This document shows positions 1 to 64,000 of a DNA stretch of 64,000 bases, piece after piece. The stretch covers positions 2,347,389 through 2,411,388 of the forward strand of contig NC_015577.1 in the NCBI RefSeq assembly GCF_000214355.1. The letters run 5' to 3'. The DNA is from Leadbettera azotonutricia ZAS-9 (GTDB taxonomy: Bacteria; Spirochaetota; Spirochaetia; Treponematales; Breznakiellaceae). A model generated the notes under the pieces. It had not been told where the DNA came from and ran no database searches. It was given only the letters and a program-made list of their open reading frames with translations. Every line of letters begins with the position of its first letter. Within the stretch, counting starts at the first letter, position 1. The translations under genes and the position numbers were made by a program.

Positions 1-660
1 CTTTGTGGTAGTTGCGGAGGCGGAACCGTTGGCGGTCAAAGCGCTGAACGCTATCGCGATCTCGCTGGGCTCTGTGTAGAAAAACACGGTCACGGTTTTC
101 GACCCAGGGGTAAAGGCATAGCCTGTTCTTGCTACCGCCACGGTTACCGGGCCGCCTGCGGTAATCCCGCTCAGGGTCAGGTCATAGACGCCGGTTCCGG
201 TCCTAGCAAGCGTGCCTTTTATCGCGCTGGTAGTTCCGGCAGTCAGGGTGATGTCCCCGGCGGAAAGGCCGTCAATGTCCTTGTCAAAAGTCAATGTCAG
301 TTTTGTGGTAGTTGCGGAGGCGGAACCGTTGGCGGTCAAAGCGCTGAACGCTGCTGCGGTCGCGCTGGGATCTGTGTAAAAAAACACGGTCACGGTTTTC
401 GATGCGGGAGCAAAGGCATAGCCTGTTTTTGCCACCGTTACGGTTACCGGGCCGCCTGTAGTAATACCGCTCAGAGCCAGGTCATAGACGCCGGTTCCGG
501 TCTTGGCAATCGCGCCCTTTGCCGCGCTGGTAGTTCCGGCAGTCAGGGTGATGTCCCCGGCGGAAAGGCCGTCAATGTCCTTGTCAAAAGTCAATGTCAG
601 TTTTGTAGTAGTTGCGGAGGCAGACCCGTTGGCGGTCAAGCCGCTGAACAAAATATCCAC
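1..660 (-). repeat. 300-bp tandem direct repeat inside the lipoprotein gene
   Basis: Bases 1-300, 301-600 and the start of 601-660 align with an exact 300-bp period and near identity. For example, GTTGCGGAGGC recurs at about 11, 311 and 611. Each unit encodes one 100-residue domain. Low divergence at the DNA level indicates recent duplication or ongoing homogenisation, and makes copy-number change by recombination likely. Confidence 0.9.
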
Positions 661-759
661 ATCGCCGCCGCCGCTGCCTCCTGAGGGGTTTGAACATCCA
701 AAAAATAACGATACTGCCGTCAACAGCAAAGCTGTCTTCCAAAGCACTCTCTGTTTCAT
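1..759 (-). CDS. Repeat-containing surface lipoprotein (5' part; runs off the window)
   Basis: The first 253 codons are present and the rest lies beyond base 1. An N-terminal signal peptide ends in the lipobox LFFGC (Cys22), followed by a Ser/Gly-rich linker, so the protein should be exported and lipid-anchored. From about residue 39 it consists of 100-residue repeats, each opening with LTANGSASATTTKLTLTFDK and ending in a KTVTVFFYT strand. The beta-rich, threonine-rich pattern resembles Ig-like repeats of bacterial surface proteins; that is inference. The start is set by an AGGAG ribosome-binding site 6 nt before the ATG. A promoter lies about 100 nt upstream, and the neighbouring gene is a divergent WYL regulator. 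Ligand and function are unknown. Confidence 0.8.
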   Translation of the reverse strand, partial: MKQRVLWKTALLLTAVSLFFGCSNPSGGSGGGDVDILFSGLTANGSASATTTKLTLTFDKDIDGLSAGDITLTAGTTSAAKGAIAKTGTGVYDLALSGITTGGPVTVTVAKTGYAFAPASKTVTVFFYTDPSATAAAFSALTANGSASATTTKLTLTFDKDIDGLSAGDITLTAGTTSAIKGTLARTGTGVYDLTLSGITAGGPVTVAVARTGYAFTPGSKTVTVFFYTEPSEIAIAFSALTANGSASATTTK

Positions 760-865
760 AACACCACTCCTTTGGTAGGGCTTGAGTACACTTTAAATAA
801 TCGAAGCAGAATCTTAGGAATCAAAATAAAATTCTTTCATCCGCTTCAAATTCCATTACAATGAA

Positions 866-895
866 TTTATATGCATTGTAACAAGTATTAGTCAA
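866..895 (-). promoter_or_regulatory. Promoter of the repeat lipoprotein
   Basis: On the minus strand TTGACT (890-895) and TATAAA (866-871) are separated by 18 nt, close to the sigma-70 consensus. A transcript would have a leader of about 100 nt before the AGGAG-ATG of the lipoprotein. Confidence 0.6.
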
Positions 896-930
896 TCACT
901 ATGCATAGAATTGCATGCTAGTTGCATGGA
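870..930. promoter_or_regulatory. Cluster of TGCAT motifs between divergent genes, possible operator
   Basis: Four TGCAT-containing elements occur in 60 bp: ATGCAT at 871-876 (inside the lipoprotein promoter spacer), the perfect palindrome CTATGCATAG at 899-908, TTGCATGC at 911-918 and TTGCATGG at 922-929. They flank the -35 box of the lipoprotein promoter and lie just upstream of the WYL regulator gene. This is the usual place for an autoregulating operator, but binding is inferred only from position and repetition. Confidence 0.4.
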
Positions 931-965
931 AATACCCCTATTAAATTGAACATGGGGTTTTGATC

Positions 966-1811
966 ATGGTGCCATTTAAACCGTCTGTCCACCGAATGTA
1001 TTTCATTGACAAGAAAATACGGGAAAACTTCTATCCCACGACGGTATCTTTAGCCCGGGATTATGTGGAAAAGTATGGACAATCGGTCAATTCCCGAACC
1101 ATTGCAGGCGATATTGCCTCCCTAAAAGCGAAATTTCATGCTCCTTTAAGTTATGACTATCAGAAAAAAGGATATTTCTATACCAATCCCAACTTCCAGC
1201 TTCCTGTTTTAAAGGATGACCCTGAAGATCCACTGCCAACTATGGCCGCCGAGGTCCATCCCCGGACAGCTGCCATTCCGGAATGGCAGCAAGCTTTCAT
1301 TGCCTCTTTGGTGGATAAGGTATTGCCCTTTCCGAAGGGACAAAATCAGTCCAAGGGCAAAGCAAGTGTGCTGTTGAATAACATGGTCTTGGATACGGAT
1401 TTCGGGGCAGTTGCACAACCCCTGATGCATGCGCTAAACAGCAATACCGCCGTCCGGCTTAGTTATGCCTTTTCCGGGAAAAAACCGATTGAGAAGATCT
1501 TTAGGCCGATACACCTGATTTGCGCGCTGGAAATGAATCTCGTCTTTGGAACAATAAAAGAGGAGAAGCGGGAACGATATGCCCTGCTGTACCTCGACCG
1601 CATTCGGGAAGTCAGCCCCTGTGGTAAAATGACCGCCCCTCCCTCCTATGTCGCCGTACAGACCATAAGAAGCCGGGATATTGAGGTGGTCATTGCTCTG
1701 GAAAAGTCTGATGTACTACTGATTTTTACCTGCGCCCCTAATAACGCTCCCGCAAAGTTCCTTCCCGAATACACACTGCTGGTACAAACGGAGATTTTTG
1801 CGGAACACTAA
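966..1811 (+). CDS. WYL-domain transcriptional regulator
   Basis: About 281 aa. Residues 1-65 look like a winged-helix DNA-binding domain: NSRTIAGDIASLKAKF matches the recognition helix of PafC/DeoR-like regulators, followed by the YDYQKKGYFY wing. Residues about 150-270 resemble a WYL effector domain (LDRIREV segment), which in known members senses ligands or nucleic acid; the ligand here is unknown. Two starts are possible, TTG at 960 and ATG at 966. The ATG is preferred because GGGG lies at a good spacing. The gene is transcribed away from the repeat lipoprotein across a region full of TGCAT motifs, so it may control that lipoprotein and itself. It is somewhat shorter than typical WYL regulators. 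Confidence 0.65.
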   Translation: MVPFKPSVHRMYFIDKKIRENFYPTTVSLARDYVEKYGQSVNSRTIAGDIASLKAKFHAPLSYDYQKKGYFYTNPNFQLPVLKDDPEDPLPTMAAEVHPRTAAIPEWQQAFIASLVDKVLPFPKGQNQSKGKASVLLNNMVLDTDFGAVAQPLMHALNSNTAVRLSYAFSGKKPIEKIFRPIHLICALEMNLVFGTIKEEKRERYALLYLDRIREVSPCGKMTAPPSYVAVQTIRSRDIEVVIALEKSDVLLIFTCAPNNAPAKFLPEYTLLVQTEIFAEH

Positions 1812-1817
1812 TTCCGC

Positions 1818-2804
1818 TTATTGATTAAAAAACCCTTCCAGTTCCCGTTTTATCGCGTCCGCCGCCTGGTTTTCCCCAACCCCAATGTCTATCCACCTGA
1901 CCCCCGGAATTGATGCGAAGAAGGTGATCTGCCGTTTGGCGTAATGGCGGCTGTTTTGGGCAACAAAGGCTTCCACTCCGGGAATATCCCGGGAAATCCT
2001 GTATGCCCCGTCCGGTTCATCTATAAAAAACTCTTTATACCCTATGGCCTTCAACCCCGGGTCTGCCGGGGTATAACCGGCGTCAAAGAGCCGCTGCGCT
2101 TCCGTGGGGAGGCCGGCTTTGAACATGGCGGAGCAGCGGGCGTTTATGCGGCGGTAGAGATCCTCGCGTTCGCGTTTCAGGCCAAGGATGAGGAATTGGC
2201 TGGGCGGTTGTTTTTCACCCCCCTCTGGGCGGGAACCGGGGCTGTAGGAGCTTAGGGGCTTCCCGGTAAGACGGAAGACTTCCAAGGCCCGCAGAAGGCG
2301 ATATTCGTCGTTGATGTGGATGCGGGCGGCGCTTATGGGGTCGGAGGCAGCCAGCTCGTCCATCAACGCACGGGCGCCTTTTTCTTTCAATTCCCCTCTT
2401 AACGCGAGGCGTATGGCTGCGTCCGAGGGAGGCGATTCGGGGAGGCCCATGATGAGGTTTTTGAGGTAGAAGCCGGCGCCCCCCGAAACCACCGGCAAGG
2501 CCCCTCTGTTTGCGGCTCCCTGGATGGCTTCGGAAGCCAGGCGGACAAATTCGCCTGCGTTGAACTGCTCTTTGGGGTCGCGGATGTCTATGAGGTGATG
2601 GGGGAGCCTGGACTGCTCTTCAGGGGAAGGCTTGGCGGTGCCTATATCCATGCCTCGGTAAACCTGCATGGAATCGGCGGAGATTATCTCGGCAGGGCAG
2701 ATCCTGTCCTTGATAAAAAGTTCTCCTATAATAGAAGTTTTGCCTGAGGCTGTGGGGCCAAAGAGGATGAGGGCTTTTTTGGGGGGAACCGGGAACGCCG
2801 GCAT
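1818..2804 (-). CDS. miaA: tRNA dimethylallyltransferase MiaA
   Basis: 328 aa, the usual family length. It transfers a dimethylallyl group to N6 of A37 in tRNAs that read codons starting with U. The P-loop GPTASGKTS lies near residue 16, and the characteristic SADSMQVYRGMDIGTAKPS segment follows near residue 44. RALEVFRLTGKPLS is also typical of the family. It starts 5 nt after rpoZ without its own Shine-Dalgarno, so translation is probably coupled to rpoZ. It ends convergently, 6 bp from the WYL regulator gene. Confidence 0.95.
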   Translation of the reverse strand: MPAFPVPPKKALILFGPTASGKTSIIGELFIKDRICPAEIISADSMQVYRGMDIGTAKPSPEEQSRLPHHLIDIRDPKEQFNAGEFVRLASEAIQGAANRGALPVVSGGAGFYLKNLIMGLPESPPSDAAIRLALRGELKEKGARALMDELAASDPISAARIHINDEYRLLRALEVFRLTGKPLSSYSPGSRPEGGEKQPPSQFLILGLKREREDLYRRINARCSAMFKAGLPTEAQRLFDAGYTPADPGLKAIGYKEFFIDEPDGAYRISRDIPGVEAFVAQNSRHYAKRQITFFASIPGVRWIDIGVGENQAADAIKRELEGFFNQ

Positions 2805-2809
2805 AGGGC

Positions 2810-3004
2810 CTATTCGTCGCTTAGGCGGAATTGTATCTCGTCGGTAAAGACCTGGCGGGCGGCCAGGGAGACTACTTTACCGTCGTTTTCTCCGATTTCG
2901 GGGTCCTTCAGCATGGAAAGCTGATAGGAACGGCGTGAAGCGGCTGAGGTAATCTCGTACATGTTCTTGTCGTATTCGATAAGTTCTTCAAGGGGGAATA
3001 TCAT
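2810..3004 (-). CDS. rpoZ: RNA polymerase omega subunit
   Basis: 64 aa, beginning MIFPLEELIEYDKNMYEI and containing the omega-like AASRRSYQL and GKVVSLAARQVF segments; omega helps assemble the beta' subunit. A longer reading frame reaches back to 3148, but that part overlaps the divergent hflK gene and its signals. The ATG at 3004 has no Shine-Dalgarno. A good promoter (TTTACA-17-TATAGT) ends 7 nt before it, so the transcript should begin at or next to the ATG. It is followed by miaA after 5 nt. The identification rests on short motifs and size. Confidence 0.8.
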   Translation of the reverse strand: MIFPLEELIEYDKNMYEITSAASRRSYQLSMLKDPEIGENDGKVVSLAARQVFTDEIQFRLSDE

Positions 3005-3011
3005 ATCAATA

Positions 3012-3040
3012 ACTATATATTTTTTTGAAAATTGTGTAAA
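3012..3040 (-). promoter_or_regulatory. rpoZ-miaA promoter, leaderless layout
   Basis: The minus strand reads TTTACA (3035-3040), 17 nt, TATAGT (3012-3017), then 7 nt to the ATG at 3004. There is no room for a ribosome-binding site. It faces away from hflK. Confidence 0.65.
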
Positions 3041-3062
3041 GTAACAGGAGACGGAGGCGCCT

Positions 3063-4034
3063 ATGGCCATTTTCACGCCGCCCAAAGCGGCGAAATTCCT
3101 CAATCCCGGGACAATAGCTTTGACTATCATAGTCATTGCTGTTCTCATCTTCTTGTTTACCAGTTTCTACATCGTGGATCAAACCGAGGAAGCGATAGTT
3201 ACCCGTTTCGGGCGTTACTCAACCACCACAGGACCGGGGCTGCATTACAAGCTTCCCTTCGGCATTGACAAGCAGTACATCGTAAATGTCAAAAGCGTCC
3301 AGACCGAACAGTTCGGTTTCAGAACCCTTACCTCCGGAATATCCGCAACTTATTCCGGCAATGCGATTGAATCCACCATGCTCACCGGGGATCTCAACAT
3401 TGTTACTGTGGAGTGGATCATCCAGTACAGGATAGTTGATCCCATGGCATGGACTTTCAATGTGAACGAGCGTTCCCGGACTATAAGGGACGTATCCAGA
3501 TCGGCCATCAACATGCTGGTGGGCGACAGGGCCATCATGGACATCATGGGGCCTGAGCGGAGCGCCATCGAAGCGGCAGGCGCCGAATTCATGAACGAAA
3601 CCTTCCGGGGGTACGGCCTGGGAATCGACGTCATCGCCGTAAAGCTCCAGAACATCGATCCACCCCAGGGAGTGCAGGAAGCCTTTGACGATGTGAACAA
3701 GGCGGAGCAGGACATGAACCGCCTCATCAACGAAGGCCAGCAGGTTTACAACGAAGAGATCCCGAGGGCCAGGGGCGAACGCGAACGGCTCATTCAGGAG
3801 GCTCAGGGCTATGCCGCAGAAAGGGTCAACAAGGCGATAGGGGACGTGGCCCGCTTCAACGCGGTTTTCGAAGAATACCGCCGGGCTCCCGAAGTTACCC
3901 GCCAGAGGCTCTACTACGAAATGATAGAAGAAGTGTTCAAGGATGATAAAGACACGGTCATCATAGACAGGCAGTTCAACAACTTCCTTCCCTTACGGAA
4001 TTTGGGCGGTTCGGCTTCGGAAGGGGGAAGATAA
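3063..4034 (+). CDS. hflK: FtsH protease modulator HflK (SPFH/band 7 protein)
   Basis: 323 aa. One N-terminal membrane anchor (about residues 18-40, ending FTSFYIVDQ) is followed by a band-7 domain (VDQTEEAIVTRFGRYS) and a helical C-terminal half rich in Glu and Arg. HflK and HflC assemble into a large ring around the membrane protease FtsH and limit its access to substrates. The glycine-rich N-terminal tail of the E. coli protein is absent. GGAG lies 8 nt before the ATG. The stop overlaps the start of hflC by one base (TAATG), so the two are translated together. Confidence 0.93.
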   Translation: MAIFTPPKAAKFLNPGTIALTIIVIAVLIFLFTSFYIVDQTEEAIVTRFGRYSTTTGPGLHYKLPFGIDKQYIVNVKSVQTEQFGFRTLTSGISATYSGNAIESTMLTGDLNIVTVEWIIQYRIVDPMAWTFNVNERSRTIRDVSRSAINMLVGDRAIMDIMGPERSAIEAAGAEFMNETFRGYGLGIDVIAVKLQNIDPPQGVQEAFDDVNKAEQDMNRLINEGQQVYNEEIPRARGERERLIQEAQGYAAERVNKAIGDVARFNAVFEEYRRAPEVTRQRLYYEMIEEVFKDDKDTVIIDRQFNNFLPLRNLGGSASEGGR

Positions 4035-5011
4035 TGAAAAAGTTTTTTACCTTTATAATTGTACTTGCGATTATTGTGATTGCGGTCCTTATCATGGGGC
4101 CCTTCTATGTTGTTGATGAAGGGGAGCTCGCAGTAATAGTGCAAATGGGCCGCCTCACGGATGTAATAACCGAAGCAGGGCTTCATATCAAAGTGCCCTT
4201 TATCGATGATGTAGTGCGCTACCCGAAGCGCATCATGGCCTGGGACGGGGAGCAGAAAAGCATGCCCACCAGGGAAAAGCAGTACATCTGGGTGGATGTT
4301 ACCGCCAGGTGGCGGATCTCGGACCCCAAAAAGTTTTATGAATCCATCAAAACCATAGACGCGGCCTACCAGAAGCTGGCTGAGGTTATAGATTCCGAAG
4401 TGCGTACTGTCACAGCCGAAAATTATCTCCGCGAATCAGTGCGTAATTCCAACATGATACTTGAACAGCTTCAAAACAGCGAAGCCGCCGCTTCCGAAGG
4501 CGAGAACATCCTTACACCGCAGGTAATCGAAAGCGAAGGCACCAGGGAGCCCATTTTAAGGGGCCGCCGCCAATTGGCGGAGGAAATTCTTGCCCGCTCG
4601 CGGCGCATGGTCCCCGAATACGGCATTGAGCTTATCGATGTGGTAACCCGGCAGATACGCTACAACGACGAACTTACCCAAAGCGTGTACGCCAGGATGA
4701 TCAAGGAACGGAACCAGATTGCCCAATACCGCCGTTCGGAAGGAGAAGGCAAAAAAGCCGAGTGGATGGGCCGCATGAGCAACGAGAGGATGTCCATACT
4801 TTCGGATGCCTATGCCAAGGCCGAGGCCATAAGGGGCGCCGCGGATGCCGATGCTTCGCGCACCTATGCCGAAGCCTACAACAGAGACAGGGACTTCTTT
4901 GATTTCTGGAGGGCTGTCGAATCCTACAGGACTACGCTTCCCAATTTCGACAAGACCCTTTCGACAAACATGGATTATTTCAGGTATCTCTATTCGCCCA
5001 GAGGTAGATGA
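4034..5011 (+). CDS. hflC: FtsH protease modulator HflC (SPFH/band 7 protein)
   Basis: 325 aa. An N-terminal membrane anchor (residues 4-24) is followed by a band-7 domain (VVDEGELAVIVQMGR) and the HflC-type central segment DPKKFYESI. It is the partner of HflK on the periplasmic face of the membrane. The C-terminal helices (AYAKAEAIRGAADADA) are the usual oligomerisation region. Its stop overlaps the next gene by four bases (ATGA), placing the pseudokinase-like gene in the same operon. Confidence 0.93.
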   Translation: MKKFFTFIIVLAIIVIAVLIMGPFYVVDEGELAVIVQMGRLTDVITEAGLHIKVPFIDDVVRYPKRIMAWDGEQKSMPTREKQYIWVDVTARWRISDPKKFYESIKTIDAAYQKLAEVIDSEVRTVTAENYLRESVRNSNMILEQLQNSEAAASEGENILTPQVIESEGTREPILRGRRQLAEEILARSRRMVPEYGIELIDVVTRQIRYNDELTQSVYARMIKERNQIAQYRRSEGEGKKAEWMGRMSNERMSILSDAYAKAEAIRGAADADASRTYAEAYNRDRDFFDFWRAVESYRTTLPNFDKTLSTNMDYFRYLYSPRGR

Positions 5012-6474
5012 GAATGACAGAAAGGATTTTCAATTTTGACCTGGACGGAAAAAAGGAATTGGGTTTCGACACGGGCCTGGATGCCCAGGCTTTTGCCCAA
5101 GCCAAAATGGCGCAATTTATCACCCAGAAGGGATGGATTGTTTTTCCCGACAGGCGGATGGAAACCTGGAAAGCTTCCGGAGTATACGAGAAAGAAACCA
5201 TGATCATCTGGGGACCTGCATTTCCGGGGGAAAGTCTCGATGCCCTCGTCAGGGATGGCAACCGCAAGGATGAAGCCCTGGACGCTATACGGCTCTGGAT
5301 AACAGCCAGGGCCATGATAGGGCAGACAGAATTCCTTTACCCCGGCGCCAGCGGCGTTTTCGTCGTAACGGAAACGAGTGCGGATTATCCAAAAGGAACC
5401 TTGCTCTTCCCCCCCGAAAGGCTTGTGAAGCGCTGCATCGAAGCCCAGGGGAACGAAGCAATTGTCGCGGCCCAGCAGTGGGTGCATCCAGATCTTAAAA
5501 ATGATGAGGAAACTGTTTTCAGCGCAGGCGCCATGCTCTATGCGGTCTTCTGCGGGGCGCCTCCTTTTTACCGGGAAAATGATGAAGTGCTTCGTCAGGA
5601 TATACGGGAAGGCGTGTTCATGCGTCCGGGGCTGGCAGCCCCGGGGTTTGACGCAGAATTGGCCGCCCTTATCGCTGACGCCATCAGCCCTATAAAGAAA
5701 AATCCCGATGCAAAGAAACGGCCTTCGCCCGATATGCTGAACGAAGCTTTGGGAAGCCCCGGGTCAAAAAAAGCCTTATCCTGGTTTACTGCGCTTTCGG
5801 AAGAGGAACTGGCTAAAATACGGATTGAACAGGGACAAAATAAAAAAAACAGGGAACTGAAAGTAAAAACCAGGCGTTTTGTGGCGCGGAACACTGCCAT
5901 CCTCATAAGCTGCGCCGCCCTGGCTTTGGTGATCGTTTTTGGCACCAGGGGATATATAAACCACCAGAAAGATCTCCCCAACACCAAGGGCATGGCCCCC
6001 GTCCAGGTTGCGGAAACCTACTATGGCGCTTTTGAAAATTTGGATCATACCCAAATGGAAGGATGCGTCATCAACAAAGCCGGAAAAGGCGACATTGATA
6101 TGGTGATAAATCTTTTTGTCATTACCCGGGTAAGGCAGGCGTACGAAACCTATTCGGAAGCAAATTATGCTGCCCAAAAATGGCTTGACGACGGTTCCCC
6201 TGTTACGGACCGAACCGTCTTTGGCGTTACGGGCCTTAAGCTCACGACCCTTGACAGCGATGAAAGCGACGGCGAAGTCAGTTTCCGTGCAGCCTATACC
6301 CTTTGGGTTCCGGCCAACATGGCCGGGGATAGCGAGCCTCCGAGCTCGGAAGAAATCATGAAACCGGATTATGTCCCGCCCCAGCCAAAGGGATTGGAAT
6401 ATACCGACATACTAAAAATTGCATACCATAACGATTCCTGGCGCATTTCCGAAATTTCGAGAAGCGAAAAATGA
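5008..6474 (+). CDS. Membrane-anchored degenerate protein-kinase-like protein
   Basis: 488 aa with no confident family name. Residues about 65-250 follow the layout of a Ser/Thr kinase C-lobe: an alpha-E-like helix (residues 88-104), FPPERLV (134-140) in the place of the APE region, FSAGAMLYAVFCGAPPF (171-187) matching the alpha-F helix, and RPSPDMLNEAL (238-248) matching the last helix. No glycine loop, catalytic HRD or DFG motif can be found, so it would be a pseudokinase. Residues 295-314 form one membrane segment. The remainder (from about 328, VQVAETYYGAFENLD) resembles an NTF2-like domain and should be extracytoplasmic. Four-base overlaps on both sides link it to hflC and fumarase. The kinase relation is my inference. 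Confidence 0.6.
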   Translation: MRMTERIFNFDLDGKKELGFDTGLDAQAFAQAKMAQFITQKGWIVFPDRRMETWKASGVYEKETMIIWGPAFPGESLDALVRDGNRKDEALDAIRLWITARAMIGQTEFLYPGASGVFVVTETSADYPKGTLLFPPERLVKRCIEAQGNEAIVAAQQWVHPDLKNDEETVFSAGAMLYAVFCGAPPFYRENDEVLRQDIREGVFMRPGLAAPGFDAELAALIADAISPIKKNPDAKKRPSPDMLNEALGSPGSKKALSWFTALSEEELAKIRIEQGQNKKNRELKVKTRRFVARNTAILISCAALALVIVFGTRGYINHQKDLPNTKGMAPVQVAETYYGAFENLDHTQMEGCVINKAGKGDIDMVINLFVITRVRQAYETYSEANYAAQKWLDDGSPVTDRTVFGVTGLKLTTLDSDESDGEVSFRAAYTLWVPANMAGDSEPPSSEEIMKPDYVPPQPKGLEYTDILKIAYHNDSWRISEISRSEK

Positions 6475-8117
6475 GAGGTGGTTTTGAGCCTCTCGTCGAA
6501 GAAGCTTTTAAGCAAACATCCTTTGAGCTCATTGATACAGAAGGAGAAAGGCCGCGTTTCATAGACGGGCGGCTCTTTATCCCCCCTGGTTTATTAAGCC
6601 AGGCGGCGGAAGAAGGCTTTCGGAGGCTTTCTTTTTTTTTCAGGGAGTCCCATCTTGCCATGCTGGCAGAACAGCTTGCGCTTGCGGAAAACGACAAAAA
6701 ACCTGGCAATGATGGTTTTGTGTTAAATGCCCTGCTCCGCAATGCAGTGATTGCCGCAAAAGGGGAGCTTGCCCTCTGCCAGGACACGGGAACCGCCGTC
6801 ATCTACGGCTGGAAAAGCGAAAACGTTTTTACCGGTTCCGGGGATGACGATGCCTGGCTTGAATCAGGCATTGGCGCGGCGTACAAAAAAAACAATTTGC
6901 GCTTATCCCAAATTGGGGCTTCTTCTTTTCTTGATGAATTCAATACCGGGAACAACCTCCCTGCCCAAATCCAGATACACGCGTCAGGGAAAAATCCTGT
7001 TTACCGTTTTTTATTCATAGCCAAGGGAGGAGGGTCTTCCAATAAGACAAGCCTTTTTTCCATGACCAAATCCCTGCTTGAAGAGCAGGCATTTGAGAAA
7101 TTTCTTGAAGAAAAAATCAAGGCCCTGGGGACGGCTGCCTGCCCCCCTTACAGGCTGGCAGTGGTGGTTGGAGGAACCAGCCCGGAATTCAATTTGGAAG
7201 CCTGCAAGCTTGCAAGCGCCGAAGCCCTTGATAGTGCGCCCTATTTTGAACCGGGGGAAGACAAGGAAAAATCCGCAAGCCTCCCATGGATACGACGGGA
7301 CAAACAGTGGGAAGAGAAAGCAATGAGTATCGGAAGGCGCACGGGCCTGGGCGCGCAGTTTGGCGGATCAAGCCTGCTCCTGGATGCCAGGGTTTTAAGG
7401 CTTCCAAGGCATGCGGCTTCCTGCCCTGTCTCCATAGGCGTCTCCTGCGCGGCTCACCGCAATCTTTATGCGTATATCGACAGCGAAGGGCTGCATTTGG
7501 AAAAAACCGTAACAGACCCGGCAAAATTTTTAAAAGAACGCGGCATCAACCTTAAAACCTTTGACAGCAATACTGCTATCATTAAGCGTATTAGTGTTAA
7601 TAAGGGCATAAAAGAGGTCTGCAAAGAATTAAGTAATTTCAATGTGGGGGATAAAATTCTCCTTTCGGGCAAACTCCTCATGGCACGGGATGCGGCCCAC
7701 TTAAAATGGCACAATCTCCTGAAAGAAGGAAAAGCCCTGCCCGAATATCTTTATGCGTACCCTGTTTACTACGCAGGGCCTGCTGCAACTCCCCCCGGCA
7801 AGGTTATCGGGAGCCTGGGGCCGACCACTGCGGGGCGCATGGATCCGTATGGAGAAGAATTCATGTCCCGGGGCTGCTCCCTCGTTACTGTGGCAAAAGG
7901 CAACAGGAGCGCTGAATGGAAGAAACTCTGCAGCAGCTATGGGGCATTTTACCTTGGAACCATAGGCGGAGCCGCAGCATTGCTGTCAGAAGAAAATGTA
8001 ACCGGAAACGAGCTTTTGGATTACCCGGAATTGGGCATGGAAGCGGTAAGGCTCATCACGGTTAAGGATCTGCCTGTTTTTATCATTATTGACAATAAAG
8101 GGAATAGCCTGTACTAG
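6471..8117 (+). CDS. Class I (iron-sulfur) fumarate hydratase
   Basis: 548 aa, single chain with the alpha- and beta-type domains fused. It interconverts fumarate and malate using an oxygen-sensitive [4Fe-4S] cluster. CQDTGTA (Cys103) and AACPPYRLAVVVGG supply two expected cluster ligands, and HAASCPVSIGVSC holds the third. KGGGSSNKT and the C-terminal GSLGPTTAGRMD are family signatures. Its ATG overlaps the stop of the upstream gene (ATGA). The link to the hflKC operon is not explained by function. It could equally be called an L(+)-tartrate dehydratase-type enzyme, but the fused length favours fumarase. Confidence 0.9.
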   Translation: MRGGFEPLVEEAFKQTSFELIDTEGERPRFIDGRLFIPPGLLSQAAEEGFRRLSFFFRESHLAMLAEQLALAENDKKPGNDGFVLNALLRNAVIAAKGELALCQDTGTAVIYGWKSENVFTGSGDDDAWLESGIGAAYKKNNLRLSQIGASSFLDEFNTGNNLPAQIQIHASGKNPVYRFLFIAKGGGSSNKTSLFSMTKSLLEEQAFEKFLEEKIKALGTAACPPYRLAVVVGGTSPEFNLEACKLASAEALDSAPYFEPGEDKEKSASLPWIRRDKQWEEKAMSIGRRTGLGAQFGGSSLLLDARVLRLPRHAASCPVSIGVSCAAHRNLYAYIDSEGLHLEKTVTDPAKFLKERGINLKTFDSNTAIIKRISVNKGIKEVCKELSNFNVGDKILLSGKLLMARDAAHLKWHNLLKEGKALPEYLYAYPVYYAGPAATPPGKVIGSLGPTTAGRMDPYGEEFMSRGCSLVTVAKGNRSAEWKKLCSSYGAFYLGTIGGAAALLSEENVTGNELLDYPELGMEAVRLITVKDLPVFIIIDNKGNSLY

Positions 8118-8130
8118 GCTTTTTGGCATC

Positions 8131-8913
8131 TTATAAAGCCCCGTCCAGCCAAAGCCCGATAAGGTACCGCGAGACCGACCCGTTTCCGGGCAGGGGCGGC
8201 AGCTTTTCCCTGGAGAACCAGCGGGCGTCTTCGATTTCTACGCCGTCAGGCTTGATTTCCCCCCCTGCATAACGGGCAGTAAAACCCAGCATAAGGGAAT
8301 TCGGGAAAGGCCAGGGCTGGGAACGCACATAACGGATGCCGGTGACATCAATATTTACTTCTTCTTTGGTCTCACGGGCCACAGTAGCCTCCAGGCTTTC
8401 TCCGGCCTCGTTGAAACCTGCGATGAGGCTATACACCCCGCCTACGAATTTCTTGTTGTGCGCCAACAGGGCTTCGCCCTTGTCATTGACGATGATGGTG
8501 ATCACCGCCGGAGAAATCCTGGGGAATTCCAGGCGGCCGCAGGCAGGGCATTGGCGGGCCAGCTCTCCTGTTTCCGCATCCTTGTTCGGATTCCCACAAG
8601 TGCCGCAAAAACGGGAATCCTGCCTCCAGAGGGCTATGTGGTAAGCCCTGAGCATGCGCCCCACCTGCCCTACCCCGTCAGCCATGACGCCCCCGGTCAT
8701 GGAATCCAGGGCCTGCCGCAGCGGCACAGATTTCCATTCCGGCGGGAGGGGCACGGAATTTTTCAGCATGATGGCTGAAATATCATCCGAACCGTCCACA
8801 GAAGGAATGGTAAAACAATCCCCCTTATCTTCATCTATAATGCCGGCATTTGGGCCTTCGGGAACAACGAGATTATTCCCCTGGAAAATTAAAGTTGTGT
8901 TTGCATCGCTCAA
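8131..8913 (-). CDS. nudC: NAD(H) pyrophosphatase NudC (Nudix hydrolase)
   Basis: 260 aa. It cleaves NADH to NMNH and AMP, and NudC proteins also remove NAD caps from RNA. A four-Cys zinc site (CGTCG, then CPACG) lies at about residues 98-125, and the Nudix box GFNEAGESLEATVARETKEE at about 162-182. The downstream SQPWPFPNSLM motif is the NudC-specific SQPWPFPxS signature. The start is TTG at 8913 with GGGAG seven bases upstream. It ends 13 bp from the fumarase stop, convergently. Confidence 0.93.
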   Translation of the reverse strand: MSDANTTLIFQGNNLVVPEGPNAGIIDEDKGDCFTIPSVDGSDDISAIMLKNSVPLPPEWKSVPLRQALDSMTGGVMADGVGQVGRMLRAYHIALWRQDSRFCGTCGNPNKDAETGELARQCPACGRLEFPRISPAVITIIVNDKGEALLAHNKKFVGGVYSLIAGFNEAGESLEATVARETKEEVNIDVTGIRYVRSQPWPFPNSLMLGFTARYAGGEIKPDGVEIEDARWFSREKLPPLPGNGSVSRYLIGLWLDGAL

Positions 8914-8937
8914 GTTTGCGCTCCCGTTTTTGGCAGT

Positions 8938-8972
8938 TTGATTAATCGGTCTTGTATAAGTATACTTATACT
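8938..8972 (+). promoter_or_regulatory. Promoter with an 18-bp perfect palindrome over its -10 box
   Basis: TTGATT (8938-8943), 17 nt and TATACT (8961-8966) form a good promoter for the downstream small gene. The sequence GTATAAGTATACTTATAC at 8954-8971 is a perfect palindrome centred on the -10 region. A dimeric repressor binding here would block this promoter and could also reach the divergent nudC start 41 bp away. The repressor is unknown. Confidence 0.5.
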
Positions 8973-8986
8973 AATGGAGTGATGTA

Positions 8987-9370
8987 ATGGTTTCAAGTTA
9001 CCTCGAATACCTGCCCATGAGCGATATCGCCAAATACAGCAAAGGGCCGCCTGCAAACGGGGTCCCCTTTTCGGGTTATCCCCAGCAGCATCCCACTGAA
9101 AAGGACAAACTCATCCTGATTTACGACCCTGTAGGGGCTAACCCGACGGTCATGGAATTCAAGCTGTCCGACGTGCTCCATGTGGAGGAGGTCCCCTCGG
9201 CGGTCACAGAACAGGGTGAAGGCGTTCCCCTGATAAAACTCTGGATACGCAAGGGCGCGCATGGCGTGATCCTGGAGCCCTTCGAGGTTGATGAGCCTAT
9301 CAAATTCATCCAAAAGAGCCGGGAATTCCGTGAAGATTTTATGAAGCCCAAGGCTCCTGCAAAAATGTAA
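8987..9370 (+). CDS. Small soluble protein of unknown function
   Basis: 127 aa, family not recognised. It has no signal peptide or membrane segment and is acidic, with several short strands predicted from alternating patterns (DKLILIYDPVGA, PLIKLWIRKGAHGVILEPF). No catalytic motif is visible. GGAG precedes the ATG at good spacing; an internal ATG at 9017 (MSDIAKYSKG) is also possible. It is expressed from a promoter covered by a palindrome and precedes amrS by 30 bp, so the two may be co-transcribed. Confidence 0.7.
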   Translation: MVSSYLEYLPMSDIAKYSKGPPANGVPFSGYPQQHPTEKDKLILIYDPVGANPTVMEFKLSDVLHVEEVPSAVTEQGEGVPLIKLWIRKGAHGVILEPFEVDEPIKFIQKSREFREDFMKPKAPAKM

Positions 9371-9400
9371 TGCCCTCACCCCGCTTTTTTTCTGTATTGG

Positions 9401-10240
9401 ATGAAGAAAAAAAGAACCCTGATATGCAGGCTCTGCCCCCATCAGTGCACCATAAAGCCAGGCGCCAGGGGTCTTTGCAAGGCCCGCCTTAATGAGGGGG
9501 GCGCCCTAAAAATCCCCCTCTATGGTTTCATCACCGCCCTTGCGCGGGACCCGATTGAAAAAAAGCCCCTTTACCATTTCCGCCCGGGATCGACCATACT
9601 TTCCATTGGATTTGCGGGCTGCAACCTCCGCTGCCCATTCTGCCAAAACTGGCATATTTCCCAAAACATAGATACCCGGGGGCGCCACGTCAGCCCCAGG
9701 GAGATCATCGCCATGGCAAAAGCCGAAGCAACTCCCCAGGTTGCATACACCTATTCAGAACCCCTTATACACATTGAATTTCTATTGGACGCCATGAAGG
9801 AAGCCCGCAATAATGGGGTTGCCAATGTGCTGGTAACAAACGGCTGCATAAACGCTGAAGCGGCGGAAGAAATTCTTAACCTGACCGATGCTGCCAACAT
9901 CGACCTCAAATGCTTTTCCGGTGAAACCTATGCCAAGACCCTGGGAGGGGATCTGGATACGATCCTTGCCTTTATCTCCAGGGCCCACGAAAAGGGCGTG
10001 CACATAGAGCTAACCACCCTGGTTGTGCCCGGCTTGAACGACAGCGACGAAGAGATGGACAAGGCCGCGGATTTCATTGCCGGAATTTCCGGGGAAATTC
10101 CCTGGCATCTGTCCGCCTACCACCCGGACTACAAATGGAACGCGCCTCCCACCGATCCGGCCCGCCTCAGGACCCTTGCAGAAAGAGCCAGGCAGAAGCT
10201 GTCCCATGTCCATATGGGCAACCTACGGTTTGATGCCTAA
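9401..10240 (+). CDS. amrS: AmmeMemoRadiSam system radical SAM enzyme
   Basis: 279 aa. The radical SAM cluster motif CxxxCxxC appears as GCNLRCPFCQNW near residue 74. An N-terminal cysteine set (CRLCPHQC, then GLCKAR) is typical of the AmmeMemo-associated PflA-like group. In that system it is linked to an AMMECR1 protein and a Memo protein; substrate and product are not established. The AMMECR1 partner (amrA) is at 57.5 kb and no Memo gene is seen in this window. There is no clear Shine-Dalgarno, so coupling to the upstream gene is possible. Its stop codon overlaps that of the convergent zinc-ribbon gene. Confidence 0.88.
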   Translation: MKKKRTLICRLCPHQCTIKPGARGLCKARLNEGGALKIPLYGFITALARDPIEKKPLYHFRPGSTILSIGFAGCNLRCPFCQNWHISQNIDTRGRHVSPREIIAMAKAEATPQVAYTYSEPLIHIEFLLDAMKEARNNGVANVLVTNGCINAEAAEEILNLTDAANIDLKCFSGETYAKTLGGDLDTILAFISRAHEKGVHIELTTLVVPGLNDSDEEMDKAADFIAGISGEIPWHLSAYHPDYKWNAPPTDPARLRTLAERARQKLSHVHMGNLRFDA

Positions 10241-10575
10241 AACAGATGGAACACCAGTGCCCCGATAACAAGGAAGAGGGCCAAGATTGCAGTAAGGTAA
10301 ACCCATAAGGGCAGGGAGCCTGCGGGATGCCGGGTTTCTTTCTCTTGAGGGAAGGGGATGAGCCTGGCCCCCGGAGGGGCTGAGTAGCCGCAGACAGGGC
10401 AGCCGTCGCGGAAGAGGCCCTCTTCGCCGGTGAAGCTGCAATTGGGGCAGCGGACCGAGGCGAATATTTTTCCGCAACTGGGACAGTTTTTGGCATTAAG
10501 GGGGACTTCGGAGCCGCAGCTTTCGCAGAAAAAACGGGGATTTTTGGAACCCTTTTTTTTACCGGCTGCCGGAAT
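10237..10575 (-). CDS. Double zinc-ribbon membrane protein, apparent ATT start
   Basis: 112 aa, previously easy to miss because the frame has no ATG, GTG or TTG. Two zinc-ribbon pairs are seen, CESCG/CPSCG and CPNCS/CPVCG, followed by one C-terminal membrane helix (LPLWVYLTAILALFLVIGA). The frame is closed by a TAA two codons before an ATT codon at 10573-10575. AAGGGG lies 7 nt before that ATT, ideal for initiation, so ATT is the likely start. The alternative is a one-base error in the run of six A bases, which would join it to an upstream TTG. It is the second gene after fmdB. The function is unknown; zinc-ribbon membrane proteins of this shape often sense or scaffold. Confidence 0.7.
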   Translation of the reverse strand: MPAAGKKKGSKNPRFFCESCGSEVPLNAKNCPSCGKIFASVRCPNCSFTGEEGLFRDGCPVCGYSAPPGARLIPFPQEKETRHPAGSLPLWVYLTAILALFLVIGALVFHLF

Positions 10576-10613
10576 TTTTTATCCCCTTCAATTTTCGGAG
10601 CTTCAAGCTTTTT

Positions 10614-10913
10614 CTAGCTGTTGGCAGCTTTGGGGCAGGATGAATCGGCACAGCCTGCGCAGGCCGGGGCCGGGCTTGATGCGTCCTTTTTTTCAGGTTT
10701 ATCAGACTTGCCTGAAGCAACACTGCCGCTCCCACCCTTCTTGTCGGTAACGTAAAACCCGGAACCTTTAAAAATAATGCCGGTTCCGCCATTGATGAGG
10801 CGCCTCAGTTCCTTGCCGCACTGTGGGCAGATTTTGAGTGGCGCATCGCTCATGCTTTGGAAAGCATCGAAGGTGTGACCGCAGCTTTTGCATTCATATC
10901 CATAAGTCGGCAT
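10614..10913 (-). CDS. FmdB-family zinc-ribbon protein
   Basis: 99 aa. It starts MPTYGYECKSCGHTFD and continues CPQCGKELRRLINGGTG, the classic FmdB-type putative regulatory zinc ribbon. The C-terminal tail (about residues 55-99) is low-complexity, rich in Ser, Gly, Lys and Asp, and carries an extra Cys pair (CAGC, then SCPK). AAAGGG precedes the ATG. It lies between the lipoprotein gene and the ATT-start zinc-ribbon gene, so two zinc-ribbon proteins sit in one transcript. The biochemical role of this family is not established. Confidence 0.85.
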   Translation of the reverse strand: MPTYGYECKSCGHTFDAFQSMSDAPLKICPQCGKELRRLINGGTGIIFKGSGFYVTDKKGGSGSVASGKSDKPEKKDASSPAPACAGCADSSCPKAANS

Positions 10914-10925
10914 GGCATTTCCCTT

Positions 10926-11840
10926 TTATTTACTAGAATATACTGAAAAGGAGTTAAAAAGTAAAGCGATTTCTTTTGTATCCAAAACCCCTGAACGCAG
11001 GCTGAGATCCGCCCCGTCCTGAACCGGGATATTGGCAAAAAGCAGGGGCAGGACGCCCCCGGACGCCTCGCTGCCCGAGGCATTGCCTATGAACATGCGG
11101 GCCATGGCAAAAAGAGTAACAAGGGCTTTTGCCTGGCTTGGGGAGGGGGTTCTGATACGGGCTGCAAGCTCCCACTTCTCATCTCCACCGGGGGGAGCTC
11201 CGCTGACAGTTCCCCCTGCCCGTGCAGCCCCGAAGAAAAATTCTTCCGCAGGGATCTTGATGGGAATCTCCATGGCCTGGAGGAAACGGTTCAAAGCTTC
11301 CCCAGGCTCGGGCATCCAGCCTGCAAAAACGCAAGCCCTGCGGAATTCTTCAAAGCCCTCAGGACTTGCCGCGCCCCCCGGGGCAAAAGGATCTTTATCG
11401 GTCGCCAGGGCAAGCTTTGACCCCATGGCTACGCCAAGGCCCCAGCCTTTGGAAAACCAGAATTTCTTTCCTGTTTCGGATTTGGCATGCTTCCAGTCCC
11501 GGCTAAAGGCCATGGAAATACCTGCCCTGGTACTGGGGTAAGAACCCCAGCCTGCCAGAAAGAAACGCTGGGCTGCCTGTTCAGGGTAAAAGGCCGCAGC
11601 AGCAGTCCCTGTCCTGTCCAGCACATCCCGGGCGTCCTTGCCGTCCAGCCCCTGAAAGGAGAGGGCATCCAGAAGGGGCCTCCCCTCTTTCACATCAGCC
11701 CAAAGATACACCCGCGCCCCCAGGGGGAGAAGGCCAAAACCGGGGCTTCCGTCCTCATTCGGGCTGGCGGCTTTGGGGGATGAGGCGCAAGAGGCAAAAA
11801 CCAGAAACAAAATAAGGAAGATACACGGGTTCTGATGCAT
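10926..11840 (-). CDS. Putative lipoprotein of unknown function
   Basis: 304 aa from the ATG at 11840. A longer frame begins at 11882 but would overlap ileS, and GGCGGG precedes the chosen ATG. The signal peptide ends LVFASC (Cys18). The rest is soluble, with alternating strands and alanine-rich helices and no recognised domain. Phrases such as RVYLWADVKEGRPLLDAL and FFLAGWGSYPSTRAG recall bacterial lipoproteins annotated only as hypothetical. It lies 22 bp after ileS on the same strand and 12 bp before fmdB. Confidence 0.7.
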   Translation of the reverse strand: MHQNPCIFLILFLVFASCASSPKAASPNEDGSPGFGLLPLGARVYLWADVKEGRPLLDALSFQGLDGKDARDVLDRTGTAAAAFYPEQAAQRFFLAGWGSYPSTRAGISMAFSRDWKHAKSETGKKFWFSKGWGLGVAMGSKLALATDKDPFAPGGAASPEGFEEFRRACVFAGWMPEPGEALNRFLQAMEIPIKIPAEEFFFGAARAGGTVSGAPPGGDEKWELAARIRTPSPSQAKALVTLFAMARMFIGNASGSEASGGVLPLLFANIPVQDGADLSLRSGVLDTKEIALLFNSFSVYSSK

Positions 11841-11862
11841 AAAAACCCGCCTGTAAAAGATT

Positions 11863-14800
11863 TTAAACCTTTTCAATCTCAACCTTCCAGTTTTCGTCCC
11901 CTGCTTCTATATCTGCCATTTTTCCTGATTCGCCCCAGATCACTTTTGATGCCAGGGTCTCGGAAGACACATAATCCGCAAAAGCTTCCCAGGCTGCTTT
12001 TAGCTTTTCCGATCCGAAAATTTTAAGCGTAATCCTGTCAGTGACTTCGAAGCCCGATTCTTTCCTGAGATTCTGCACACCCCGGACAAGATCCCGGGCA
12101 TCCCCTTCCATTGACAGTTCTGCGCTTAATTCAGTATCAAGTCCAACAGTGAGAGTGTCTTCGTTGAGCACTTTAAGGTTTGCCTTTTCGATACGCCGTA
12201 TATCGAGCTTTTCCGCAGTTATCTCTACCGAGCGGCCTGCTGCCTCAATGGAAAGGACAGAGCCTTCAAGTATGCCCTGGATCGCGGACTGGCTTAAGGC
12301 GGCAATAACTTCCGCTGCAGCCTTCATATCTTTGCCAAGTTCTTTGCCGAGGATGCGGAAATTGGCTTTGGCTTCGTATTCAACAAGGTCTTCCTCGTTA
12401 TCCCTGAATACTACGTTTTTAACGTTGAGTTCTTCCCTGATGATCTCTTCCATTTCGAGGAGGACTTTTTTTTCTTCAGGGTTGCGGGTTACAAGTTCCA
12501 CAGTCTTGAGGGGTTGGCGTACTTTGATATTGTACTGGGAACGGAGGGAACGGCCCATGGAGACTGCGTGCTGTACCGATGCCATCTTGAATTCCAGATT
12601 CTTGTCCCTGATTCCTTCCCTGGGCACAGGATACGAAGCCAAATGGATGGACTCGGGATCGCTTTCGCTGCGGAGGTTCTGCCAGATGGTATCGGTTATA
12701 AAAGGCATAAAAGGCGCCGCCACTGTGATGAGGGTCTTGAGGGCGCTGTAGAGGGCGCCGTAAGCTTCGAGCTTGTCGCTGTCATTTCCGCTCTTCCAAA
12801 ACCTGCGCCTTGAACGGCGTATGTACCAATTGTTGAGAAGATCGATGAATTCCAATATGGGATCTACTGCACGGGAAAGATCATAGGTATCAAGGGCAGC
12901 TGTTACTTTTTCTACCAACGCCTCGGCCACAGAGAGTATCCATTTATCCAGAGGGTTGGAAGGATTCTCGGGCGCGCCCTTTGGGCTCACCTTGTCGATG
13001 TTTGCATAGGTAACAAAGAAGCTGTAGGAATTCCAGAGGGGCAGGATGATGCTCTTGAGCACATCCTTGACGCCGTCATCGGTGAACTTGAGCTCTTCGG
13101 CTTTTACCAGGGCAGAATGCACCAGGAAAAGGCGCAGGGCATCAGCGCCGAAACTGTTCACCAGCTCCATGGGGTCGGTGTAATTCTTAAGACTCTTGCT
13201 CATCTTTTTGCCGTCTGCGGCAAGCACCAGTCCCCCTACCACGCAATTCTTGAAGGCGGGCTTTTTAAAAAGCGCTGCGGCAAGGATGGTGAGGGTGTAA
13301 AACCAGCCCCTGGTCTGATCCAGGGATTCGTTTATAAAATCCGCAGGAAAATGGCTGTCGAAAAATTCCTTGTTCTCAAAGGGATAATGATTTTGCCCGT
13401 AGGGCATGGCACCCGATTCGAACCAGCAGTCCAGTACTTCGGGTATCCTTGTCATGGTTCCCTTGCAATCCCTGGCGCCGCCGCCTTTTTCCGTGGAAAC
13501 TTTGGAGCAGGGAATGGTGATCTGATCCACAAAATGCTTGTGGAGATCTTCGGGGGCCTGACCGCTCAACTCCTTGAGTTCCGCCCTGCTCCCTATGCAG
13601 ATGGTTTTTCCGCAGTCGGGGCAGCGCCAGATGGGAAGGGGGTTCCCCCAGTAACGGTTGCGGCTGATGGCCCAATCCCTGGCGCCTTCGAGCCATTTGC
13701 CGAAACGGCCTGTCTTGATATGCTCGGGGACCCAATAAATTTGGCTGTTGGCGTCAAGCATATCCTGCTTGATTTTTTCCACATCTACAAACCAGGAACC
13801 CACAGCCCGGTAAATAAGAGGATGGTCGCATCTCCAGCAGTGGGGATAGGCGTGGAGTATCTGATCCCGCTTGATGAGTTTTCCCTCAGCCTTGAGGCGA
13901 TCCATGATGGCCTTGTCCGCATCCTTCACAAAGACGCCCTGATAGTCGGGTACTTCGCTGGTGAAACGGCATTCAGCATCTATGGGGCATATCACGGGAA
14001 CGCCGGTGCCTTTTAAGACCCTGGCGTCGTCTTCGCCGAAACCGGGGGCGGTGTGGACAATTCCTGTACCGTCTTCGGTGGATACAAAATCGCCGGGGTA
14101 GGTACGGAAGGCGTTCTGTTTCGCCGCATCCTTGAAATAGGGAAAGAGAGGTTCGTATTGAAGGCCGATAAGCTCCGCCCCCTTCTGCCGCCAAATTATG
14201 GTATAGTCCGACGGATTTTTGTAATACGCCGGGAGCCGGGATTCGGCGAGAATGTAATTATCATTTCCGTCTTTTACCAATACATAGTCGATATCCGGCC
14301 CCAGGGTAAGGGCCAGGTTCGAGGGCAGGGTCCAGGGGGTGGTGGTCCAGGCCAGAAGATAGGTAGAGCCATCGGCGAGAGAAGCATTCAGAGGTTCATC
14401 TGCGGCGTGGGAATCAGGCGCAACACCGGTAATTTTAAAGCGCAGGGTAATCGCCGGATCATGGACATCCTTGTAGCCCCCCAGGTTAAGTTCATGGTTG
14501 GAAAGAACTGTAGCGCAGCGGGGACAATAGGGCAGGATATAGTGGCCTTCGTAGATGAGGCCTTTTTCCCAGAGGGATTTCATGACCCACCAGATGGTTT
14601 CCATATAATCGGGGTCCATGGTTTTATAGTCATTGTCAAAATCCACCCAGCGGCCCAGACGGTTAATCACAAAACGCCATTCTTTGGTATAGCGGAGTAC
14701 CGAAGCCCTGCAGGCCTCGATAAATTTAACCACCCCGAACTTTTCAATATCAGTCTTTGAATTGAGGCCCAGTTCCTTTTCGATAAGGTTCTCGACAGGG

Positions 14801-15066
14801 AGGCCGTGGCAGTCCCAGCCGAAACGGCGCTCCACTTTCTTCCCCTTCATGGTCTGATAGCGGGGAATAATGTCCTTTATGGTATTGGGCAAAAAATGGC
14901 CAAAATGGGGAAGCCCTGTGGCAAAGGGGGGACCGTCATAAAAAACAAACTCGTCGCCCTTGGCCTGGGAAACAGACTTTTCAAAAATATGGTTTTTTTC
15001 CCAAAAAGAGAGTATGGCCTCTTCCAGTTTGGGAAAACTTGCTTTAGGATCTACTGCTTTATACAC
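11863..15066 (-). CDS. ileS: Isoleucyl-tRNA synthetase, eukaryotic-like type
   Basis: 1067 aa. It charges tRNA-Ile and edits valine. The HIGH-type motif is GLPHFGH and the second signature is KKMSKSLKN; the editing domain and C-terminal anticodon-binding region are in the expected order. Length and signatures match the eukaryotic-like IleS type, which in other bacteria is naturally insensitive to mupirocin. The open frame extends to 15465, but the start is the GTG at 15066: it follows GGAGG by 7 nt and gives the expected VYKAVDPKASFPKLEE N-terminus. It is divergent from nth and followed after 22 bp by a lipoprotein gene. Confidence 0.96.
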   Translation of the reverse strand: MYKAVDPKASFPKLEEAILSFWEKNHIFEKSVSQAKGDEFVFYDGPPFATGLPHFGHFLPNTIKDIIPRYQTMKGKKVERRFGWDCHGLPVENLIEKELGLNSKTDIEKFGVVKFIEACRASVLRYTKEWRFVINRLGRWVDFDNDYKTMDPDYMETIWWVMKSLWEKGLIYEGHYILPYCPRCATVLSNHELNLGGYKDVHDPAITLRFKITGVAPDSHAADEPLNASLADGSTYLLAWTTTPWTLPSNLALTLGPDIDYVLVKDGNDNYILAESRLPAYYKNPSDYTIIWRQKGAELIGLQYEPLFPYFKDAAKQNAFRTYPGDFVSTEDGTGIVHTAPGFGEDDARVLKGTGVPVICPIDAECRFTSEVPDYQGVFVKDADKAIMDRLKAEGKLIKRDQILHAYPHCWRCDHPLIYRAVGSWFVDVEKIKQDMLDANSQIYWVPEHIKTGRFGKWLEGARDWAISRNRYWGNPLPIWRCPDCGKTICIGSRAELKELSGQAPEDLHKHFVDQITIPCSKVSTEKGGGARDCKGTMTRIPEVLDCWFESGAMPYGQNHYPFENKEFFDSHFPADFINESLDQTRGWFYTLTILAAALFKKPAFKNCVVGGLVLAADGKKMSKSLKNYTDPMELVNSFGADALRLFLVHSALVKAEELKFTDDGVKDVLKSIILPLWNSYSFFVTYANIDKVSPKGAPENPSNPLDKWILSVAEALVEKVTAALDTYDLSRAVDPILEFIDLLNNWYIRRSRRRFWKSGNDSDKLEAYGALYSALKTLITVAAPFMPFITDTIWQNLRSESDPESIHLASYPVPREGIRDKNLEFKMASVQHAVSMGRSLRSQYNIKVRQPLKTVELVTRNPEEKKVLLEMEEIIREELNVKNVVFRDNEEDLVEYEAKANFRILGKELGKDMKAAAEVIAALSQSAIQGILEGSVLSIEAAGRSVEITAEKLDIRRIEKANLKVLNEDTLTVGLDTELSAELSMEGDARDLVRGVQNLRKESGFEVTDRITLKIFGSEKLKAAWEAFADYVSSETLASKVIWGESGKMADIEAGDENWKVEIEKV

Positions 15067-15144
15067 TGAAATTCCTCCGAAGTTTATCCAGTATTGCATG
15101 AAATGGGGCTTCTTTTCCAGTATGGGATTATGTATCATATTGAC

Positions 15145-15792
15145 ATGAGTACTGAAACTCTCCCGGACAAAAAGGCGCGCCTCCAAATGGTGATGAAAAC
15201 ACTCGGGCCCCTCTACCCGGATCACAGGCCCCTGCTCGATTTCGAAACCCCATTTCAGCTCCTGGTTTCCACGGTGCTTGCGGCCCAATGCACCGATGCC
15301 GCAGTCAACATCGTAACCAGGGAACTTTTCAGCCGCTTTCCCGATCCCGCAGCCTTGGCAGAAGCCCCTCTTCCGGAACTGGAAAAGATAGTCCATTCCA
15401 CGGGTTTTTTCAGGGCCAAGGCCCACAATATAAAAGCCCTCTCCAGGCAGCTTCTGGAAAAACATTCCGGCGAGGTACCGGACACCATGGAGGGGTTAAC
15501 AGCGCTTCCCGGCGCGGGGAGAAAAACCGCCTCAGTGGTGCTTTCAACCTGCTTCGGCATTCCTGCCATTATCGTGGATACCCACTTTTCAAGAGTCACC
15601 AAACGTCTGGGCTTTACCCATTCCGATCGCCCCGAGGAAATTGAAAAGCATTTAGCGGCCATAACGCCCCGGGACGAGTGGATAGCCGTGAGCCATGTGC
15701 TTAACCGCTTCGGCAGGAACACTTGCTATGCGCGTAAGCCGGACTGCGAAAATTGCCCGGTTAAAAGGCTCTGCCCGGAAAGTGCCGTCTGA
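15145..15792 (+). CDS. nth: Endonuclease III (DNA glycosylase/AP lyase)
   Basis: 215 aa from MSTETLPDKK. It removes oxidised pyrimidines and cleaves at abasic sites. The helix-hairpin-helix (LTALPGAGRKTA) with its catalytic Lys, the catalytic Asp in IIVDTHFSRV, and a [4Fe-4S] site with C-x6-C-x2-C-x5-C spacing at the C-terminus (CYARKPDCENCPVKRLC) are all present. The frame opens at 15094 and an ATG at 15130 is possible. I prefer 15145 because TATCAT lies 6 nt upstream, fitting the leaderless layout seen elsewhere here. Confidence 0.93.
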   Translation: MSTETLPDKKARLQMVMKTLGPLYPDHRPLLDFETPFQLLVSTVLAAQCTDAAVNIVTRELFSRFPDPAALAEAPLPELEKIVHSTGFFRAKAHNIKALSRQLLEKHSGEVPDTMEGLTALPGAGRKTASVVLSTCFGIPAIIVDTHFSRVTKRLGFTHSDRPEEIEKHLAAITPRDEWIAVSHVLNRFGRNTCYARKPDCENCPVKRLCPESAV

Positions 15793-15881
15793 ACCAAGGG
15801 TTGAGCTTCGCGTTTGGAAGCAAAGAAAGAATTTTGACTGCGAAGTCGCCAAAGGCACGCAAAAGAAGAAGAAAGAAAAAA

Positions 15882-16282
15882 TAGATCCAGTGTCTTTTCC
15901 CGCAGCTACGATTACCCGGCTCTTTTCGTCAACTATGGCTATCCCGTTATATCCCTGTATTACCCCATGCGGCCCTTTTATTTTTGCGCTTTCTTTGTCA
16001 GTTTCTTTATGTATTCCTGATAATTCCTTACTGGCCTGGGAACTTAGTTTACAGCCATCCATCGCAAATGTCTTGCCGCCTATTAGTTTCAATTTTGTGA
16101 TAACTATAAAAAATTATTTTAAGCATTATCCTTGGATCAACGGCGCTTGCGCCGGTTAAATCATTTTTATAGGTATCATCAAACGGACTTAAATCAATTT
16201 CATTGTCTACTATTCTGCTCATTGTCCATTCAAATGTTCCCGGAATAATTTGCTCTTTTAGATTTACGATCAGAAAATGCCC
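15882..16282 (-). mobile_element. Decayed IS1182-like transposase remnant
   Basis: Two blocks on the minus strand match an IS1182-type DDE transposase. The upstream block (about 16282-16100) gives FLIVNLKEQIIPGTFEW and later DPRIMLKIIFYSY. The downstream block, in another frame, gives LIGGKTFAMDGCKLSS and KGPHGVIQGYNGIAIVDEK. Roughly 80 residues between them and another stretch inside the second block are missing, the reading frame shifts at the junction, and the C-terminal part is absent. No terminal inverted repeats can be recognised. It is a dead fragment that abuts a truncated lipoprotein gene, suggesting insertion into that gene followed by deletion. Confidence 0.75.
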
Positions 16283-16386
16283 GTTTCTTTGGTGGTTTCT
16301 TTATACTTTGCCGGATCCCCGGCACAGGTAGAAAGGATAAGGGCCAGCGACGTAAAAACAGTAAAAACAAACCATGCTTTCTTCAT
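16270..16386 (-). pseudogene. Truncated lipoprotein gene (signal peptide only)
   Basis: An ATG at 16386 preceded by AAAGGG opens a 38-residue frame with a textbook lipoprotein signal (LALILSTC), then the frame ends at a TGA at 16270. Similarity to the transposase begins in another frame at about 16282, within the last four codons, so the original gene appears to be cut by the insertion. TTGACA at 16429-16434 (minus strand) may be the leftover -35 box. It may still be translated into a tiny lipopeptide. Confidence 0.6.
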
Positions 16387-16513
16387 ACCGGTACCCTTTG
16401 CGGATTTTGACAGAAATCACGGTACATTTGTCAATGGCGGCTCGCGGCGTTACAGGACCTTGTTAAAATCAACAAAATATGCTATTTTCCTATAAGAGAG
16501 GTGCGGTTTTACA

Positions 16514-17203
16514 ATGGAAAAAGATTATTTAGAACTGTATTCTTTGGTGACGGAATCCTTATCCCATTGCGACTTTACCGAAGCTTCAAACAGGCTTGGG
16601 ATAAAAGACTTTTCCAAAGACGAGGTATTTCTGGAATTTCTTGGCCGCGAGTATTCAATTAAAAAATCGGCTATTGATCTGGTAAAAGAAAACATTATAT
16701 GGGAAACGCCGAATGAACAATATGAATACAATCTTAAAAATGTACTGGGAGAATATATTTTATCAAAAGGAAACACTGAACCAAAAAACGATTTTCGTCC
16801 TATCGATGTTTATTTTTTAACAAATTATTTTAGTGAACACACGGTACTTAATTCATTTCTTAGAAAAATAATTTTTTTAAAAAGCCCTTTGGATGAAACC
16901 TATGCTTCCAAAAATCATCCTGTAAAGTTTAGAAAATGTATGTCAATGCTGGGGTATACCTGTATCGAGGAAAAATCTGCAAACGGCATACAGTCTGTCT
17001 GGTCCGGCAGTATACTTCCTAAAATACCCATAAGAATACTGTACGATCATGAGGAAACAGGCCATGATTATCCTGTGACAAAAAGCAAACTATTGTTTGA
17101 TAAAACCCTGGGGGATTATTATCAACTCGATTCATTCAGGGTGCTTTATATCTGTTATCTGGAAGCGCTTAATAAAATTTGGGGGAAATACATTGAAGGT
17201 TAG
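16514..17203 (+). CDS. AT-rich gene of unknown function, possibly DUF3786-like
   Basis: 229 aa, soluble, no signal peptide. The C-terminal half (LPKIPIRILYDHEETGHDYP, then LLFDKTLGDYYQLD) resembles the core of the DUF3786 family, whose function is unknown; I hold this loosely. AGAGAGG precedes the ATG. The gene is clearly richer in A and T than its neighbours and lies between an IS remnant and a broken lipoprotein gene, so recent acquisition is plausible. Only one gene is present; there is no obvious partner. Confidence 0.55.
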   Translation: MEKDYLELYSLVTESLSHCDFTEASNRLGIKDFSKDEVFLEFLGREYSIKKSAIDLVKENIIWETPNEQYEYNLKNVLGEYILSKGNTEPKNDFRPIDVYFLTNYFSEHTVLNSFLRKIIFLKSPLDETYASKNHPVKFRKCMSMLGYTCIEEKSANGIQSVWSGSILPKIPIRILYDHEETGHDYPVTKSKLLFDKTLGDYYQLDSFRVLYICYLEALNKIWGKYIEG

Positions 17204-17341
17204 ATGAAGTTTTTGGCGTAATCGACTATCAAGCAGTCATTCTGTTTTCTGGGTGTTATATGTTTTTTCTTTATTTGTCTTCTCTATTTTCAAAAAATTT
17301 TAACCCAATTTCGCATAACAAATTGTACGCAACAAAGTTGC

Positions 17342-17424
17342 ACGACTTCGCCACACGGCGAAATCGTACTTCTGCTCCGATTATTAAGTGTTTGTCTATA
17401 ATGCAGACACACTATAGACAAACA
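17342..17424. repeat. Two adjacent inverted repeats downstream of the AT-rich gene
   Basis: The first, at 17343-17367, pairs ACGA-C-TTCGCC with GGCGAA-A-TCGT around an ACAC loop (one mismatch in 11). The second pairs TGTTTGTCTATA (17389-17400) with TATAGACAAACA (17413-17424), a perfect 12-bp stem with a 12-nt loop. Both lie in the 233-bp gap between the AT-rich gene and the broken lipoprotein gene, where their transcripts converge. They may be transcription-end structures or the scar of a mobile element. No T-run follows either stem. Confidence 0.55.
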
Positions 17425-17436
17425 TCCTTAAAAAAA

Positions 17437-18629
17437 TTAGAACTGCCGGATAGGGCGGACCAATAATGATGTATCCTTGTGCGCTTGACTTTGTTCTCCA
17501 TTGCTAAATTTCTGACAAAATGGAGGATTAAGTCCAAAAGAAGTATTTTCAGAGGAACTCCAATATGAACCGCTTTGAAAACCTCCCAAACCTCCTACCT
17601 TAAGGTTTATGTACATCTGATTAAGCTCATCTTTACTTGGTAAAAACCAGTCACTAAATCCATTATACTCATAAGCGTCCGCCACTTGTGTTGCCTTCAT
17701 GGTTTCCCTAGCTTCTTTAAGAAGTTCAACAATAATTTGAGTATTTCGTTTTCCATTCCCTATACCATTGGTAGTACTATTCACATCCCTCCTTTCAGTA
17801 CCCCATTGCCATACACCGGGAATATCTGCCGGTGCGGCCTCAAGATAACGCCAGCCGTTTAAATAAAACCCCATGTCATAAAACACAATTCCTCCGGCAG
17901 GCCCCTTATCTCCGATCTTATAGATTATGGCCGGAGCAGGCGGCGCAACCGGTGCTGGCGGAGCTACCGGCCCCGCGGTACTCCCACTTGCGACCCGTGT
18001 TACCGGCGATCAGGCGGCACCGCCGCCGCTTGCAAGCAGCGTTTCTATACGGGTGCTTTTGGCGATATCCGCCGGATACGAAATGGCTACGGTGGCGGTT
18101 TCTATGTTGATGGCTTTAAGGCTTAGGCTGTAAACATCCCCCAGGTTTCCAAATGCGCCGGTTACAATTGCCCCGCGCCCAAAAGCTTGCCGATATTCTG
18201 TACCGAATTGTCGTCAACTTCCCCCGAAAGCTGGAAGCCCTGTTCTTCCCGCACTTTATCCAGATTGGCCCGGTCTACCACGACCAGCTTGCCGCCGTCT
18301 ACCACTGCCGCTTCCAGTCTGCTAATAATGTATTCGGAAAGACTCGCCGGGGAGGAAGCAATACTAACCAGGGCAACCTTTGTCCCCACGGGAATTCTTG
18401 TATCCATTCTGACGGCGGCTTCTTTAATTGCCGCATCCAGGTCTATTCCGCCGGAACCGCCACTTGTTCTGTTTGCGGCTTCAAGCCGCTGCCTTAGTTC
18501 AAGCTCCGCCTCTGCAGCCGTTAGCTTTGGCTGGCTGCTGCAGGCCCCCATCAATACTACCTGTAAGGCTGCAAACATAAGGATAGCCGCCACAGGACGT
18601 ATGTCCCTAAAACGGATATTTCTTTTCAT
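17437..18629 (-). pseudogene. CsgG-like plus DUF1566-like lipoprotein, broken by a frameshift and a stop
   Basis: From ATG 18629 (GGAGGG upstream) the first frame encodes a lipoprotein signal (LMGAC) and a CsgG/LpoB-like domain (VVDRANLDKVREEQGFQL). It then hits TAA just after GKLLGAGQL. One base is missing in the G-run at 18171-18174: restoring it continues the domain as AIVTGAFGNLGDVYSLSLKA to SGGGAA. There a TGA at 18010-18012 interrupts the same frame. That frame then runs on through a Pro/Ala linker into YKIGDKGPAGGIVFYD, WFLPSKDELNQMY, YWSSSE and a VRPIRQF end, a DUF1566/Lcl-type domain. The intact ancestor was probably one two-domain lipoprotein. Translation of the last part alone from GTG 17886 would lose the conserved GDKGPAGG. 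Confidence 0.75.
17438..17454 (+). repeat. 17-bp direct repeat, copy 1 (C-terminal tail of the DUF1566 domain)
   Basis: TAGAACTGCCGGATAGG encodes, on the minus strand, the last residues PIRQF and the stop of the broken lipoprotein gene. An identical copy lies at 18773-18789, upstream of the same gene. Confidence 0.8.
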
Positions 18630-18772
18630 CAAACCCTCCAATTTTAATCAACATACCCAGGAGCAAGCTCCGGGGTATTAAACCAACACAGACGAATAAA
18701 AGGCCGGTAACAAAACAGCTATCTTGCTACCGCCCATTCCTTAGCTTAACTGTGTAAAACGCCGCAAATTCC

Positions 18773-18789
18773 TAGAACTGCCGGATAGG
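18773..18789 (+). repeat. 17-bp direct repeat, copy 2 (tail of a lost paralogue)
   Basis: Identical to 17438-17454 and again ends a GPIRQF-stop frame on the minus strand, but nothing upstream of it is coding. The simplest reading is that a second DUF1566 gene stood here and was deleted, leaving its last codons. The remaining gap to 18881 holds an imperfect stem (TTTGCGGT at 18819-18826 with ACCGCAAA at 18848-18855) and nothing else I can support. Confidence 0.6.
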
Positions 18790-18881
18790 ACCTCTTCTTT
18801 TGTGTTACTTCGCGTTCCTTTGCGGTTAATCTCTTTTTCTTTAATTTACCGCAAAAGTGGTCTCCCTTGTGATCAAAAATC

Positions 18882-20171
18882 TTATACCAGTATTCCTTCT
18901 ATCACCCTGCCCTGGGCGTCCGGGAGTTCCACTCCGAGTATCTTTGCATAGGTGGGGGCCTCGTCGATAAGGCGGGCCTTTTCGAGGCTTACGCCTTTTT
19001 TTATGTCAGGGCCTTTAGCGATGAGTATGGGCTGAGGGCCTTTGTCAGGAAGATAGCCGTGGGTGGCCCTGCCGTAACGGTAGTCGGAAGCGTCGTAATT
19101 TTTGACAATAGGACGTTTCCAGTCATCGCCGAATGAGGTGTAGCCGTCGGTCTCAAGGACAAAGGAGAAACTCCCCCCAAGGCCCTCCTCGGCCCTGGCC
19201 TCCGCCTCGGTGAAGACCCGGCTTATGCCGTAGATACCTTCGCTGCAAAGATGCCGCAACAGGGCGTGAACCTTTTGGTAGACTTTGTGATTTTCGCTCT
19301 CTTTAAGATAGACCATGGCCGACATGCCGCTGGAAAGGCTATAGGCGTCCCAGTCAGCGATGTTCCCTTCCTTGTCCGTGCGGATTAAACCCCAGTCCGC
19401 CAGCATCACATTTACATTGATGGCCCTGTCTATATCAAGCTGGCCGTGATCGCTTACGAGGAAAAAGTTGGTTTCATCGTGAACCCCTGCATCCTCCAGG
19501 GCATCCATAAGCTGTCCTATCCATGCGTCAGTTTCCTCGATTGCCTTATCAACCTTTTCATTAAAAAGGCCGTAATCGTGCCTGGCGCCGTCAATGTTTG
19601 CCGGATGTATCATGAGGAGCTGTGGCTTGTAAAGCCTGATAATATCGCAGGCGCAGCCTATGGCCATATAATCAACAGAAGGGTGCACCCGCTCCTTTAT
19701 GTCAGGAAAATACTTGGCAAGAAGCCTGATCATTTCAGGTTTTGATCCTGCCCTTGAAAAAGCAGCCTCCATGGTGTCGCTGTTCCCCTGGGTCCAATAT
19801 TCCGGAATGAGATAATCGATGGAAGGATGGTTCCCCGTAACAGGCCAGAACACACCCGCAGTGAACAGGCCCGCCTTTTTTGCGGCGTCAAAAATATCTT
19901 TTACCTTTACTGCATCGTGGAACCAATACCAGGGCGGTGCAAGATTCCCCGGGTGCAACTCGTAATTGTTTACAATCCCGTGTTTCGCAGGAAAAGTCCC
20001 CGAAGCCATAGTCGTATGGGCTGGATAGGTAACGGTGGGATAAATGGACCTTACGGATTTGATTTCGGCGCCCCCCTCAAGGCAGCGCTTAAAATTGGGA
20101 AGCGTTTTTAGATAGGCCAAATCCTCATACACCATGGCGTCAGCCGAAAGAACCACAATACGTTTTGCCAT
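18882..20171 (-). CDS. Nucleotide pyrophosphatase/phosphodiesterase (alkaline phosphatase superfamily)
   Basis: 429 aa, NPP family. These metal enzymes cleave phosphodiester or pyrophosphate bonds. The expected parts are present: a metal-binding Asp at the start (VVLSADAMVYED), the nucleophilic Thr in SIYPTVTYPAHTTMASG, IDGARHDYG, the SDHGQLD metal pair, and the late His in ATHGYLP. There is no signal peptide, so it should be cytoplasmic, whereas many relatives are exported. GAGGGGG precedes the ATG. It is divergent from rlmK and stands alone. The substrate cannot be told from the sequence. Confidence 0.88.
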   Translation of the reverse strand: MAKRIVVLSADAMVYEDLAYLKTLPNFKRCLEGGAEIKSVRSIYPTVTYPAHTTMASGTFPAKHGIVNNYELHPGNLAPPWYWFHDAVKVKDIFDAAKKAGLFTAGVFWPVTGNHPSIDYLIPEYWTQGNSDTMEAAFSRAGSKPEMIRLLAKYFPDIKERVHPSVDYMAIGCACDIIRLYKPQLLMIHPANIDGARHDYGLFNEKVDKAIEETDAWIGQLMDALEDAGVHDETNFFLVSDHGQLDIDRAINVNVMLADWGLIRTDKEGNIADWDAYSLSSGMSAMVYLKESENHKVYQKVHALLRHLCSEGIYGISRVFTEAEARAEEGLGGSFSFVLETDGYTSFGDDWKRPIVKNYDASDYRYGRATHGYLPDKGPQPILIAKGPDIKKGVSLEKARLIDEAPTYAKILGVELPDAQGRVIEGILV

Positions 20172-20220
20172 AAATCCCCCTCGCTAAAGCATAACTACCC
20201 GAAACTTTTTGTCAATATTA

Positions 20221-20229
20221 TGGTAGAAT
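20221..20229 (+). promoter_or_regulatory. rlmK promoter, extended -10, leaderless layout
   Basis: TGG-TAGAAT (extended -10 type) ends 8 nt before the ATG at 20238. No Shine-Dalgarno and no clear -35 box are visible. Confidence 0.5.
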
Positions 20230-20237
20230 AAAAACTT

Positions 20238-21251
20238 ATGGATTCCGACGCCAAAACCGCTGCCCAGGCCGAGCTTCTCTTTAACCGCCTTTCCAAGCGG
20301 CACAGGCACCTGAAAAAGTGGGCCCGCCGCATAGGCGTCGATGCCTACCGCCTCTACGACAGGGACATACCCGAAATCCCCCTGGTCATTGACCTCTATG
20401 GCGACGCCGTTTCAGGCGCCCTCTACAAAAGGCCCTACGAAAAAGATGAAGCCGAGGAAGAACGCTGGCTTGCCGCTATGGCCGATTCGGCCGCAGAAGC
20501 CCTTGGCCTTAAAAAAGAGTTAATCTTCCTCAAGCAGAGGGAGCGCCAGAGGGGAAATTCCCAATATGAAAAGATCGGCAAGGGCAATATCTGGCGCGAA
20601 GTACACGAAGGCGATCTGCGATTCAGGGTGAATCTTTCCGATTACCTTGATACCGGCCTTTTCCTGGACGCCCGAAAAAGGCGCTCCCTGCTCCGCGCCG
20701 AAGCTGCGGGAAAAAGAGTGCTCAATCTCTTTGCCTATACCTGTTCCCTCTCTGTCTGCGCAGCTGCCTCCGGCGCCAGTGAAGTTGATTCCGTGGATCT
20801 TTCCAATACCTACCTTGACTGGGGCAAAGCAAACTTTGCGCTCAACGGCCTTGATACCGATACTGCTTCAGCCTTCCGCTTTATACGCGAAGATGTACTT
20901 TCGTTCCTTTCCAAAGCGAAAGCAAAACACCTCGCATGGGATATTATCATTTTGGATCCCCCGAGTTTTTCCAATTCCAAAAAAATGCAAACCGATTTGG
21001 ATATACGCCGGGACTATCACACCCTTATAAAAAATTGCCTGGCCCTGTTAAGCCCCGGAACTCCCGGCGAAGCTTCCCGCAAAGGAAAACTCTGGTTCAG
21101 TTCCAATGCCAGAGGTTTCCATTTGGCCGATGAAGAGTTTCCTGGTTTCCAAATTAAAAATATGCAAAAAGAAATGGAAGATGAAGATTTAAAAGGAAAG
21201 AAACTACCGGCTTGTTATACCTTTATCCAATCAAGGAGGAATGATGCGTAA
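20238..21251 (+). CDS. rlmK: 23S rRNA guanine-N7 methyltransferase, RlmK-like
   Basis: 337 aa. It aligns by eye with the C-terminal half of E. coli RlmKL, the part that makes m7G2069 in 23S rRNA. The opening LSKRHRHLKKWARRIGVDAY, LKQRERQRG, VNLSDYLDTGLFLD, the SAM-binding NLFAYTCSLSV and the catalytic-loop ILDPPSFSNSKKM all match. The THUMP/RlmL half that makes m2G2445 is not fused here. Its stop lies inside the start of the next lipoprotein gene, so the two are coupled. Confidence 0.9.
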   Translation: MDSDAKTAAQAELLFNRLSKRHRHLKKWARRIGVDAYRLYDRDIPEIPLVIDLYGDAVSGALYKRPYEKDEAEEERWLAAMADSAAEALGLKKELIFLKQRERQRGNSQYEKIGKGNIWREVHEGDLRFRVNLSDYLDTGLFLDARKRRSLLRAEAAGKRVLNLFAYTCSLSVCAAASGASEVDSVDLSNTYLDWGKANFALNGLDTDTASAFRFIREDVLSFLSKAKAKHLAWDIIILDPPSFSNSKKMQTDLDIRRDYHTLIKNCLALLSPGTPGEASRKGKLWFSSNARGFHLADEEFPGFQIKNMQKEMEDEDLKGKKLPACYTFIQSRRNDA

Positions 21252-21783
21252 AGCACTAATACTACTGCCCCTGGCACTCATCTTTTGGAGCTGCGCAATC
21301 ATCTCCAATAGACCTACTGAAGGTAAGGCAGAAACCGCCGCCGCAAGCCCCAGGGCCGCCATCCGTCCCGGCAGGGTGGAAGACAATTTAGGGAAACCCA
21401 CATTCAAGGGCCTCCCCCAGGAAGCCCGGGAATACCTCGAAACCCTATCCAAAGCCTTCAGGGAAAAAAACCTGGATTTCCTCATATCCCAGGGAGAAAT
21501 CCATTACGAAAACGAAACCCGCTTCCGCTACGATGAAGAAACCTACCTGGCCATGCTCTACCGCATCGGCCCCTACACCGAGGATTCCCCCTTCCGCGAA
21601 ATGAAGCTCCCCCGCCTGGAATACAAAGAAGTTACCGGCATTGAATACACAGCCTGGGATGAAAAAGGCCCCATGATCGAAATACAAGCCCAGCTTGTAT
21701 ACCAAAAAGGCGAAACCATCCCCTGCGAAATCATGCTGGTGTGGAAACTACCCGCACCGAAGGTGCTGGGGATGTACCCGTAA
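21244..21783 (+). CDS. Putative lipoprotein of unknown function
   Basis: 179 aa. GGAGG at 21235-21239 favours the second of two adjacent ATGs (21244). The signal peptide ends LIFWSC, so it should be lipid-anchored. The mature part has a helical stretch (EAREYLETLSKAFREKNLDF) and a strand-rich C-terminus; this layout resembles NTF2-like fold lipoproteins, but that is only an impression. It overlaps the end of rlmK by 8 bp. It is convergent with rpmE. Confidence 0.7.
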   Translation: MRKALILLPLALIFWSCAIISNRPTEGKAETAAASPRAAIRPGRVEDNLGKPTFKGLPQEAREYLETLSKAFREKNLDFLISQGEIHYENETRFRYDEETYLAMLYRIGPYTEDSPFREMKLPRLEYKEVTGIEYTAWDEKGPMIEIQAQLVYQKGETIPCEIMLVWKLPAPKVLGMYP

Positions 21784-21800
21784 ATATGCATCATGCATAT
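21784..21800. repeat. 17-bp palindrome between convergent genes
   Basis: ATATGCAT-C-ATGCATAT is a perfect 8-bp inverted repeat one base after the lipoprotein stop. It lies in a 77-bp gap between convergent genes, so a transcription-end role is possible, though no T-run follows. The same ATGCAT core recurs near the WYL regulator gene at 0.9 kb. Confidence 0.45.
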
Positions 21801-21860
21801 ACTATAACCTTCAGATGAACCCAATGGCTGTTTACGAGCCGCTAAGCGACGAAGCGCAAA

Positions 21861-22064
21861 CTACTCCTTTATGGAGTACTTCTTCCTGAACCTCTCAATA
21901 CGTCCCGCCGTATCTACAAGCTTCTGTTTACCTGTAAAGAAGGGGTGGCAAGAGGAACAAATTTCAACCTTGATGTCCTTGACGGTGGAACGGGTTTCTA
22001 TCACGTTACCGCAGGCGCAGGTGATCTTGGTCAGCTCGTATTTAGGGTGAATCTTCTCTTTCAT
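21861..22064 (-). CDS. rpmE: Ribosomal protein L31, zinc-binding type
   Basis: 67 aa. KEKIHPKYE at the N-terminus and the zinc ligands CAC and CSSC (residues 16, 18, 36, 39) followed by [16 protein letters not shown] identify the zinc-containing form of L31 of the large subunit. GAAGGAGAG precedes the ATG. It is the last gene after rho, separated by 72 nt that can fold into nested stems. Confidence 0.97.
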
Positions 22065-22082
22065 TATCTCTCCTTCAAAATT

Positions 22083-22130
22083 GCGTTCGCCCCGGAGACC
22101 GGCGCTGCTGGTCTTTATCCTTTAGAACGC
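22083..22130 (-). promoter_or_regulatory. Possible structured leader of rpmE
   Basis: In the rho-rpmE gap an outer stem GCGTTC (22083-22088) with GAACGC (22125-22130) encloses an inner stem AGACC (22096-22100) with GGTCT (22110-22114). L31 leaders that mediate autoregulation are known in other phyla. This one is proposed only from position and pairing. Confidence 0.35.
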
Positions 22131-22136
22131 GGTTCC

Positions 22137-24017
<1,881 letters not shown>

Positions 24018-24041
24018 CGATTAACTCCGCATTCTCATAAT

Positions 24042-24536
24042 TTATTGTTGTGTTTTTTCCAGTGTTGATTCAATATATTTTAACAGCTCTTCTATGGCTG
24101 TTTCTGCCGCTCTTTGCCGAACCTCATTCCTGTCCCCGGTAAAATGAAAACATGCTGCCCTGGCTTCGATTCCCTGCCGGGCAAGCCCTATCCAGACCAG
24201 ACCAACCGGATTTGGGGATCCGTCCCCATCGGGGCCTGCAAGGCCGGTAACTGAAAAGGCAAAATCAGCGCCGCTTTTTTCCAAAGCGCCCTGGGCCATG
24301 GCGCAGGCCGTTTCCCTGCTAACAGCGCCATGTTTTTGGAGACATTCCCGGGAAACCCCCAGCATTTTCATCTTGGCGTCCAGGGTATAGGTGACAAAAG
24401 AACCCCAAAAAACTGCCGATGCCCCAGGCACACGGGCTATCATATCCGCTGCCATGCCTGCGGTGCAGGATTCGGCAGCTGCCAGAAACTTTCCGGCTGC
24501 CTTTAAACGCTCTACAAGAATTTCGGCCTTAGCCAT
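24042..24536 (-). CDS. pncC: Nicotinamide-nucleotide amidohydrolase (CinA C-terminal domain)
   Basis: 164 aa, a stand-alone CinA-C/PncC domain. It deamidates nicotinamide mononucleotide in NAD recycling. AAAESCTAGMAADMI and SVTGLAGPDGDGSPNPVGLV are family signatures. The N-terminal molybdopterin-binding-like domain of full CinA is absent. Its start overlaps the bactofilin gene end by 8 bp, showing co-translation in the lnt-rho run. Confidence 0.92.
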   Translation of the reverse strand: MAKAEILVERLKAAGKFLAAAESCTAGMAADMIARVPGASAVFWGSFVTYTLDAKMKMLGVSRECLQKHGAVSRETACAMAQGALEKSGADFAFSVTGLAGPDGDGSPNPVGLVWIGLARQGIEARAACFHFTGDRNEVRQRAAETAIEELLKYIESTLEKTQQ

Positions 24537-24945
24537 TGACCCTCTGGAGTTCAGCCTTTATCTCTTCCGTGGGCCTTGAGAATATCTCCACATCCTTGTC
24601 TATGCCCGTCATGCTGCACTGGCCTTCGAAGGAAACGCCGTCCGCTATGCGGAGCCGGGCTGCGCTGACATCCCCTCGCACTTCTGCCCCAGGAAACATG
24701 TCTATCTTGTCCACTGCATGGACAGCGCCTACTACAGTCCCATAAACTATGAGAGAGGTAACGGAGATATGATCCGCCTCTACCACCGCCCCCTTGTCCA
24801 CGATGAGCGCGCCCGCGGCTTCGATGGTGCCCCGGAATTTTCCCTGTATACAGAGGGTTTCCTTAAAACGCAAAAACCCGTTAAAAGCAGTGCTGGGCCC
24901 GAAAACCACGATACTCTCTTTTTTCTTCCCTTCGGTTTTTGCCAT
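24529..24945 (-). CDS. Bactofilin (polymer-forming cytoskeletal protein)
   Basis: 138 aa. The central region, about residues 15-120, has the regular short-strand pattern of a bactofilin beta-helix (FNGFLRFKETLCIQGKFRG, then ALIVDKGAVVEADHI), flanked by short polar tails. Bactofilins polymerise without nucleotide and help shape the cell or place wall enzymes. It lies between a response regulator gene (2 bp upstream) and pncC (overlap), in an operon with lnt. A role in spirochaete cell shape is plausible but inferred. Confidence 0.9.
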   Translation of the reverse strand: MAKTEGKKKESIVVFGPSTAFNGFLRFKETLCIQGKFRGTIEAAGALIVDKGAVVEADHISVTSLIVYGTVVGAVHAVDKIDMFPGAEVRGDVSAARLRIADGVSFEGQCSMTGIDKDVEIFSRPTEEIKAELQRVNG

Positions 24946-24947
24946 TT

Positions 24948-25622
24948 TTATTCCTGATTTGGCAATTCGCGGATCTGGACTTCCAGCAATGGAAGACCGA
25001 TCTCATTTTTCTTGAGATCTTCCCACTGGACAAGGGTCTTTTCTAACCTGGCGTCCAATTCCGCTATATGCCTTCGCACACCCTGGGTTTTTTCGACTAT
25101 CTGGGAATTGCCCCCCAGTTTGTCGATGGCTGCATCGAGATCGTCAATGCTCTTCACAAATTCAAGGAGAGTGTGCTTGATGTCCGCGCTCAGCTCCTCG
25201 GCCAGGCTGAGACGGGATTCCCTCGCCACTATCTGGCCAAAAAGCTCCCGGTTCCTCAAAACAGCCTTGATCCTCGCCAAAACTTCAGAAAAATTGAAGG
25301 GCTTGGTGATGTAATCATCCACGCCCATCTCAAAACCTTCAACCTTGTCCTTTACGTCGTCCAGGGCCGAAAGCATGATGATGGGGATTTCCTTGTACTT
25401 GGGGTCCCCTTTGATGAGTTTTGTAAGCTCCCAGCCCGACATGCGGGGCATAATATTGTCCAGCAGCACAAGATCGGGCAAAAAGCGCTTCACCTTTTCC
25501 AGGCCTTCCACCCCGTCTTTGGCCTTTTCCACAATAAACCCTAGTTTGGAAAGCATGAGTTCGAAGAAGTCGAGGTTTATGGTCTCATCATCTACTACAA
25601 GTATCTTCTTCTGGGTATTCAT
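24948..25622 (-). CDS. Response regulator: receiver domain plus helical C-terminus
   Basis: 224 aa. Residues 6-122 are a CheY-type receiver with the acidic pair VVDDE, the phosphorylation site in DLVLLDNIMP, the conserved Ser/Thr in IIMLSALDD and Lys in DYITKPFNFSE. The C-terminal 100 residues are helical with heptad patterns (SADIKHTLLEFVKSIDDLDAAIDKLGG) and contain no DNA-binding or enzymatic domain, so output is probably by protein contact. It starts 1 bp before the end of lnt and ends 2 bp before the bactofilin gene. A link between this signal and bactofilin assembly is a guess from context. No kinase lies next to it. Confidence 0.9.
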   Translation of the reverse strand: MNTQKKILVVDDETINLDFFELMLSKLGFIVEKAKDGVEGLEKVKRFLPDLVLLDNIMPRMSGWELTKLIKGDPKYKEIPIIMLSALDDVKDKVEGFEMGVDDYITKPFNFSEVLARIKAVLRNRELFGQIVARESRLSLAEELSADIKHTLLEFVKSIDDLDAAIDKLGGNSQIVEKTQGVRRHIAELDARLEKTLVQWEDLKKNEIGLPLLEVQIRELPNQE

Positions 25623-27284
25623 TCAACCTTCCTTAATTTGCGGAAAAGCTACTTTGTTTTTGATATTTTTTAACAGTATACCCGAAACTATTCCGGCGAT
25701 CAACAGGATAAAAGCCAATCCCATAAAAACCTTGGGCAGCCAGTCCCCAAAACGGGTATAAAGGGAAGAGACCTTTACCAGGGGAAGCTCCGCCGCAAGC
25801 CAGGCCTCTGTGAAGGGCTCGGCCATGGCCAGCACCTTCCCGTTGGGATCGATGGCGCAGGTCTGCCCCGAAGCGGTAGAACGGGCCATGGCCCTGCGGT
25901 TCTCCACAGCCCTGAAAACCGCCATGGAAAGATGCTGGTTCTGGGCCGGCAGGCTGTGGGACCATGCGTCATTGGAGAGGTTGACGATGAGTTCCGCCCC
26001 ATTCCGCACAAATTCCCTGGACAAATAGCCGAAAGTATCCTCAAAGCAAATGGGGGTGGAAAACTTTATCCCCCTGCTCTCAAAAACCGTTGCCTCATTC
26101 CCGGTTTCCCAAAAGTGGGTATCCGCATTGATGAGGGCGTCATACACAAAAGGAAGCTGCCTTTTGTACGGGAAATGCTCTGTAAATGGCACAAGGTGAA
26201 GCTTGCGGTAGAGGGTTTTAATCTCCCCCTTCTCAAAAAGCATCACCCCGTTGTAGTCCACCCTGTTGTCATCAAGGGGATTTTTTGCGGGCTCCTTCCG
26301 GGCGTCGTCGTTGCCTATCACAAAAGGCACATCCTGGGAGGCAAGATAATCCAGAAGCTCCTTCACCAGCGTCCACGAAGGCGGATCGTCCCGCACGGTC
26401 TGGTGCCAATAGATGCGGGGCACAAAAGCGGTTTCCGACCAAACCACCAGATCCAAATCGGGGTTCGCCTTCAAGGCTTCGTCAGAAAGCCTCTTCAAAA
26501 CGCGGTAATTGTTCCGGTATTCCTCAATACCGCCCCTCCATGGGTCAGTGTTATGCTGAATCAAAGCGAGCTTTGCTTTTGGGGCATCCCCGTAATCCAG
26601 GGGGGAAACAAAGCCGTACACCAGGGCCGCTATAACAGCAATGCCCCAAACCAGGGCGGGGATTTTTTCCCTTTTGAAAAAAGCCTTGAATATCCCGTCA
26701 AGCCTGGCATCTGTCTTCCTGCCAAACAAATCGGCCGGCAAAGCCGCCGCAAGCCAGGCCGAGGGGAACACCGCCAGGGCCGAAACGCCCCAAACCCCGG
26801 CAATCGACGCGATCTGGATGACCGGAACAAGCCTCCACTGCGAATAGCCCGTAATGCCATAGGCATACCCCAAAAAGCCCTGGGTCCGCAAATATTCGAA
26901 GCCCATCCAGAATAAAAATTGAAGCAGATATCCCCGCTTGGGGTAGAGGGTGATTGCAAGCTTGAGCAGGGGAAAGAGGGCGGCCAGGTAAAACATATAG
27001 ATAGAGCCAACGATAAGCCCTGCCAGAGGATGGAACACGCTCAGCCAATAGTTGAAAAGCCCGTAAGCCCCATACCCGTAAAGGGCGCCCCAAAACACCG
27101 AAGCCCCAAAACCGGACCGCCTGATAACCCAAAAGACAGGCACATAGGCTATCCATGCCAATAGGGGGAGGCCGTTTTCAAATAGAAGATTGGGAAAAGC
27201 CGCCGCAAAGAGCAATGCACCCGCCGCAATAGCAGCCAGATTGATTAGGAAGGATCTAAAACCAGCGGACGAAGAAACCTTCAT
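25623..27284 (-). CDS. lnt: Apolipoprotein N-acyltransferase
   Basis: 553 aa. It adds the third acyl chain to lipoproteins at the inner membrane. There are several membrane helices in the first 230 residues and one near the C-terminus. The nitrilase-like domain between them holds the catalytic Glu (VWSETAF), Lys (LYRKLHLVPF) and Cys (ICFED). The presence of many lipoprotein genes in this window fits its job. It overlaps the HU gene by 4 bp. Confidence 0.95.
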   Translation of the reverse strand: MKVSSSAGFRSFLINLAAIAAGALLFAAAFPNLLFENGLPLLAWIAYVPVFWVIRRSGFGASVFWGALYGYGAYGLFNYWLSVFHPLAGLIVGSIYMFYLAALFPLLKLAITLYPKRGYLLQFLFWMGFEYLRTQGFLGYAYGITGYSQWRLVPVIQIASIAGVWGVSALAVFPSAWLAAALPADLFGRKTDARLDGIFKAFFKREKIPALVWGIAVIAALVYGFVSPLDYGDAPKAKLALIQHNTDPWRGGIEEYRNNYRVLKRLSDEALKANPDLDLVVWSETAFVPRIYWHQTVRDDPPSWTLVKELLDYLASQDVPFVIGNDDARKEPAKNPLDDNRVDYNGVMLFEKGEIKTLYRKLHLVPFTEHFPYKRQLPFVYDALINADTHFWETGNEATVFESRGIKFSTPICFEDTFGYLSREFVRNGAELIVNLSNDAWSHSLPAQNQHLSMAVFRAVENRRAMARSTASGQTCAIDPNGKVLAMAEPFTEAWLAAELPLVKVSSLYTRFGDWLPKVFMGLAFILLIAGIVSGILLKNIKNKVAFPQIKEG

Positions 27285-27595
27285 TCCTCATCGTCCTGCT
27301 TCAAATTCCACACAGCCTGCTTCAATTCCCTGCCTGCCCTGAAAACAGCGCTTCCATGGGAATTGACAGAAAGAGTTTCCCCGGTCCGGGGATTCCTGGC
27401 TTTCTTCCGGCCTTTGCGCACCTTAACCTCAAAGGTCCCAAAACCCCTGAGTTCAATCACATTGCGCTTAATGAGGGCATCCTTGATTTCTTCAATAAAA
27501 AGATCCATCACATTCCGTATTTCCTTGCGGTTTATGCCGGTCTTGTTGTAGACGGAATCGACAATTTCAGCCTTGGTATATTTGCTTCCTGCCAT
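27281..27595 (-). CDS. HU/IHF-family DNA-binding protein
   Basis: 104 aa. The HU fold is clear: an N-terminal helical pair (TKAEIVDSVYNKTGINRKEI), then the DNA-binding arm with FGTFEVKVRKGRKKARNPRTG, whose Arg-Asn-Pro tip intercalates into DNA. It carries a slightly longer acidic tail (KQDDEE) than E. coli HU. It bends and compacts DNA. It overlaps lnt and follows rpsT by 27 bp. Confidence 0.95.
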   Translation of the reverse strand: MAGSKYTKAEIVDSVYNKTGINRKEIRNVMDLFIEEIKDALIKRNVIELRGFGTFEVKVRKGRKKARNPRTGETLSVNSHGSAVFRAGRELKQAVWNLKQDDEE

Positions 27596-27622
27596 TACAC
27601 CCTCATTGCCGGGGTAAGGAAC

Positions 27623-27898
27623 TTACTGGGCCGCTTTGACAGAATTGAAGAGCAGCTGCATCCTGGACTTTTTCCGTGATGCCGCATTTTTCTTGATAAT
27701 CCCTTTCTGGGCAGCCGAGTCGATCTTCCTGATCATGTCCTTAAGGGCGGTCTCAGCCTCACCCACATTCTTTTTCTGCGCCAGAACCACAAACTTTTTG
27801 GCGCTGGTACGAACCGAAGATTTAACCGATTTGTTCCTGATCCGGCGTTCTTCACTCTGCCGGTGTCTTTTTTCTGCGGAACTACTTTTCTTAGCCAA
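27623..27898 (-). CDS. rpsT: Ribosomal protein S20
   Basis: 91 aa. MAKKSSSAEKRHRQSEERRI and the basic helical body are typical of S20, a small-subunit protein binding 16S rRNA. The start is TTG at 27898, with GGGGG five bases upstream. A second TTG four codons earlier (27910) lacks a ribosome-binding site. A weak TTG start is also found in E. coli rpsT, where it helps autoregulation; the same could hold here. Confidence 0.94.
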   Translation of the reverse strand: MAKKSSSAEKRHRQSEERRIRNKSVKSSVRTSAKKFVVLAQKKNVGEAETALKDMIRKIDSAAQKGIIKKNAASRKKSRMQLLFNSVKAAQ

Positions 27899-27980
27899 AG
27901 GAACCCCCAAATATTGTTAGAAATACATACGCAACCGCGAAGCAATGGCCTGTATACGCCATTTTAACGGCGCATTCAGG

Positions 27981-28151
27981 CTATTTGAAATCGGACGGAC
28001 GGCGTTCGAGCCTCTTGCATTTTTCGCATTCCGCAAGGTTCTTGACCTTTCCGTTCTCGAAAACAGTCTTCATCTTGACCTCGCCCCCACAGGAACAATA
28101 GAATTTCTGGGTTGCGCTTGTTGTACGTGAGTTTTTACTGGCCTGGGCCAT
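27981..28151 (-). CDS. Small zinc-ribbon protein
   Basis: 56 aa, short and basic. It starts MAQASKNSRTTSATQKFYC, with a four-Cys zinc site CSC and CEKC around residues 19-44. GGGGAG lies 6 nt before the ATG. It stands just upstream of rpsT on the same strand, consistent with a ribosome- or RNA-associated role, but no function is known to me. The size, basic charge and cysteines are like small ribosome-linked zinc proteins. Confidence 0.75.
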   Translation of the reverse strand: MAQASKNSRTTSATQKFYCSCGGEVKMKTVFENGKVKNLAECEKCKRLERRPSDFK

Positions 28152-28242
28152 AATGTTCTCCCCGCCCCATAGGGCTAATTAATTTCGTATTATTGAAGAT
28201 ACTGCAAAGCGACTGCGGATGTCAAGACGCAATCCTGGCCTC

Positions 28243-29391
28243 TTACGGCATTTCAACAGCCCGGTCAATGTAGGGACTGCGGAGCTGGCCCTGGGCCCGG
28301 CCCCGCCACTCCCCCGCCTCGGAACGGGAAGCAAGGAAACCCCAAAGCTGGCGGGCAGGGACAAGCTTGCCTGAAGCATAAAGGGCAGAGCCAAGATAGT
28401 AGATGGTCCTGAAATATTCAGTTTCGTCCAGCCAGGCAATGAGGTCCGGCCGCCTCCCCAGGGAATCCAGAAGATTATCCAGAGTGGTGAAGGTATAGTC
28501 ATATTGGCTGCGGAGCGCCTCGTTGACGAGGAGGGTATTCTGGATAAGGAAGGAGAACATCAGGTGCTCGGCGGCCTGTGTATGGCGGCTTGAAGCATAA
28601 TAATAAAAGCCCAAGAGCCGGTGGGCCCCCTCGACCTGGGTGTTGTCATAGCGATAAAAGGCAAAAAACCGGCTAATGCCGTCATTTTCGAGTATCCGTG
28701 CCATGGCAGCCCTGGTGAAACCTTCGCTTTCCCCTGCCCAAAGGCTGTCCCTGGGCTTTCCGTCAGAACCTGGCCCCTGAAGAATATCCAGGGCGCGGTT
28801 TTCCATTTCCTGGTATTCCTGACGCAGGCGGTGAAGCTCTGCCATTTTATAGAGGATTTCCACATCAAAACCAGGGCTTTCGAGGAGACCCCGGGAAGCA
28901 TAGGCCTTGCGGTATTGGCCAAGAGCCAGGGCCAGTTCACCTTCAGCCCTGTAAACCTCGCCAATCCAGAATTCAGCCTCCGGGTAGGCTTTGAGACGGT
29001 TCAGTTCATTAAGAGCCCTGTTTGCCGATCCCCCAAGGCTCTGTTTGGGTATGCGGTAATAGAGTTCGGACAAGGCTTCGGCAGCTTCTGTTTGATGGTG
29101 GCTGGAAATATAATTCTCAATAAGGGCGAGGTCGTCCCCCAGGCGGCGCACTTCGGGGTTAGAAAGGAGCTGTACCATTGCCTGCTCCATGCGGGCAAAG
29201 CGGGCTTCCCTGGCCCTGCGGGCATCTTCAAAAGCCATAAGGGCATTGCCATACGTGCCGCCGCGGAAGTAAAGCTTCCCCTGTTCAAGGGAATACCACC
29301 AGGGCCGGACCGTTTGCTGGGCCCATCCCGCCGTAGCCATGAAGAAAAAGAGAAAAGCTGAAAAAACCCTTAAAACCCGTCCCCGAAACAC
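28243..29391 (-). CDS. Exported helical-repeat (TPR-like) protein
   Basis: 382 aa from a GTG at 29391 with AGGAG seven bases upstream. The signal peptide ends at about TAGWAQ. The mature protein is almost wholly helical with TPR-like pairs (YFRGGTYGNALMAFEDARR; FWIGEVYRAEGELALALGQY; LYASGKLVPARQLWGFLAS). This predicts a periplasmic scaffold or envelope-assembly protein. No partner is evident next to it. The 183-bp gap to ispG holds its promoter region (GATAAT near 29430, minus strand) and nothing else I can support. Confidence 0.8.
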   Translation of the reverse strand: MFRGRVLRVFSAFLFFFMATAGWAQQTVRPWWYSLEQGKLYFRGGTYGNALMAFEDARRAREARFARMEQAMVQLLSNPEVRRLGDDLALIENYISSHHQTEAAEALSELYYRIPKQSLGGSANRALNELNRLKAYPEAEFWIGEVYRAEGELALALGQYRKAYASRGLLESPGFDVEILYKMAELHRLRQEYQEMENRALDILQGPGSDGKPRDSLWAGESEGFTRAAMARILENDGISRFFAFYRYDNTQVEGAHRLLGFYYYASSRHTQAAEHLMFSFLIQNTLLVNEALRSQYDYTFTTLDNLLDSLGRRPDLIAWLDETEYFRTIYYLGSALYASGKLVPARQLWGFLASRSEAGEWRGRAQGQLRSPYIDRAVEMP

Positions 29392-29574
29392 CTAAACTCC
29401 TCTCCGGTATTTGAAAATACTTCATTTTATTATCGGTAGTATGAACAGCCCGGATAAAGCCAAAAACAGGCAGAATTACTCAAGGAATTGGAAGCGTCAA
29501 AGTCGAGAATTTGGACCAGCCTCATAAAGCCGGAAATTTTCGCCCTTGGTTTTAAAGCAAGCCTCAAAACAAAC

Positions 29575-30684
29575 TTACAATTTTTTCAATTCTTCTTCAA
29601 AGGCCCCGTCCGCTTCGGCGGCGTTTATGGTGCGTATCACTTCGCCGCGTCTGAATATGAGGACTTTGTCCCCTGCGCCGGTAATGCCCAAGTCCGCATG
29701 GCGGGCTTCGCCGGGGCCGTTTACCACGCAGCCCATGATCGCCACGGTAATATCCTTGTCCAGACTATAGAGCCGGTTGAGCCAGCGAGCGGTGAACCCG
29801 TGGGTATCAAAACCGTTCCTGCCGCAGCGGGGGCAGGAAACGATTCGCACCCCCCCTGTTTTGTCCTTGCCCTGAAGGTCCGCAACAGCCCCCAAAATTT
29901 CCCTCGCGGCGATGACCTCGTTTTCCATGGTGTCCGAAAGGGAAACCCGTACAGTGTCGCCTATGCCGTCGCCCAGGAGGGTCAATAAGGCGGCGCTGTT
30001 CCGCACCACCCCGGCCACCAAAGGCCCTGCTTCGGTCACGCCCACATGAAGGGGCGCGTCAGTACGGGCAGCCAGAAGCCGGTTCGCCCTTATGGTGTCG
30101 GCAATTCCCGAGGCCTTCATGGAGACCAGGGCATTGTCAAAATGATGTTCCTTGAATATGGCAAGCTCCCGCTCGGCGGCCTGAACCAGAGCTTCGGCCC
30201 GGTCAAGGCTGCCTGAATCCACCGCAAGGCGCAAGTCCTGGGGCAGACTTCCGGCGTTAACCCCTATGCGTATGGGACGATTTTTTTCGGCGGCTTTGGA
30301 GAGGACTGACTTCACTTTTTCCGGGCTGCCGATATTGCCCGGGTTTATGCGTATCTTCGCAATGGGAAAATCGAGGCATCGCAACGCGAATAAATATTCA
30401 AAATGAATATCCGCTACCAGGGGCATTGAAACCATGGAGGCCAGTTTCCCCAGGGCTTCGGCGGCTTCCAAATCGGGGACTGCAAAACGGAGAAGGCGGC
30501 AACCCATGCTTCTTAAGGCTTCGATGCGGCTGACAATAGCCTTGCCCCGGACGCCCTCCAAATCCAAAAAAGAAAGGCAGTCCTTCCACATGGTTTGAAT
30601 AACCACAGGACGACCGCCGCCGAGAACAACGGCCTCGACATGATCGAAGCCGCCTATTGTAACAGTTTTAGAAATCCGGGGCAC
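29575..30684 (-). CDS. ispG: 4-hydroxy-3-methylbut-2-enyl diphosphate synthase IspG
   Basis: 369 aa, the short bacterial form without the middle insert. It is the penultimate step of the MEP isoprenoid pathway and uses a [4Fe-4S] cluster; the three ligands lie in SCPRCGRNGF and MGCVVNGPGEA. The start is GTG with AGGCGAG upstream, 14 bp after the V-ATPase K gene, so it is probably the last gene of that operon. The functional link to the ATPase is not obvious. Confidence 0.95.
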   Translation of the reverse strand: MPRISKTVTIGGFDHVEAVVLGGGRPVVIQTMWKDCLSFLDLEGVRGKAIVSRIEALRSMGCRLLRFAVPDLEAAEALGKLASMVSMPLVADIHFEYLFALRCLDFPIAKIRINPGNIGSPEKVKSVLSKAAEKNRPIRIGVNAGSLPQDLRLAVDSGSLDRAEALVQAAERELAIFKEHHFDNALVSMKASGIADTIRANRLLAARTDAPLHVGVTEAGPLVAGVVRNSAALLTLLGDGIGDTVRVSLSDTMENEVIAAREILGAVADLQGKDKTGGVRIVSCPRCGRNGFDTHGFTARWLNRLYSLDKDITVAIMGCVVNGPGEARHADLGITGAGDKVLIFRRGEVIRTINAAEADGAFEEELKKL

Positions 30685-30698
30685 TCTCGCCTAATCGT

Positions 30699-31139
30699 CT
30701 ACGAAAGGCTGATCATGGAGAGAACCATGGCGAAGATAGCTACGGTTTCGCAGATACCGACTATCATCATGTAGTTAACAAAGCCCTTGCCTGTTTCTCC
30801 GGCAGCGTCTGCGCCGGAAGCGCCAGCCTTGCCCTGGGCAATAGCGGAAAAAGCTATGGCAAACCCTGAAGCAAGGCCTATACCGAGGTACAGGGAACCC
30901 AATTCGGGGTTGGCTAATGCCGCAGGCTTCATAAAGAGCAAGCCAAGGATGAAACCGTAGAAGGTCTGTGTTAAGGGCGCGCCGCCGAAAGCCAGCAGGG
31001 TCATAGGCGCCGGCCTATTGGCAATGTAGCACTTTTTCCATGCGCCGATTACCGACTGCCCAGCGATACCGATACCGATTGCCGAGCCGACTGCAGAAAT
31101 ACCCATTACGAGACCCGCTCCAATTAAGCCTAAGTTCAT
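30699..31139 (-). CDS. atpK: V-type ATPase subunit K (rotor ring)
   Basis: 146 aa, four membrane helices (two hairpins). The rotor carboxylate is Glu131 in GICETVAIF. Residues that bind sodium in the Enterococcus hirae ring appear at the aligned places: Thr57-Gln58 in PLTQTFYG, Tyr61, Gln102 in SAIAQGK and Glu131. This predicts Na+ rather than H+ coupling. The gene ends the core operon and is followed closely by ispG. Confidence 0.93.
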   Translation of the reverse strand: MNLGLIGAGLVMGISAVGSAIGIGIAGQSVIGAWKKCYIANRPAPMTLLAFGGAPLTQTFYGFILGLLFMKPAALANPELGSLYLGIGLASGFAIAFSAIAQGKAGASGADAAGETGKGFVNYMMIVGICETVAIFAMVLSMISLS

Positions 31140-31187
31140 ATGTAACTCCTCATTTCAAATTCCTATATTATAAATTCGCCAAGCGAA

Positions 31188-33122
31188 TTATTTTTTTCCC
31201 TTTTCAGAAAAGGGTTTATACGCTGTGCCGGACCAAGTCAATCCTGCGTGGCCTGAAAATTCAAGGGTGTTAAGACGAACCGCATGAACCAGCACGGAAA
31301 GCACGTTCAGGACAAGGTTAAGGCCATGCCCAAAGACCAGAAGGGCTATCCCGAAAATGAACAGTATCAAATGGCCAAGCATGGGGCCGGCCATGGCATT
31401 CACGGTAGAGGCAATCGCAGCCCCTGCAAGACCGACTGCCCAAAGCCTGATATAGGACATGATATCGGAGAACACGTTGGCAATGCCGAGGATCACCGAA
31501 ATAATGTTCTTGCAACTTTCCAGTATGGACCGCCCTATGCTTCCGTCATAATTGGCAAACACGAAATTCAGGATAAAACCAGCAAAAAACACATAAACCG
31601 CCCACATAAACATGGGTATTTGACGTGCCGCATTGCTTGCGATAAGGGACAGCACGATAAAATACATGCCCACCAGCATGGCCATGGAACCTATATCGCC
31701 AAGGGATTTTAAGTTCCTGCCCTTGAAGATAGCAACAATGTGCCCGATGGAAAGCTGCAGCAGCGCAAGGCTGAAACAGAAGATCATCAGGTTCTGCTGC
31801 ACAATTTGGCTGTCCTGAGCTGATCGCCCCGAAGTAACATTGGAAATAAGGGGCAGGGATATACTCTTTAGAAAAGAAGGCAGCACGGCGACATCAAGAG
31901 CGAACCAGGTACAGGTAAGAACACCCCACACAAAATTCGAAAGCCCCAAAAGAAGGAGAAGCTTAAGCACCGGGGGTACGCCTTTCTTTGCGGTTTTTAG
32001 GATGCCTGCAATTGCGGCAATCAGGACTATAGCGCCGTATCCGGCGTCGCCGAAGATCATGCCGAAGAAAACAGTGAAGAAAAGCAGGAACCATCCGGAG
32101 ATATCCACCTCGTTATAACCCGGGGTTACTTCGAGGAAGTCCGTAAGGGGATAGATGAGGCTTACCAGCTTGTTGTTCTTGAGCTTGGTGGGCACAAAAT
32201 CGTCAGGCCCCGGATCGTCAGCCATAAGAGCCCAGCCGTTTTCGGAAGCCCCCCGTTTGAGAAGGCCAAGATCTTCCTGGGGCACAAAGCCAGTGATCCA
32301 TGCCACTGTGGATTCAGGGGGAGCATCGGCAAGCACATCCATGCCTGCACGGGCTGTTTCAAATTCAATCTGCTTGAGGAGGGTTTTCTCTTCCTTCTCG
32401 ATGACAGCCTTCCTCCCTGAGAGGGACGAAAGCTGGCGTTCGATTTCCGCAAGCTCGTCGCGGATTTCCGCCAGAGAGCCGTCGATTTCTTTGGGGGATT
32501 GTTCGGGCAGCGCAAAGGGGGCTTCGCCGTTTATTTCGGAGTCCGCCACAAGCGCATAGACCGAAGCCTTGTCGGCACCCAGCACAATATAGCGGGTTTC
32601 TTTGGGAAGGGCGGCAAAATCTTTATTTGCCAATTTATAGAGGAAAAGGCTGACGCCCTTGTCTTTGAGGTACTCAAAATCTTTTGGATTGAAATTGCCC
32701 CAGGCCTCGATGCGGCTTTTTTCTTTATTAAGGGCTGTTGCCTTATCCTGATATGCTTTCCGTTCCTCGGCCTGCTCCAATACAATGGAAACCAAATCCC
32801 GGTTTTCAGGACCGTTCACCGCTTCTGTCGAAAAGGGAACGTCTTCGGGGCTGACAAAATCGCTTGCTCTGCGATTTTGGGACAGGCTGTCGTTGGATTG
32901 ATCCGGGGCCTGGTCGCTCTTTTTCTTTTTTGCCTCGTAAGGCCTGAGTATATTAAAGGCGCTTTCTATCTTGGCTTTGCGGTCAAGGAGTTTGCTCAGG
33001 GTATCTGAGGAGACGGACTTTCTTTCAAGATGCACCACCCCAAGTTCGCGGAGTTTTTTCAAGGATTCTTCCCGGCTCTTTTCCATGACCACAAGGGAAA
33101 CTTTTTTCATGGGTACTATCAT
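31188..33122 (-). CDS. atpI: V-type ATPase subunit I (stator)
   Basis: 644 aa. The cytoplasmic N-terminal half is helical (EESLKKLRELGVVHLERK), and the C-terminal half has about seven to eight membrane helices, forming the ion half-channels against ring K. The region WAVGLAGAAIASTVNAMAG contains the segment before the essential late helix. It lies 4 bp after subunit D and 48 bp before K. Confidence 0.94.
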   Translation of the reverse strand: MIVPMKKVSLVVMEKSREESLKKLRELGVVHLERKSVSSDTLSKLLDRKAKIESAFNILRPYEAKKKKSDQAPDQSNDSLSQNRRASDFVSPEDVPFSTEAVNGPENRDLVSIVLEQAEERKAYQDKATALNKEKSRIEAWGNFNPKDFEYLKDKGVSLFLYKLANKDFAALPKETRYIVLGADKASVYALVADSEINGEAPFALPEQSPKEIDGSLAEIRDELAEIERQLSSLSGRKAVIEKEEKTLLKQIEFETARAGMDVLADAPPESTVAWITGFVPQEDLGLLKRGASENGWALMADDPGPDDFVPTKLKNNKLVSLIYPLTDFLEVTPGYNEVDISGWFLLFFTVFFGMIFGDAGYGAIVLIAAIAGILKTAKKGVPPVLKLLLLLGLSNFVWGVLTCTWFALDVAVLPSFLKSISLPLISNVTSGRSAQDSQIVQQNLMIFCFSLALLQLSIGHIVAIFKGRNLKSLGDIGSMAMLVGMYFIVLSLIASNAARQIPMFMWAVYVFFAGFILNFVFANYDGSIGRSILESCKNIISVILGIANVFSDIMSYIRLWAVGLAGAAIASTVNAMAGPMLGHLILFIFGIALLVFGHGLNLVLNVLSVLVHAVRLNTLEFSGHAGLTWSGTAYKPFSEKGKK

Positions 33123-33126
33123 TTAT

Positions 33127-33747
33127 TTATACCCCTCCCTTGGCTGCTTCAGCCGCCCTGGCAAGGCCGCGTTTGGCGATCTTGCCCCGGACTACTGCGG
33201 AGGTTTGCTGGTCTCCAAGATAGACCTGGATCTTCTTGATGCTCCCCTTGGTCTCGGGGATTTTGATCTTTTCGAAAAGGTTGACCCGCTGGGTTGTGAT
33301 GCGCAGTTCGTGATCCAGGCGCTTGCGCTGTTCTTCCACCACTTGCGCTTCAAGGTCAAGGAGGAATACCTGCTTCATTTTTTCCACGGCAAGGTCGAGC
33401 CAGAGGGGGGTCTTGAGAAGATCGTAGGCGGCGGATTCAAATTCGGCGCCTTCGAAAATGGGAATAGCCACGCCGGCTATGTTCCCCTGGCTGGTTTTAA
33501 TCTTGGTTATCCTGAGTATGGCAGGGGTAAAAATCCCCTTTTCCCCAAAAACGGCAATCCACGATTTAAAGGCTTCGTCAAAGCGTTCCTTATCTTCGTG
33601 GAGTTCCTTGATGCGTATCTCGGTGCCCCGAATCTCGGCCTGAAGCTGCTGCTTTTTGAGCATCAGGGTAGGGAGGTATCGCTGGTACATCTTGAGGGAA
33701 TCTTTTTGTTTCTTGAGCTCATTTTTGGTGAGCTTGATCTTTGCCAT
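33127..33747 (-). CDS. atpD: V-type ATPase subunit D (central shaft)
   Basis: 206 aa. Long N- and C-terminal helices form the rotating coiled-coil shaft; the start MAKIKLTKNELKKQKDSL and the late RRVNLFEK-like segment (TTQRVNLFEKIKIP) are family hallmarks. It follows subunit B by 14 bp. No subunit F gene, its usual partner, is present in the operon. Confidence 0.95.
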   Translation of the reverse strand: MAKIKLTKNELKKQKDSLKMYQRYLPTLMLKKQQLQAEIRGTEIRIKELHEDKERFDEAFKSWIAVFGEKGIFTPAILRITKIKTSQGNIAGVAIPIFEGAEFESAAYDLLKTPLWLDLAVEKMKQVFLLDLEAQVVEEQRKRLDHELRITTQRVNLFEKIKIPETKGSIKKIQVYLGDQQTSAVVRGKIAKRGLARAAEAAKGGV

Positions 33748-33761
33748 AGTTCCTTGTTACC

Positions 33762-35060
33762 TCAGTCCTTTTTAGGCCAGAACTTGGAAATCAGCTCGGT
33801 GCGGAGTCCTGTTTCTTCAGGGCTGAAACAGGAGGCCATGATTTCCCAGCCAAGATCCAGGGCTTTTTCAAGGGGGATATTCACCGAAAGGTCCATCATC
33901 TGCTTTTCGAAAAGGTCCCCGTATTTAAGAAGCTTGTCGTCCCAGGCAGTCATGATAAAGCCCATGGCCTTCTTTTCGAGGGTGTCCTTGTAGGCCGAAT
34001 AGAGCTTGATCATGCCGTCCATGAGGGCACGGTGGTCCGCGCGGGTTTTGCCGTTGACCTGCTGCTTAAGGCGGGAGAGGGAGCCAAAGGGCTCGATGCG
34101 CCCGTTCTTGAGGTAGTACTGGCCTTCGGTGATGTACCCGGTATTGTCAGGCACCGGGTGGGTTACGTCGTCACCGGGCATGGTGGTAACGCCAAGGATG
34201 GTGATGGAGCCTGCCGTCTCGAAGTCAACGGCCTTTTCGTAGCGGCTTGCAAGCTGGCTGTATAGGTCGCCGGGGTAGCCGCGGTTGGAAGGAACCTGTT
34301 CCTGAATGATGGAGATTTCCTTCATGGCATCGGCAAAGTTGGTCATATCGGTGAGGAGCACCAGCACGTCCTTGCCCTGCAAGGCAAACTGCTCTGCAAC
34401 CGCAAGGCTCATATCGGGGATCATGAGGCATTCGACCGTGGGGTCGGAAGCGGTATGGACGAACATGACCGTGCGGGAAAGGGCGCCCCCTTCTTCGAGG
34501 GTATCCTTAAAGAAAAGATAGTCGTCGTATTTAAGGCCCATGCCCCCCAGGATGATGACATCGACCTCGGCCTGCATGGCGATACGGGCAAGAAGCTCGT
34601 TGTAGGGTTCGCCCGAAACCGAGAAGATAGGGAGCTTCTGCGAAACCACCAGGGTGTTGAAAAGGTCGATCATGGGGATACCGGTACGTATCATGCTGCG
34701 GGGAATAATACGCATAGCCGGGTTAACCGACGGCCCCCCGATGGTGATGAGGTTTTCGGTGAGGGCAGGCCCCTTGTCCCGGGGAGAGCCCGAACCTGAG
34801 AAGACCCGGCCCATGAGGTTTTCGGAAAAGGAGACCTCCATGGGATGGCCAAGGAAACGGACAGTATCGCCGGTCGAAATACCCCGGCCGCCAGCGAACA
34901 CCTGGAGGGAAACAATATCGTTTTCCAGACGGTTCACTTCCGCAAGGGAGGTGCCGAAAACCGTATCCACTTCCGCAAGGTCGCCGTAGCGCACCCCTTC
35001 GGCTTTTACCGTGATAACGCTTCCGGTGATGGATTCTATCTTGCTATATACCTTTTTCAT
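33762..35060 (-). CDS. atpB: V-type ATPase subunit B (non-catalytic)
   Basis: 432 aa. It forms the head with subunit [21 protein letters not shown] replaces the Walker A of catalytic subunits, as expected, and SIITLGVTTMP-type sequence ([13 protein letters not shown]) precedes the conserved [13 protein letters not shown]. It lies 11 bp downstream of subunit A. Confidence 0.96.
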
Positions 35061-35071
35061 GTATGCCCTTC

Positions 35072-36832
35072 CTACGCCAAAACTTTCTCAGCGGCTTTAT
35101 CGACACCCTTGGAACGCTCGGCCACGGTGGATTCAATCTCTTTTTCCAGGGAAGCAAAACGCTCGCTCTTCCATTCTGAGCCATTGTAATCCAGGAATTT
35201 CTGCCTCAGCTTGTTGAACCATGAACGGGCTTCGTTTTTATCGTCAAAGGTGAATTTAGACGCCAGTATCTTAAGGATAATACCGAAGGTATAGGCCTGC
35301 CTCTCGGGACTTACCGCAGCGTCAACGGCGTCAAAGGAGTTCTGCTGGAAGTAGACGGAATCGAGGAAGTCGCCCTTGAGGTAGACCACGTAGTCGTCGA
35401 GACTCGTGCCTTCTTCGCCGACAACCTTCATCATTTGCTCAACTTCGCTGCCCCGCCTCATAAAGCCGTGGGCATAAGCTACTTTTTCAGCAGGGATAAT
35501 GCCCTTGTATTTTGACCATGAATCGAGGGGGTGGATGGCAGGATACTTGCGGGCGTCCGAACGCTCCCGGGAAAGGCCGTGGAAGGCGCCGACGACTTTC
35601 AAGGTGGCCTGGGTTACAGGCTCTTCGAAGTTGCCGCCCGCAGGGGAAACCGTGCCGCCCACCGTAACGGAACCCAGGGAACCGTCCTTGAGCCGCACAA
35701 GGCCCGCCCGTTCGTAGAAGCTGGCAATCGTGGATTCGAGGTAGGCGGGGAAGGCTTCTTCGCCGGGGATTTCTTCCAGGCGGCCGGACATTTCGCGCAT
35801 GGCCTGGGCCCAGCGGCTGGTTGAGTCCGCCAAGAGGAGCACATGAAGCCCCATCTGCCTGTAGTATTCGGCCAAGGTTACGGCGGTATATACCGACGCT
35901 TCCCGGGCGGCAACGGGCATGGAAGAGGTATTGCAAATGATGATGGTCCGTTCCATAAGGGAGCGGCCTGTCCTGGGGTCTGTGAGTTCGGGGAATTCCT
36001 TGAGGGTTTCTACAACCTCGCCTGCCCGCTCTCCGCAGGCCGCGAGGATCACGATGTCCACGTCTGCGTGGCGGCTCGTGATCTGCTGCAAAACCGTTTT
36101 GCCCGCGCCGAAAGGTCCGGGTATGCAATAGGTACCGCCCCGAGCCACGGGGAAGAAGGTGTCGATAAGGCGCACCCTGGTAACCATGGGGTCAACGGGC
36201 TTAAGCCGCTCTTCGTAACAGTCCACAGGACGTTTTACAGGCCAGCGGAAACTCAAGGCTACAGGAACGATATTGCCTTTTTCGTCTTTGAGTTCTGCGA
36301 TGGTATCCCTGATCTTATAGGAACCGGCGCTCTTTATAGAAGAAATCGTATAAGTTCCATAGAGGCCGAAGGGCACCATGATGCGGTGGGTAAAGGCGGC
36401 TTCGGGCACTGTCCCAAGGGTATCTGCCCGTTCAACCTTATCGCCCACCTTGGCAACCGGGGTAAAGGCCCATTCTTTGTCAGTGGGAAGGGCATCGAGG
36501 TACACGCCCCGTTCAAGGAAGCTGCCCGTCTGTGCGGCAAGCTGGGGAAGGGGGTTCTGGAGGCCGTCGTAAACCTGGCCCAAAAGCCCTGGCCCTACTT
36601 CCACTGCAAGCATGTCCCCGGAATATTCCACTTCGTCGCCAACGGTAATCCCCTTGGTGATTTCGAAAACCTGAAGCTGGGAAATATCGCCCCGGATGCG
36701 GATGACTTCGCTCTTAAGCTTCTTGCCCCCGACCTTGACGTAACCCACTTCGTTCATGGACACAGCGCCGTCGAATCGGACGCTCACCATATTGCCGTTA
36801 ACGGCGACTACAGTACCTTTAGTATCGATCAT
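35072..36832 (-). CDS. atpA: V-type ATPase subunit A (catalytic)
   Basis: 586 aa. Walker [12 protein letters not shown] near residue 235, the non-homologous region that distinguishes V/A-type from F-type, and [20 protein letters not shown] are all present. It hydrolyses or makes ATP in the head. Its start overlaps the end of the DUF2764 gene by 4 bp. Confidence 0.97.
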
Positions 36833-37374
36833 TTAGGTTCCCCCGCGCCTTCCAGAATGGAAGCGTATAAAGTCTTGTACTCCGAGAATCCTTCTTCAAC
36901 TTTGAAAGCCTGTCTCCGTTCCATAAGGAGGAGTTTGAGAAGATAGGCGTACATGGCAGTTTCACTAAAAGCGTCAATGCCCTGAAGGGCGTCAATGGCA
37001 GCCCAGCGGGCTTTATCCAAAAAAATCTCAGCTTCCAAAGGGGATTCCATGGTTAAGGCAGTTTTGGCAGCATTCGCGGCGTCTGCAGGGAATTCAGGGG
37101 CATCCCCAAGGCTTCCCGCATCCCGCTTGAGCTTTATCGCCCGGTTTTTGCCCAGGTTACGCCGCAAGACCCCTTCCCATTCCCGCCATTGGTTTATAAA
37201 ACCTGAAGGGCTTTGCCTTCCGTCCGGATCAAGAACACAGAAGTCGAGGATAGCCCCGTCTTCTTTGCTCATGGAAGCGCGGGCCAGTTCCCTGAAAGCC
37301 GAAGACGCCATGGACGCCTGCTGACCGTAAACGAGGTAAGGAAGCTGGGCCGCCAAATAATAGTAAGAACCCAC
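36829..37374 (-). CDS. DUF2764-type protein of the V-ATPase operon
   Basis: 181 aa, soluble. MGSYYYLAAQLPYLVYGQ matches the start of the DUF2764 family, found between the E and A genes in spirochaete V-ATPase operons. The rest is mostly helical (FRELARASMS; AYLLKLLLMERR). No subunit C gene is present in the operon, so this protein might take over part of the C (neck) role; that is inference from position. It overlaps subunit A by 4 bp and follows E by 3 bp. Confidence 0.8.
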   Translation of the reverse strand: MGSYYYLAAQLPYLVYGQQASMASSAFRELARASMSKEDGAILDFCVLDPDGRQSPSGFINQWREWEGVLRRNLGKNRAIKLKRDAGSLGDAPEFPADAANAAKTALTMESPLEAEIFLDKARWAAIDALQGIDAFSETAMYAYLLKLLLMERRQAFKVEEGFSEYKTLYASILEGAGEPK

Positions 37375-37377
37375 TGC

Positions 37378-37989
37378 CTATATTCCTTTGGCAGCGGTTT
37401 TTAAAATTTCCGCCAGCCTGGGGTTAAGGTAGGATGAGAGAAGCTCCGCCACAGCCTCGGCAGAAAAATCGTAGTAAGCCGAGCCATCTTTATTGGCAAT
37501 GCGGAAACCCGCACCGAGATTCCTGTCGGCCTTGAGCTCCACGCCCTTCTTGAGATCCGCAGCAAGCTGTTTGCTGAACCAGGCTTCAAGCTTTTTCATA
37601 TCCCCTTCGGGGAGGAGAACATCCACATTGCCGCCCTTGGCTGCCCATGCTTTGAGCAGTTCCGGCAGAGCCACTTTGAGGGTGTCTTCCCCATAGGCTG
37701 CGGCGGTCGCCTGGGCGACTATCTTGTCCAAAAGGGTCTGGATTTCACCCTTGAACGCAAGGACGAGGTTGCGCGAAGCCTGTTCCAGAGCCGCAACACC
37801 GGCCTTCTCGGACCTTTCGGCGTCCTGCTTGCCCTTGGCAATGATGTCAGCAGCCTCTTTCCTGGCAGCCTCCACGATTTTGGCAGCTTCAGCCTGGGCG
37901 TCCTTTTTGACCTTGGCAGCCTCTTCAGAGGCGGACTCAATCCCGTCCTTTTTGATTTTGTCGATTAGTTCCTGAACTTGGATTTCCAT
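37378..37989 (-). CDS. atpE: V-type ATPase subunit E (peripheral stalk)
   Basis: 203 aa. The first 110 residues are a charged Ala/Lys/Glu helix (EEAAKVKKDAQAEAAKIVEA) that would pair with a stalk partner, and the C-terminal globular part includes GFRIANKDGSAYYDFSAEAV. It is the first gene of the operon, with GAGGAG before the ATG. The usual partner G (or H) is not found nearby. Confidence 0.93.
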   Translation of the reverse strand: MEIQVQELIDKIKKDGIESASEEAAKVKKDAQAEAAKIVEAARKEAADIIAKGKQDAERSEKAGVAALEQASRNLVLAFKGEIQTLLDKIVAQATAAAYGEDTLKVALPELLKAWAAKGGNVDVLLPEGDMKKLEAWFSKQLAADLKKGVELKADRNLGAGFRIANKDGSAYYDFSAEAVAELLSSYLNPRLAEILKTAAKGI

Positions 37990-38028
37990 AGGCTCCTCTT
38001 TACCCGAATTACGAACATACCTGTCGTT

Positions 38029-38057
38029 ATTTTAATAGGTCTTTCCAGCTGTTTCAA
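38029..38057 (-). promoter_or_regulatory. V-ATPase operon promoter
   Basis: On the minus strand TTGAAA (38052-38057), 17 nt and TAAAAT (38029-38034) lie about 40 nt before subunit E. It leaves a normal short leader containing a Shine-Dalgarno, in contrast to the leaderless layouts elsewhere in the window. Confidence 0.65.
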
Positions 38058-38084
38058 GTGATCCGCCCAAAAAATTCGATTTTT

Positions 38085-39116
38085 CTACCATAAAAAACCA
38101 AAAACCGCCTTTTCGTGGTAGTCCCTGTCAGGTCCAAAGATAGCCGAGGGGAATTCGCTGTGGTTAGGGGAATCAGGGAAATGCTGGGTTTCGAGGCAGA
38201 ACCCATAGTGCTTGTTGTAAACCGATCCCAGTTTGCCGCTGTTGCCGGCGAGGAAATTCCCCGTGTAGAACTGCACCCCCGGCTGGGTAGTCGAAAGCTT
38301 CATCGTTCTGCCCGATGTGGCCTCGAACACCTCGGCGCAGGGCCTTAATTCGCCAGCCTTCCCGTCCACCACGAAACAATGATCGTAGCCTCCGCCTGCA
38401 GCGGCCAAATCGCGGTTCACCGGCTTGCGGGCGCGGAAGTCAAAGGGCCCGCCATCCACGGGGACAAGCTTCCCCGTAGGAATCAGTACATCGTTTACCC
38501 CCACATAGGCTGAGGAATTGAGGGTCAGCTCATGGGAAAGTATGTCCCCCTTCCCTTCCCCTGCAAGGTTGAAGTAGGAGTGGTTAGTCAGATTGATAGG
38601 GCAAGGGGCATCGACCTTGGCCTCATAATCCACGATAAGCTCGTTGGATTTGGAAAGGCCGTAACTCACCGAAGCCTTGAGCTTGCCCGGGTATCCTTCG
38701 TCACCGTCGGGGCTTTCAAGCTGGAAGCGGATAAAAATGCCATCCCGCTCCTCGTAAGCCTCGGCGTCCCAGACCTGTTTGTCAAAGCCGTGGCGTCCGC
38801 CATGAAGGGAATGGGCGCCATCATTCTTGTAAAGCTTGTAGTTCACCCCGCCCAGGGAGAACACGCCGTTCCCGACGCGGTTGCCCACCCGGCCTATGGT
38901 AGCCCCCATGTAGGGATTCACGCCCGTATAGCCCGAGAGAGTCGAATAGCCCAGGAGTATGTCTTCCTTTCCGGTTTTGCGGGAAGGCACTATAAGGGAA
39001 GTCCAGGTTGCCCCCAGGGTCGAAATGGAAAGGGAAAGGTCCCCTGCCCTTAAGGTATAGAGATGGACTTTCTGCCCATCCGACAGCATGCCGAAGGTTT
39101 TCTTGATCACTTTCAT
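38085..39116 (-). CDS. galM: Aldose 1-epimerase (galactose mutarotase)
   Basis: 343 aa, usual length. It interconverts alpha and beta anomers of sugars. NDGAHSLHGGRHGFDKQ carries the first catalytic His, LTNHSYFNLAGEG the second, and the base is the Glu in CLETQHFPDSPNH. There is no signal peptide. It lies divergent from the J-domain gene and uses a -10 box very close to its ATG. Confidence 0.94.
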   Translation of the reverse strand: MKVIKKTFGMLSDGQKVHLYTLRAGDLSLSISTLGATWTSLIVPSRKTGKEDILLGYSTLSGYTGVNPYMGATIGRVGNRVGNGVFSLGGVNYKLYKNDGAHSLHGGRHGFDKQVWDAEAYEERDGIFIRFQLESPDGDEGYPGKLKASVSYGLSKSNELIVDYEAKVDAPCPINLTNHSYFNLAGEGKGDILSHELTLNSSAYVGVNDVLIPTGKLVPVDGGPFDFRARKPVNRDLAAAGGGYDHCFVVDGKAGELRPCAEVFEATSGRTMKLSTTQPGVQFYTGNFLAGNSGKLGSVYNKHYGFCLETQHFPDSPNHSEFPSAIFGPDRDYHEKAVFGFLW

Positions 39117-39120
39117 GTTT

Positions 39121-39149
39121 ATTATAATAGCATATTGTGGTATATTTAA
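39121..39149 (-). promoter_or_regulatory. galM promoter, near-leaderless layout
   Basis: On the minus strand TTAAAT (39144-39149), 17 nt and TATAAT (39121-39126) end 4 nt before the ATG. An overlapping TATTAT (39124-39129) would give 7 nt. No Shine-Dalgarno fits. It overlaps the region driving the divergent J-domain gene. Confidence 0.5.
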
Positions 39150-39155
39150 GGAAGT

Positions 39156-39590
39156 ATGGGCCTCATGGATCGCCTCGGCAATGTAATTAAGAGCTATCTC
39201 AATAACGATGACGAGAAAATATTCGGTTCAGCCAGGGGGGAGAGGCGCCCTTCCCATGACCCGGATCTGGACGCGGCTTTCGACGAATTGAATGATTTCC
39301 TCAATAATGACAAGGCAAGAGATGAGCCGGGGCCTGAACCGCATGCCCCTCCTCACGGGCCTGAAACCTCAAACGGTACCATCCCCGAGGAACTGCGGCA
39401 GGATTTTGCGGAGCTTGGCGTGGCTTTTGGGGCTTCCGGGACAGAGTGCAAAGATGCCTATAAAAAGCTGCTCAAGATACATCATCCGGATCGCCATGCA
39501 GGGCACGAAGGCAATATGAAGAAAGCAACGGAAAGAACCGCCCGTATCAATGCTGCCTACGACCGCATTGAAAAATGGCGGAAAGGATAA
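39156..39590 (+). CDS. Short J-domain protein
   Basis: 144 aa. The C-terminal 65 residues form a J-domain with the essential HPD (KIHHPDRHAGHEGN) and a partly degenerate first helix. J-domains stimulate Hsp70. The first 80 residues are acidic and look disordered, with no Gly/Phe or zinc region, so this is not DnaJ itself. AAGGAAG precedes the ATG. It is divergent from galM and ends 5 bp before the oxidoreductase gene. Confidence 0.85.
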   Translation: MGLMDRLGNVIKSYLNNDDEKIFGSARGERRPSHDPDLDAAFDELNDFLNNDKARDEPGPEPHAPPHGPETSNGTIPEELRQDFAELGVAFGASGTECKDAYKKLLKIHHPDRHAGHEGNMKKATERTARINAAYDRIEKWRKG

Positions 39591-39595
39591 TCAAA

Positions 39596-40621
39596 ATGGA
39601 AAAGGTAAAATTAGCCATCGTCGGCGCAGGCACCTGGGGCACAACCCATGCAGGCATCTTCAAGGAACACCCCCTGTCGGAAACCCTGGCAATCTGCGAC
39701 GCCAACAAGGCCAAGGCCGAAGCAGTGGCAAAGCAGTACGGCATACCCAAGGTCTACACCAGGGTCGAGGACATGCTGAAGGAAACCCCCTGCGACGCGG
39801 TTTCCATAGTAACCCCCGACCACCTCCACGCCGACATAGCCATCGCCTGCGCCAATGCGGGGAAGCATCTCCTCATCGAAAAGCCCCTGGCAACCACCAG
39901 GGACGATGTGCACCGCATGGTAGAAGCTATCAATAAAAACAAAGTGCGGGCCATGGTGGATCTTCACAACCGCTGGAACCCTCCTTTTGCTTTGGCAAAA
40001 GACGCGGTGGATCGCGGGGAGCTGGGGAAACTCAGGAACGGCTATTTCCGCCTCAACGACATCAAATGGGTGGCAACGGATCTCCTGCCCTGGGCTGCGT
40101 CTTCTTCCATACTCTGGTTTTTGGGGAGCCACAGCCTGGACACCCTGAACTGGCTTTTTGCGAGCAAGGTCAAGCGGGTCTACTCGGTTGCCAACCGGGG
40201 CGTCCTTAAAGAACTGGGCGTGGACACCGTTGACACATACCTCACCACCCTTGAATACGAAAACGGCTGCATAGCCCAGATGGAAAACGGCTGGGTCACC
40301 CCCAACGGCAATGTCAACGTGAACGACATGAAGTGCACCATACTCGGGGACAAGGGCATGGTTTCCATAGACACCAGCAACCACAACCTGATCCAGCAGT
40401 ACAGCGACGAGAAGGCCCAGGTTCCCGATGTGCTGGTGCGCAACACAGTCCACGGCAGGGTAAAAGGTTTTGCCTACGAAAGCATACGCAGTTTTGTTGA
40501 CAAGCTTGCCACAGACGAGGACTTCATTGTGAGCCTTGAAGACTCGGCCAATGTAAGCCTTGTAATACTGGCGATCATGGAATCTGCGGAAAAAAGAATG
40601 CCTGTGGAAGTGGAGTACTAA
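39596..40621 (+). CDS. Gfo/Idh/MocA-family oxidoreductase
   Basis: 341 aa from MEKVKLAIVGAG; an upstream start at 39575 would overlap the J-domain gene, and AAAGGA suits the chosen ATG. N-terminal Rossmann fold with AIVGAGTWG, the family's EKPLA motif (IEKPLATTRDD), and a C-terminal substrate domain. These enzymes oxidise or reduce sugars, inositol or related compounds with NAD(P). The substrate is unknown; a sugar role fits nearby galM and pfkB. It is convergent with pfkB (3-bp gap). Confidence 0.9.
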   Translation: MEKVKLAIVGAGTWGTTHAGIFKEHPLSETLAICDANKAKAEAVAKQYGIPKVYTRVEDMLKETPCDAVSIVTPDHLHADIAIACANAGKHLLIEKPLATTRDDVHRMVEAINKNKVRAMVDLHNRWNPPFALAKDAVDRGELGKLRNGYFRLNDIKWVATDLLPWAASSSILWFLGSHSLDTLNWLFASKVKRVYSVANRGVLKELGVDTVDTYLTTLEYENGCIAQMENGWVTPNGNVNVNDMKCTILGDKGMVSIDTSNHNLIQQYSDEKAQVPDVLVRNTVHGRVKGFAYESIRSFVDKLATDEDFIVSLEDSANVSLVILAIMESAEKRMPVEVEY

Positions 40622-40624
40622 AAA

Positions 40625-41521
40625 CTAAAGAATCTTTGAAAATTCTTCCCTGCCCAATGTAGCCCCTGAAACCTCAACCACAGCGGCGCCTATCCTGTTG
40701 GCGATTTCAACTGCCTCGCCAAGAGTCTTGCCCTGCTTGAGGCAGGCAATGAGGGCGCCGAAGTGGGCATCCCCTGCGCCTATGGTGTCTTTCACTTTGG
40801 CTGGGAAGGGGGCCGAAGCATGGCCTTTGGACTCGCCCTTGTCCATGTACCACGCGCCCTTATCGCCCAGGGTAACAACAATGGCGTTTTGTGTTTTTGC
40901 GGCAAGAACATCGGCAGCGCTTTCGATATAACTTTTTCCGGTAAACAGCAAAGCTTCCCTTTCGTTGAGGTGCAGAATTGGATGGCACGAAAAAAGTTCC
41001 TCCATTCTGTCGCTGCTTATGTTCATAATCCGCGGACCGGGGGCAAAAAAAAGTTTCAGATCAGGATGATCACGCACAAAGTCAACGATTTCGCTGCCTG
41101 TGGGATCTTCCACTTCGATACCGCAGATAAAAATACTGTCCACCCCAGGGTAATCAATGTTATTCATCCACTTTTTTGAAAAAAGATACTCAGCGCCATG
41201 ACGGGATAAAAAAGTGCGTTCGCCGTCTTCTTCTATCAAACAGAAGCAGCAGCCGTTTTCTTCGGGTACTTTTGCAAAAGGTTTAATGCCTTCTTTAAAA
41301 AAGCGCTCTTCTACAAAGCGCCCGTACATGCCGGTTCCCACTGGTGAACAGAGTGTGTGGGGAATATCAAAAAGCCTGAGCATCCAGGCGGTGTTCCAGG
41401 CGCAGCCGCCTATACGGTGTGATACAGCTTGAAGATTGATGTCCTCCCCCCGCACGGGTAAATGAGGCAGATTGAGGAGCACATCAACTACGGTGGAGCC
41501 TATGACCAGGGTGGATTTCAC
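40625..41521 (-). CDS. PfkB-family carbohydrate kinase
   Basis: 298 aa. The ribokinase-fold ATP site motif DTIGAGDAHFGALIAC and the N-terminal GGCAWNTAW place it in the PfkB family; it would phosphorylate a sugar or nucleoside. The usual motif reads DTxGAGD, and here the last part has AHF instead of the more common xF. It overlaps the upstream regulator gene by 4 bp and ends the murG run. The substrate cannot be assigned. Confidence 0.88.
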   Translation of the reverse strand: MKSTLVIGSTVVDVLLNLPHLPVRGEDINLQAVSHRIGGCAWNTAWMLRLFDIPHTLCSPVGTGMYGRFVEERFFKEGIKPFAKVPEENGCCFCLIEEDGERTFLSRHGAEYLFSKKWMNNIDYPGVDSIFICGIEVEDPTGSEIVDFVRDHPDLKLFFAPGPRIMNISSDRMEELFSCHPILHLNEREALLFTGKSYIESAADVLAAKTQNAIVVTLGDKGAWYMDKGESKGHASAPFPAKVKDTIGAGDAHFGALIACLKQGKTLGEAVEIANRIGAAVVEVSGATLGREEFSKIL

Positions 41522-42882
41522 AGGTCTTCGTCCCCGCCGGCTTCCCCCATTTCCGCGAGCTTGCGGTGGAGGGTTTTGCGGCCTATGCCGAGCATGTCTG
41601 CGGCTTTGCTTTTGTTGCCCTGGCAGCTGGCAAGGGTGTCGCGGAGTATGATCCTTTCGGATTCGTCCATGGTGGCCCCAAGGGGTATGCGTATCCAGCC
41701 TTCGTCATTTTTGGTGCGCAGGGTCGGGGGGAGATCTTCAATTTTGATGAGAGTGCTCCGGGTCATGACCACAGCGCTTTCAATGCAGTTCCGCAGTTCC
41801 CGGATATTGCCGGGCCAGTCATAGGCGTAGAGGCTGGCGCTGGCTTTGTCGTCGATGCCTTCGATGGTTTTGCCGTTTTCCGAGGCAAATTCCTTTAGAA
41901 AGGCAGTGATAAGGAGGGGGATATCGTCTTTGCGCTCCCGCAGGGGAGGCACATGGATATTCACCACATTAAGCCGGAAGTAGAGATCCTCCCGGAAGGC
42001 GCCTTTTTCGATTTCAGCTTTGAGGTCTTTGTTTGTGGCAGCCACAATGCGCACATCGGTCTCTATGGTTTCTTCGCCGCCGACCCGCTCGAATTTTCGT
42101 TCCTGCAAAACCCGGAGCAGCTTGATCTGTATATTCTGATCGATTTCGCCTATCTCGTCCAGAAAGAGAGTGCCTTCGTTGGCAAGTTCAAAACGGCCCC
42201 TCTGGCGGGAGACTGCACCGGTAAAGCTGCCTTTCTCGTGGCCAAAGAGTTCACTTTCAAGGAGGCTCGCCGCAAGGGCTGCGCAGTGGACTTTAATCAG
42301 GGGTTTCCCCTTGCGGGGCGAAAGCTCGTGGATAGCTCCGGCGACTAATTCTTTCCCTACGCCTGATTCGCCGGTGATAAGTATCGAAGCTTTTGCAGGG
42401 GCTGCACGGCTGATGGTATCGAACACCTTTGTCATGGCTGCGCTGGTGCCTATCATGGTTTTGAACTGTTTTTTGTGTTCCAGCTCTTCTTCCAGCCTGA
42501 TGTGCCTGAGTACCAGCTCACGGTTCGCCAGGGCGCGCTTTACAAGCTGGCCCAGGTGGTCAAGATTGACCGGCTTGGTAAGGAAATCCCAGGCGCCGAG
42601 GCGCATGGCCTCCACAGCGGTCTCCACCGTGCCATGGCCGGTGAGGACTATTACGGGGATGCCGGGAGTTTCAGCCTCGATTTTTTTAAGCAGCTCTTCG
42701 CCGGTAAGGCCGGGCATGCGGAGATCGGTAATGACAAGATCGATGTCGCCTTTTTGAAAACGCTTCCAGGCTTCGCTGCCGTCAGAGGAAGTGACAACTT
42801 CGTAGCCATCCATTTCGAGGCTCACTGCAAGGCCCTCGCGTATGTTCTTTTCGTCGTCGGCGACAAGGAGTTTGAATTTCAT
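41518..42882 (-). CDS. Sigma-54-dependent response regulator (NtrC family)
   Basis: 454 aa in three parts. Receiver (1-120) with LVADDEKN and phosphorylation Asp in LVITDLRMPG. AAA+ domain with GESGVGKE, GHEKGSFTGA (a GSFTGA version of the GAFTGA loop that contacts sigma-54) and GTLFLDEIGE. C-terminal Fis-type helix-turn-helix (NKSKAADMLGIGRKTLHRKL). It lies next to its likely kinase (1 bp). The target genes are unknown, and no clear sigma-54 promoter was found in the window. Confidence 0.95.
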   Translation of the reverse strand: MKFKLLVADDEKNIREGLAVSLEMDGYEVVTSSDGSEAWKRFQKGDIDLVITDLRMPGLTGEELLKKIEAETPGIPVIVLTGHGTVETAVEAMRLGAWDFLTKPVNLDHLGQLVKRALANRELVLRHIRLEEELEHKKQFKTMIGTSAAMTKVFDTISRAAPAKASILITGESGVGKELVAGAIHELSPRKGKPLIKVHCAALAASLLESELFGHEKGSFTGAVSRQRGRFELANEGTLFLDEIGEIDQNIQIKLLRVLQERKFERVGGEETIETDVRIVAATNKDLKAEIEKGAFREDLYFRLNVVNIHVPPLRERKDDIPLLITAFLKEFASENGKTIEGIDDKASASLYAYDWPGNIRELRNCIESAVVMTRSTLIKIEDLPPTLRTKNDEGWIRIPLGATMDESERIILRDTLASCQGNKSKAADMLGIGRKTLHRKLAEMGEAGGDEDL

Positions 42883-44094
42883 TTAAGGCGCTCCTATTAG
42901 ATGTCTTTCCTTCTGGGGTATGGGTAGGGTGATAATAAAACTGCTCCCCTCCCCGGGTTTGGATTTGACAGAGATTTCCCCCAGGTGTTCCCTGATAATT
43001 TTGAACACCAGGGTAAGGCCCAGGCCCGATCCGGTATCTTTGGTGGTAAAATAGGGCTCAAAAATTTTGGAAATATTTTCTTCGCTTATGCCCAGGCCCG
43101 TATCCTTGACAGTAATAGTAACAATGCCTTCGGCAGCTACGGTTTTAATCGTGATCCTGCCGCCAGAGGGCATGGCGGCAGTGGCGTTCTTTATCAGATT
43201 GAGGAAAACCTGCTTCATATAACGCTCATCAAAATCAATAAGTGGGATAGTGTCATCCAATTCAAGCGTGCACGTGATTCCGGCTTCTTTAAGTTCAAAA
43301 GAAACAAATTCAGCAAGCTCCGACAAAAGCTTGTTTATTTCACCGCTGTGCATATTCATGGTCATGGGCCGCACGGCAAAAAGAAAATCCACGACGATAT
43401 GGTTAAGCCTTTCGATCTCTTCATTTACCACATTGAGGTAACGATCAAAATTCCTGAAGTACATTGCAGGGCCCATTTCGCTTTCCATGGTTTCCTCGGG
43501 GTGGGCGTCAAAATAAAGCCTTTTGTTGGCCTCCATGGTTTTTTGTATGAGCTGAACATGGATGGAAATAGAACCCAGAGGATTTTTAATTTCGTGGGCA
43601 ACACCAGCAGCCAGGGTGGTAAGGCTTGCAAGGCTTTCCATCTGCCTCATGCGGGCTTCGCGGCTCCGCTTCACGGTGATATCCTCAACATGGATAAGAG
43701 AACCTGTTACATGCCTTTCCCGGATCAGGGGCCAGACACTGATGCTGAACAGCCGCTGCACGCCCTTGGGGGCGGCCTCAAATTCGCAGCCTTCGGCCTT
43801 ATCCCCGGAAAGGAGGGTTTCTTGAAGAAAAGCCCCGACCTTTGCATCGCTCACAATTTCCCAAATCGGCTCTTTGGTTTGTTCCCCCAGGCCAGAAGGC
43901 AAAATGCGCCGGGCGTACATATTTGCCAGCACAATGGTATGATCCGTATCCAGCACCATGATGCCTTCAGAAAGGGAATCGAGGACCGCTTCGAGGCGCT
44001 CAATTTCCCCGGAGGCGGAAACAAGCAGTTCCTGAAGCTGTTCAGTGGTAAGCTTGCTGGATTTCTGCAATGCCCTTTTTATGAATTGCCGCAT
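42883..44094 (-). CDS. Soluble PAS-domain histidine kinase
   Basis: 403 aa with no membrane segment, so it senses an internal signal. A PAS-like domain (about 35-150) is followed by the H-box AAGVAHEIKNPLGS, the N-box NLIKNATAAMPSGG, and DTGLGISEE and GSGLGL of the ATP lid. It is NtrB-like and lies next to the sigma-54 regulator, one base away, so the two form a two-component pair. Its gene follows holB by 1 bp. Confidence 0.94.
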   Translation of the reverse strand: MRQFIKRALQKSSKLTTEQLQELLVSASGEIERLEAVLDSLSEGIMVLDTDHTIVLANMYARRILPSGLGEQTKEPIWEIVSDAKVGAFLQETLLSGDKAEGCEFEAAPKGVQRLFSISVWPLIRERHVTGSLIHVEDITVKRSREARMRQMESLASLTTLAAGVAHEIKNPLGSISIHVQLIQKTMEANKRLYFDAHPEETMESEMGPAMYFRNFDRYLNVVNEEIERLNHIVVDFLFAVRPMTMNMHSGEINKLLSELAEFVSFELKEAGITCTLELDDTIPLIDFDERYMKQVFLNLIKNATAAMPSGGRITIKTVAAEGIVTITVKDTGLGISEENISKIFEPYFTTKDTGSGLGLTLVFKIIREHLGEISVKSKPGEGSSFIITLPIPQKERHLIGAP

Positions 44095-44095
44095 A

Positions 44096-45448
44096 TCACC
44101 TCAAACCGGCCATGCCGCGGCTTAAACCGGTAAACAGCATTTCCAGTGCCAGGTTCACGCTCTGGTTTGTAAGCATTGCCGACTCAGTCCTGGCAATGCA
44201 CTCCCTCCATAATTCATTGTATGCGATAAACAGGGGCGAAGGGGAAGCGGCCTGCTTTTGGCTTGCCGAAACCACAGTCAAAAGGGATTGCAAAAAAGTT
44301 TGAAACAAGGAACGGATTTCAAAATTATCAGCCCCTTTAATGAGCTTTGCCAAAACCTGCGCACATTCCGGCAAGGGCCTTCCAAGGCCGGCAGCCTCGG
44401 CTATGGGCGCTGCGTATTTCCCCAGAAGCACCACAGCTTCCGGCAATTCCTCTCCCCTTTTTTTGCGCAGCACCGCAGCATGCATGGCAGCTGAGGCCGC
44501 GAAAAATGCAGCCAGCCCTTCGATGGCATTGCCGCTTATCGGAAGGAAACTGTCGAGGTAGGCGCTTATAAGGCTCACCTGGGCATCATTCTGTTTGACA
44601 GCAATAGCATCTTTATTCCTGAACACCTTGCGTATCACTTCTTTTTCAATTTCTTCGCTCCGGGCTTCAAAGTGGTAGGGCCTGATCCGCGAAAGCACCG
44701 TGGGAAGCAGGGTCCTCGGCCGGGAAGACGTAAGCACAATTATCACATTACCGGGAGGCTCTTCCAAAAGCTTGAGCAGCGAATTCCTTGCAGAGTCGAG
44801 CATACGGTCCGCGTTCTCAATGAGGAGGAGCTTCCCCTTCCCCGAAGGCGCAAGGTGGGCCCACCAGGAAGCATGGCGTATCTGGTCAATGGGGATGGTT
44901 TTAGCGATCCCTTCGGATTCAAGCTTGACGCTGTCTTTGAGCAAATCACCCAGGAGCTTTTTCAGTTTATAATCCGCGGCTTCCCCGGAAACTTCCAGGG
45001 CATCAAATTCATCGAGCCCTTCTTCGAGGGAAGCAATAAGGGGATTCAATTTGGATATCCTGGGTTCATCTTCCCACAGAACCGGAGAAAAGCGGAGCAA
45101 AAGCTTCCGCACGGCCCTGATAAAAAAGGTCCGCGCCCCTGCCGACTCAGGCTCTTTCAAGAATGCGGCGCAAGAAGCAGCTATCTCTGCGGAAAAAGGC
45201 CGGGAACCCAGGCAGAGGAGATCAGGGTGGAGCAGGCGACGGTGCCATTCGCAGGCATGGCAGCTGCAATTCCAGACAGCCCTGCGGCCCTGGCTTTCGC
45301 AGGAAATGATCCTCCCCAGCTCAAGGGCAGCGGTCCCCTTGCCCGAAGCTATAGGGCCTTCAAAAAGCATGGAAGGCGCCAGGCAATTCCCGGAAATATC
45401 CCTGCCTAAGGCTTCACTGGCGCTCTGGCCAAGTATGTTCTCAAACAC
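44096..45448 (-). CDS. holB: DNA polymerase III delta' subunit-like clamp-loader protein
   Basis: 450 aa from a GTG start. N-terminal AAA+ with Walker A GPIASGKGTAAL, a zinc-type cysteine set (CSCHACEWH), and LLLIENADRMLDSARNSLLKL with PPGNVIIVLTSSRPRTLLPT, matching clamp-loader proteins. It has a longer middle insert than E. coli HolB. It helps load the sliding clamp. It sits between cvpA and the histidine kinase gene, all within a few bases. Confidence 0.88.
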   Translation of the reverse strand: MFENILGQSASEALGRDISGNCLAPSMLFEGPIASGKGTAALELGRIISCESQGRRAVWNCSCHACEWHRRLLHPDLLCLGSRPFSAEIAASCAAFLKEPESAGARTFFIRAVRKLLLRFSPVLWEDEPRISKLNPLIASLEEGLDEFDALEVSGEAADYKLKKLLGDLLKDSVKLESEGIAKTIPIDQIRHASWWAHLAPSGKGKLLLIENADRMLDSARNSLLKLLEEPPGNVIIVLTSSRPRTLLPTVLSRIRPYHFEARSEEIEKEVIRKVFRNKDAIAVKQNDAQVSLISAYLDSFLPISGNAIEGLAAFFAASAAMHAAVLRKKRGEELPEAVVLLGKYAAPIAEAAGLGRPLPECAQVLAKLIKGADNFEIRSLFQTFLQSLLTVVSASQKQAASPSPLFIAYNELWRECIARTESAMLTNQSVNLALEMLFTGLSRGMAGLR

Positions 45449-45449
45449 C

Positions 45450-45965
45450 CTAACCCATCCACGATTTTAAGGAATCAAACACAAACACTGTCACCGGTCC
45501 GACAGGCTTTATTATCAGCGGCAATAAGAGATCGGCAAAAACGCTTCCCTGCAGCAATTTGGACGAATCAAAAAGGGGCTGTATGGATATAATAAAAAGC
45601 AGCAGCGAAATCAGGGCAATGCCTTCGACAAAACCGAAGATGGCCCCCAAAAGCTTGTCCACCCCTCCGAGCTTGACGCCCATGATAATTTCCTTGATGC
45701 CTTTTTCAATTACCTTGAAAACAAGGGAGACAACAATGAAAATGGCGAGGAAGGCCATAATCTCGGGCAGGTATTTTACATTATGGAGTATTTTTGTCCT
45801 GATTAATTCCGCCCCGTTTTTGTAGAGATAAACCGAGGCCAGTATCCCCAATACCAAGGACGCCCATGAAAACAATTCTGCGATAAACCCTTTAATATGC
45901 CCTCTTATAAGGAGAAGCACCAGAAGGAGCAGAAAAACCAAATCGATAAATGCAACATTGCCCAT
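45450..45965 (-). CDS. CvpA-family membrane protein
   Basis: 171 aa with four membrane helices, starting MGNVAFIDLVFLLLLVLLLI. The family includes E. coli CvpA (colicin V production), and relatives affect envelope and biofilm traits; the exact job is not known. GAIFGFVEGIALISLLLFI near residue 110 is the conserved family segment. It overlaps the murG stop by one base and precedes holB by 1 bp. Confidence 0.88.
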   Translation of the reverse strand: MGNVAFIDLVFLLLLVLLLIRGHIKGFIAELFSWASLVLGILASVYLYKNGAELIRTKILHNVKYLPEIMAFLAIFIVVSLVFKVIEKGIKEIIMGVKLGGVDKLLGAIFGFVEGIALISLLLFIISIQPLFDSSKLLQGSVFADLLLPLIIKPVGPVTVFVFDSLKSWMG

Positions 45966-47035
45966 TATTGCCCCACCTTGTTTTTTATCATTGATGCGAT
46001 ATAGTTTGCAGCATCCGCCTTGCCCGGCTTTGCTGCGCCCATGGCATTCCTTTTTTGTTCGTCAGCCGCCAATTCCAAAACCAGATCAGAGAGCTTTTGA
46101 GGAGAAGGATCATCAACCATGCTGATAGCCGCCCCTGCCTCTGCGAAAATCCTGGCATTCTCCACTTGATCCCCCCTGGTACCCGATCCCCTCAGGGGGA
46201 TGATGATCATGGGCTTCCCAAGGCCCGCGCACTCCCAAATAGTCCCTGCCCCGCCCCTGCATACTACCAATTCTGCCGCAGCGATCACATGGGGCAGCTC
46301 GTCCTTGATATACCCATAGGGCTTATAAACATCGGACGGCATAAAAATCTCATCCTGGCTGCCTGTCTGATGAACCACCGTATAATAGCGGGTAAGGCTT
46401 GGGAGGCTCGCCTTTATTAGGCCATTGATCTCTTGGGAACCTTGGCTGCCCCCAAGCACCAGGAGCATGCGTTCAGCCTGCAAGCCAAGGAACTGCCTGC
46501 CCCTGGCGGGATCAGCCCCGCTAAATTCGGGCCTTATGGGATTGCCGGATACCACAAGCTTCGCCCTAAAAGCAGGGGCAAAAAAAGCAGCTGTTTCTTT
46601 ATAGGGGATAAAGAGCTTCTCGGTAAAGCGGGTATTGATTCTGGTTGCCAGTCCGGGGCTCAGATCGGACTCATGGGCAAACACAGGGATTTTAAGGGAA
46701 AAGGCAGCAGCGCAGGGAGGGACGCTCACAAAGCCCCCCTTGGAAAAAAGCAAAGCGGGCTTCTCGCGTCTGAATATCTTCCTGGCCGCAAAATAGCCCC
46801 GAACTATCCTAAAAATGTCTGAAATGTTTTTCAGAGAGAAATAACGCCTGAGTTTTCCTGTGGGGATGCCGAAAAATTCCAACCCCGCCTCTTCAACTAT
46901 GGCCCTGTCCATCCCCGAATCCGCGCCGATCCAGAAAACCCTGCAGTCCATAATCTTTTTGAGCCACGAGGCCACAGCCAGCCCTGGGTAAATATGCCCC
47001 CCTGTCCCTCCCCCGGTAAAAGCCACAGAAATCAT
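45965..47035 (-). CDS. murG: UDP-GlcNAc:lipid I transferase MurG
   Basis: 356 aa. It makes lipid II at the inner face of the membrane. The glycine-rich first loop FTGGGTGGHIYPGLAVA and the second sugar-nucleotide site LVLGGSQGSQEINGL and VVCRGGAGTIWECAGLGKP are diagnostic. The ATG has no clear Shine-Dalgarno and lies 18 bp after the membrane LuxR gene, so the run may continue from the sensory cluster. It overlaps cvpA. Confidence 0.96.
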   Translation of the reverse strand: MISVAFTGGGTGGHIYPGLAVASWLKKIMDCRVFWIGADSGMDRAIVEEAGLEFFGIPTGKLRRYFSLKNISDIFRIVRGYFAARKIFRREKPALLFSKGGFVSVPPCAAAFSLKIPVFAHESDLSPGLATRINTRFTEKLFIPYKETAAFFAPAFRAKLVVSGNPIRPEFSGADPARGRQFLGLQAERMLLVLGGSQGSQEINGLIKASLPSLTRYYTVVHQTGSQDEIFMPSDVYKPYGYIKDELPHVIAAAELVVCRGGAGTIWECAGLGKPMIIIPLRGSGTRGDQVENARIFAEAGAAISMVDDPSPQKLSDLVLELAADEQKRNAMGAAKPGKADAANYIASMIKNKVGQ

Positions 47036-47053
47036 GCTTTAAGGGTAGCGGAT

Positions 47054-48529
47054 TTAGGGGGTTTGGGCAATATTGTCTTTAATTTTCTCCAGCCCTTCGC
47101 TCTTTTTGATAAGTTCGATGTAGAGCAGAAGTTCGTCGCGGGAGCTGACGCCGAGTTTGCCGTAGATATGGGTGTTGTGGGTTTTTAACGTATTAAGGCT
47201 CATGTGCTTAACTGCAAGTATCTTCTGATTGGAAAGCCCCTGGACATAATAATCGAAAATGATTTTTTCCGTTGGTGTGAGGGTCTTGCAGCGTTTTATA
47301 AATTCTTCAAACATTTGATTTTTCAGCGGCGCTTCACGGATTTGCGGGGGAGCGGCCTTCTCCATGAGCCTTGCATATCGGCGGCTTAAATAAACAGCCA
47401 AGGCTATGCTTACAGCCAGGAGGACTGCAAAGGCGAGAATGATCCTGATATTCCTCCCCAGAATAAGGCTGTCCAGTTCCTGGCGGGGGATGGCAAGGGT
47501 TAGGACAAAGGTTTCATCGTGGAAAGGCGAATTGGTGGGATAGAGACGCAGTTCTTCGTGGACCCCTGCAAGGGGCGTTTGGGAACTTTCATAAAAATTG
47601 AGACCAGCGGTTCCCCTGGTGATGGAGGCTTTTCCGGAACCGGGGTTAAGATTGCCTGAAAAGAGGCCCTCTCCGGGTTGTATGCCGTTATTGGCAAGCT
47701 TCGAGAGTACGCAGACAATGCGATTGTATATGTTTAAATCTGGGGAATTGTTAAGCCTGAAATTCATTGAACTGATTTCAAAACCGCAGACTCCAAAGAT
47801 TTGACCCCCTGCGCCGATTACCGGAATTGAACAGAGTATTATATCTTCATCAAGGTCGGGGATTGCGCCCTGAAAAGTCCAGTAATAAAGACGCGAAAGG
47901 GGAAGATGGGGATTGTCCAGGTATTGATCCAGGGGCTCGCTGAAAAAATCCCTGTCCCGGACATCGAATTCCATATCCCAGCGGGACTGGAGGGCAAGGT
48001 CGTTTTCATGAGCCAGATGAGGGAAACCCCGGAGGTAGAGTTTTACCGTGTCGAGGCTTTTCGGTTCGGTATTTCTCATATAAAGGCCCGCCCTCGAATA
48101 CCGCGCGTTGGGAAGGGATGGATTTACGGTTACATCCAGAACCAAAAAAACCCCGGTACAGGAAGTTCTTTCGAGGGCCAGAAGCAGGCAGTTTAATTCA
48201 TTGGATAAAAGCGCTTCAAGCGCCTGGGGGTTATTGGAAAGCTCCCCAATGGAAAGGTTAAATCCCCTAAGGGAATTTTCAATGCTTCTTGATAATGATT
48301 CTGAAAGGGATACTGTCTGGACACTGGTATCTCCAAACTGTTTTGATACATTTTGCGATATATAAAAAAGCTCTCCCTTTAGCAGACGTTTAGCGTCGCT
48401 TGAACGGAAAGAAAATATTCCTACAAAAAGCAGAATAAGCAGGGATCCTGCAAGCATGGAAGCTGCAGGTATCAATAAAAAGAGAAAGGGACGCCGTTCA
48501 AAGGGGATTTTTTTAATTACCTGGTGCAA
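47054..48529 (-). CDS. Membrane-bound LuxR-type regulator with an extracytoplasmic sensor
   Basis: 491 aa from a TTG with AAGGGA eight bases upstream. Membrane helices lie at about 15-40 and 372-396. The 330 residues between them face outside and look like a Cache-type sensor (FDVRDRDFFSEPLDQYL, IFGVCGFEIS). The C-terminal 65 residues are a LuxR helix-turn-helix (LTPTEKIIFDYYVQGLSNQK). This is a one-protein sensor-regulator tied to the membrane. It overlaps the solute-binding-protein gene by 17 bp, suggesting a shared signal. I assign the Cache type only by layout. Confidence 0.75.
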   Translation of the reverse strand: MHQVIKKIPFERRPFLFLLIPAASMLAGSLLILLFVGIFSFRSSDAKRLLKGELFYISQNVSKQFGDTSVQTVSLSESLSRSIENSLRGFNLSIGELSNNPQALEALLSNELNCLLLALERTSCTGVFLVLDVTVNPSLPNARYSRAGLYMRNTEPKSLDTVKLYLRGFPHLAHENDLALQSRWDMEFDVRDRDFFSEPLDQYLDNPHLPLSRLYYWTFQGAIPDLDEDIILCSIPVIGAGGQIFGVCGFEISSMNFRLNNSPDLNIYNRIVCVLSKLANNGIQPGEGLFSGNLNPGSGKASITRGTAGLNFYESSQTPLAGVHEELRLYPTNSPFHDETFVLTLAIPRQELDSLILGRNIRIILAFAVLLAVSIALAVYLSRRYARLMEKAAPPQIREAPLKNQMFEEFIKRCKTLTPTEKIIFDYYVQGLSNQKILAVKHMSLNTLKTHNTHIYGKLGVSSRDELLLYIELIKKSEGLEKIKDNIAQTP

Positions 48530-49970
48530 AATAATTTCCCTTCAAAATAAAATTTTCAAAAGCCCCTTGTGATATTTTATTATAGGCGTCCTCCTCATTC
48601 ATGGTCTTTATCAGGCCGAGGTATTCCTCACGGGAAGCAGAAGCCGCCTTTTGAATATCTGCTATAAAACGGCGCTGGAGGGAATCAAAGCCTTCAAACA
48701 CCGGGGGTATGTAGTAGCGGTAACTGTTCTCCATTAAACTTACAGCGGCAAACATTTTATCCAGAACGCTGTTTCCCTGACCATAAGCTGCGGTGTCAGT
48801 TCCCATTGCCCTTGCGCTGTAAGCCCCGGTCTGTACAGGCATATAACCTGTGGTGGCGGTAAAGCGGGCGTTCCGTTCAGCATCGGTGAACCACTTGAGA
48901 AAAAACGCAGCGGCATATTCTTTTACAGGCGTAGATTTGATAACGCACATACCTCCGCCTCTCTGCATTGCAACCTTTTCAGCGCCCGAAAAAACAGGAT
49001 AGGGCAATACGGCCCATTGAGCATTTTCTTTGGTATTGTCGGCATAGGTAACTGAATCGGGATAAAAAACAGCACCTGCAGAAGTGGAAGCTGTGCAGAC
49101 TATATCCCCGGTTTTGGCAAGGTAATTTCCATAATTATTAAAGATGGCAATCCGGCCCCTTACTGCGCCTTTATAATAACTTTCCCAAATTCTTCTAAAA
49201 ATTTTTGACTCAAGAGGGGAACCTTCGCTGTTGAGACCTTTGTTTTCACTATCGATAAATGCGGAACCGAGCTGTTCAAAACCTATCATAAAGTAATTAA
49301 ATAAAGGATCGGGATAGAAAAAAGTTTTACCGTCATGGGGAATATCCGGTGTCAGTATATCGGTCCAGGCATAATATTTTTCAGCGGTATCCAATATGCC
49401 TTCTATAGTATCAAGCTGGGAAAGGCTTACCCGGGCGGCTTTGGCAAAGCGGTCAAAGATGACCGTGTTGACGTAAAGAACTTCGGTGGATTTTGCGATA
49501 GGCAGCGCGTAGAGTGTATCGCCGCCCAAAAAACCTTCTTCAAGAAACTCGGGTACAAAGCGTGAAAGCTCGGTCCCGGTAAAATGGGTTTTAAAATCCA
49601 TAAGAAGACCCTGTTCAGCCAGGATAATTGCCACATTGGGATAGATAACCGCCATATCGGGCAGAGACGGGGCGCCGGGATCGCCGGCTGCCGCGCTTAT
49701 GAGTTTCTCGTGAAGAAAGGCCGTGTTGGCAACAGAGCTTACCTGTACGGTGATTCCCTCTTTGGCGCCTGCGCCGCAGTTAAATTCTTCTACCATGGAA
49801 TCCATATTGGTTTTCATCTGCTCCACCATAGTATGCCAAACTGTGAGTGTTACCGGATTTTTGGGGCTGGGCCGATCGGGAGTGGCGCAGGATAAAATCA
49901 GCACAGGCAAAAAAATAATGAATAAGGCAAAAGCGCCTGATAAAGACAGGGACTTTACTTTGGGTTTCAT
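48513..49970 (-). CDS. Extracellular solute-binding lipoprotein (ABC sugar-binding type 1)
   Basis: 485 aa. The lipobox is LILSC (Cys28). The mature part has the family-1 binding-protein fold: TLTVWHTMVEQMKTNMDSMV, LPIAKSTEVLYVN and AAAFFLKWFTDAERNARFT. No permease or ATPase gene is near. It lies between the small LuxR gene (4-bp overlap) and the Cache-LuxR gene (17-bp overlap), so it is more likely a ligand receptor for the regulators than part of an importer. GAAGGGA precedes the ATG. Confidence 0.85.
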   Translation of the reverse strand: MKPKVKSLSLSGAFALFIIFLPVLILSCATPDRPSPKNPVTLTVWHTMVEQMKTNMDSMVEEFNCGAGAKEGITVQVSSVANTAFLHEKLISAAAGDPGAPSLPDMAVIYPNVAIILAEQGLLMDFKTHFTGTELSRFVPEFLEEGFLGGDTLYALPIAKSTEVLYVNTVIFDRFAKAARVSLSQLDTIEGILDTAEKYYAWTDILTPDIPHDGKTFFYPDPLFNYFMIGFEQLGSAFIDSENKGLNSEGSPLESKIFRRIWESYYKGAVRGRIAIFNNYGNYLAKTGDIVCTASTSAGAVFYPDSVTYADNTKENAQWAVLPYPVFSGAEKVAMQRGGGMCVIKSTPVKEYAAAFFLKWFTDAERNARFTATTGYMPVQTGAYSARAMGTDTAAYGQGNSVLDKMFAAVSLMENSYRYYIPPVFEGFDSLQRRFIADIQKAASASREEYLGLIKTMNEEDAYNKISQGAFENFILKGNYFAPGN

Positions 49971-50281
49971 TTTTTCGTCCCTTCTTCTGCAAGATCGCGA
50001 TATTGTATGATGAGCTGTGCCCGGGATTTAACCCCAAGCTTTTTATGGATAGAATTGGTATGGGTATTGATGGTGGGCAGGGTAACCCCCATAAGTTTCG
50101 CAGTCTCCTTCATGGTATGGCCTTTTAAAAGCAGCAAAAGACATTCCTTTTCACGGCCAGTCAAAAGGGCCAGTTTTTGCCTGCGGATCTCCACCTCTTC
50201 CTCCGGGCCCTGATTTTCAGCTCCCCGAGCCCCTGCCTTTTTCCGGCAGGTTCTGCGCCTCAATATGTCGAATATCTTCAC
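49967..50281 (-). CDS. Small LuxR-type DNA-binding protein
   Basis: 104 aa from a GTG with GGAG eight bases upstream. A short, very basic N-terminus (RRRTCRKK) is followed directly by a LuxR helix-turn-helix (LTGREKECLLLLLKGHTMKE, then LMGVTLPTINTHTNSIHKK). It has no receiver and no membrane part, so it may be constitutive or work with the membrane regulators. It is the first gene of the three-gene run with the binding protein and Cache-LuxR. Confidence 0.85.
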   Translation of the reverse strand: MKIFDILRRRTCRKKAGARGAENQGPEEEVEIRRQKLALLTGREKECLLLLLKGHTMKETAKLMGVTLPTINTHTNSIHKKLGVKSRAQLIIQYRDLAEEGTKK

Positions 50282-50407
50282 CGCTGTTTCTCCATTCTCT
50301 AACTCATTGAATTATTTGATTTATATTCCTTTCTTATTTTCCCCCATAAATTCAATAAAAAACAATCATAAATAGTAATGAGATTGGAGAAAAATCAATG
50401 ATTTTGT

Positions 50408-50460
50408 TCATTAGAACTAATGATATTTGGAAATATATATACTTTTCTAAATGTTTTAGA
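50408..50460. promoter_or_regulatory. Two dyads upstream of the LuxR/binding-protein operon
   Basis: TCATTAG-AA-CTAATGA (50408-50423) and TCTAAA-TGT-TTTAGA (50446-50460) are perfect inverted repeats of 7 and 6 bp arms. They lie in the AT-rich 174-bp gap, the second overlapping the stop of the upstream LuxR gene. LuxR helix-turn-helix dimers bind such dyads, so these are candidate operators. The rest of the gap is AT-rich with no clear gene. Confidence 0.4.
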
Positions 50461-51847
50461 GATTTTTAAAAAGCTTCCCCAGCTGCCACCTGGTAGTAAC
50501 CCCTGTCTTGCGGTAAATGGCAGTGCAATGGGTATTAACCGTTGGCTGGGCAATATGGAGATAGGCGCCTATTTGACGCATAGTATAGCCTTCAAGGAGC
50601 ATACGACAGACTTCAATTTCACGTTTTGTCAGCTTATACTGGTTAAAGGCCAAAACCTTATCGCCGTCTATTTCGCTGGATTCCATATCATCCACCCAAT
50701 CATCTTCAAAATACGTACGGGTCAGGATGGGGGAAATAATAAAATAGAAAAAGACCATTACCGCTGAGAGTACCAGAATGAGAAGCGCCGGAGCCCCGCC
50801 TGCGAGAGCGTTAAACCAGCGGCTTATGAGTATACAGATGCCTCCGCCGGCAAAGCCGAACCAGAGGGTAATGCGCAGATGGTTCATATTGTTGTATTTG
50901 CGTCCTATGACCCCGATATTGTAGAACATATTGATCATACCCACAGTTCCCGCAAGTCCTATGAGGAAAGATGCAGCAGGTATGAAGGCAGCGGTATTTC
51001 CGCCCGAATTAAATCCCTGGTCTAAAACGGCAAAGAGAATGCCCAGGAAAAAAGAAGCGAAGCAGATATTCCAGGCCAGGTTGAGACTTTTGCGGATAAA
51101 GGCAAAAATAATGATATAAATTCCGCAGCCCAATAAGCCGCCTGAAAATGCCCAAATATAGGAGTCTTGTCTGTCCAGCATGAATTTGCCAAACCCCAAT
51201 ACTGCCAGGGCAAAGGCAAAATTAATGGTCAGGGAGAAATAGGTGATCTTTTTGGGCCTGGGCGGGGGTACGGTAGATTCTTCCGCGTCAAGGTCGGCTT
51301 TTTTAAAAAACAATACAGGCAGAAATGCAAGAATAAGGAATACAAGGGCGGCTTGCCTTTCTCCAATTATTTGCATAAGGCCAATTTTTCCTGCAAGACC
51401 CAATAAAATAATCAGGATATTGCTGCACAGAACTGCATAAAATTTCTCTGTATTGTTCATAATGTAAACAAAGGGAATAAGTATACTGTCATTTACGAGG
51501 CCCAGAATAAAACCCAAAACAAGAGCCAGGGGTAAAAGCCAATTTGCAGGAACTACATAAATTAAAATGAGGAATATAATAAGCGCTGCAATAGAACCAA
51601 TACGCGCGGTCTTAACAAACCATGTTTTTTTATAAAAGCATAAATAAAGAGCCGCAGAAAAAAGTATGCCCCAATGAACAAAGGCTCTTAAATCGGAATT
51701 AAAAAAACCAATAATGGGCAGATGGGCAGTAACAAAAACCAGGGCCCAGGCATAGTAGAGTATCCACATCAGAACATAGACCAGAACATGGGGACGTATG
51801 TTCTTAATTCGGACTACATTTTTAGGCAATTTTTTAAATACGCTCAA
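50456..51847 (-). CDS. Polytopic membrane LuxR-type regulator
   Basis: 463 aa. About twelve membrane helices fill residues 20-380 in an MFS-like pattern, then a cytoplasmic LuxR helix-turn-helix (LTKREIEVCRMLLEGYTMRQ, then LHIAQPTVNTHCTAIYRKT) ends the protein. Such polytopic LuxR proteins are known in gut bacteria, where the membrane part is thought to sense ligands or transport state. The start is TTG at 51847, with AGGAAAG seven bases upstream, both inside a strong hairpin. It lies 46 bp after gatB and upstream of the small LuxR operon. Confidence 0.8.
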   Translation of the reverse strand: MSVFKKLPKNVVRIKNIRPHVLVYVLMWILYYAWALVFVTAHLPIIGFFNSDLRAFVHWGILFSAALYLCFYKKTWFVKTARIGSIAALIIFLILIYVVPANWLLPLALVLGFILGLVNDSILIPFVYIMNNTEKFYAVLCSNILIILLGLAGKIGLMQIIGERQAALVFLILAFLPVLFFKKADLDAEESTVPPPRPKKITYFSLTINFAFALAVLGFGKFMLDRQDSYIWAFSGGLLGCGIYIIIFAFIRKSLNLAWNICFASFFLGILFAVLDQGFNSGGNTAAFIPAASFLIGLAGTVGMINMFYNIGVIGRKYNNMNHLRITLWFGFAGGGICILISRWFNALAGGAPALLILVLSAVMVFFYFIISPILTRTYFEDDWVDDMESSEIDGDKVLAFNQYKLTKREIEVCRMLLEGYTMRQIGAYLHIAQPTVNTHCTAIYRKTGVTTRWQLGKLFKNL

Positions 51848-51884
51848 CTGCGCACTTTCCTAAAAACTGCGCAGTTGAGCGTAT
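51838..51884 (-). promoter_or_regulatory. 17-bp perfect hairpin over the start of the polytopic LuxR gene
   Basis: ATACGCTCAACTGCGCA (51838-51854) pairs perfectly with its complement at 51868-51884 around a 13-nt loop. In the minus-strand mRNA the loop carries AGGAAAG (ribosome-binding site) and the 3' arm carries the TTG start. It also directly follows the gatB stop, so it could end gatB transcripts, but no T-run follows. It may control translation or bind a regulator as DNA. Confidence 0.6.
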
Positions 51885-51893
51885 ATCCTGATT

Positions 51894-53375
51894 TTACAAC
51901 AATGCTTCAATTTGCTGCCCAGCGATTTTTGGATCTGCCCTGCCGGAAGTAGCCGCCAGGACTTTTCCTACCAGAAAAGCAGTAAGTGTCTGGCGGCGTT
52001 TGGCATTGCCTGCAGCAATAGCAGCCTTGACATCTTCAAAAACCGCAGCTTCCGAAGCATGGACAGCCTTTACCACCTTTGCGATCTCCGCAGGGTCCGT
52101 GATAAGGCCCCAGCCTTTTTCTTTGATCAGCGTTTCGGGATCTTTTCCTTCGGCAATTGCAGCTTCAAGGGTCTGTTTGGCATTCTTCGTGGAAACCTGG
52201 CCCTTACTGATAAGAACAACCAGCGCAGCGAGTCCCTCAGGCTTTAATTTGAAATTTGAAAGGGATGATAAAGAAAGTCCGTCTTTATGGAGCAGGTGTT
52301 TAATATCGCCCAAAAGGTAATTTGCAATACGGGAGGCAGCGTCTTTTTTATCCATGCCCTTTGAAACTGCAACAGCAGCGGCAGTTTCAAAATAATCAGC
52401 CTCTTCCTTTTCTTCACAAACCAAATCAGCCTGTTCGGGATTAAGGCCGTATTCTGCTTCAAAACGCTTCATGCGGTTTACCGGAAGCTCCACCAGGGCT
52501 TTATCAACCTGTTCAAGGAACGCCTTATCAGGGGTAAAAATGGGGAGGTCAGGTTCAGGGAAGTAACGGTAATCGTGGGCATTTTCTTTTTTCCGCATTG
52601 GCTCGGTCTGGTCGCGGTTCTCGTTCCAGAGCCGCGTTTCCTGAACCACGATCTTGCCCGCGTCAAGCACTTCGCCCTGGCGCTGAATTTCGTAATTGAG
52701 CCCCAGGCGCACAAAACGGGATGAGTTGAGATTTTTAATCTCCACCTTTCTGCCCAGGCCCTTGCCCGGAAGATTGATGGATACGTTGGCGTCGGCCCGG
52801 AGGGAGCCCTCTTCCATGTTGCCATCGCAGACACCGAGGTAACGCACCATGCGGCGGAGCTGCTGTATAAAAACCTCGGCCTCTTCGCCGGTTTCCATAT
52901 CGGGCTCTGTTACAATTTCGAGAAGCGAAACACCGGCGCGGTTATAATCCAGCAGCGATACTGCGCCGGTGTGGATCATCTTGCCCGCATCTTCTTCAAG
53001 ATGGCACTCTTTTATGCGTATGGTTTTTTTGAAAGGTTTTCCATTGGCGTTTCCCTCAATTTCCACAGAACCCTGCTGGCCTAAAGGAGAGGCAAACTGG
53101 GAAATCTGATAATTCTTCGTCATATCGGGATAGAAATACTGCTTGCGCTCGAACCAGGTTTTTTCGGGAATAAAACAGCCCAGGGCTTTTGCAACCGTGC
53201 AGCCCATGCGCATGGATTCGATGTTGAGGCTGGGCAATACACCGGGATAGCCAAGGCACACAGGGCACACATTGGTATTGGGTTCATCCCCGAAGGCGGA
53301 TTTGCAGCCGCAGAAAACCTTTGTTTTGGTCAACAAGTGAATATGAACTTCTAGCCCTATAAACGACTGGTACAC
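51894..53375 (-). CDS. gatB: Asp/Glu-tRNA amidotransferase subunit B
   Basis: 493 aa. It activates mischarged Glu-tRNA-Gln (or Asp-tRNA-Asn) for amidation. FIGLEVHIHLLTKTKVFC, the zinc cysteines CGCKSAFG with CPVCLGYPG, and the YqeY-like C-terminal helices (from about 400) are in order. GTG start with AGGAG upstream. It is the last gene of gatCAB. Confidence 0.96.
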   Translation of the reverse strand: MYQSFIGLEVHIHLLTKTKVFCGCKSAFGDEPNTNVCPVCLGYPGVLPSLNIESMRMGCTVAKALGCFIPEKTWFERKQYFYPDMTKNYQISQFASPLGQQGSVEIEGNANGKPFKKTIRIKECHLEEDAGKMIHTGAVSLLDYNRAGVSLLEIVTEPDMETGEEAEVFIQQLRRMVRYLGVCDGNMEEGSLRADANVSINLPGKGLGRKVEIKNLNSSRFVRLGLNYEIQRQGEVLDAGKIVVQETRLWNENRDQTEPMRKKENAHDYRYFPEPDLPIFTPDKAFLEQVDKALVELPVNRMKRFEAEYGLNPEQADLVCEEKEEADYFETAAAVAVSKGMDKKDAASRIANYLLGDIKHLLHKDGLSLSSLSNFKLKPEGLAALVVLISKGQVSTKNAKQTLEAAIAEGKDPETLIKEKGWGLITDPAEIAKVVKAVHASEAAVFEDVKAAIAAGNAKRRQTLTAFLVGKVLAATSGRADPKIAGQQIEALL

Positions 53376-53390
53376 AGTATTACTCCTAAT

Positions 53391-54896
53391 TTATTTCCAA
53401 AAAGCCCTATACCCCGCAGGGTGCGGAAATGGGCAGGCCCCTTCGTAATCTTCGGCAATGTTCAGTAAGGTACCCTCCGCAAAAGCCCTGCCTATGAGCT
53501 GGACGCCAACAGGAAGGCCTCCTTCGACAGAGGCAGGGAAACTCAGGGCAGGAAGCCCGGCCAGGTTTGCGCAGCAGGTGTAAAGATCCGCTGCTTTTTG
53601 CGCAAAGGGCGAAAGGGAACTCGGCCCCCTGTCAAATGCCCTGGTGGGGAACACTGGAAGGAGTATGGCGTCACAGGCGCCGGCGGGGCCGTTATAATCG
53701 CTGTCCCCCAAAAGAGCCTCAAAATTCAGCCTGATGCCTGCCCGTATTTTCTGGGCCCTCAGGTAGTAACGATCCTGAAAACCCGAACGGAGCACAAAGG
53801 TCCCCAAGAGTATCCTGAGTTTTACCTCTGCGCCAAAACCCGCTTCCCTTGCCTTGTCGATGAGATCGTCGGGGTTCTCCGCCCAGTCGGGCCGCTTCCC
53901 GTACCGTATGCTGTCAAAGCGGGCCAGGTTGGCGGATGCCTCCGCGGTAGCAATAGTGTAATACGCGGGCACCCCGTATTTAAGGCTTGGAAGTTCCACA
54001 TCCTTTAAGGTATAACCCAAATCCGAAAGATTCTTTTTTGCAGCCTCGAAACCCTTGCGGACTTCGGGTTCAAGTTCGGCAGCCTGGGCAGCGATTTTAA
54101 GGCTCTCGGCCTCCCCTGCCGATCCGCCTGTGGAATCCCCTGCAGCTGAAATTGCCTTTGCCACGGCCTCAGGCGAAAGCACGCCGATGACCCCTTTGCC
54201 TCCGCCTTTTATTCCATTCCGGGCATCAAGGCCCGGCGCGCCTTTAGGGGCATTATGGGAAGTCTCGTCCAGGGGATCGGCGCCTTTAATAATGGAAAAG
54301 ACATCGCGGCAGCGGGAGATGGTGTCGGAGAGTATGCCTATGACTTCAAGGCTTGAAGCGTATGCCACAAGGCCGAAGCGTGAAACCGCGCCGTATGTGG
54401 GCTTAAGCCCCGCCACCCCGCAGAATGCCGCAGGCTGCCTCACTGAGCCGCCGGTGTCGGAGCCCAGGGCAAAGGGCGCAAGCCCCGCAGCCACAGCCGC
54501 CGCCGAACCGCCGGAGGATCCTCCAGGCACCCTCGACACATCCCAGGGGTTATTGGTCTTTTTAATTCCTGAATTGTCCGTGGAAGAGCCCATGCCGAAT
54601 TCGTCAAGGTTGGTTTTCCCTACCGGGATTGCCCCGGAAGCCAGGAGCTTCGATACCGCGGTGGCAGTATAGGGGGCCCTCACATTGGCCAAAAGTTTGG
54701 AGCCGCAGCTTACGCCGAAGCCCTGAACGGAAATATTGTCCTTGACCGCAAAGGGGAGGCCCGAGACCCCGGAAACCGCATCTTTTATAGAAGAAACCGG
54801 CGTATCTTTTGCCGGGTCGAATTCAATAAAAGCGCCAATCCTGTTTTCCCATTCTCTGAAATATGATTCAAAGCCCTGGGGCAATGTATAAGGCAT
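53391..54896 (-). CDS. gatA: Asp/Glu-tRNA amidotransferase subunit A (amidase)
   Basis: 501 aa, amidase signature family. It frees ammonia from glutamine for GatB. The catalytic Lys (FAVKDNISV), the Ser cluster GGSSGGSAAAVAAG and DTGGSVRQPAAFCG are all present. A Gly/Ala-rich stretch near residues 215-260 (NGIKGGGKGVIG, then GDSTGGSAGEAESL) appears longer than in many relatives. It lies between gatC (14-bp gap) and gatB (15-bp gap). Confidence 0.96.
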   Translation of the reverse strand: MPYTLPQGFESYFREWENRIGAFIEFDPAKDTPVSSIKDAVSGVSGLPFAVKDNISVQGFGVSCGSKLLANVRAPYTATAVSKLLASGAIPVGKTNLDEFGMGSSTDNSGIKKTNNPWDVSRVPGGSSGGSAAAVAAGLAPFALGSDTGGSVRQPAAFCGVAGLKPTYGAVSRFGLVAYASSLEVIGILSDTISRCRDVFSIIKGADPLDETSHNAPKGAPGLDARNGIKGGGKGVIGVLSPEAVAKAISAAGDSTGGSAGEAESLKIAAQAAELEPEVRKGFEAAKKNLSDLGYTLKDVELPSLKYGVPAYYTIATAEASANLARFDSIRYGKRPDWAENPDDLIDKAREAGFGAEVKLRILLGTFVLRSGFQDRYYLRAQKIRAGIRLNFEALLGDSDYNGPAGACDAILLPVFPTRAFDRGPSSLSPFAQKAADLYTCCANLAGLPALSFPASVEGGLPVGVQLIGRAFAEGTLLNIAEDYEGACPFPHPAGYRAFWK

Positions 54897-54910
54897 TATT
54901 AAAGCTCCAT

Positions 54911-55234
54911 TTATAGAACATTGGGGATAACCAGGAAACGTCCGTCCCTGTCCCCGGCATTTTTCAGTATATTTTCATTGAGGTCTTTGGCATTTTCGGC
55001 AGGCGAATCAAGCCTGAAAAAGGCGGATGTCACGCTTTTGGCATTGGCAGCCTGCCCTGCGCTCAGGCTGGAAGAAAGCCCCGCAGGGAAAGCCTGGGCA
55101 TCGCTATCCGCAGCCTGCATGGCTGCAAAATACCCCAGCATTTGCTCAAAGGCAGGAAAGGCCGAGGCCAATTCTTCATCCCCAAGATTGAGGTGGGCCA
55201 GATCAGCGGTTTCCTTAAGATCTTCGATTTTCAT
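54911..55234 (-). CDS. gatC: Asp/Glu-tRNA amidotransferase subunit C
   Basis: 107 aa from MKIEDLKETADLAHLNL. The helical start and the final segment with a free C-terminal tail (DGRFLVIPNVL) fit GatC, which holds A and B together. The frame opens at a GTG at 55255, but that codon has no ribosome-binding site and lies inside the promoter. The ATG at 55234 stands 6 nt after a -10-like CACTAT, so it is probably translated from a leaderless mRNA. Confidence 0.88.
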   Translation of the reverse strand: MKIEDLKETADLAHLNLGDEELASAFPAFEQMLGYFAAMQAADSDAQAFPAGLSSSLSAGQAANAKSVTSAFFRLDSPAENAKDLNENILKNAGDRDGRFLVIPNVL

Positions 55235-55240
55235 ACAGGA

Positions 55241-55269
55241 ATAGTGGCATATCACCTTTTTTAAGTCAA
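55241..55269 (-). promoter_or_regulatory. gatCAB promoter, leaderless layout
   Basis: On the minus strand TTGACT (55264-55269), 17 nt, CACTAT (55241-55246), then 6 nt to the ATG. The -35 is strong and the -10 weak. Confidence 0.5.
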
Positions 55270-55301
55270 GTATTTCGTATATTTATACATTCTTTATACA
55301 T

Positions 55302-55334
55302 AGCCGTTTCAAAACCGGTTATTTTGAAACGGCT
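55302..55334 (-). terminator. Hairpin just after slyX
   Basis: AGCCGTTTCAAAA (55302-55314) pairs perfectly with its complement at 55322-55334 around a 7-nt loop, 2 nt after the slyX stop. It fits a transcription-end stem, but no T-run follows, so termination would need Rho or another factor. Two ATGTATAAA direct repeats follow toward gatC. Confidence 0.5.
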
Positions 55335-55336
55335 CA

Positions 55337-55573
55337 TCAATAATGGGGCGGCCTTTGGTTGGGAATTTCTTCCAAATCCCGGGATATTTGTATAAGTTTT
55401 TCCTTTACCGCCCCATGTTCTTCCGCCAGCTTGTCCATGAAGAGGTGGCGTTTTGTAACTTCATCCTGAAGGCGGATGAGGAACTCTTCAAGATAGGCGA
55501 GGCGGGTTTCAATCTTCTCAAGCCGTGAATCAAGCTCAACCGGGATTGTGCCAACAGGGGTTGGAGTTTCCAT
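55337..55573 (-). CDS. slyX: SlyX-family coiled-coil protein
   Basis: 78 aa from METPTPVG. The SlyX signature is present: DSRLEKIETRLAYLEEFLIR, a coiled coil, and the proline-rich tail NQRPPHY. The role of SlyX is not settled. A GTG at 55579 is also in frame, but the ATG at 55573 lies 6 nt after TATACT, matching the leaderless layout. It is downstream of azlD but seems to have its own promoter. Confidence 0.85.
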   Translation of the reverse strand: METPTPVGTIPVELDSRLEKIETRLAYLEEFLIRLQDEVTKRHLFMDKLAEEHGAVKEKLIQISRDLEEIPNQRPPHY

Positions 55574-55579
55574 GAGCAC

Positions 55580-55608
55580 AGTATAGGAGAATTGTCTCCG
55601 GATTAAAA
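55580..55608 (-). promoter_or_regulatory. slyX promoter, leaderless layout
   Basis: On the minus strand TTTTAA (55603-55608), 17 nt and TATACT (55580-55585) end 6 nt before the ATG. The -35 overlaps the azlD stop. Confidence 0.5.
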
Positions 55609-55950
55609 GCCTTTAAGAACCTGTTTCAGTACCATGTAAAGGGCAGTGCCCCCAAAAATGCTGATGAGTGAATTGCGTTTCCAGAGATGGAGCGCCGCAG
55701 TAACACCGGCAGCTGCGAGGACCGGAAGGCTCTCGTATACATTGGCTTTTATTGAACTTGCCACAGACGAAACTGCCAGGACGGTCATGGCTGCCGGGGG
55801 CACTATTTTTTCCACAAAGCTAATCCAGCCTGCTCCCCTGTTCCCTTCCCCGTTCCCGGTACGGAAAAAAATAAAAGGAAAGGCCCTGCAGAACAAAACT
55901 ACTGCCCCTGTAGCAAATGTGAAAACCAGGGCTTCGCCTAAGGTGTTCAT
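55603..55950 (-). CDS. azlD: Branched-chain amino acid exporter subunit AzlD
   Basis: 115 aa with four membrane helices (KANVYESLPVLAAAGVTAAL in the middle). It is the small partner of AzlC in a two-subunit exporter of branched-chain amino acids and analogues. It overlaps azlC by 4 bp. The short size is normal for the family. Confidence 0.85.
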   Translation of the reverse strand: MNTLGEALVFTFATGAVVLFCRAFPFIFFRTGNGEGNRGAGWISFVEKIVPPAAMTVLAVSSVASSIKANVYESLPVLAAAGVTAALHLWKRNSLISIFGGTALYMVLKQVLKGF

Positions 55951-56678
55951 GCTTTTTCCCCTTTGCCGGTTTGCCCCAAAAGGGAAACCAGGGCCAGCGA
56001 CAGGGCCATAGCCGTAAGCAGGCTGAATCTGCCGGGAATAAAAATCACCGAGAGCACGGTGACAAGTCCCGATATAACAAAGACATGGGGCTTCTTCACC
56101 CTCAGTATCTGCTCTATGAGCAATACTACAAACAATGCAGTAAGGGCGAATCCTATGCCTTCAAAATTGAAAGGGATGAGCGATCCTGCCGCAGCGCCTA
56201 TCACGGAGCCCGAGACCCAGTAGAATTGATCCAGCAGGGTTACATAAAACATGAAGAGATCCCTGTCGCTCCCAGGGGGGATAATTCCCGCGTCTGCGTC
56301 ATCTCCTTGAGGCAGGCTGGACAGGAGGGCGAAGGTTTCGTCGGTAAGGCCGAATATGCAGTAAAGCCGCATAAAGCCCTTGCCGGGCAGACGCTTTAGC
56401 ATGGAAAGGCCGTACGCCATGTGCCGGGCATTGAGCACCAGCTCCATAAGGCAAATTTCCCAAAGTGTGGTTCCTGCCGCAAAAAGACCTATCGCCATGA
56501 ACTGTCCGGCCCCTGCATAAAGCACAAGGCTCATCACAAGACTGAGCCACCAGGGATAGCCCGCATTCACCAGGAGAAGACCAAAGGCAATGCCTATGGT
56601 TGCATATCCTAAAAGCACAGGGATGGAATATTTTACCGCAGCCTTAAAGAGCCGCGAATTAAATTGAAGCCTGCTCAT
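55947..56678 (-). CDS. azlC: Branched-chain amino acid exporter subunit AzlC
   Basis: 243 aa from MSRLQFNSRL; the frame opens at 56699. About seven to eight membrane helices. IPVLLGYATIGIAFGLLLVN, LYAGAGQFMAIGLFAAG and LMELVLNARHMAYGLSM are AzlC hallmarks. With AzlD it exports branched-chain amino acids. It is divergent from the DprA-like gene; no regulator gene is seen. Confidence 0.92.
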   Translation of the reverse strand: MSRLQFNSRLFKAAVKYSIPVLLGYATIGIAFGLLLVNAGYPWWLSLVMSLVLYAGAGQFMAIGLFAAGTTLWEICLMELVLNARHMAYGLSMLKRLPGKGFMRLYCIFGLTDETFALLSSLPQGDDADAGIIPPGSDRDLFMFYVTLLDQFYWVSGSVIGAAAGSLIPFNFEGIGFALTALFVVLLIEQILRVKKPHVFVISGLVTVLSVIFIPGRFSLLTAMALSLALVSLLGQTGKGEKA

Positions 56679-56711
56679 AGATATCCAAAGATACAACAAA
56701 ACATCAATAAT

Positions 56712-56720
56712 TGGTATAAT
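56712..56720 (+). promoter_or_regulatory. DprA-like gene promoter, extended -10, leaderless layout
   Basis: TGG-TATAAT, a perfect -10 with TG extension, ends 6 nt before the ATG at 56727. The -35 region is poor and no Shine-Dalgarno is possible. Confidence 0.6.
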
Positions 56721-56726
56721 GCGAAT

Positions 56727-57443
56727 ATGGAAGAAGCAACCAGGGAAATAATAGCCATTGCCCCAGGCGATCCTCTCTACCCCGTCAATCTGGGGAAAAT
56801 CAGCGGGAAGCTTCGCACTCTCTACGCCCTTGGGAACACCGCCCTACTTGGAGAAACCTTTGCCGCTGCGGTGGTGGGAACTACCACTCCCTCGGAAGCA
56901 GCAAAAGCTGCCTGCGCCGAGACAACCTCCTTCCTGGTCGAAAAAGGCTTTGTCATCGTAAGCGGCCTCGCCGCAGGCTGCGATACCATCGCCCATCAAA
57001 GCTGCCTGGACGCGGGAGGCAAAACCATTGCCGTTCTGGCACACGGCCTTGACATTTGCTATCCCCGTTCAAACCTCAACCTGAGGGACGCCATCCTCGA
57101 AAAAGGCGGCCTCCTCCTTTCCGAATACCCCCCAGGAACAAAACCCCGGAAGAATTTCTTCGTCGCCCGGGACCGCATACAAAGCGGCCTCTCAAGGGGC
57201 ATCGTTGTTATCGAAACTGATGTTACCGGAGGAACCATGCATACTGCCCGCTTCGCAGAAAAACAAAAACGCCTCATCGGGTGCATCGTCAGCCAGGCCA
57301 GGGGTAACAAAGAACTGCTTAAAGAAAACAAAGCCCTGCCCCTGAAAACTGCTATGGAAAAAGATACTTTTATTATAAGCATGAAAATACTTGATATTAA
57401 ATCCCATGAGCCGGATAAAAAAAGCCAAATGGAACTATTTTGA
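56727..57443 (+). CDS. DprA/Smf-like DNA-processing protein
   Basis: 238 aa from MEEATREIIAI. The Rossmann-fold core is present: VIVSGLAAGCDTIAHQ (usual form SGxARGID), GLDICYPRSN, LLSEYPPGTKP, and RDRIQSGLSRGIVVIE with TGGTMHTARFA. DprA guards single-stranded DNA taken up in transformation and loads RecA. It lacks the C-terminal winged helix of longer DprAs. Other competence genes are not seen here. The frame opens at 56664, but the promoter just before 56727 sets the start. Confidence 0.8.
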   Translation: MEEATREIIAIAPGDPLYPVNLGKISGKLRTLYALGNTALLGETFAAAVVGTTTPSEAAKAACAETTSFLVEKGFVIVSGLAAGCDTIAHQSCLDAGGKTIAVLAHGLDICYPRSNLNLRDAILEKGGLLLSEYPPGTKPRKNFFVARDRIQSGLSRGIVVIETDVTGGTMHTARFAEKQKRLIGCIVSQARGNKELLKENKALPLKTAMEKDTFIISMKILDIKSHEPDKKSQMELF

Positions 57444-57492
57444 GTATTTTACCTTTATTTATGCTGTGATATAATCAATAAAGGAAGATACT

Positions 57493-58068
57493 ATGCCCTT
57501 TACCATCACCCCGGTCGAACAAAAAGCCCTCCTCAAGGATGCCCGCGAAACCATTGCTGCCAAACTCGAAGGCCGCAAGCCCCGCTATGAGCGTTCCCCT
57601 GAATTAGCCAAGGCCGTAGCCTCGGGCGGTTCCGCCCTTGCAGTGCCTTGCGGTGCATTTGTAACTCTCCATTTAGGGAAAAATCTTCGCGGCTGCATAG
57701 GCCGCATGAGCGCCGGCTTGCCCCTTGAAGAAACTGTAAGAACCATGGCAATAGAAGCCGCCTTTGGCGATCCCCGCTTCCCGTCGCTTTCGTCTGATGA
57801 ATTCCCCCGCTGTTCCATCGAAATTTCAGCCCTTTCGCCTATGGAATTATGCCCCGATCCTTATTCGATCAAAGTGGGCGTCCATGGCCTCTACCTCATA
57901 TACCGGGGCAGGGCCGGCGTGCTGTTGCCCCAGGTTCCCGTTGAACAGGGCTGGAACCAGCAGGAATATTTGGATTATATCTGCATAAAGGCAGGGCTGC
58001 CGCCCAAATCGTACGAAGCGCCGGGAGCCGAGCTTTTTACGTTTACTGCGGTAGTGTTTGGGGAATGA
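57493..58068 (+). CDS. amrA: AmmeMemoRadiSam system protein A (AMMECR1 family)
   Basis: 191 aa. CGAFVTLHLGKNLRGCIGRM and PRFPSLSSDEFPRCSIEIS with LPQVPVEQGWNQQEYLDYIC are AMMECR1 hallmarks. In most genomes it lies beside a Memo gene and the radical SAM enzyme; here amrS is 47 kb away and no Memo gene is in view. TATAAT at 57470-57475 and AAGGAAG give a short normal leader. It converges with queD. Confidence 0.9.
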   Translation: MPFTITPVEQKALLKDARETIAAKLEGRKPRYERSPELAKAVASGGSALAVPCGAFVTLHLGKNLRGCIGRMSAGLPLEETVRTMAIEAAFGDPRFPSLSSDEFPRCSIEISALSPMELCPDPYSIKVGVHGLYLIYRGRAGVLLPQVPVEQGWNQQEYLDYICIKAGLPPKSYEAPGAELFTFTAVVFGE

Positions 58069-58077
58069 ATCCTGGGG

Positions 58078-58452
58078 CTATTTATCCGGTTTATACCGCG
58101 CCATGCTGGTAGGGGTCTCGTAGACATCCACCGCATGGAGGAGGCCCGCCGCTTCGGGAGGCAAAAGCGCCTTCGTCTGATCAAAAATATATTTTGCGAT
58201 CCGCTCGGCGCTGGGGTCGTTTGCAAAGATCCCCTTGTCGTTAAGGTTGGTATGATCCAGGCCAGCGCAGGCTTCCCTCAGACACTTCTTCAATACTCCA
58301 AAATCCAGGAGCATGCCGCCATCGGAGAGGGACTCCCCCCTTGCCCAGGCACGGACACGGTAGTTATGGCCATGGAGGTTTTCGCATTTGCCGTGGTAAT
58401 GGCTTAAAAAATGGGCTGCCGCAAAATCGGCCTCAACTCTGACGCTGTACAT
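58078..58452 (-). CDS. queD: 6-carboxytetrahydropterin synthase QueD
   Basis: 124 aa. Zinc histidines in FAAAHFLSHY and NLHGHNY, the catalytic Cys in GKCENLHGH, LDHTNLND and VYETPTSMARY match QueD of queuosine and archaeosine synthesis, rather than eukaryotic PTPS. The ATG lies 6 nt after TATCTT, another leaderless candidate. Other queuosine genes are not in the window. Confidence 0.92.
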   Translation of the reverse strand: MYSVRVEADFAAAHFLSHYHGKCENLHGHNYRVRAWARGESLSDGGMLLDFGVLKKCLREACAGLDHTNLNDKGIFANDPSAERIAKYIFDQTKALLPPEAAGLLHAVDVYETPTSMARYKPDK

Positions 58453-58458
58453 GTTCTA

Positions 58459-58487
58459 AAGATACCCCTAAGGCAGCAGGAGGGCAA
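58459..58487 (-). promoter_or_regulatory. queD promoter, leaderless layout
   Basis: On the minus strand TTGCCC (58482-58487), 17 nt, TATCTT (58459-58464), then 6 nt to the ATG. Confidence 0.55.
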
Positions 58488-58500
58488 GGCTTTTCTTGTG

Positions 58501-58529
58501 TTGAATTATGCCCGCATTCCCATTATAGT
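58501..58529 (+). promoter_or_regulatory. murE promoter, leaderless layout
   Basis: TTGAAT (58501-58506), 17 nt, TATAGT (58524-58529), then 6 nt to the ATG at 58536. This is the clearest example of the layout. Confidence 0.65.
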
Positions 58530-58535
58530 AAATTC

Positions 58536-60248
58536 ATGAGCGCCGGTAAAAGGAACAACCCTTACGCCAGGAATTTTAAGGAATTTTTCACATCCCAGCT
58601 TGCCGAAAAGGCGGGTATAGTCGGGACCCGTTACGGCGGGGAGAACGATCCTCTTATTACCGGCCTGGAGTACGACTCCCGCAAGGTTAAGCCAGGGTTT
58701 ATTTATTTTGCCCTCCCCGGGCTCCACGCCGACGGCCATGCCTTTATCCCCGAGGCCGAGAAATGGGGCGCCTCGGTTATCGTCCATCAGGATGAGCTCA
58801 AAGAATTCAGGGAATGGGTTACATACATAAGGGTAAAGGATTCCCGCTTTGCCATGTCCCCCATAGCGGACGCCTTCTATAATCACCCCTCGCGGCACAT
58901 GGCTGTCGTAGGGGTCACAGGCACCGAGGGGAAAAGCACCACGGTCTATCTTATCCACCAGCTTCTGGGCCTTTTGGGGCTCAGGTCGGGCTTTATCTCC
59001 ACGGTCATGCAGGGGGATGGGAAAACCGACTTCTGCAATCCTGAACACCAGACCACCCCAGAGGCGGTAACCATCCATAAACTTTTGGCCGACATGAAAC
59101 GCAATGACGCGGACTTTGCGGTAGTGGAGTCCAGTTCCCACGGCCTCTCAAAACGGACCAATAGGCTGGGGGATGTGGTCTTCGATGTGGGGGTCATGAC
59201 CAACGTAACCCATGAGCATCTGGAATTTCACGGCACCTGGGAACAGTACCGGAGCGACAAGGCTGAACTTTTCCGTTCTTTGGATGCTGCCCCGGATCAT
59301 GCAAAGCTGGATCAGAAAAATCAGCAGCCCCGCCGCAAAACGGACGAGGTATATTATCCACAAAAGGTATTGCATTCGGAGCTCAATGCCCTTGTGTCGG
59401 TGCCGTCTTTCGGCGTGGTTAATGCCGATGATCCCAGCGCGGATTTTTTTGCCGAGGCTACAAAACACAAAACCTACAGCTACAGTGTGCGCGGGGCGGA
59501 TGCGGACCTCTCCCTTAAAATTATTGAAAGCAGCGCCTGGGGCAACTGGTACGAAGTCCATGCAGCAGCCACTGGCGAAGATCTCATTATACGGGATCAA
59601 TTGCCCGGGGCTTTCAATGCAGGGAATGTGTTGGCAAGCCTCCTGGTAGTTTCCAACCTCCTTTCTAAAGACATAAAAGACCTGATTCCCCTTATCCCCT
59701 ACCTCAAGCCCGTAAGGGGCAGGATGACCGCTATCAGCAAAGGCCAGCCTTTTGAAGTGATGGTGGATTATGCCCATACCCCGTCGTCTTTCGAAACCAT
59801 ATTCCCTCCCCTGCGCGAAAGGCTCAACGCCTCAGGCGGCAGGATCATAAGCCTCTTTGGATCAGCCGGGGAACGGGACACCAGGAAGCGCCCCGAGCAG
59901 GGCCGAATTGCCGCTGCCTATTCCGACATAGTGGTACTCTGCGACGAAGATCCCCGGGGCGAAGATCCCGTGGCTATACTCGAAGAGATAGCCCAGGGCT
60001 GCGTAGCAGACCAGGGCTGCAAAACAGACCAGGGAGCCGGTGACAGTAAAACTGTCAACAAGGATCTCTTCCTCATTCCCGACAGGCCAGAAGCCATACG
60101 CAAAGCCTTCTCCCTTGCAAAACCAGGGGATCTGGTTTTGCTGCTGGGCAAGGGGCACGAGAATTCAATTATCTATAAAGACGGGAAAATAGATTACGAC
60201 GAAATATCCGAGGCGGAAAAAGCCCTGGACGAATTAAAAAACAACTAG
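58536..60248 (+). CDS. murE: UDP-MurNAc-tripeptide synthetase MurE
   Basis: 570 aa, longer than the E. coli enzyme (about 495), with insertions near residues 255-272 (DQKNQQPRRKTD) and 490-510. It adds the third amino acid of the wall peptide. ATP site GVTGTEGKSTT. The residues that choose the amino acid read CDEDPRGEDP instead of the DNPR that selects meso-diaminopimelate in E. coli. Treponemes carry ornithine in their wall, so an ornithine-type enzyme is expected, but specificity cannot be read from the motif alone. Confidence 0.93.
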   Translation: MSAGKRNNPYARNFKEFFTSQLAEKAGIVGTRYGGENDPLITGLEYDSRKVKPGFIYFALPGLHADGHAFIPEAEKWGASVIVHQDELKEFREWVTYIRVKDSRFAMSPIADAFYNHPSRHMAVVGVTGTEGKSTTVYLIHQLLGLLGLRSGFISTVMQGDGKTDFCNPEHQTTPEAVTIHKLLADMKRNDADFAVVESSSHGLSKRTNRLGDVVFDVGVMTNVTHEHLEFHGTWEQYRSDKAELFRSLDAAPDHAKLDQKNQQPRRKTDEVYYPQKVLHSELNALVSVPSFGVVNADDPSADFFAEATKHKTYSYSVRGADADLSLKIIESSAWGNWYEVHAAATGEDLIIRDQLPGAFNAGNVLASLLVVSNLLSKDIKDLIPLIPYLKPVRGRMTAISKGQPFEVMVDYAHTPSSFETIFPPLRERLNASGGRIISLFGSAGERDTRKRPEQGRIAAAYSDIVVLCDEDPRGEDPVAILEEIAQGCVADQGCKTDQGAGDSKTVNKDLFLIPDRPEAIRKAFSLAKPGDLVLLLGKGHENSIIYKDGKIDYDEISEAEKALDELKNN

Positions 60249-60268
60249 GAGTGCCACAGGCTCCTATC

Positions 60269-61297
60269 TTAAAAACGTGTTTTCCTTCTCTCGCAAAGTC
60301 CGGTTATATTTTTGAATTCAAATTCTTCACCGCCATCGAGCGCAACCTTCCCGGAAAAGAAGCCGCAAACCTGGCGGCGTTTTAAGGAATGGAAAATCAC
60401 CTGGTGCGATTCTATTCGTTCCTGGTGAGGGGTAAAAACCATTTCAAGCCTGTTGTCATTGCTGGTAAAACGCCAGGGCTGAAGCCAGTTGGAAGGGGAT
60501 ACATGAAAAGTAACCTGATCCAGTTTGTGCAGTTTGCCGTCCAGGAAAAATGCATTGGCAGTGCCAAAGGCGGAATCGGCAGTATCGTAGCCGGCATTTA
60601 TCCCCACTTGATGGCCATTGCTCTGCCCGCAGCCCGAAGCCCAAAAACGTATATCCTGAGGCGGCCTCACCCCCCGGGTCCAGTCAAAAATGCCCCAGGA
60701 ATTCCCTTTGGTAAAGATGAGTTCCTGGGTTCCAAACTGTATCACCCCTTCTGCAATGTACCAGGGCGAACGCCTTGCGCAGCGGAACGCGTTTTTCTTT
60801 TCGCGCCAGGGCATATGGGTCACAAGGGATTCAGCGCCTTCGGGAGGGGTTAAAACCAGCTCCCCCCTAAGGCTGCGGTGGTGCCCAAACTTGGGGATAT
60901 CGACTTTGATGATCCTGGCGCCGCTTTCCATGGCGGCAAAATTGAGGAGGTACTTCCGCGCCTGCAATCTTACAGAACCTGAATCGCTGTCCCGGGGCAA
61001 ATCAAGGGCACCAAGGGGAAAGGGGATATTGTAGAATTGGGTAGAACGCTTTTTATCCCTGAGGGACAACACGGACATTCCGATATATCCCAAAAAGCCA
61101 TCATCAAGAATCTCAAGGATAATAAGATGGCTGGGGGATATAAGCACATAACGATCCGACTCGTAGACGAAGCGCCTTGGCGAAATGATCAAATCCGAAT
61201 TGTATGCAAAAAGAGGAGAACGGGCCCAGCCGAAATTCACCGGCCGGCCCAGTTCATCCAAAGCAGGTACTTGCGATGTAATTTCCTTTTGCGCCAT
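60269..61297 (-). CDS. DUF2804-family protein
   Basis: 342 aa, soluble. LDELGRPVNFGWARSPLFAY at the start, then GIFDWTRGVRPP and ANAFFLDGKLHKLDQVTF, match DUF2804, a family of unknown function with a lipocalin-like strand pattern. There is no signal peptide. The ATG lies 5 nt after TATAGT. It is divergent from murD, the two promoters overlapping. Confidence 0.8.
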   Translation of the reverse strand: MAQKEITSQVPALDELGRPVNFGWARSPLFAYNSDLIISPRRFVYESDRYVLISPSHLIILEILDDGFLGYIGMSVLSLRDKKRSTQFYNIPFPLGALDLPRDSDSGSVRLQARKYLLNFAAMESGARIIKVDIPKFGHHRSLRGELVLTPPEGAESLVTHMPWREKKNAFRCARRSPWYIAEGVIQFGTQELIFTKGNSWGIFDWTRGVRPPQDIRFWASGCGQSNGHQVGINAGYDTADSAFGTANAFFLDGKLHKLDQVTFHVSPSNWLQPWRFTSNDNRLEMVFTPHQERIESHQVIFHSLKRRQVCGFFSGKVALDGGEEFEFKNITGLCERRKTRF

Positions 61298-61302
61298 ATT
61301 TT

Positions 61303-61331
61303 ACTATACTATGAAGCAGTACAAGGGGCAA
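61303..61331 (-). promoter_or_regulatory. DUF2804 gene promoter, leaderless layout
   Basis: On the minus strand TTGCCC (61326-61331), 17 nt, TATAGT (61303-61308), then 5 nt to the ATG. The same -35 hexamer is used before queD. Confidence 0.55.
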
Positions 61332-61354
61332 GTAAAGAAGCCCACGGAGATAAA

Positions 61355-62800
61355 ATGGTGAAAAACAGTTTTGCCGGCATAAAAGCCCTCGTTATGGGCC
61401 TTGGGCTGAATGGCGGGGGCATCGAATCCGCCCGTTACCTTGCATTGAGGGGGGCTGAAGTAAGCGTCACTGACCTTAGGGACGAAAAGATCCTTGCCCC
61501 TTCCATCGAAAAGCTTGAGGCCGGCATTGAAGGCGCAACAATACGCTACATTTTAGGCCGTCATGATATGGAAGATTTTGAAAAAGCCGACATGGTGATT
61601 AAAAATCCCGGCGTCCGCCCCGACTCCCCGTATCTCAAGAAAGCCAGGCGCATCGAGACCGATATCTCCCTATTCCTCGCAGCGTCCCCTGCCCGCTTGA
61701 GCGCGGTCACCGGTTCCAAGGGCAAGTCCACCACGGCTTCGGCCCTCCATTGGGTGCTGAAGGAAGCCCGCGAATACCATGGGCTGCCCGGAAAAGCCTT
61801 CCTCGGCGGCAATATCACGGTCTCCCCACTCACCTTCCTTGATGAGCTTGAAGAAGGGGACGATGTCGTGCTGGAGCTTTCAAGCTGGCAGCTGGGGGAT
61901 GTAAAAGGCCGCACAAAGGAAAACAGCAAAGACAACGGAACCCCCGCCCCTCTGCTCAAGCCCCGCGCGGCAGTGCTCACCGCCATCATGCCCGATCACC
62001 TTGACCGCTACGGAACTATGGAAGCGTACATTGCCGACAAGCGCATCATCTACCAGGGCCAGGACAGTTGCGATGCCACTGTGGCGAGGGATGACGAATG
62101 GGGCAGAAGTTTCCACCGGGAAAGCAAAGGCCGCCCCCTGGTTTATTCAGCACAGCCCCTGCTCGAAGGGATTGCGGGCGGCTGGCTCACCCCCAATGGC
62201 GGGCCGGGCATCGCCAGGATTGCAAATGGAAAGCTTGTCGAGGTAGTCCCCGAAAAACTCCTTACCCCCGGGGATCACCAAAAGATGAACCTCCTGGCAG
62301 CATCCCTTGCTCTGCTTGATCTGGGCATCGACGCGGATTTTATCAGGGAGAGCATAGGCCGCTTCCCCGGCATAGAACACAGGCTGGAATTCTTTATGGA
62401 ATCAAAAGGCGTACGTTTCTATAACGACAGCGCGGCCACCATACCCGAAGCAGCCGCCGCCGCAATAGCAGCCCTCGGTTCCCCGGTGCTGGTCACGGGC
62501 GGCACGGACAAGAACCTTGACTATGCGCCCTTTATCAAGGCTGCCCCAAAAGCAAAGGCGATATTGCTTCTTGCAGGCACAGGGAGCGAAAAAATCAGAA
62601 AGCTCCTGGATGCAGCAGGAACCCCCTATAAAGGCCCTTACGATTCCGCGGGGGCTGCCGCAAAAGCCGCCATGGAAATCGCGCAAAGGGGCGACGCAAT
62701 AGCGCTGTCGCCGGGCTGTACCAGCTTCGGCATGTTCCTCAATGAATTCGACAGGGGAAACAAATGGAAAGAAGCAGTGCGCAAATACGCGGAAGCATAA
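61355..62800 (+). CDS. murD: UDP-MurNAc-L-Ala:D-Glu ligase MurD
   Basis: 481 aa. It adds D-glutamate to the wall precursor. VMGLGLNGGGIESAR at the start, ATP site VTGSKGKSTTASAL, DSAATIPEAAAAAIAAL and LVTGGTDKNLDY are MurD hallmarks. The frame opens at 61037, but GGAG with the ATG at 61355 gives the expected N-terminus. It precedes epmA by 3 bp. Confidence 0.95.
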   Translation: MVKNSFAGIKALVMGLGLNGGGIESARYLALRGAEVSVTDLRDEKILAPSIEKLEAGIEGATIRYILGRHDMEDFEKADMVIKNPGVRPDSPYLKKARRIETDISLFLAASPARLSAVTGSKGKSTTASALHWVLKEAREYHGLPGKAFLGGNITVSPLTFLDELEEGDDVVLELSSWQLGDVKGRTKENSKDNGTPAPLLKPRAAVLTAIMPDHLDRYGTMEAYIADKRIIYQGQDSCDATVARDDEWGRSFHRESKGRPLVYSAQPLLEGIAGGWLTPNGGPGIARIANGKLVEVVPEKLLTPGDHQKMNLLAASLALLDLGIDADFIRESIGRFPGIEHRLEFFMESKGVRFYNDSAATIPEAAAAAIAALGSPVLVTGGTDKNLDYAPFIKAAPKAKAILLLAGTGSEKIRKLLDAAGTPYKGPYDSAGAAAKAAMEIAQRGDAIALSPGCTSFGMFLNEFDRGNKWKEAVRKYAEA

Positions 62801-62803
62801 ATT

Positions 62804-63793
62804 ATGATGGATTTGGAATTGCTCGCAAACAGGGCAAGCATAATCCGCCATGCGCGTGATTTCTTTGACAATCGCAATTACCTTGAAACAGACACCCCCC
62901 TGCTGGCGCCGGATTTAATCCCCGAGTCCTGTCTCGAAGTTTTTGAAACCCCACGCCTTGCGCCCCACGGCAGCCGCAAAGGGCAGCAGCCCTACTGGCT
63001 TATACCCTCCCCTGAAATCTGGATGAAGAAGATTATAGCCGCCCATCATAAAAGCATTTACCAGATCTGCAAATGCTTCCGCAACGGAGAATCTTCGGGA
63101 CGCATGCACAGCCCCGAGTTCACCATGCTTGAGTATTACACCATGGACGCGGATTACAGGGATTCCCTCAAAATCACCGGGGAGCTTCTTGCGGCAATCG
63201 GCAATCCCCTGCTTGCCAATATTGAGTGCATTACAATGGAACAAGCCTTTGCCCGATGGGCAGGGTTCAATCTCTATGAAGCGGCAGGAAAAAAGGGAAC
63301 CCAAACAAGCGAGGGCGTCCTTGAAAAAGAAGCCCGCCGCCTTGGCATTGATCCCCCTTCGGGTTTGGACACAGCCGCCCTCTATGATCTTATCTTTATC
63401 CATGCAGTGGAACCAAACCTGCCAAAAGATCACCCTGTGGCGTTAATGGATTATCCCGCCTTCGTCCCCTGCCTGGCGAAAAAAAACGCGGACGGCAAAA
63501 CCGTCGAACGCTGGGAGCTTTACCTGCGGGGCGTTGAACTGGCCAATTGTTATTCAGAAGAAACAGATCCTGATGAAGTGCAAAAATTTTTTGAATCCGA
63601 GGCAAGGGCAAAAAAAGAACACGCTTTGGTTCAGCACAAGGTCGATGCTGATTATTATAAAGTGTTTAACAATTTCCCAAAATGCTCGGGCGTTGCCCTG
63701 GGGCTGGACAGGCTCATCATGATCCTCACAGGGCGGTCCACGATTGACGGAGTCCTGCCCTTTCCCATGGAAAGCTCACGGGTTGAATCTTAA
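62804..63793 (+). CDS. epmA: EF-P lysine ligase EpmA (PoxA/GenX)
   Basis: 329 aa, a lysyl-tRNA-synthetase-like class II core without the N-terminal tRNA-binding OB fold. Motif 2 region IYQICKCFRNGE with HSPEFTMLEYY, and motif 3 GVALGLDRLIMIL, are clear. EpmA attaches (R)-beta-lysine to elongation factor P, which then eases polyproline synthesis. Neither efp nor the aminomutase epmB is in the window. It is co-transcribed with murD. Confidence 0.92.
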   Translation: MMDLELLANRASIIRHARDFFDNRNYLETDTPLLAPDLIPESCLEVFETPRLAPHGSRKGQQPYWLIPSPEIWMKKIIAAHHKSIYQICKCFRNGESSGRMHSPEFTMLEYYTMDADYRDSLKITGELLAAIGNPLLANIECITMEQAFARWAGFNLYEAAGKKGTQTSEGVLEKEARRLGIDPPSGLDTAALYDLIFIHAVEPNLPKDHPVALMDYPAFVPCLAKKNADGKTVERWELYLRGVELANCYSEETDPDEVQKFFESEARAKKEHALVQHKVDADYYKVFNNFPKCSGVALGLDRLIMILTGRSTIDGVLPFPMESSRVES

Positions 63794-64000
63794 TTGTCAA
63801 ACACCTGGGAATACCCTGAAAGATCAAAAGCGGTGCGGAATTGGGGGAGATAATCCACCTCGGTCTTGACCAGTGCCTCCCCTTTGAAACGGTAATTCAC
63901 ATCCTGGAGATTGACAATCAAATCGAAAAGGTCCCGCTTCATATCGATAAAATTCATTACAAGGAAAAGCCTTGTCTCCGCAGCGCCATGGGCGGGAATT
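63790..64000 (-). CDS. LEA type 2-like protein (C-terminal part)
   Basis: Only the last 70 codons are present; the gene starts beyond the window. The segment NLQDVNYRFKGEALVKTEV with FRTAFDLSGYSQVFDN resembles the end of LEA type 2 (WHy-like) domain proteins, which in bacteria are often lipoproteins. Its stop overlaps the epmA stop, convergently. Confidence 0.5.
   Translation of the reverse strand, partial: IPAHGAAETRLFLVMNFIDMKRDLFDLIVNLQDVNYRFKGEALVKTEVDYLPQFRTAFDLSGYSQVFDN

Follow-up and report, generated by a model that had tools for sequence, protein, structure and literature searches.

What would a solute-binding protein of the transporter type do at a place where no transporter is encoded? 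The question arises from a 64,000-nucleotide stretch of the genome of the spirochaete Leadbettera azotonutricia ZAS-9, hereafter the window, in which the gene of a solute-binding lipoprotein (SBP) lies among three genes for LuxR-type regulators. Known clients of binding proteins include transporters, chemoreceptors, kinases and c-di-GMP enzymes. In the initial annotation, the lipoprotein was proposed to present a ligand to a membrane-tethered regulator, within a system of four genes.

The cluster and its surroundings

The host genome is a single contig of 3,855,671 bases, where the cluster occupies positions 2,394,445-2,399,235. In window coordinates, the features are as follows.

50456-51847, minus strand: 12-TM-type LuxR protein, 463 aa, with GerE in the Pfam scan
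50282-50455, no strand: intergenic region, presumed promoter of the small LuxR-SBP-sensor operon
49967-50281, minus strand: small LuxR protein, 104 aa, with GerE; GTG start, GGAG upstream
48513-49970, minus strand: SBP_bac_8 lipoprotein (the SBP), 485 aa, Cys28 at the lipobox; first core gene
47054-48529, minus strand: dCache transmembrane LuxR regulator (the sensor), 491 aa; second core gene
47486-48403, minus strand: extracytoplasmic dCache domain of the sensor, residues 43-348 (AlphaFold model)
47123-47284, minus strand: GerE/LuxR DNA-binding domain of the sensor, residues 416-469, recognition helix SLNTLKTHNTHIY (Pfam, alignment)

The four-gene layout is as first described. All genes are on the minus strand, and at the called starts the overlaps are exactly 4 bp (small LuxR/SBP) and 17 bp (SBP/sensor), the second figure hinging on the called start because the sensor starts with TTG. 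Translational coupling of the small LuxR and SBP genes is probable. By Pfam, each of the three regulators has a GerE domain (E 3.8e-9, 1.1e-12 and 2.8e-12) and the lipoprotein matches SBP_bac_8 (E 7.9e-29). The absence of a nearby transporter, also part of the first description, is borne out by a genome-wide permease scan. Among 98 BPD_transp_1 matches, none is located between 2,298,495 and 2,467,852, and the closest matches are some 69 kb and 96 kb away from the cluster. The same scan found no ABC permease gene near either of the two genomic copies of the SBP-sensor pair, the second of which is at 2,900,423-2,903,125. The window lipoprotein has no partner permease and ATPase genes of an ABC importer nearby.

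Two observations concern the edges of the cluster. Between gatB and the 12-TM-type LuxR gene, a perfect 17-bp inverted repeat with a 13-bp loop (51838-51884) spans the predicted TTG start of the latter gene; it is probably the gatB terminator and possibly a translational control element. At the other end, the gap from the sensor stop to murG is only 18 bp (47036-47053), so that the signalling genes may share a transcript with this peptidoglycan gene.

Would the four genes form one module, in which the small LuxR protein partners or competes with the membrane LuxR protein and the 12-TM-type protein acts as an upstream sensor? The overlaps of the small LuxR, SBP and sensor genes, which are probably co-translated, argue for such a module, as does a 12-TM-type LuxR gene near the pair in Diplocloster (locus L063). 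However, the similarity of the latter protein to the window protein reaches only E 1e-4, and L063 is the one exception among 80 loci, which otherwise have no other LuxR gene near the pair. Furthermore, none of 58 related genomes has a full-length relative of the small LuxR protein, and the relatives of the 12-TM-type protein are weak and unlinked. A four-gene module is thus unlikely, and the two proteins were rejected as conserved partners. As judged from these comparisons they are lineage-specific neighbours outside the core, and they may regulate the pair.

The binding protein and the sensor as a conserved pair

When 99 genomes were searched separately with the sensor and with the SBP, the matches coincided in place: 11 of 11 SBP matches (E <1e-20) adjoin a sensor homologue. 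The boundary of the SBP family is sharp: across 394 genomes of the order, 15 SBPs score E 1e-143 or better, and no weaker member was found down to E 1e-45. A scan of 84,980 species genomes, seeded with paired SBPs, gave 237 relatives, the best 80 of which were analysed. In 77 of these 80, the SBP gene is directly followed by a sensor gene in the same orientation, which in most cases overlaps it or is at most 160 bp away; the other three loci run out at contig edges. The hosts belong to Clostridia (Syntrophomonadaceae, Peptococcaceae, Tepidanaerobacter and others), Synergistota, Fusobacteriota and the termite-gut spirochaetes, and the SBP occurs in 18 of 63 genomes of the class of Syntrophomonas. 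The contig of one sensor (G031, L042) lacks an SBP. The pair is thus conserved far beyond the strain, across phyla, so that neither of the two refuting outcomes named in the initial annotation, permease genes in the cluster or a neighbourhood confined to the strain, was observed for it, and the conserved unit consists of two genes, encoding an SBP_bac_8 lipoprotein and a dCache-LuxR membrane protein. It is smaller, and far more widespread, than the cluster initially delimited. Distance matrices of the SBP and of the ectodomain show a mirror correlation of 0.95 over 76 pairs (permutation maximum 0.26), a value that overstates independence because the loci are related.

The sensor carries, according to Pfam, a C-terminal GerE domain only, without receiver and without kinase, as in LuxR/GerE one-component regulators; Pfam gave no match to a Cache domain. 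An AlphaFold model obtained with 64 aligned sensors (pLDDT 89.5) has in order a first transmembrane helix (TM1, 10-36), a long helix followed by two alpha/beta Cache modules (43-348), TM2 (349-392) and a helix-turn-helix (404-476). Foldseek and VIA-align match the ectodomain to the dCache domains of PctA, McpX, Tlp1, TlpQ and sensor kinases with VIA Z values of 15-17, for instance 17.2 to 6d8v and 17.0 to PctA 5t65. A double Cache fold between two TM helices is therefore modelled, and the label "Cache-type", which had been a guess, proves well chosen. The membrane LuxR protein has the look of a one-component regulator that is tethered to the membrane.

The SBP model (pLDDT 92) has a normal SBP fold, and lipobox Cys28 is kept in at least 90% of 66 relatives. 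By profile and fold, the closest proteins are the Thermus UpG dinucleotide-binding SBP entries, followed by maltodextrin-type and UgpB-type proteins. In an alignment read by eye, counterparts of six of the eight mutated ligand residues of the Thermus dinucleotide SBP look conserved, which is only a lead because sugar SBPs may share such positions. The ligand is perhaps a glycoside or a nucleotide-like molecule.

The output domain behind the ectodomain is exchangeable. Among 77 sensors, 70 have a LuxR output, one has LuxR behind an assembly gap, one is a hybrid kinase and five are cut by contig ends. The hybrid histidine kinase, with receiver and Hpt, is the sensor of Treponema sp. Nt197P3bin57. 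Other treponemes retain the pair with a GGDEF or GGDEF-EAL output; the same ectodomain is followed by GGDEF-EAL in G033 and the genomes of family f3, and by GGDEF in G387. The ectodomain tree has this kinase as the sister of a LuxR member (support 100/99), nested in the LuxR tree, within a mixed clade of Treponema, Bacillota, Synergistota and Fusobacteriota. A separate clade is made up of the GGDEF-EAL sequences. By this tree, the kinase form (L037/L101) is one derived case. At L037:2108-14436 (G054), the pair is found amid further hybrid kinases and a Peripla_BP_6 protein, in a dense binding-protein and sensing array.

The SBP and the ectodomain stay paired whatever the output, which is the strongest sequence argument for joint function, short of proving contact. 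Conservation across phyla and output swaps also fits what is predicted for a ligand-presenting partner. We consider it quite probable that the SBP and the dCache-LuxR protein are a two-protein signalling system, in which the SBP would gate the tethered LuxR protein directly, without permease or phosphorylation. The lipid-anchored SBP would capture a solute outside the cytoplasmic membrane and dock on the dCache domain of the sensor rather than on a permease. A conformational change would then run via TM2 to the cytoplasmic LuxR helix-turn-helix, which would bind DNA while membrane-tethered, with no need for phosphorylation. The idea of ligand presentation to a tethered switch is thus strengthened by a transporter-free pair kept across phyla and outputs, its contact and binding steps being predictions; the SBP and the tethered switch remain the likeliest reading, and what has to be redrawn is the boundary of the system, a pair and not four genes.

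Another possibility would be that the SBP serves an ABC transporter encoded elsewhere, that the dCache-LuxR protein senses small molecules alone, and that the two merely share one operon. Orphan SBPs that share permeases are known generally, and direct ligand binding is common among dCache domains. The SBP fold and the closest solved relatives are those of transporter SBPs, and the genome has many permeases elsewhere. Yet no permease was found among the conserved neighbours of this SBP subfamily in the scanned loci. In addition, the sensor is the immediate neighbour in about 90 loci from several phyla, with any output, and the output swap left SBP and ectodomain together. A shared permease is accordingly rather improbable, somewhat more so than the four-gene module.

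A palindromic candidate operator

Upstream regions of 71 SBP genes contain the pattern TCACC-N5-GGTGA in 48 loci, for a shuffled maximum of 5, and the consensus of the promoter palindrome is AATCACCC-N3-GGGTGATT. With sites called at 14 or more matched bases out of 16, 84 loci contain 67 sites, 63 of which are intergenic although intergenic bases represent only about 12%. Fifty-nine of the intergenic sites are beside the SBP gene; the other four precede the operon genes c2, c4 and c17, even where the SBP gene is not adjacent to these. A second palindrome is present in 27 of 67 distinct loci, usually at a distance of 26-27 or 36-38 bp, or about 2.5 and 3.5 helical turns; no tandem copies of the control pattern were found.

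The operator covaries with the type of recognition helix. The palindrome accompanies 44 of 57 loci with helix NT[IV]KTH, as against none of nine with other helices or outputs (Fisher p 1.3e-5, a significance inflated by the relatedness of the loci). Thirteen of the 57 canonical-helix loci have no palindrome within the 400 bp tested. In most relatives, the regulator would bind AATCACCC-N3-GGGTGATT, often in two phased copies, at its own promoter. The same palindrome would be bound at the promoter of the divergent envelope/zinc-ribbon operon.

The genes opposite the SBP gene in Clostridia form a conserved set, which encodes a small membrane protein of the DUF4870-like type (34 loci), a lipoprotein of the DUF6591-like type (30 loci), double zinc-ribbon proteins (11 loci), another lipoprotein (9) and AIM24 (6). 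In 10 loci of a different branch, a BTAD-type regulator is found. In the Treponema genomes G034 and G287, the divergent genes have an outer-membrane or lipid-anchored look; the scanned ones of G034 gave no Pfam match, and the model of the DUF6591-like lipoprotein (c3) gave no match in spirochaete loci, the divergent lipoprotein of G287 included. The predicted regulon is likely an envelope response.

That the palindrome instead belongs to a different regulator, one that acts on the divergent envelope operon and has the SBP-sensor pair as one target among others, is the least probable of the alternatives: a site between divergent genes could be explained from either side, and in Petroclostridium (G399) two of the three exact copies of the core pattern in the genome are at unrelated intergenic places, but the Treponema loci G034 and G048 (canonical helix) and G287 carry the palindrome with different divergent genes, and it is absent with the other helix type, the kinase or the GGDEF output.

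Some further patterns were noticed. After Treponema operators, two direct GGGTGATT half-sites (GGGTGATTTTGGGGTGATT), non-palindromic, are found at L040:2393, L041:3823 and L177:6504, and would perhaps allow extra half-site binding. Genome-wide, near-matches to ATCACCCN3GGGTGAT exceed those to the reversed control (28:2 in the host genome, G000; 44:4 in G038; 26:0 in G033), perhaps owing to codon usage or an unrelated repeat. This excess was left out as evidence because G033, whose sole pair is of the GGDEF-EAL type, has it as well.

How does the window copy fit in this picture? Its recognition helix, SLNTLKTHNTHIY, is of another type than NT[IV]KTH. The canonical operator was found neither in the window, at up to three mismatches, nor upstream of the second host-genome copy or of both G038 copies. 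No shared dyad was found among the loci with the window helix type (window, L063, L064, L073, L079 and L102), nor among those with the helix type of L036, L038 and L039. Because the canonical operator is absent, it is the helix-turn-helix that suggests DNA binding by the window copy, whose site presumably diverged along with the recognition helix. The dyads at 50.4 kb, singled out in the initial annotation, do not stand out: the 174-bp AT-rich gap (50282-50455) contains two dyads with 7-bp arms, a number equalled in 23% of shuffles, and they were rejected as operators.

Comparison with known systems, and other neighbours

ToxR and CadC also have an extracytoplasmic sensing domain joined via a TM helix to a cytoplasmic DNA-binding domain, as in the present sensor; they differ in having an OmpR-type winged helix, an N-terminal DNA-binding domain and no SBP. 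On the side of the binding protein, the pair agrees with SBP-dependent sensors of the NspS-MbaA and XylFII-LytS kind in its gene arrangement, an SBP gene adjoining a membrane sensor gene with no permease. LuxPQ is one of the SBP-activated kinase systems.

In others of these, XylFII-LytS, the SBPs near AgtS/AruS (PMC11113362) and CuaD of Ruminiclostridium (PMC10384115), the SBP gene is likewise beside a membrane-sensor gene and the signal is the ligand-loaded SBP; their output passes through a kinase and a response regulator, whereas the present sensor itself carries the DNA-binding domain. The NspS-MbaA system, known from Vibrio cholerae and Sinorhizobium (PMC8967002, PMC9993111), resembles the present pair in that a transporter-type SBP is encoded with the membrane sensor that it controls, and its GGDEF-EAL output is shared by some treponeme members of the present family. 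Unlike the SBP of the LuxR pair, that of NspS-MbaA is polyamine-binding and of another subfamily, and the output is c-di-GMP, not DNA binding. Finally, the 10-12-TM LuxR regulators DadR, CadR and HcdR of Eggerthella (PMC9734109) are membrane-bound one-component regulators as well, but with a polytopic input and neither ectodomain nor binding protein, whereas two TM helices flank a dCache domain in the core regulator. It is the 463-aa neighbour in the window, with GerE and ten hydrophobic segments on a simple scale, that resembles them in architecture (PMC9734109).

In the open-access literature, which misses most subscription papers, no description was found of an SBP acting with a LuxR or Cache one-component regulator, nor of a direct DNA-binding output with its own phased operator. 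We are inclined to think, with less assurance than for the pair itself, that the family is an undescribed and widespread class of SBP-gated tethered LuxR factors, with phased tandem operators in the promoter of their own genes and in that of an envelope operon, and with outputs (DNA binding, phosphorelay or c-di-GMP) exchanged behind an unchanged SBP and ectodomain. Termite-gut spirochaetes and many clostridia appear to switch a gene regulator by means of a binding protein, without transporter or kinase. If this is true, a large family in which an SBP gates a transcription factor would offer the shortest such route from an outside solute to a gene. The conserved operator permits an immediate test, in the form of a ligand screen with a reporter carrying the 19-bp site, one regulator and one SBP. 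Moreover, a natural set with one input and three outputs is suited to asking how a dCache domain drives differing effectors.

Some loci show additional neighbours of the pair. A second conserved module is beside it at L036:10289-18596 (the second host-genome copy) and L038:11591-15538 (one G038 copy), consisting of a 7TMR-DISM hybrid kinase and a LuxR response regulator, with identities of 67% and 59%, respectively, from one locus to the other. At L063 (Diplocloster modestus), positions 5086-5902, two c4-family zinc-ribbon proteins precede the SBP on the same strand, inside the signalling operon and not divergent from it. Two adjacent genes, at L038:17606-19341 and L041:3-1606, are homologous between pair loci of different genomes; their products, of 179/149 aa and 399/386 aa, with a weak Omp85 hint, are possible targets of the regulator.
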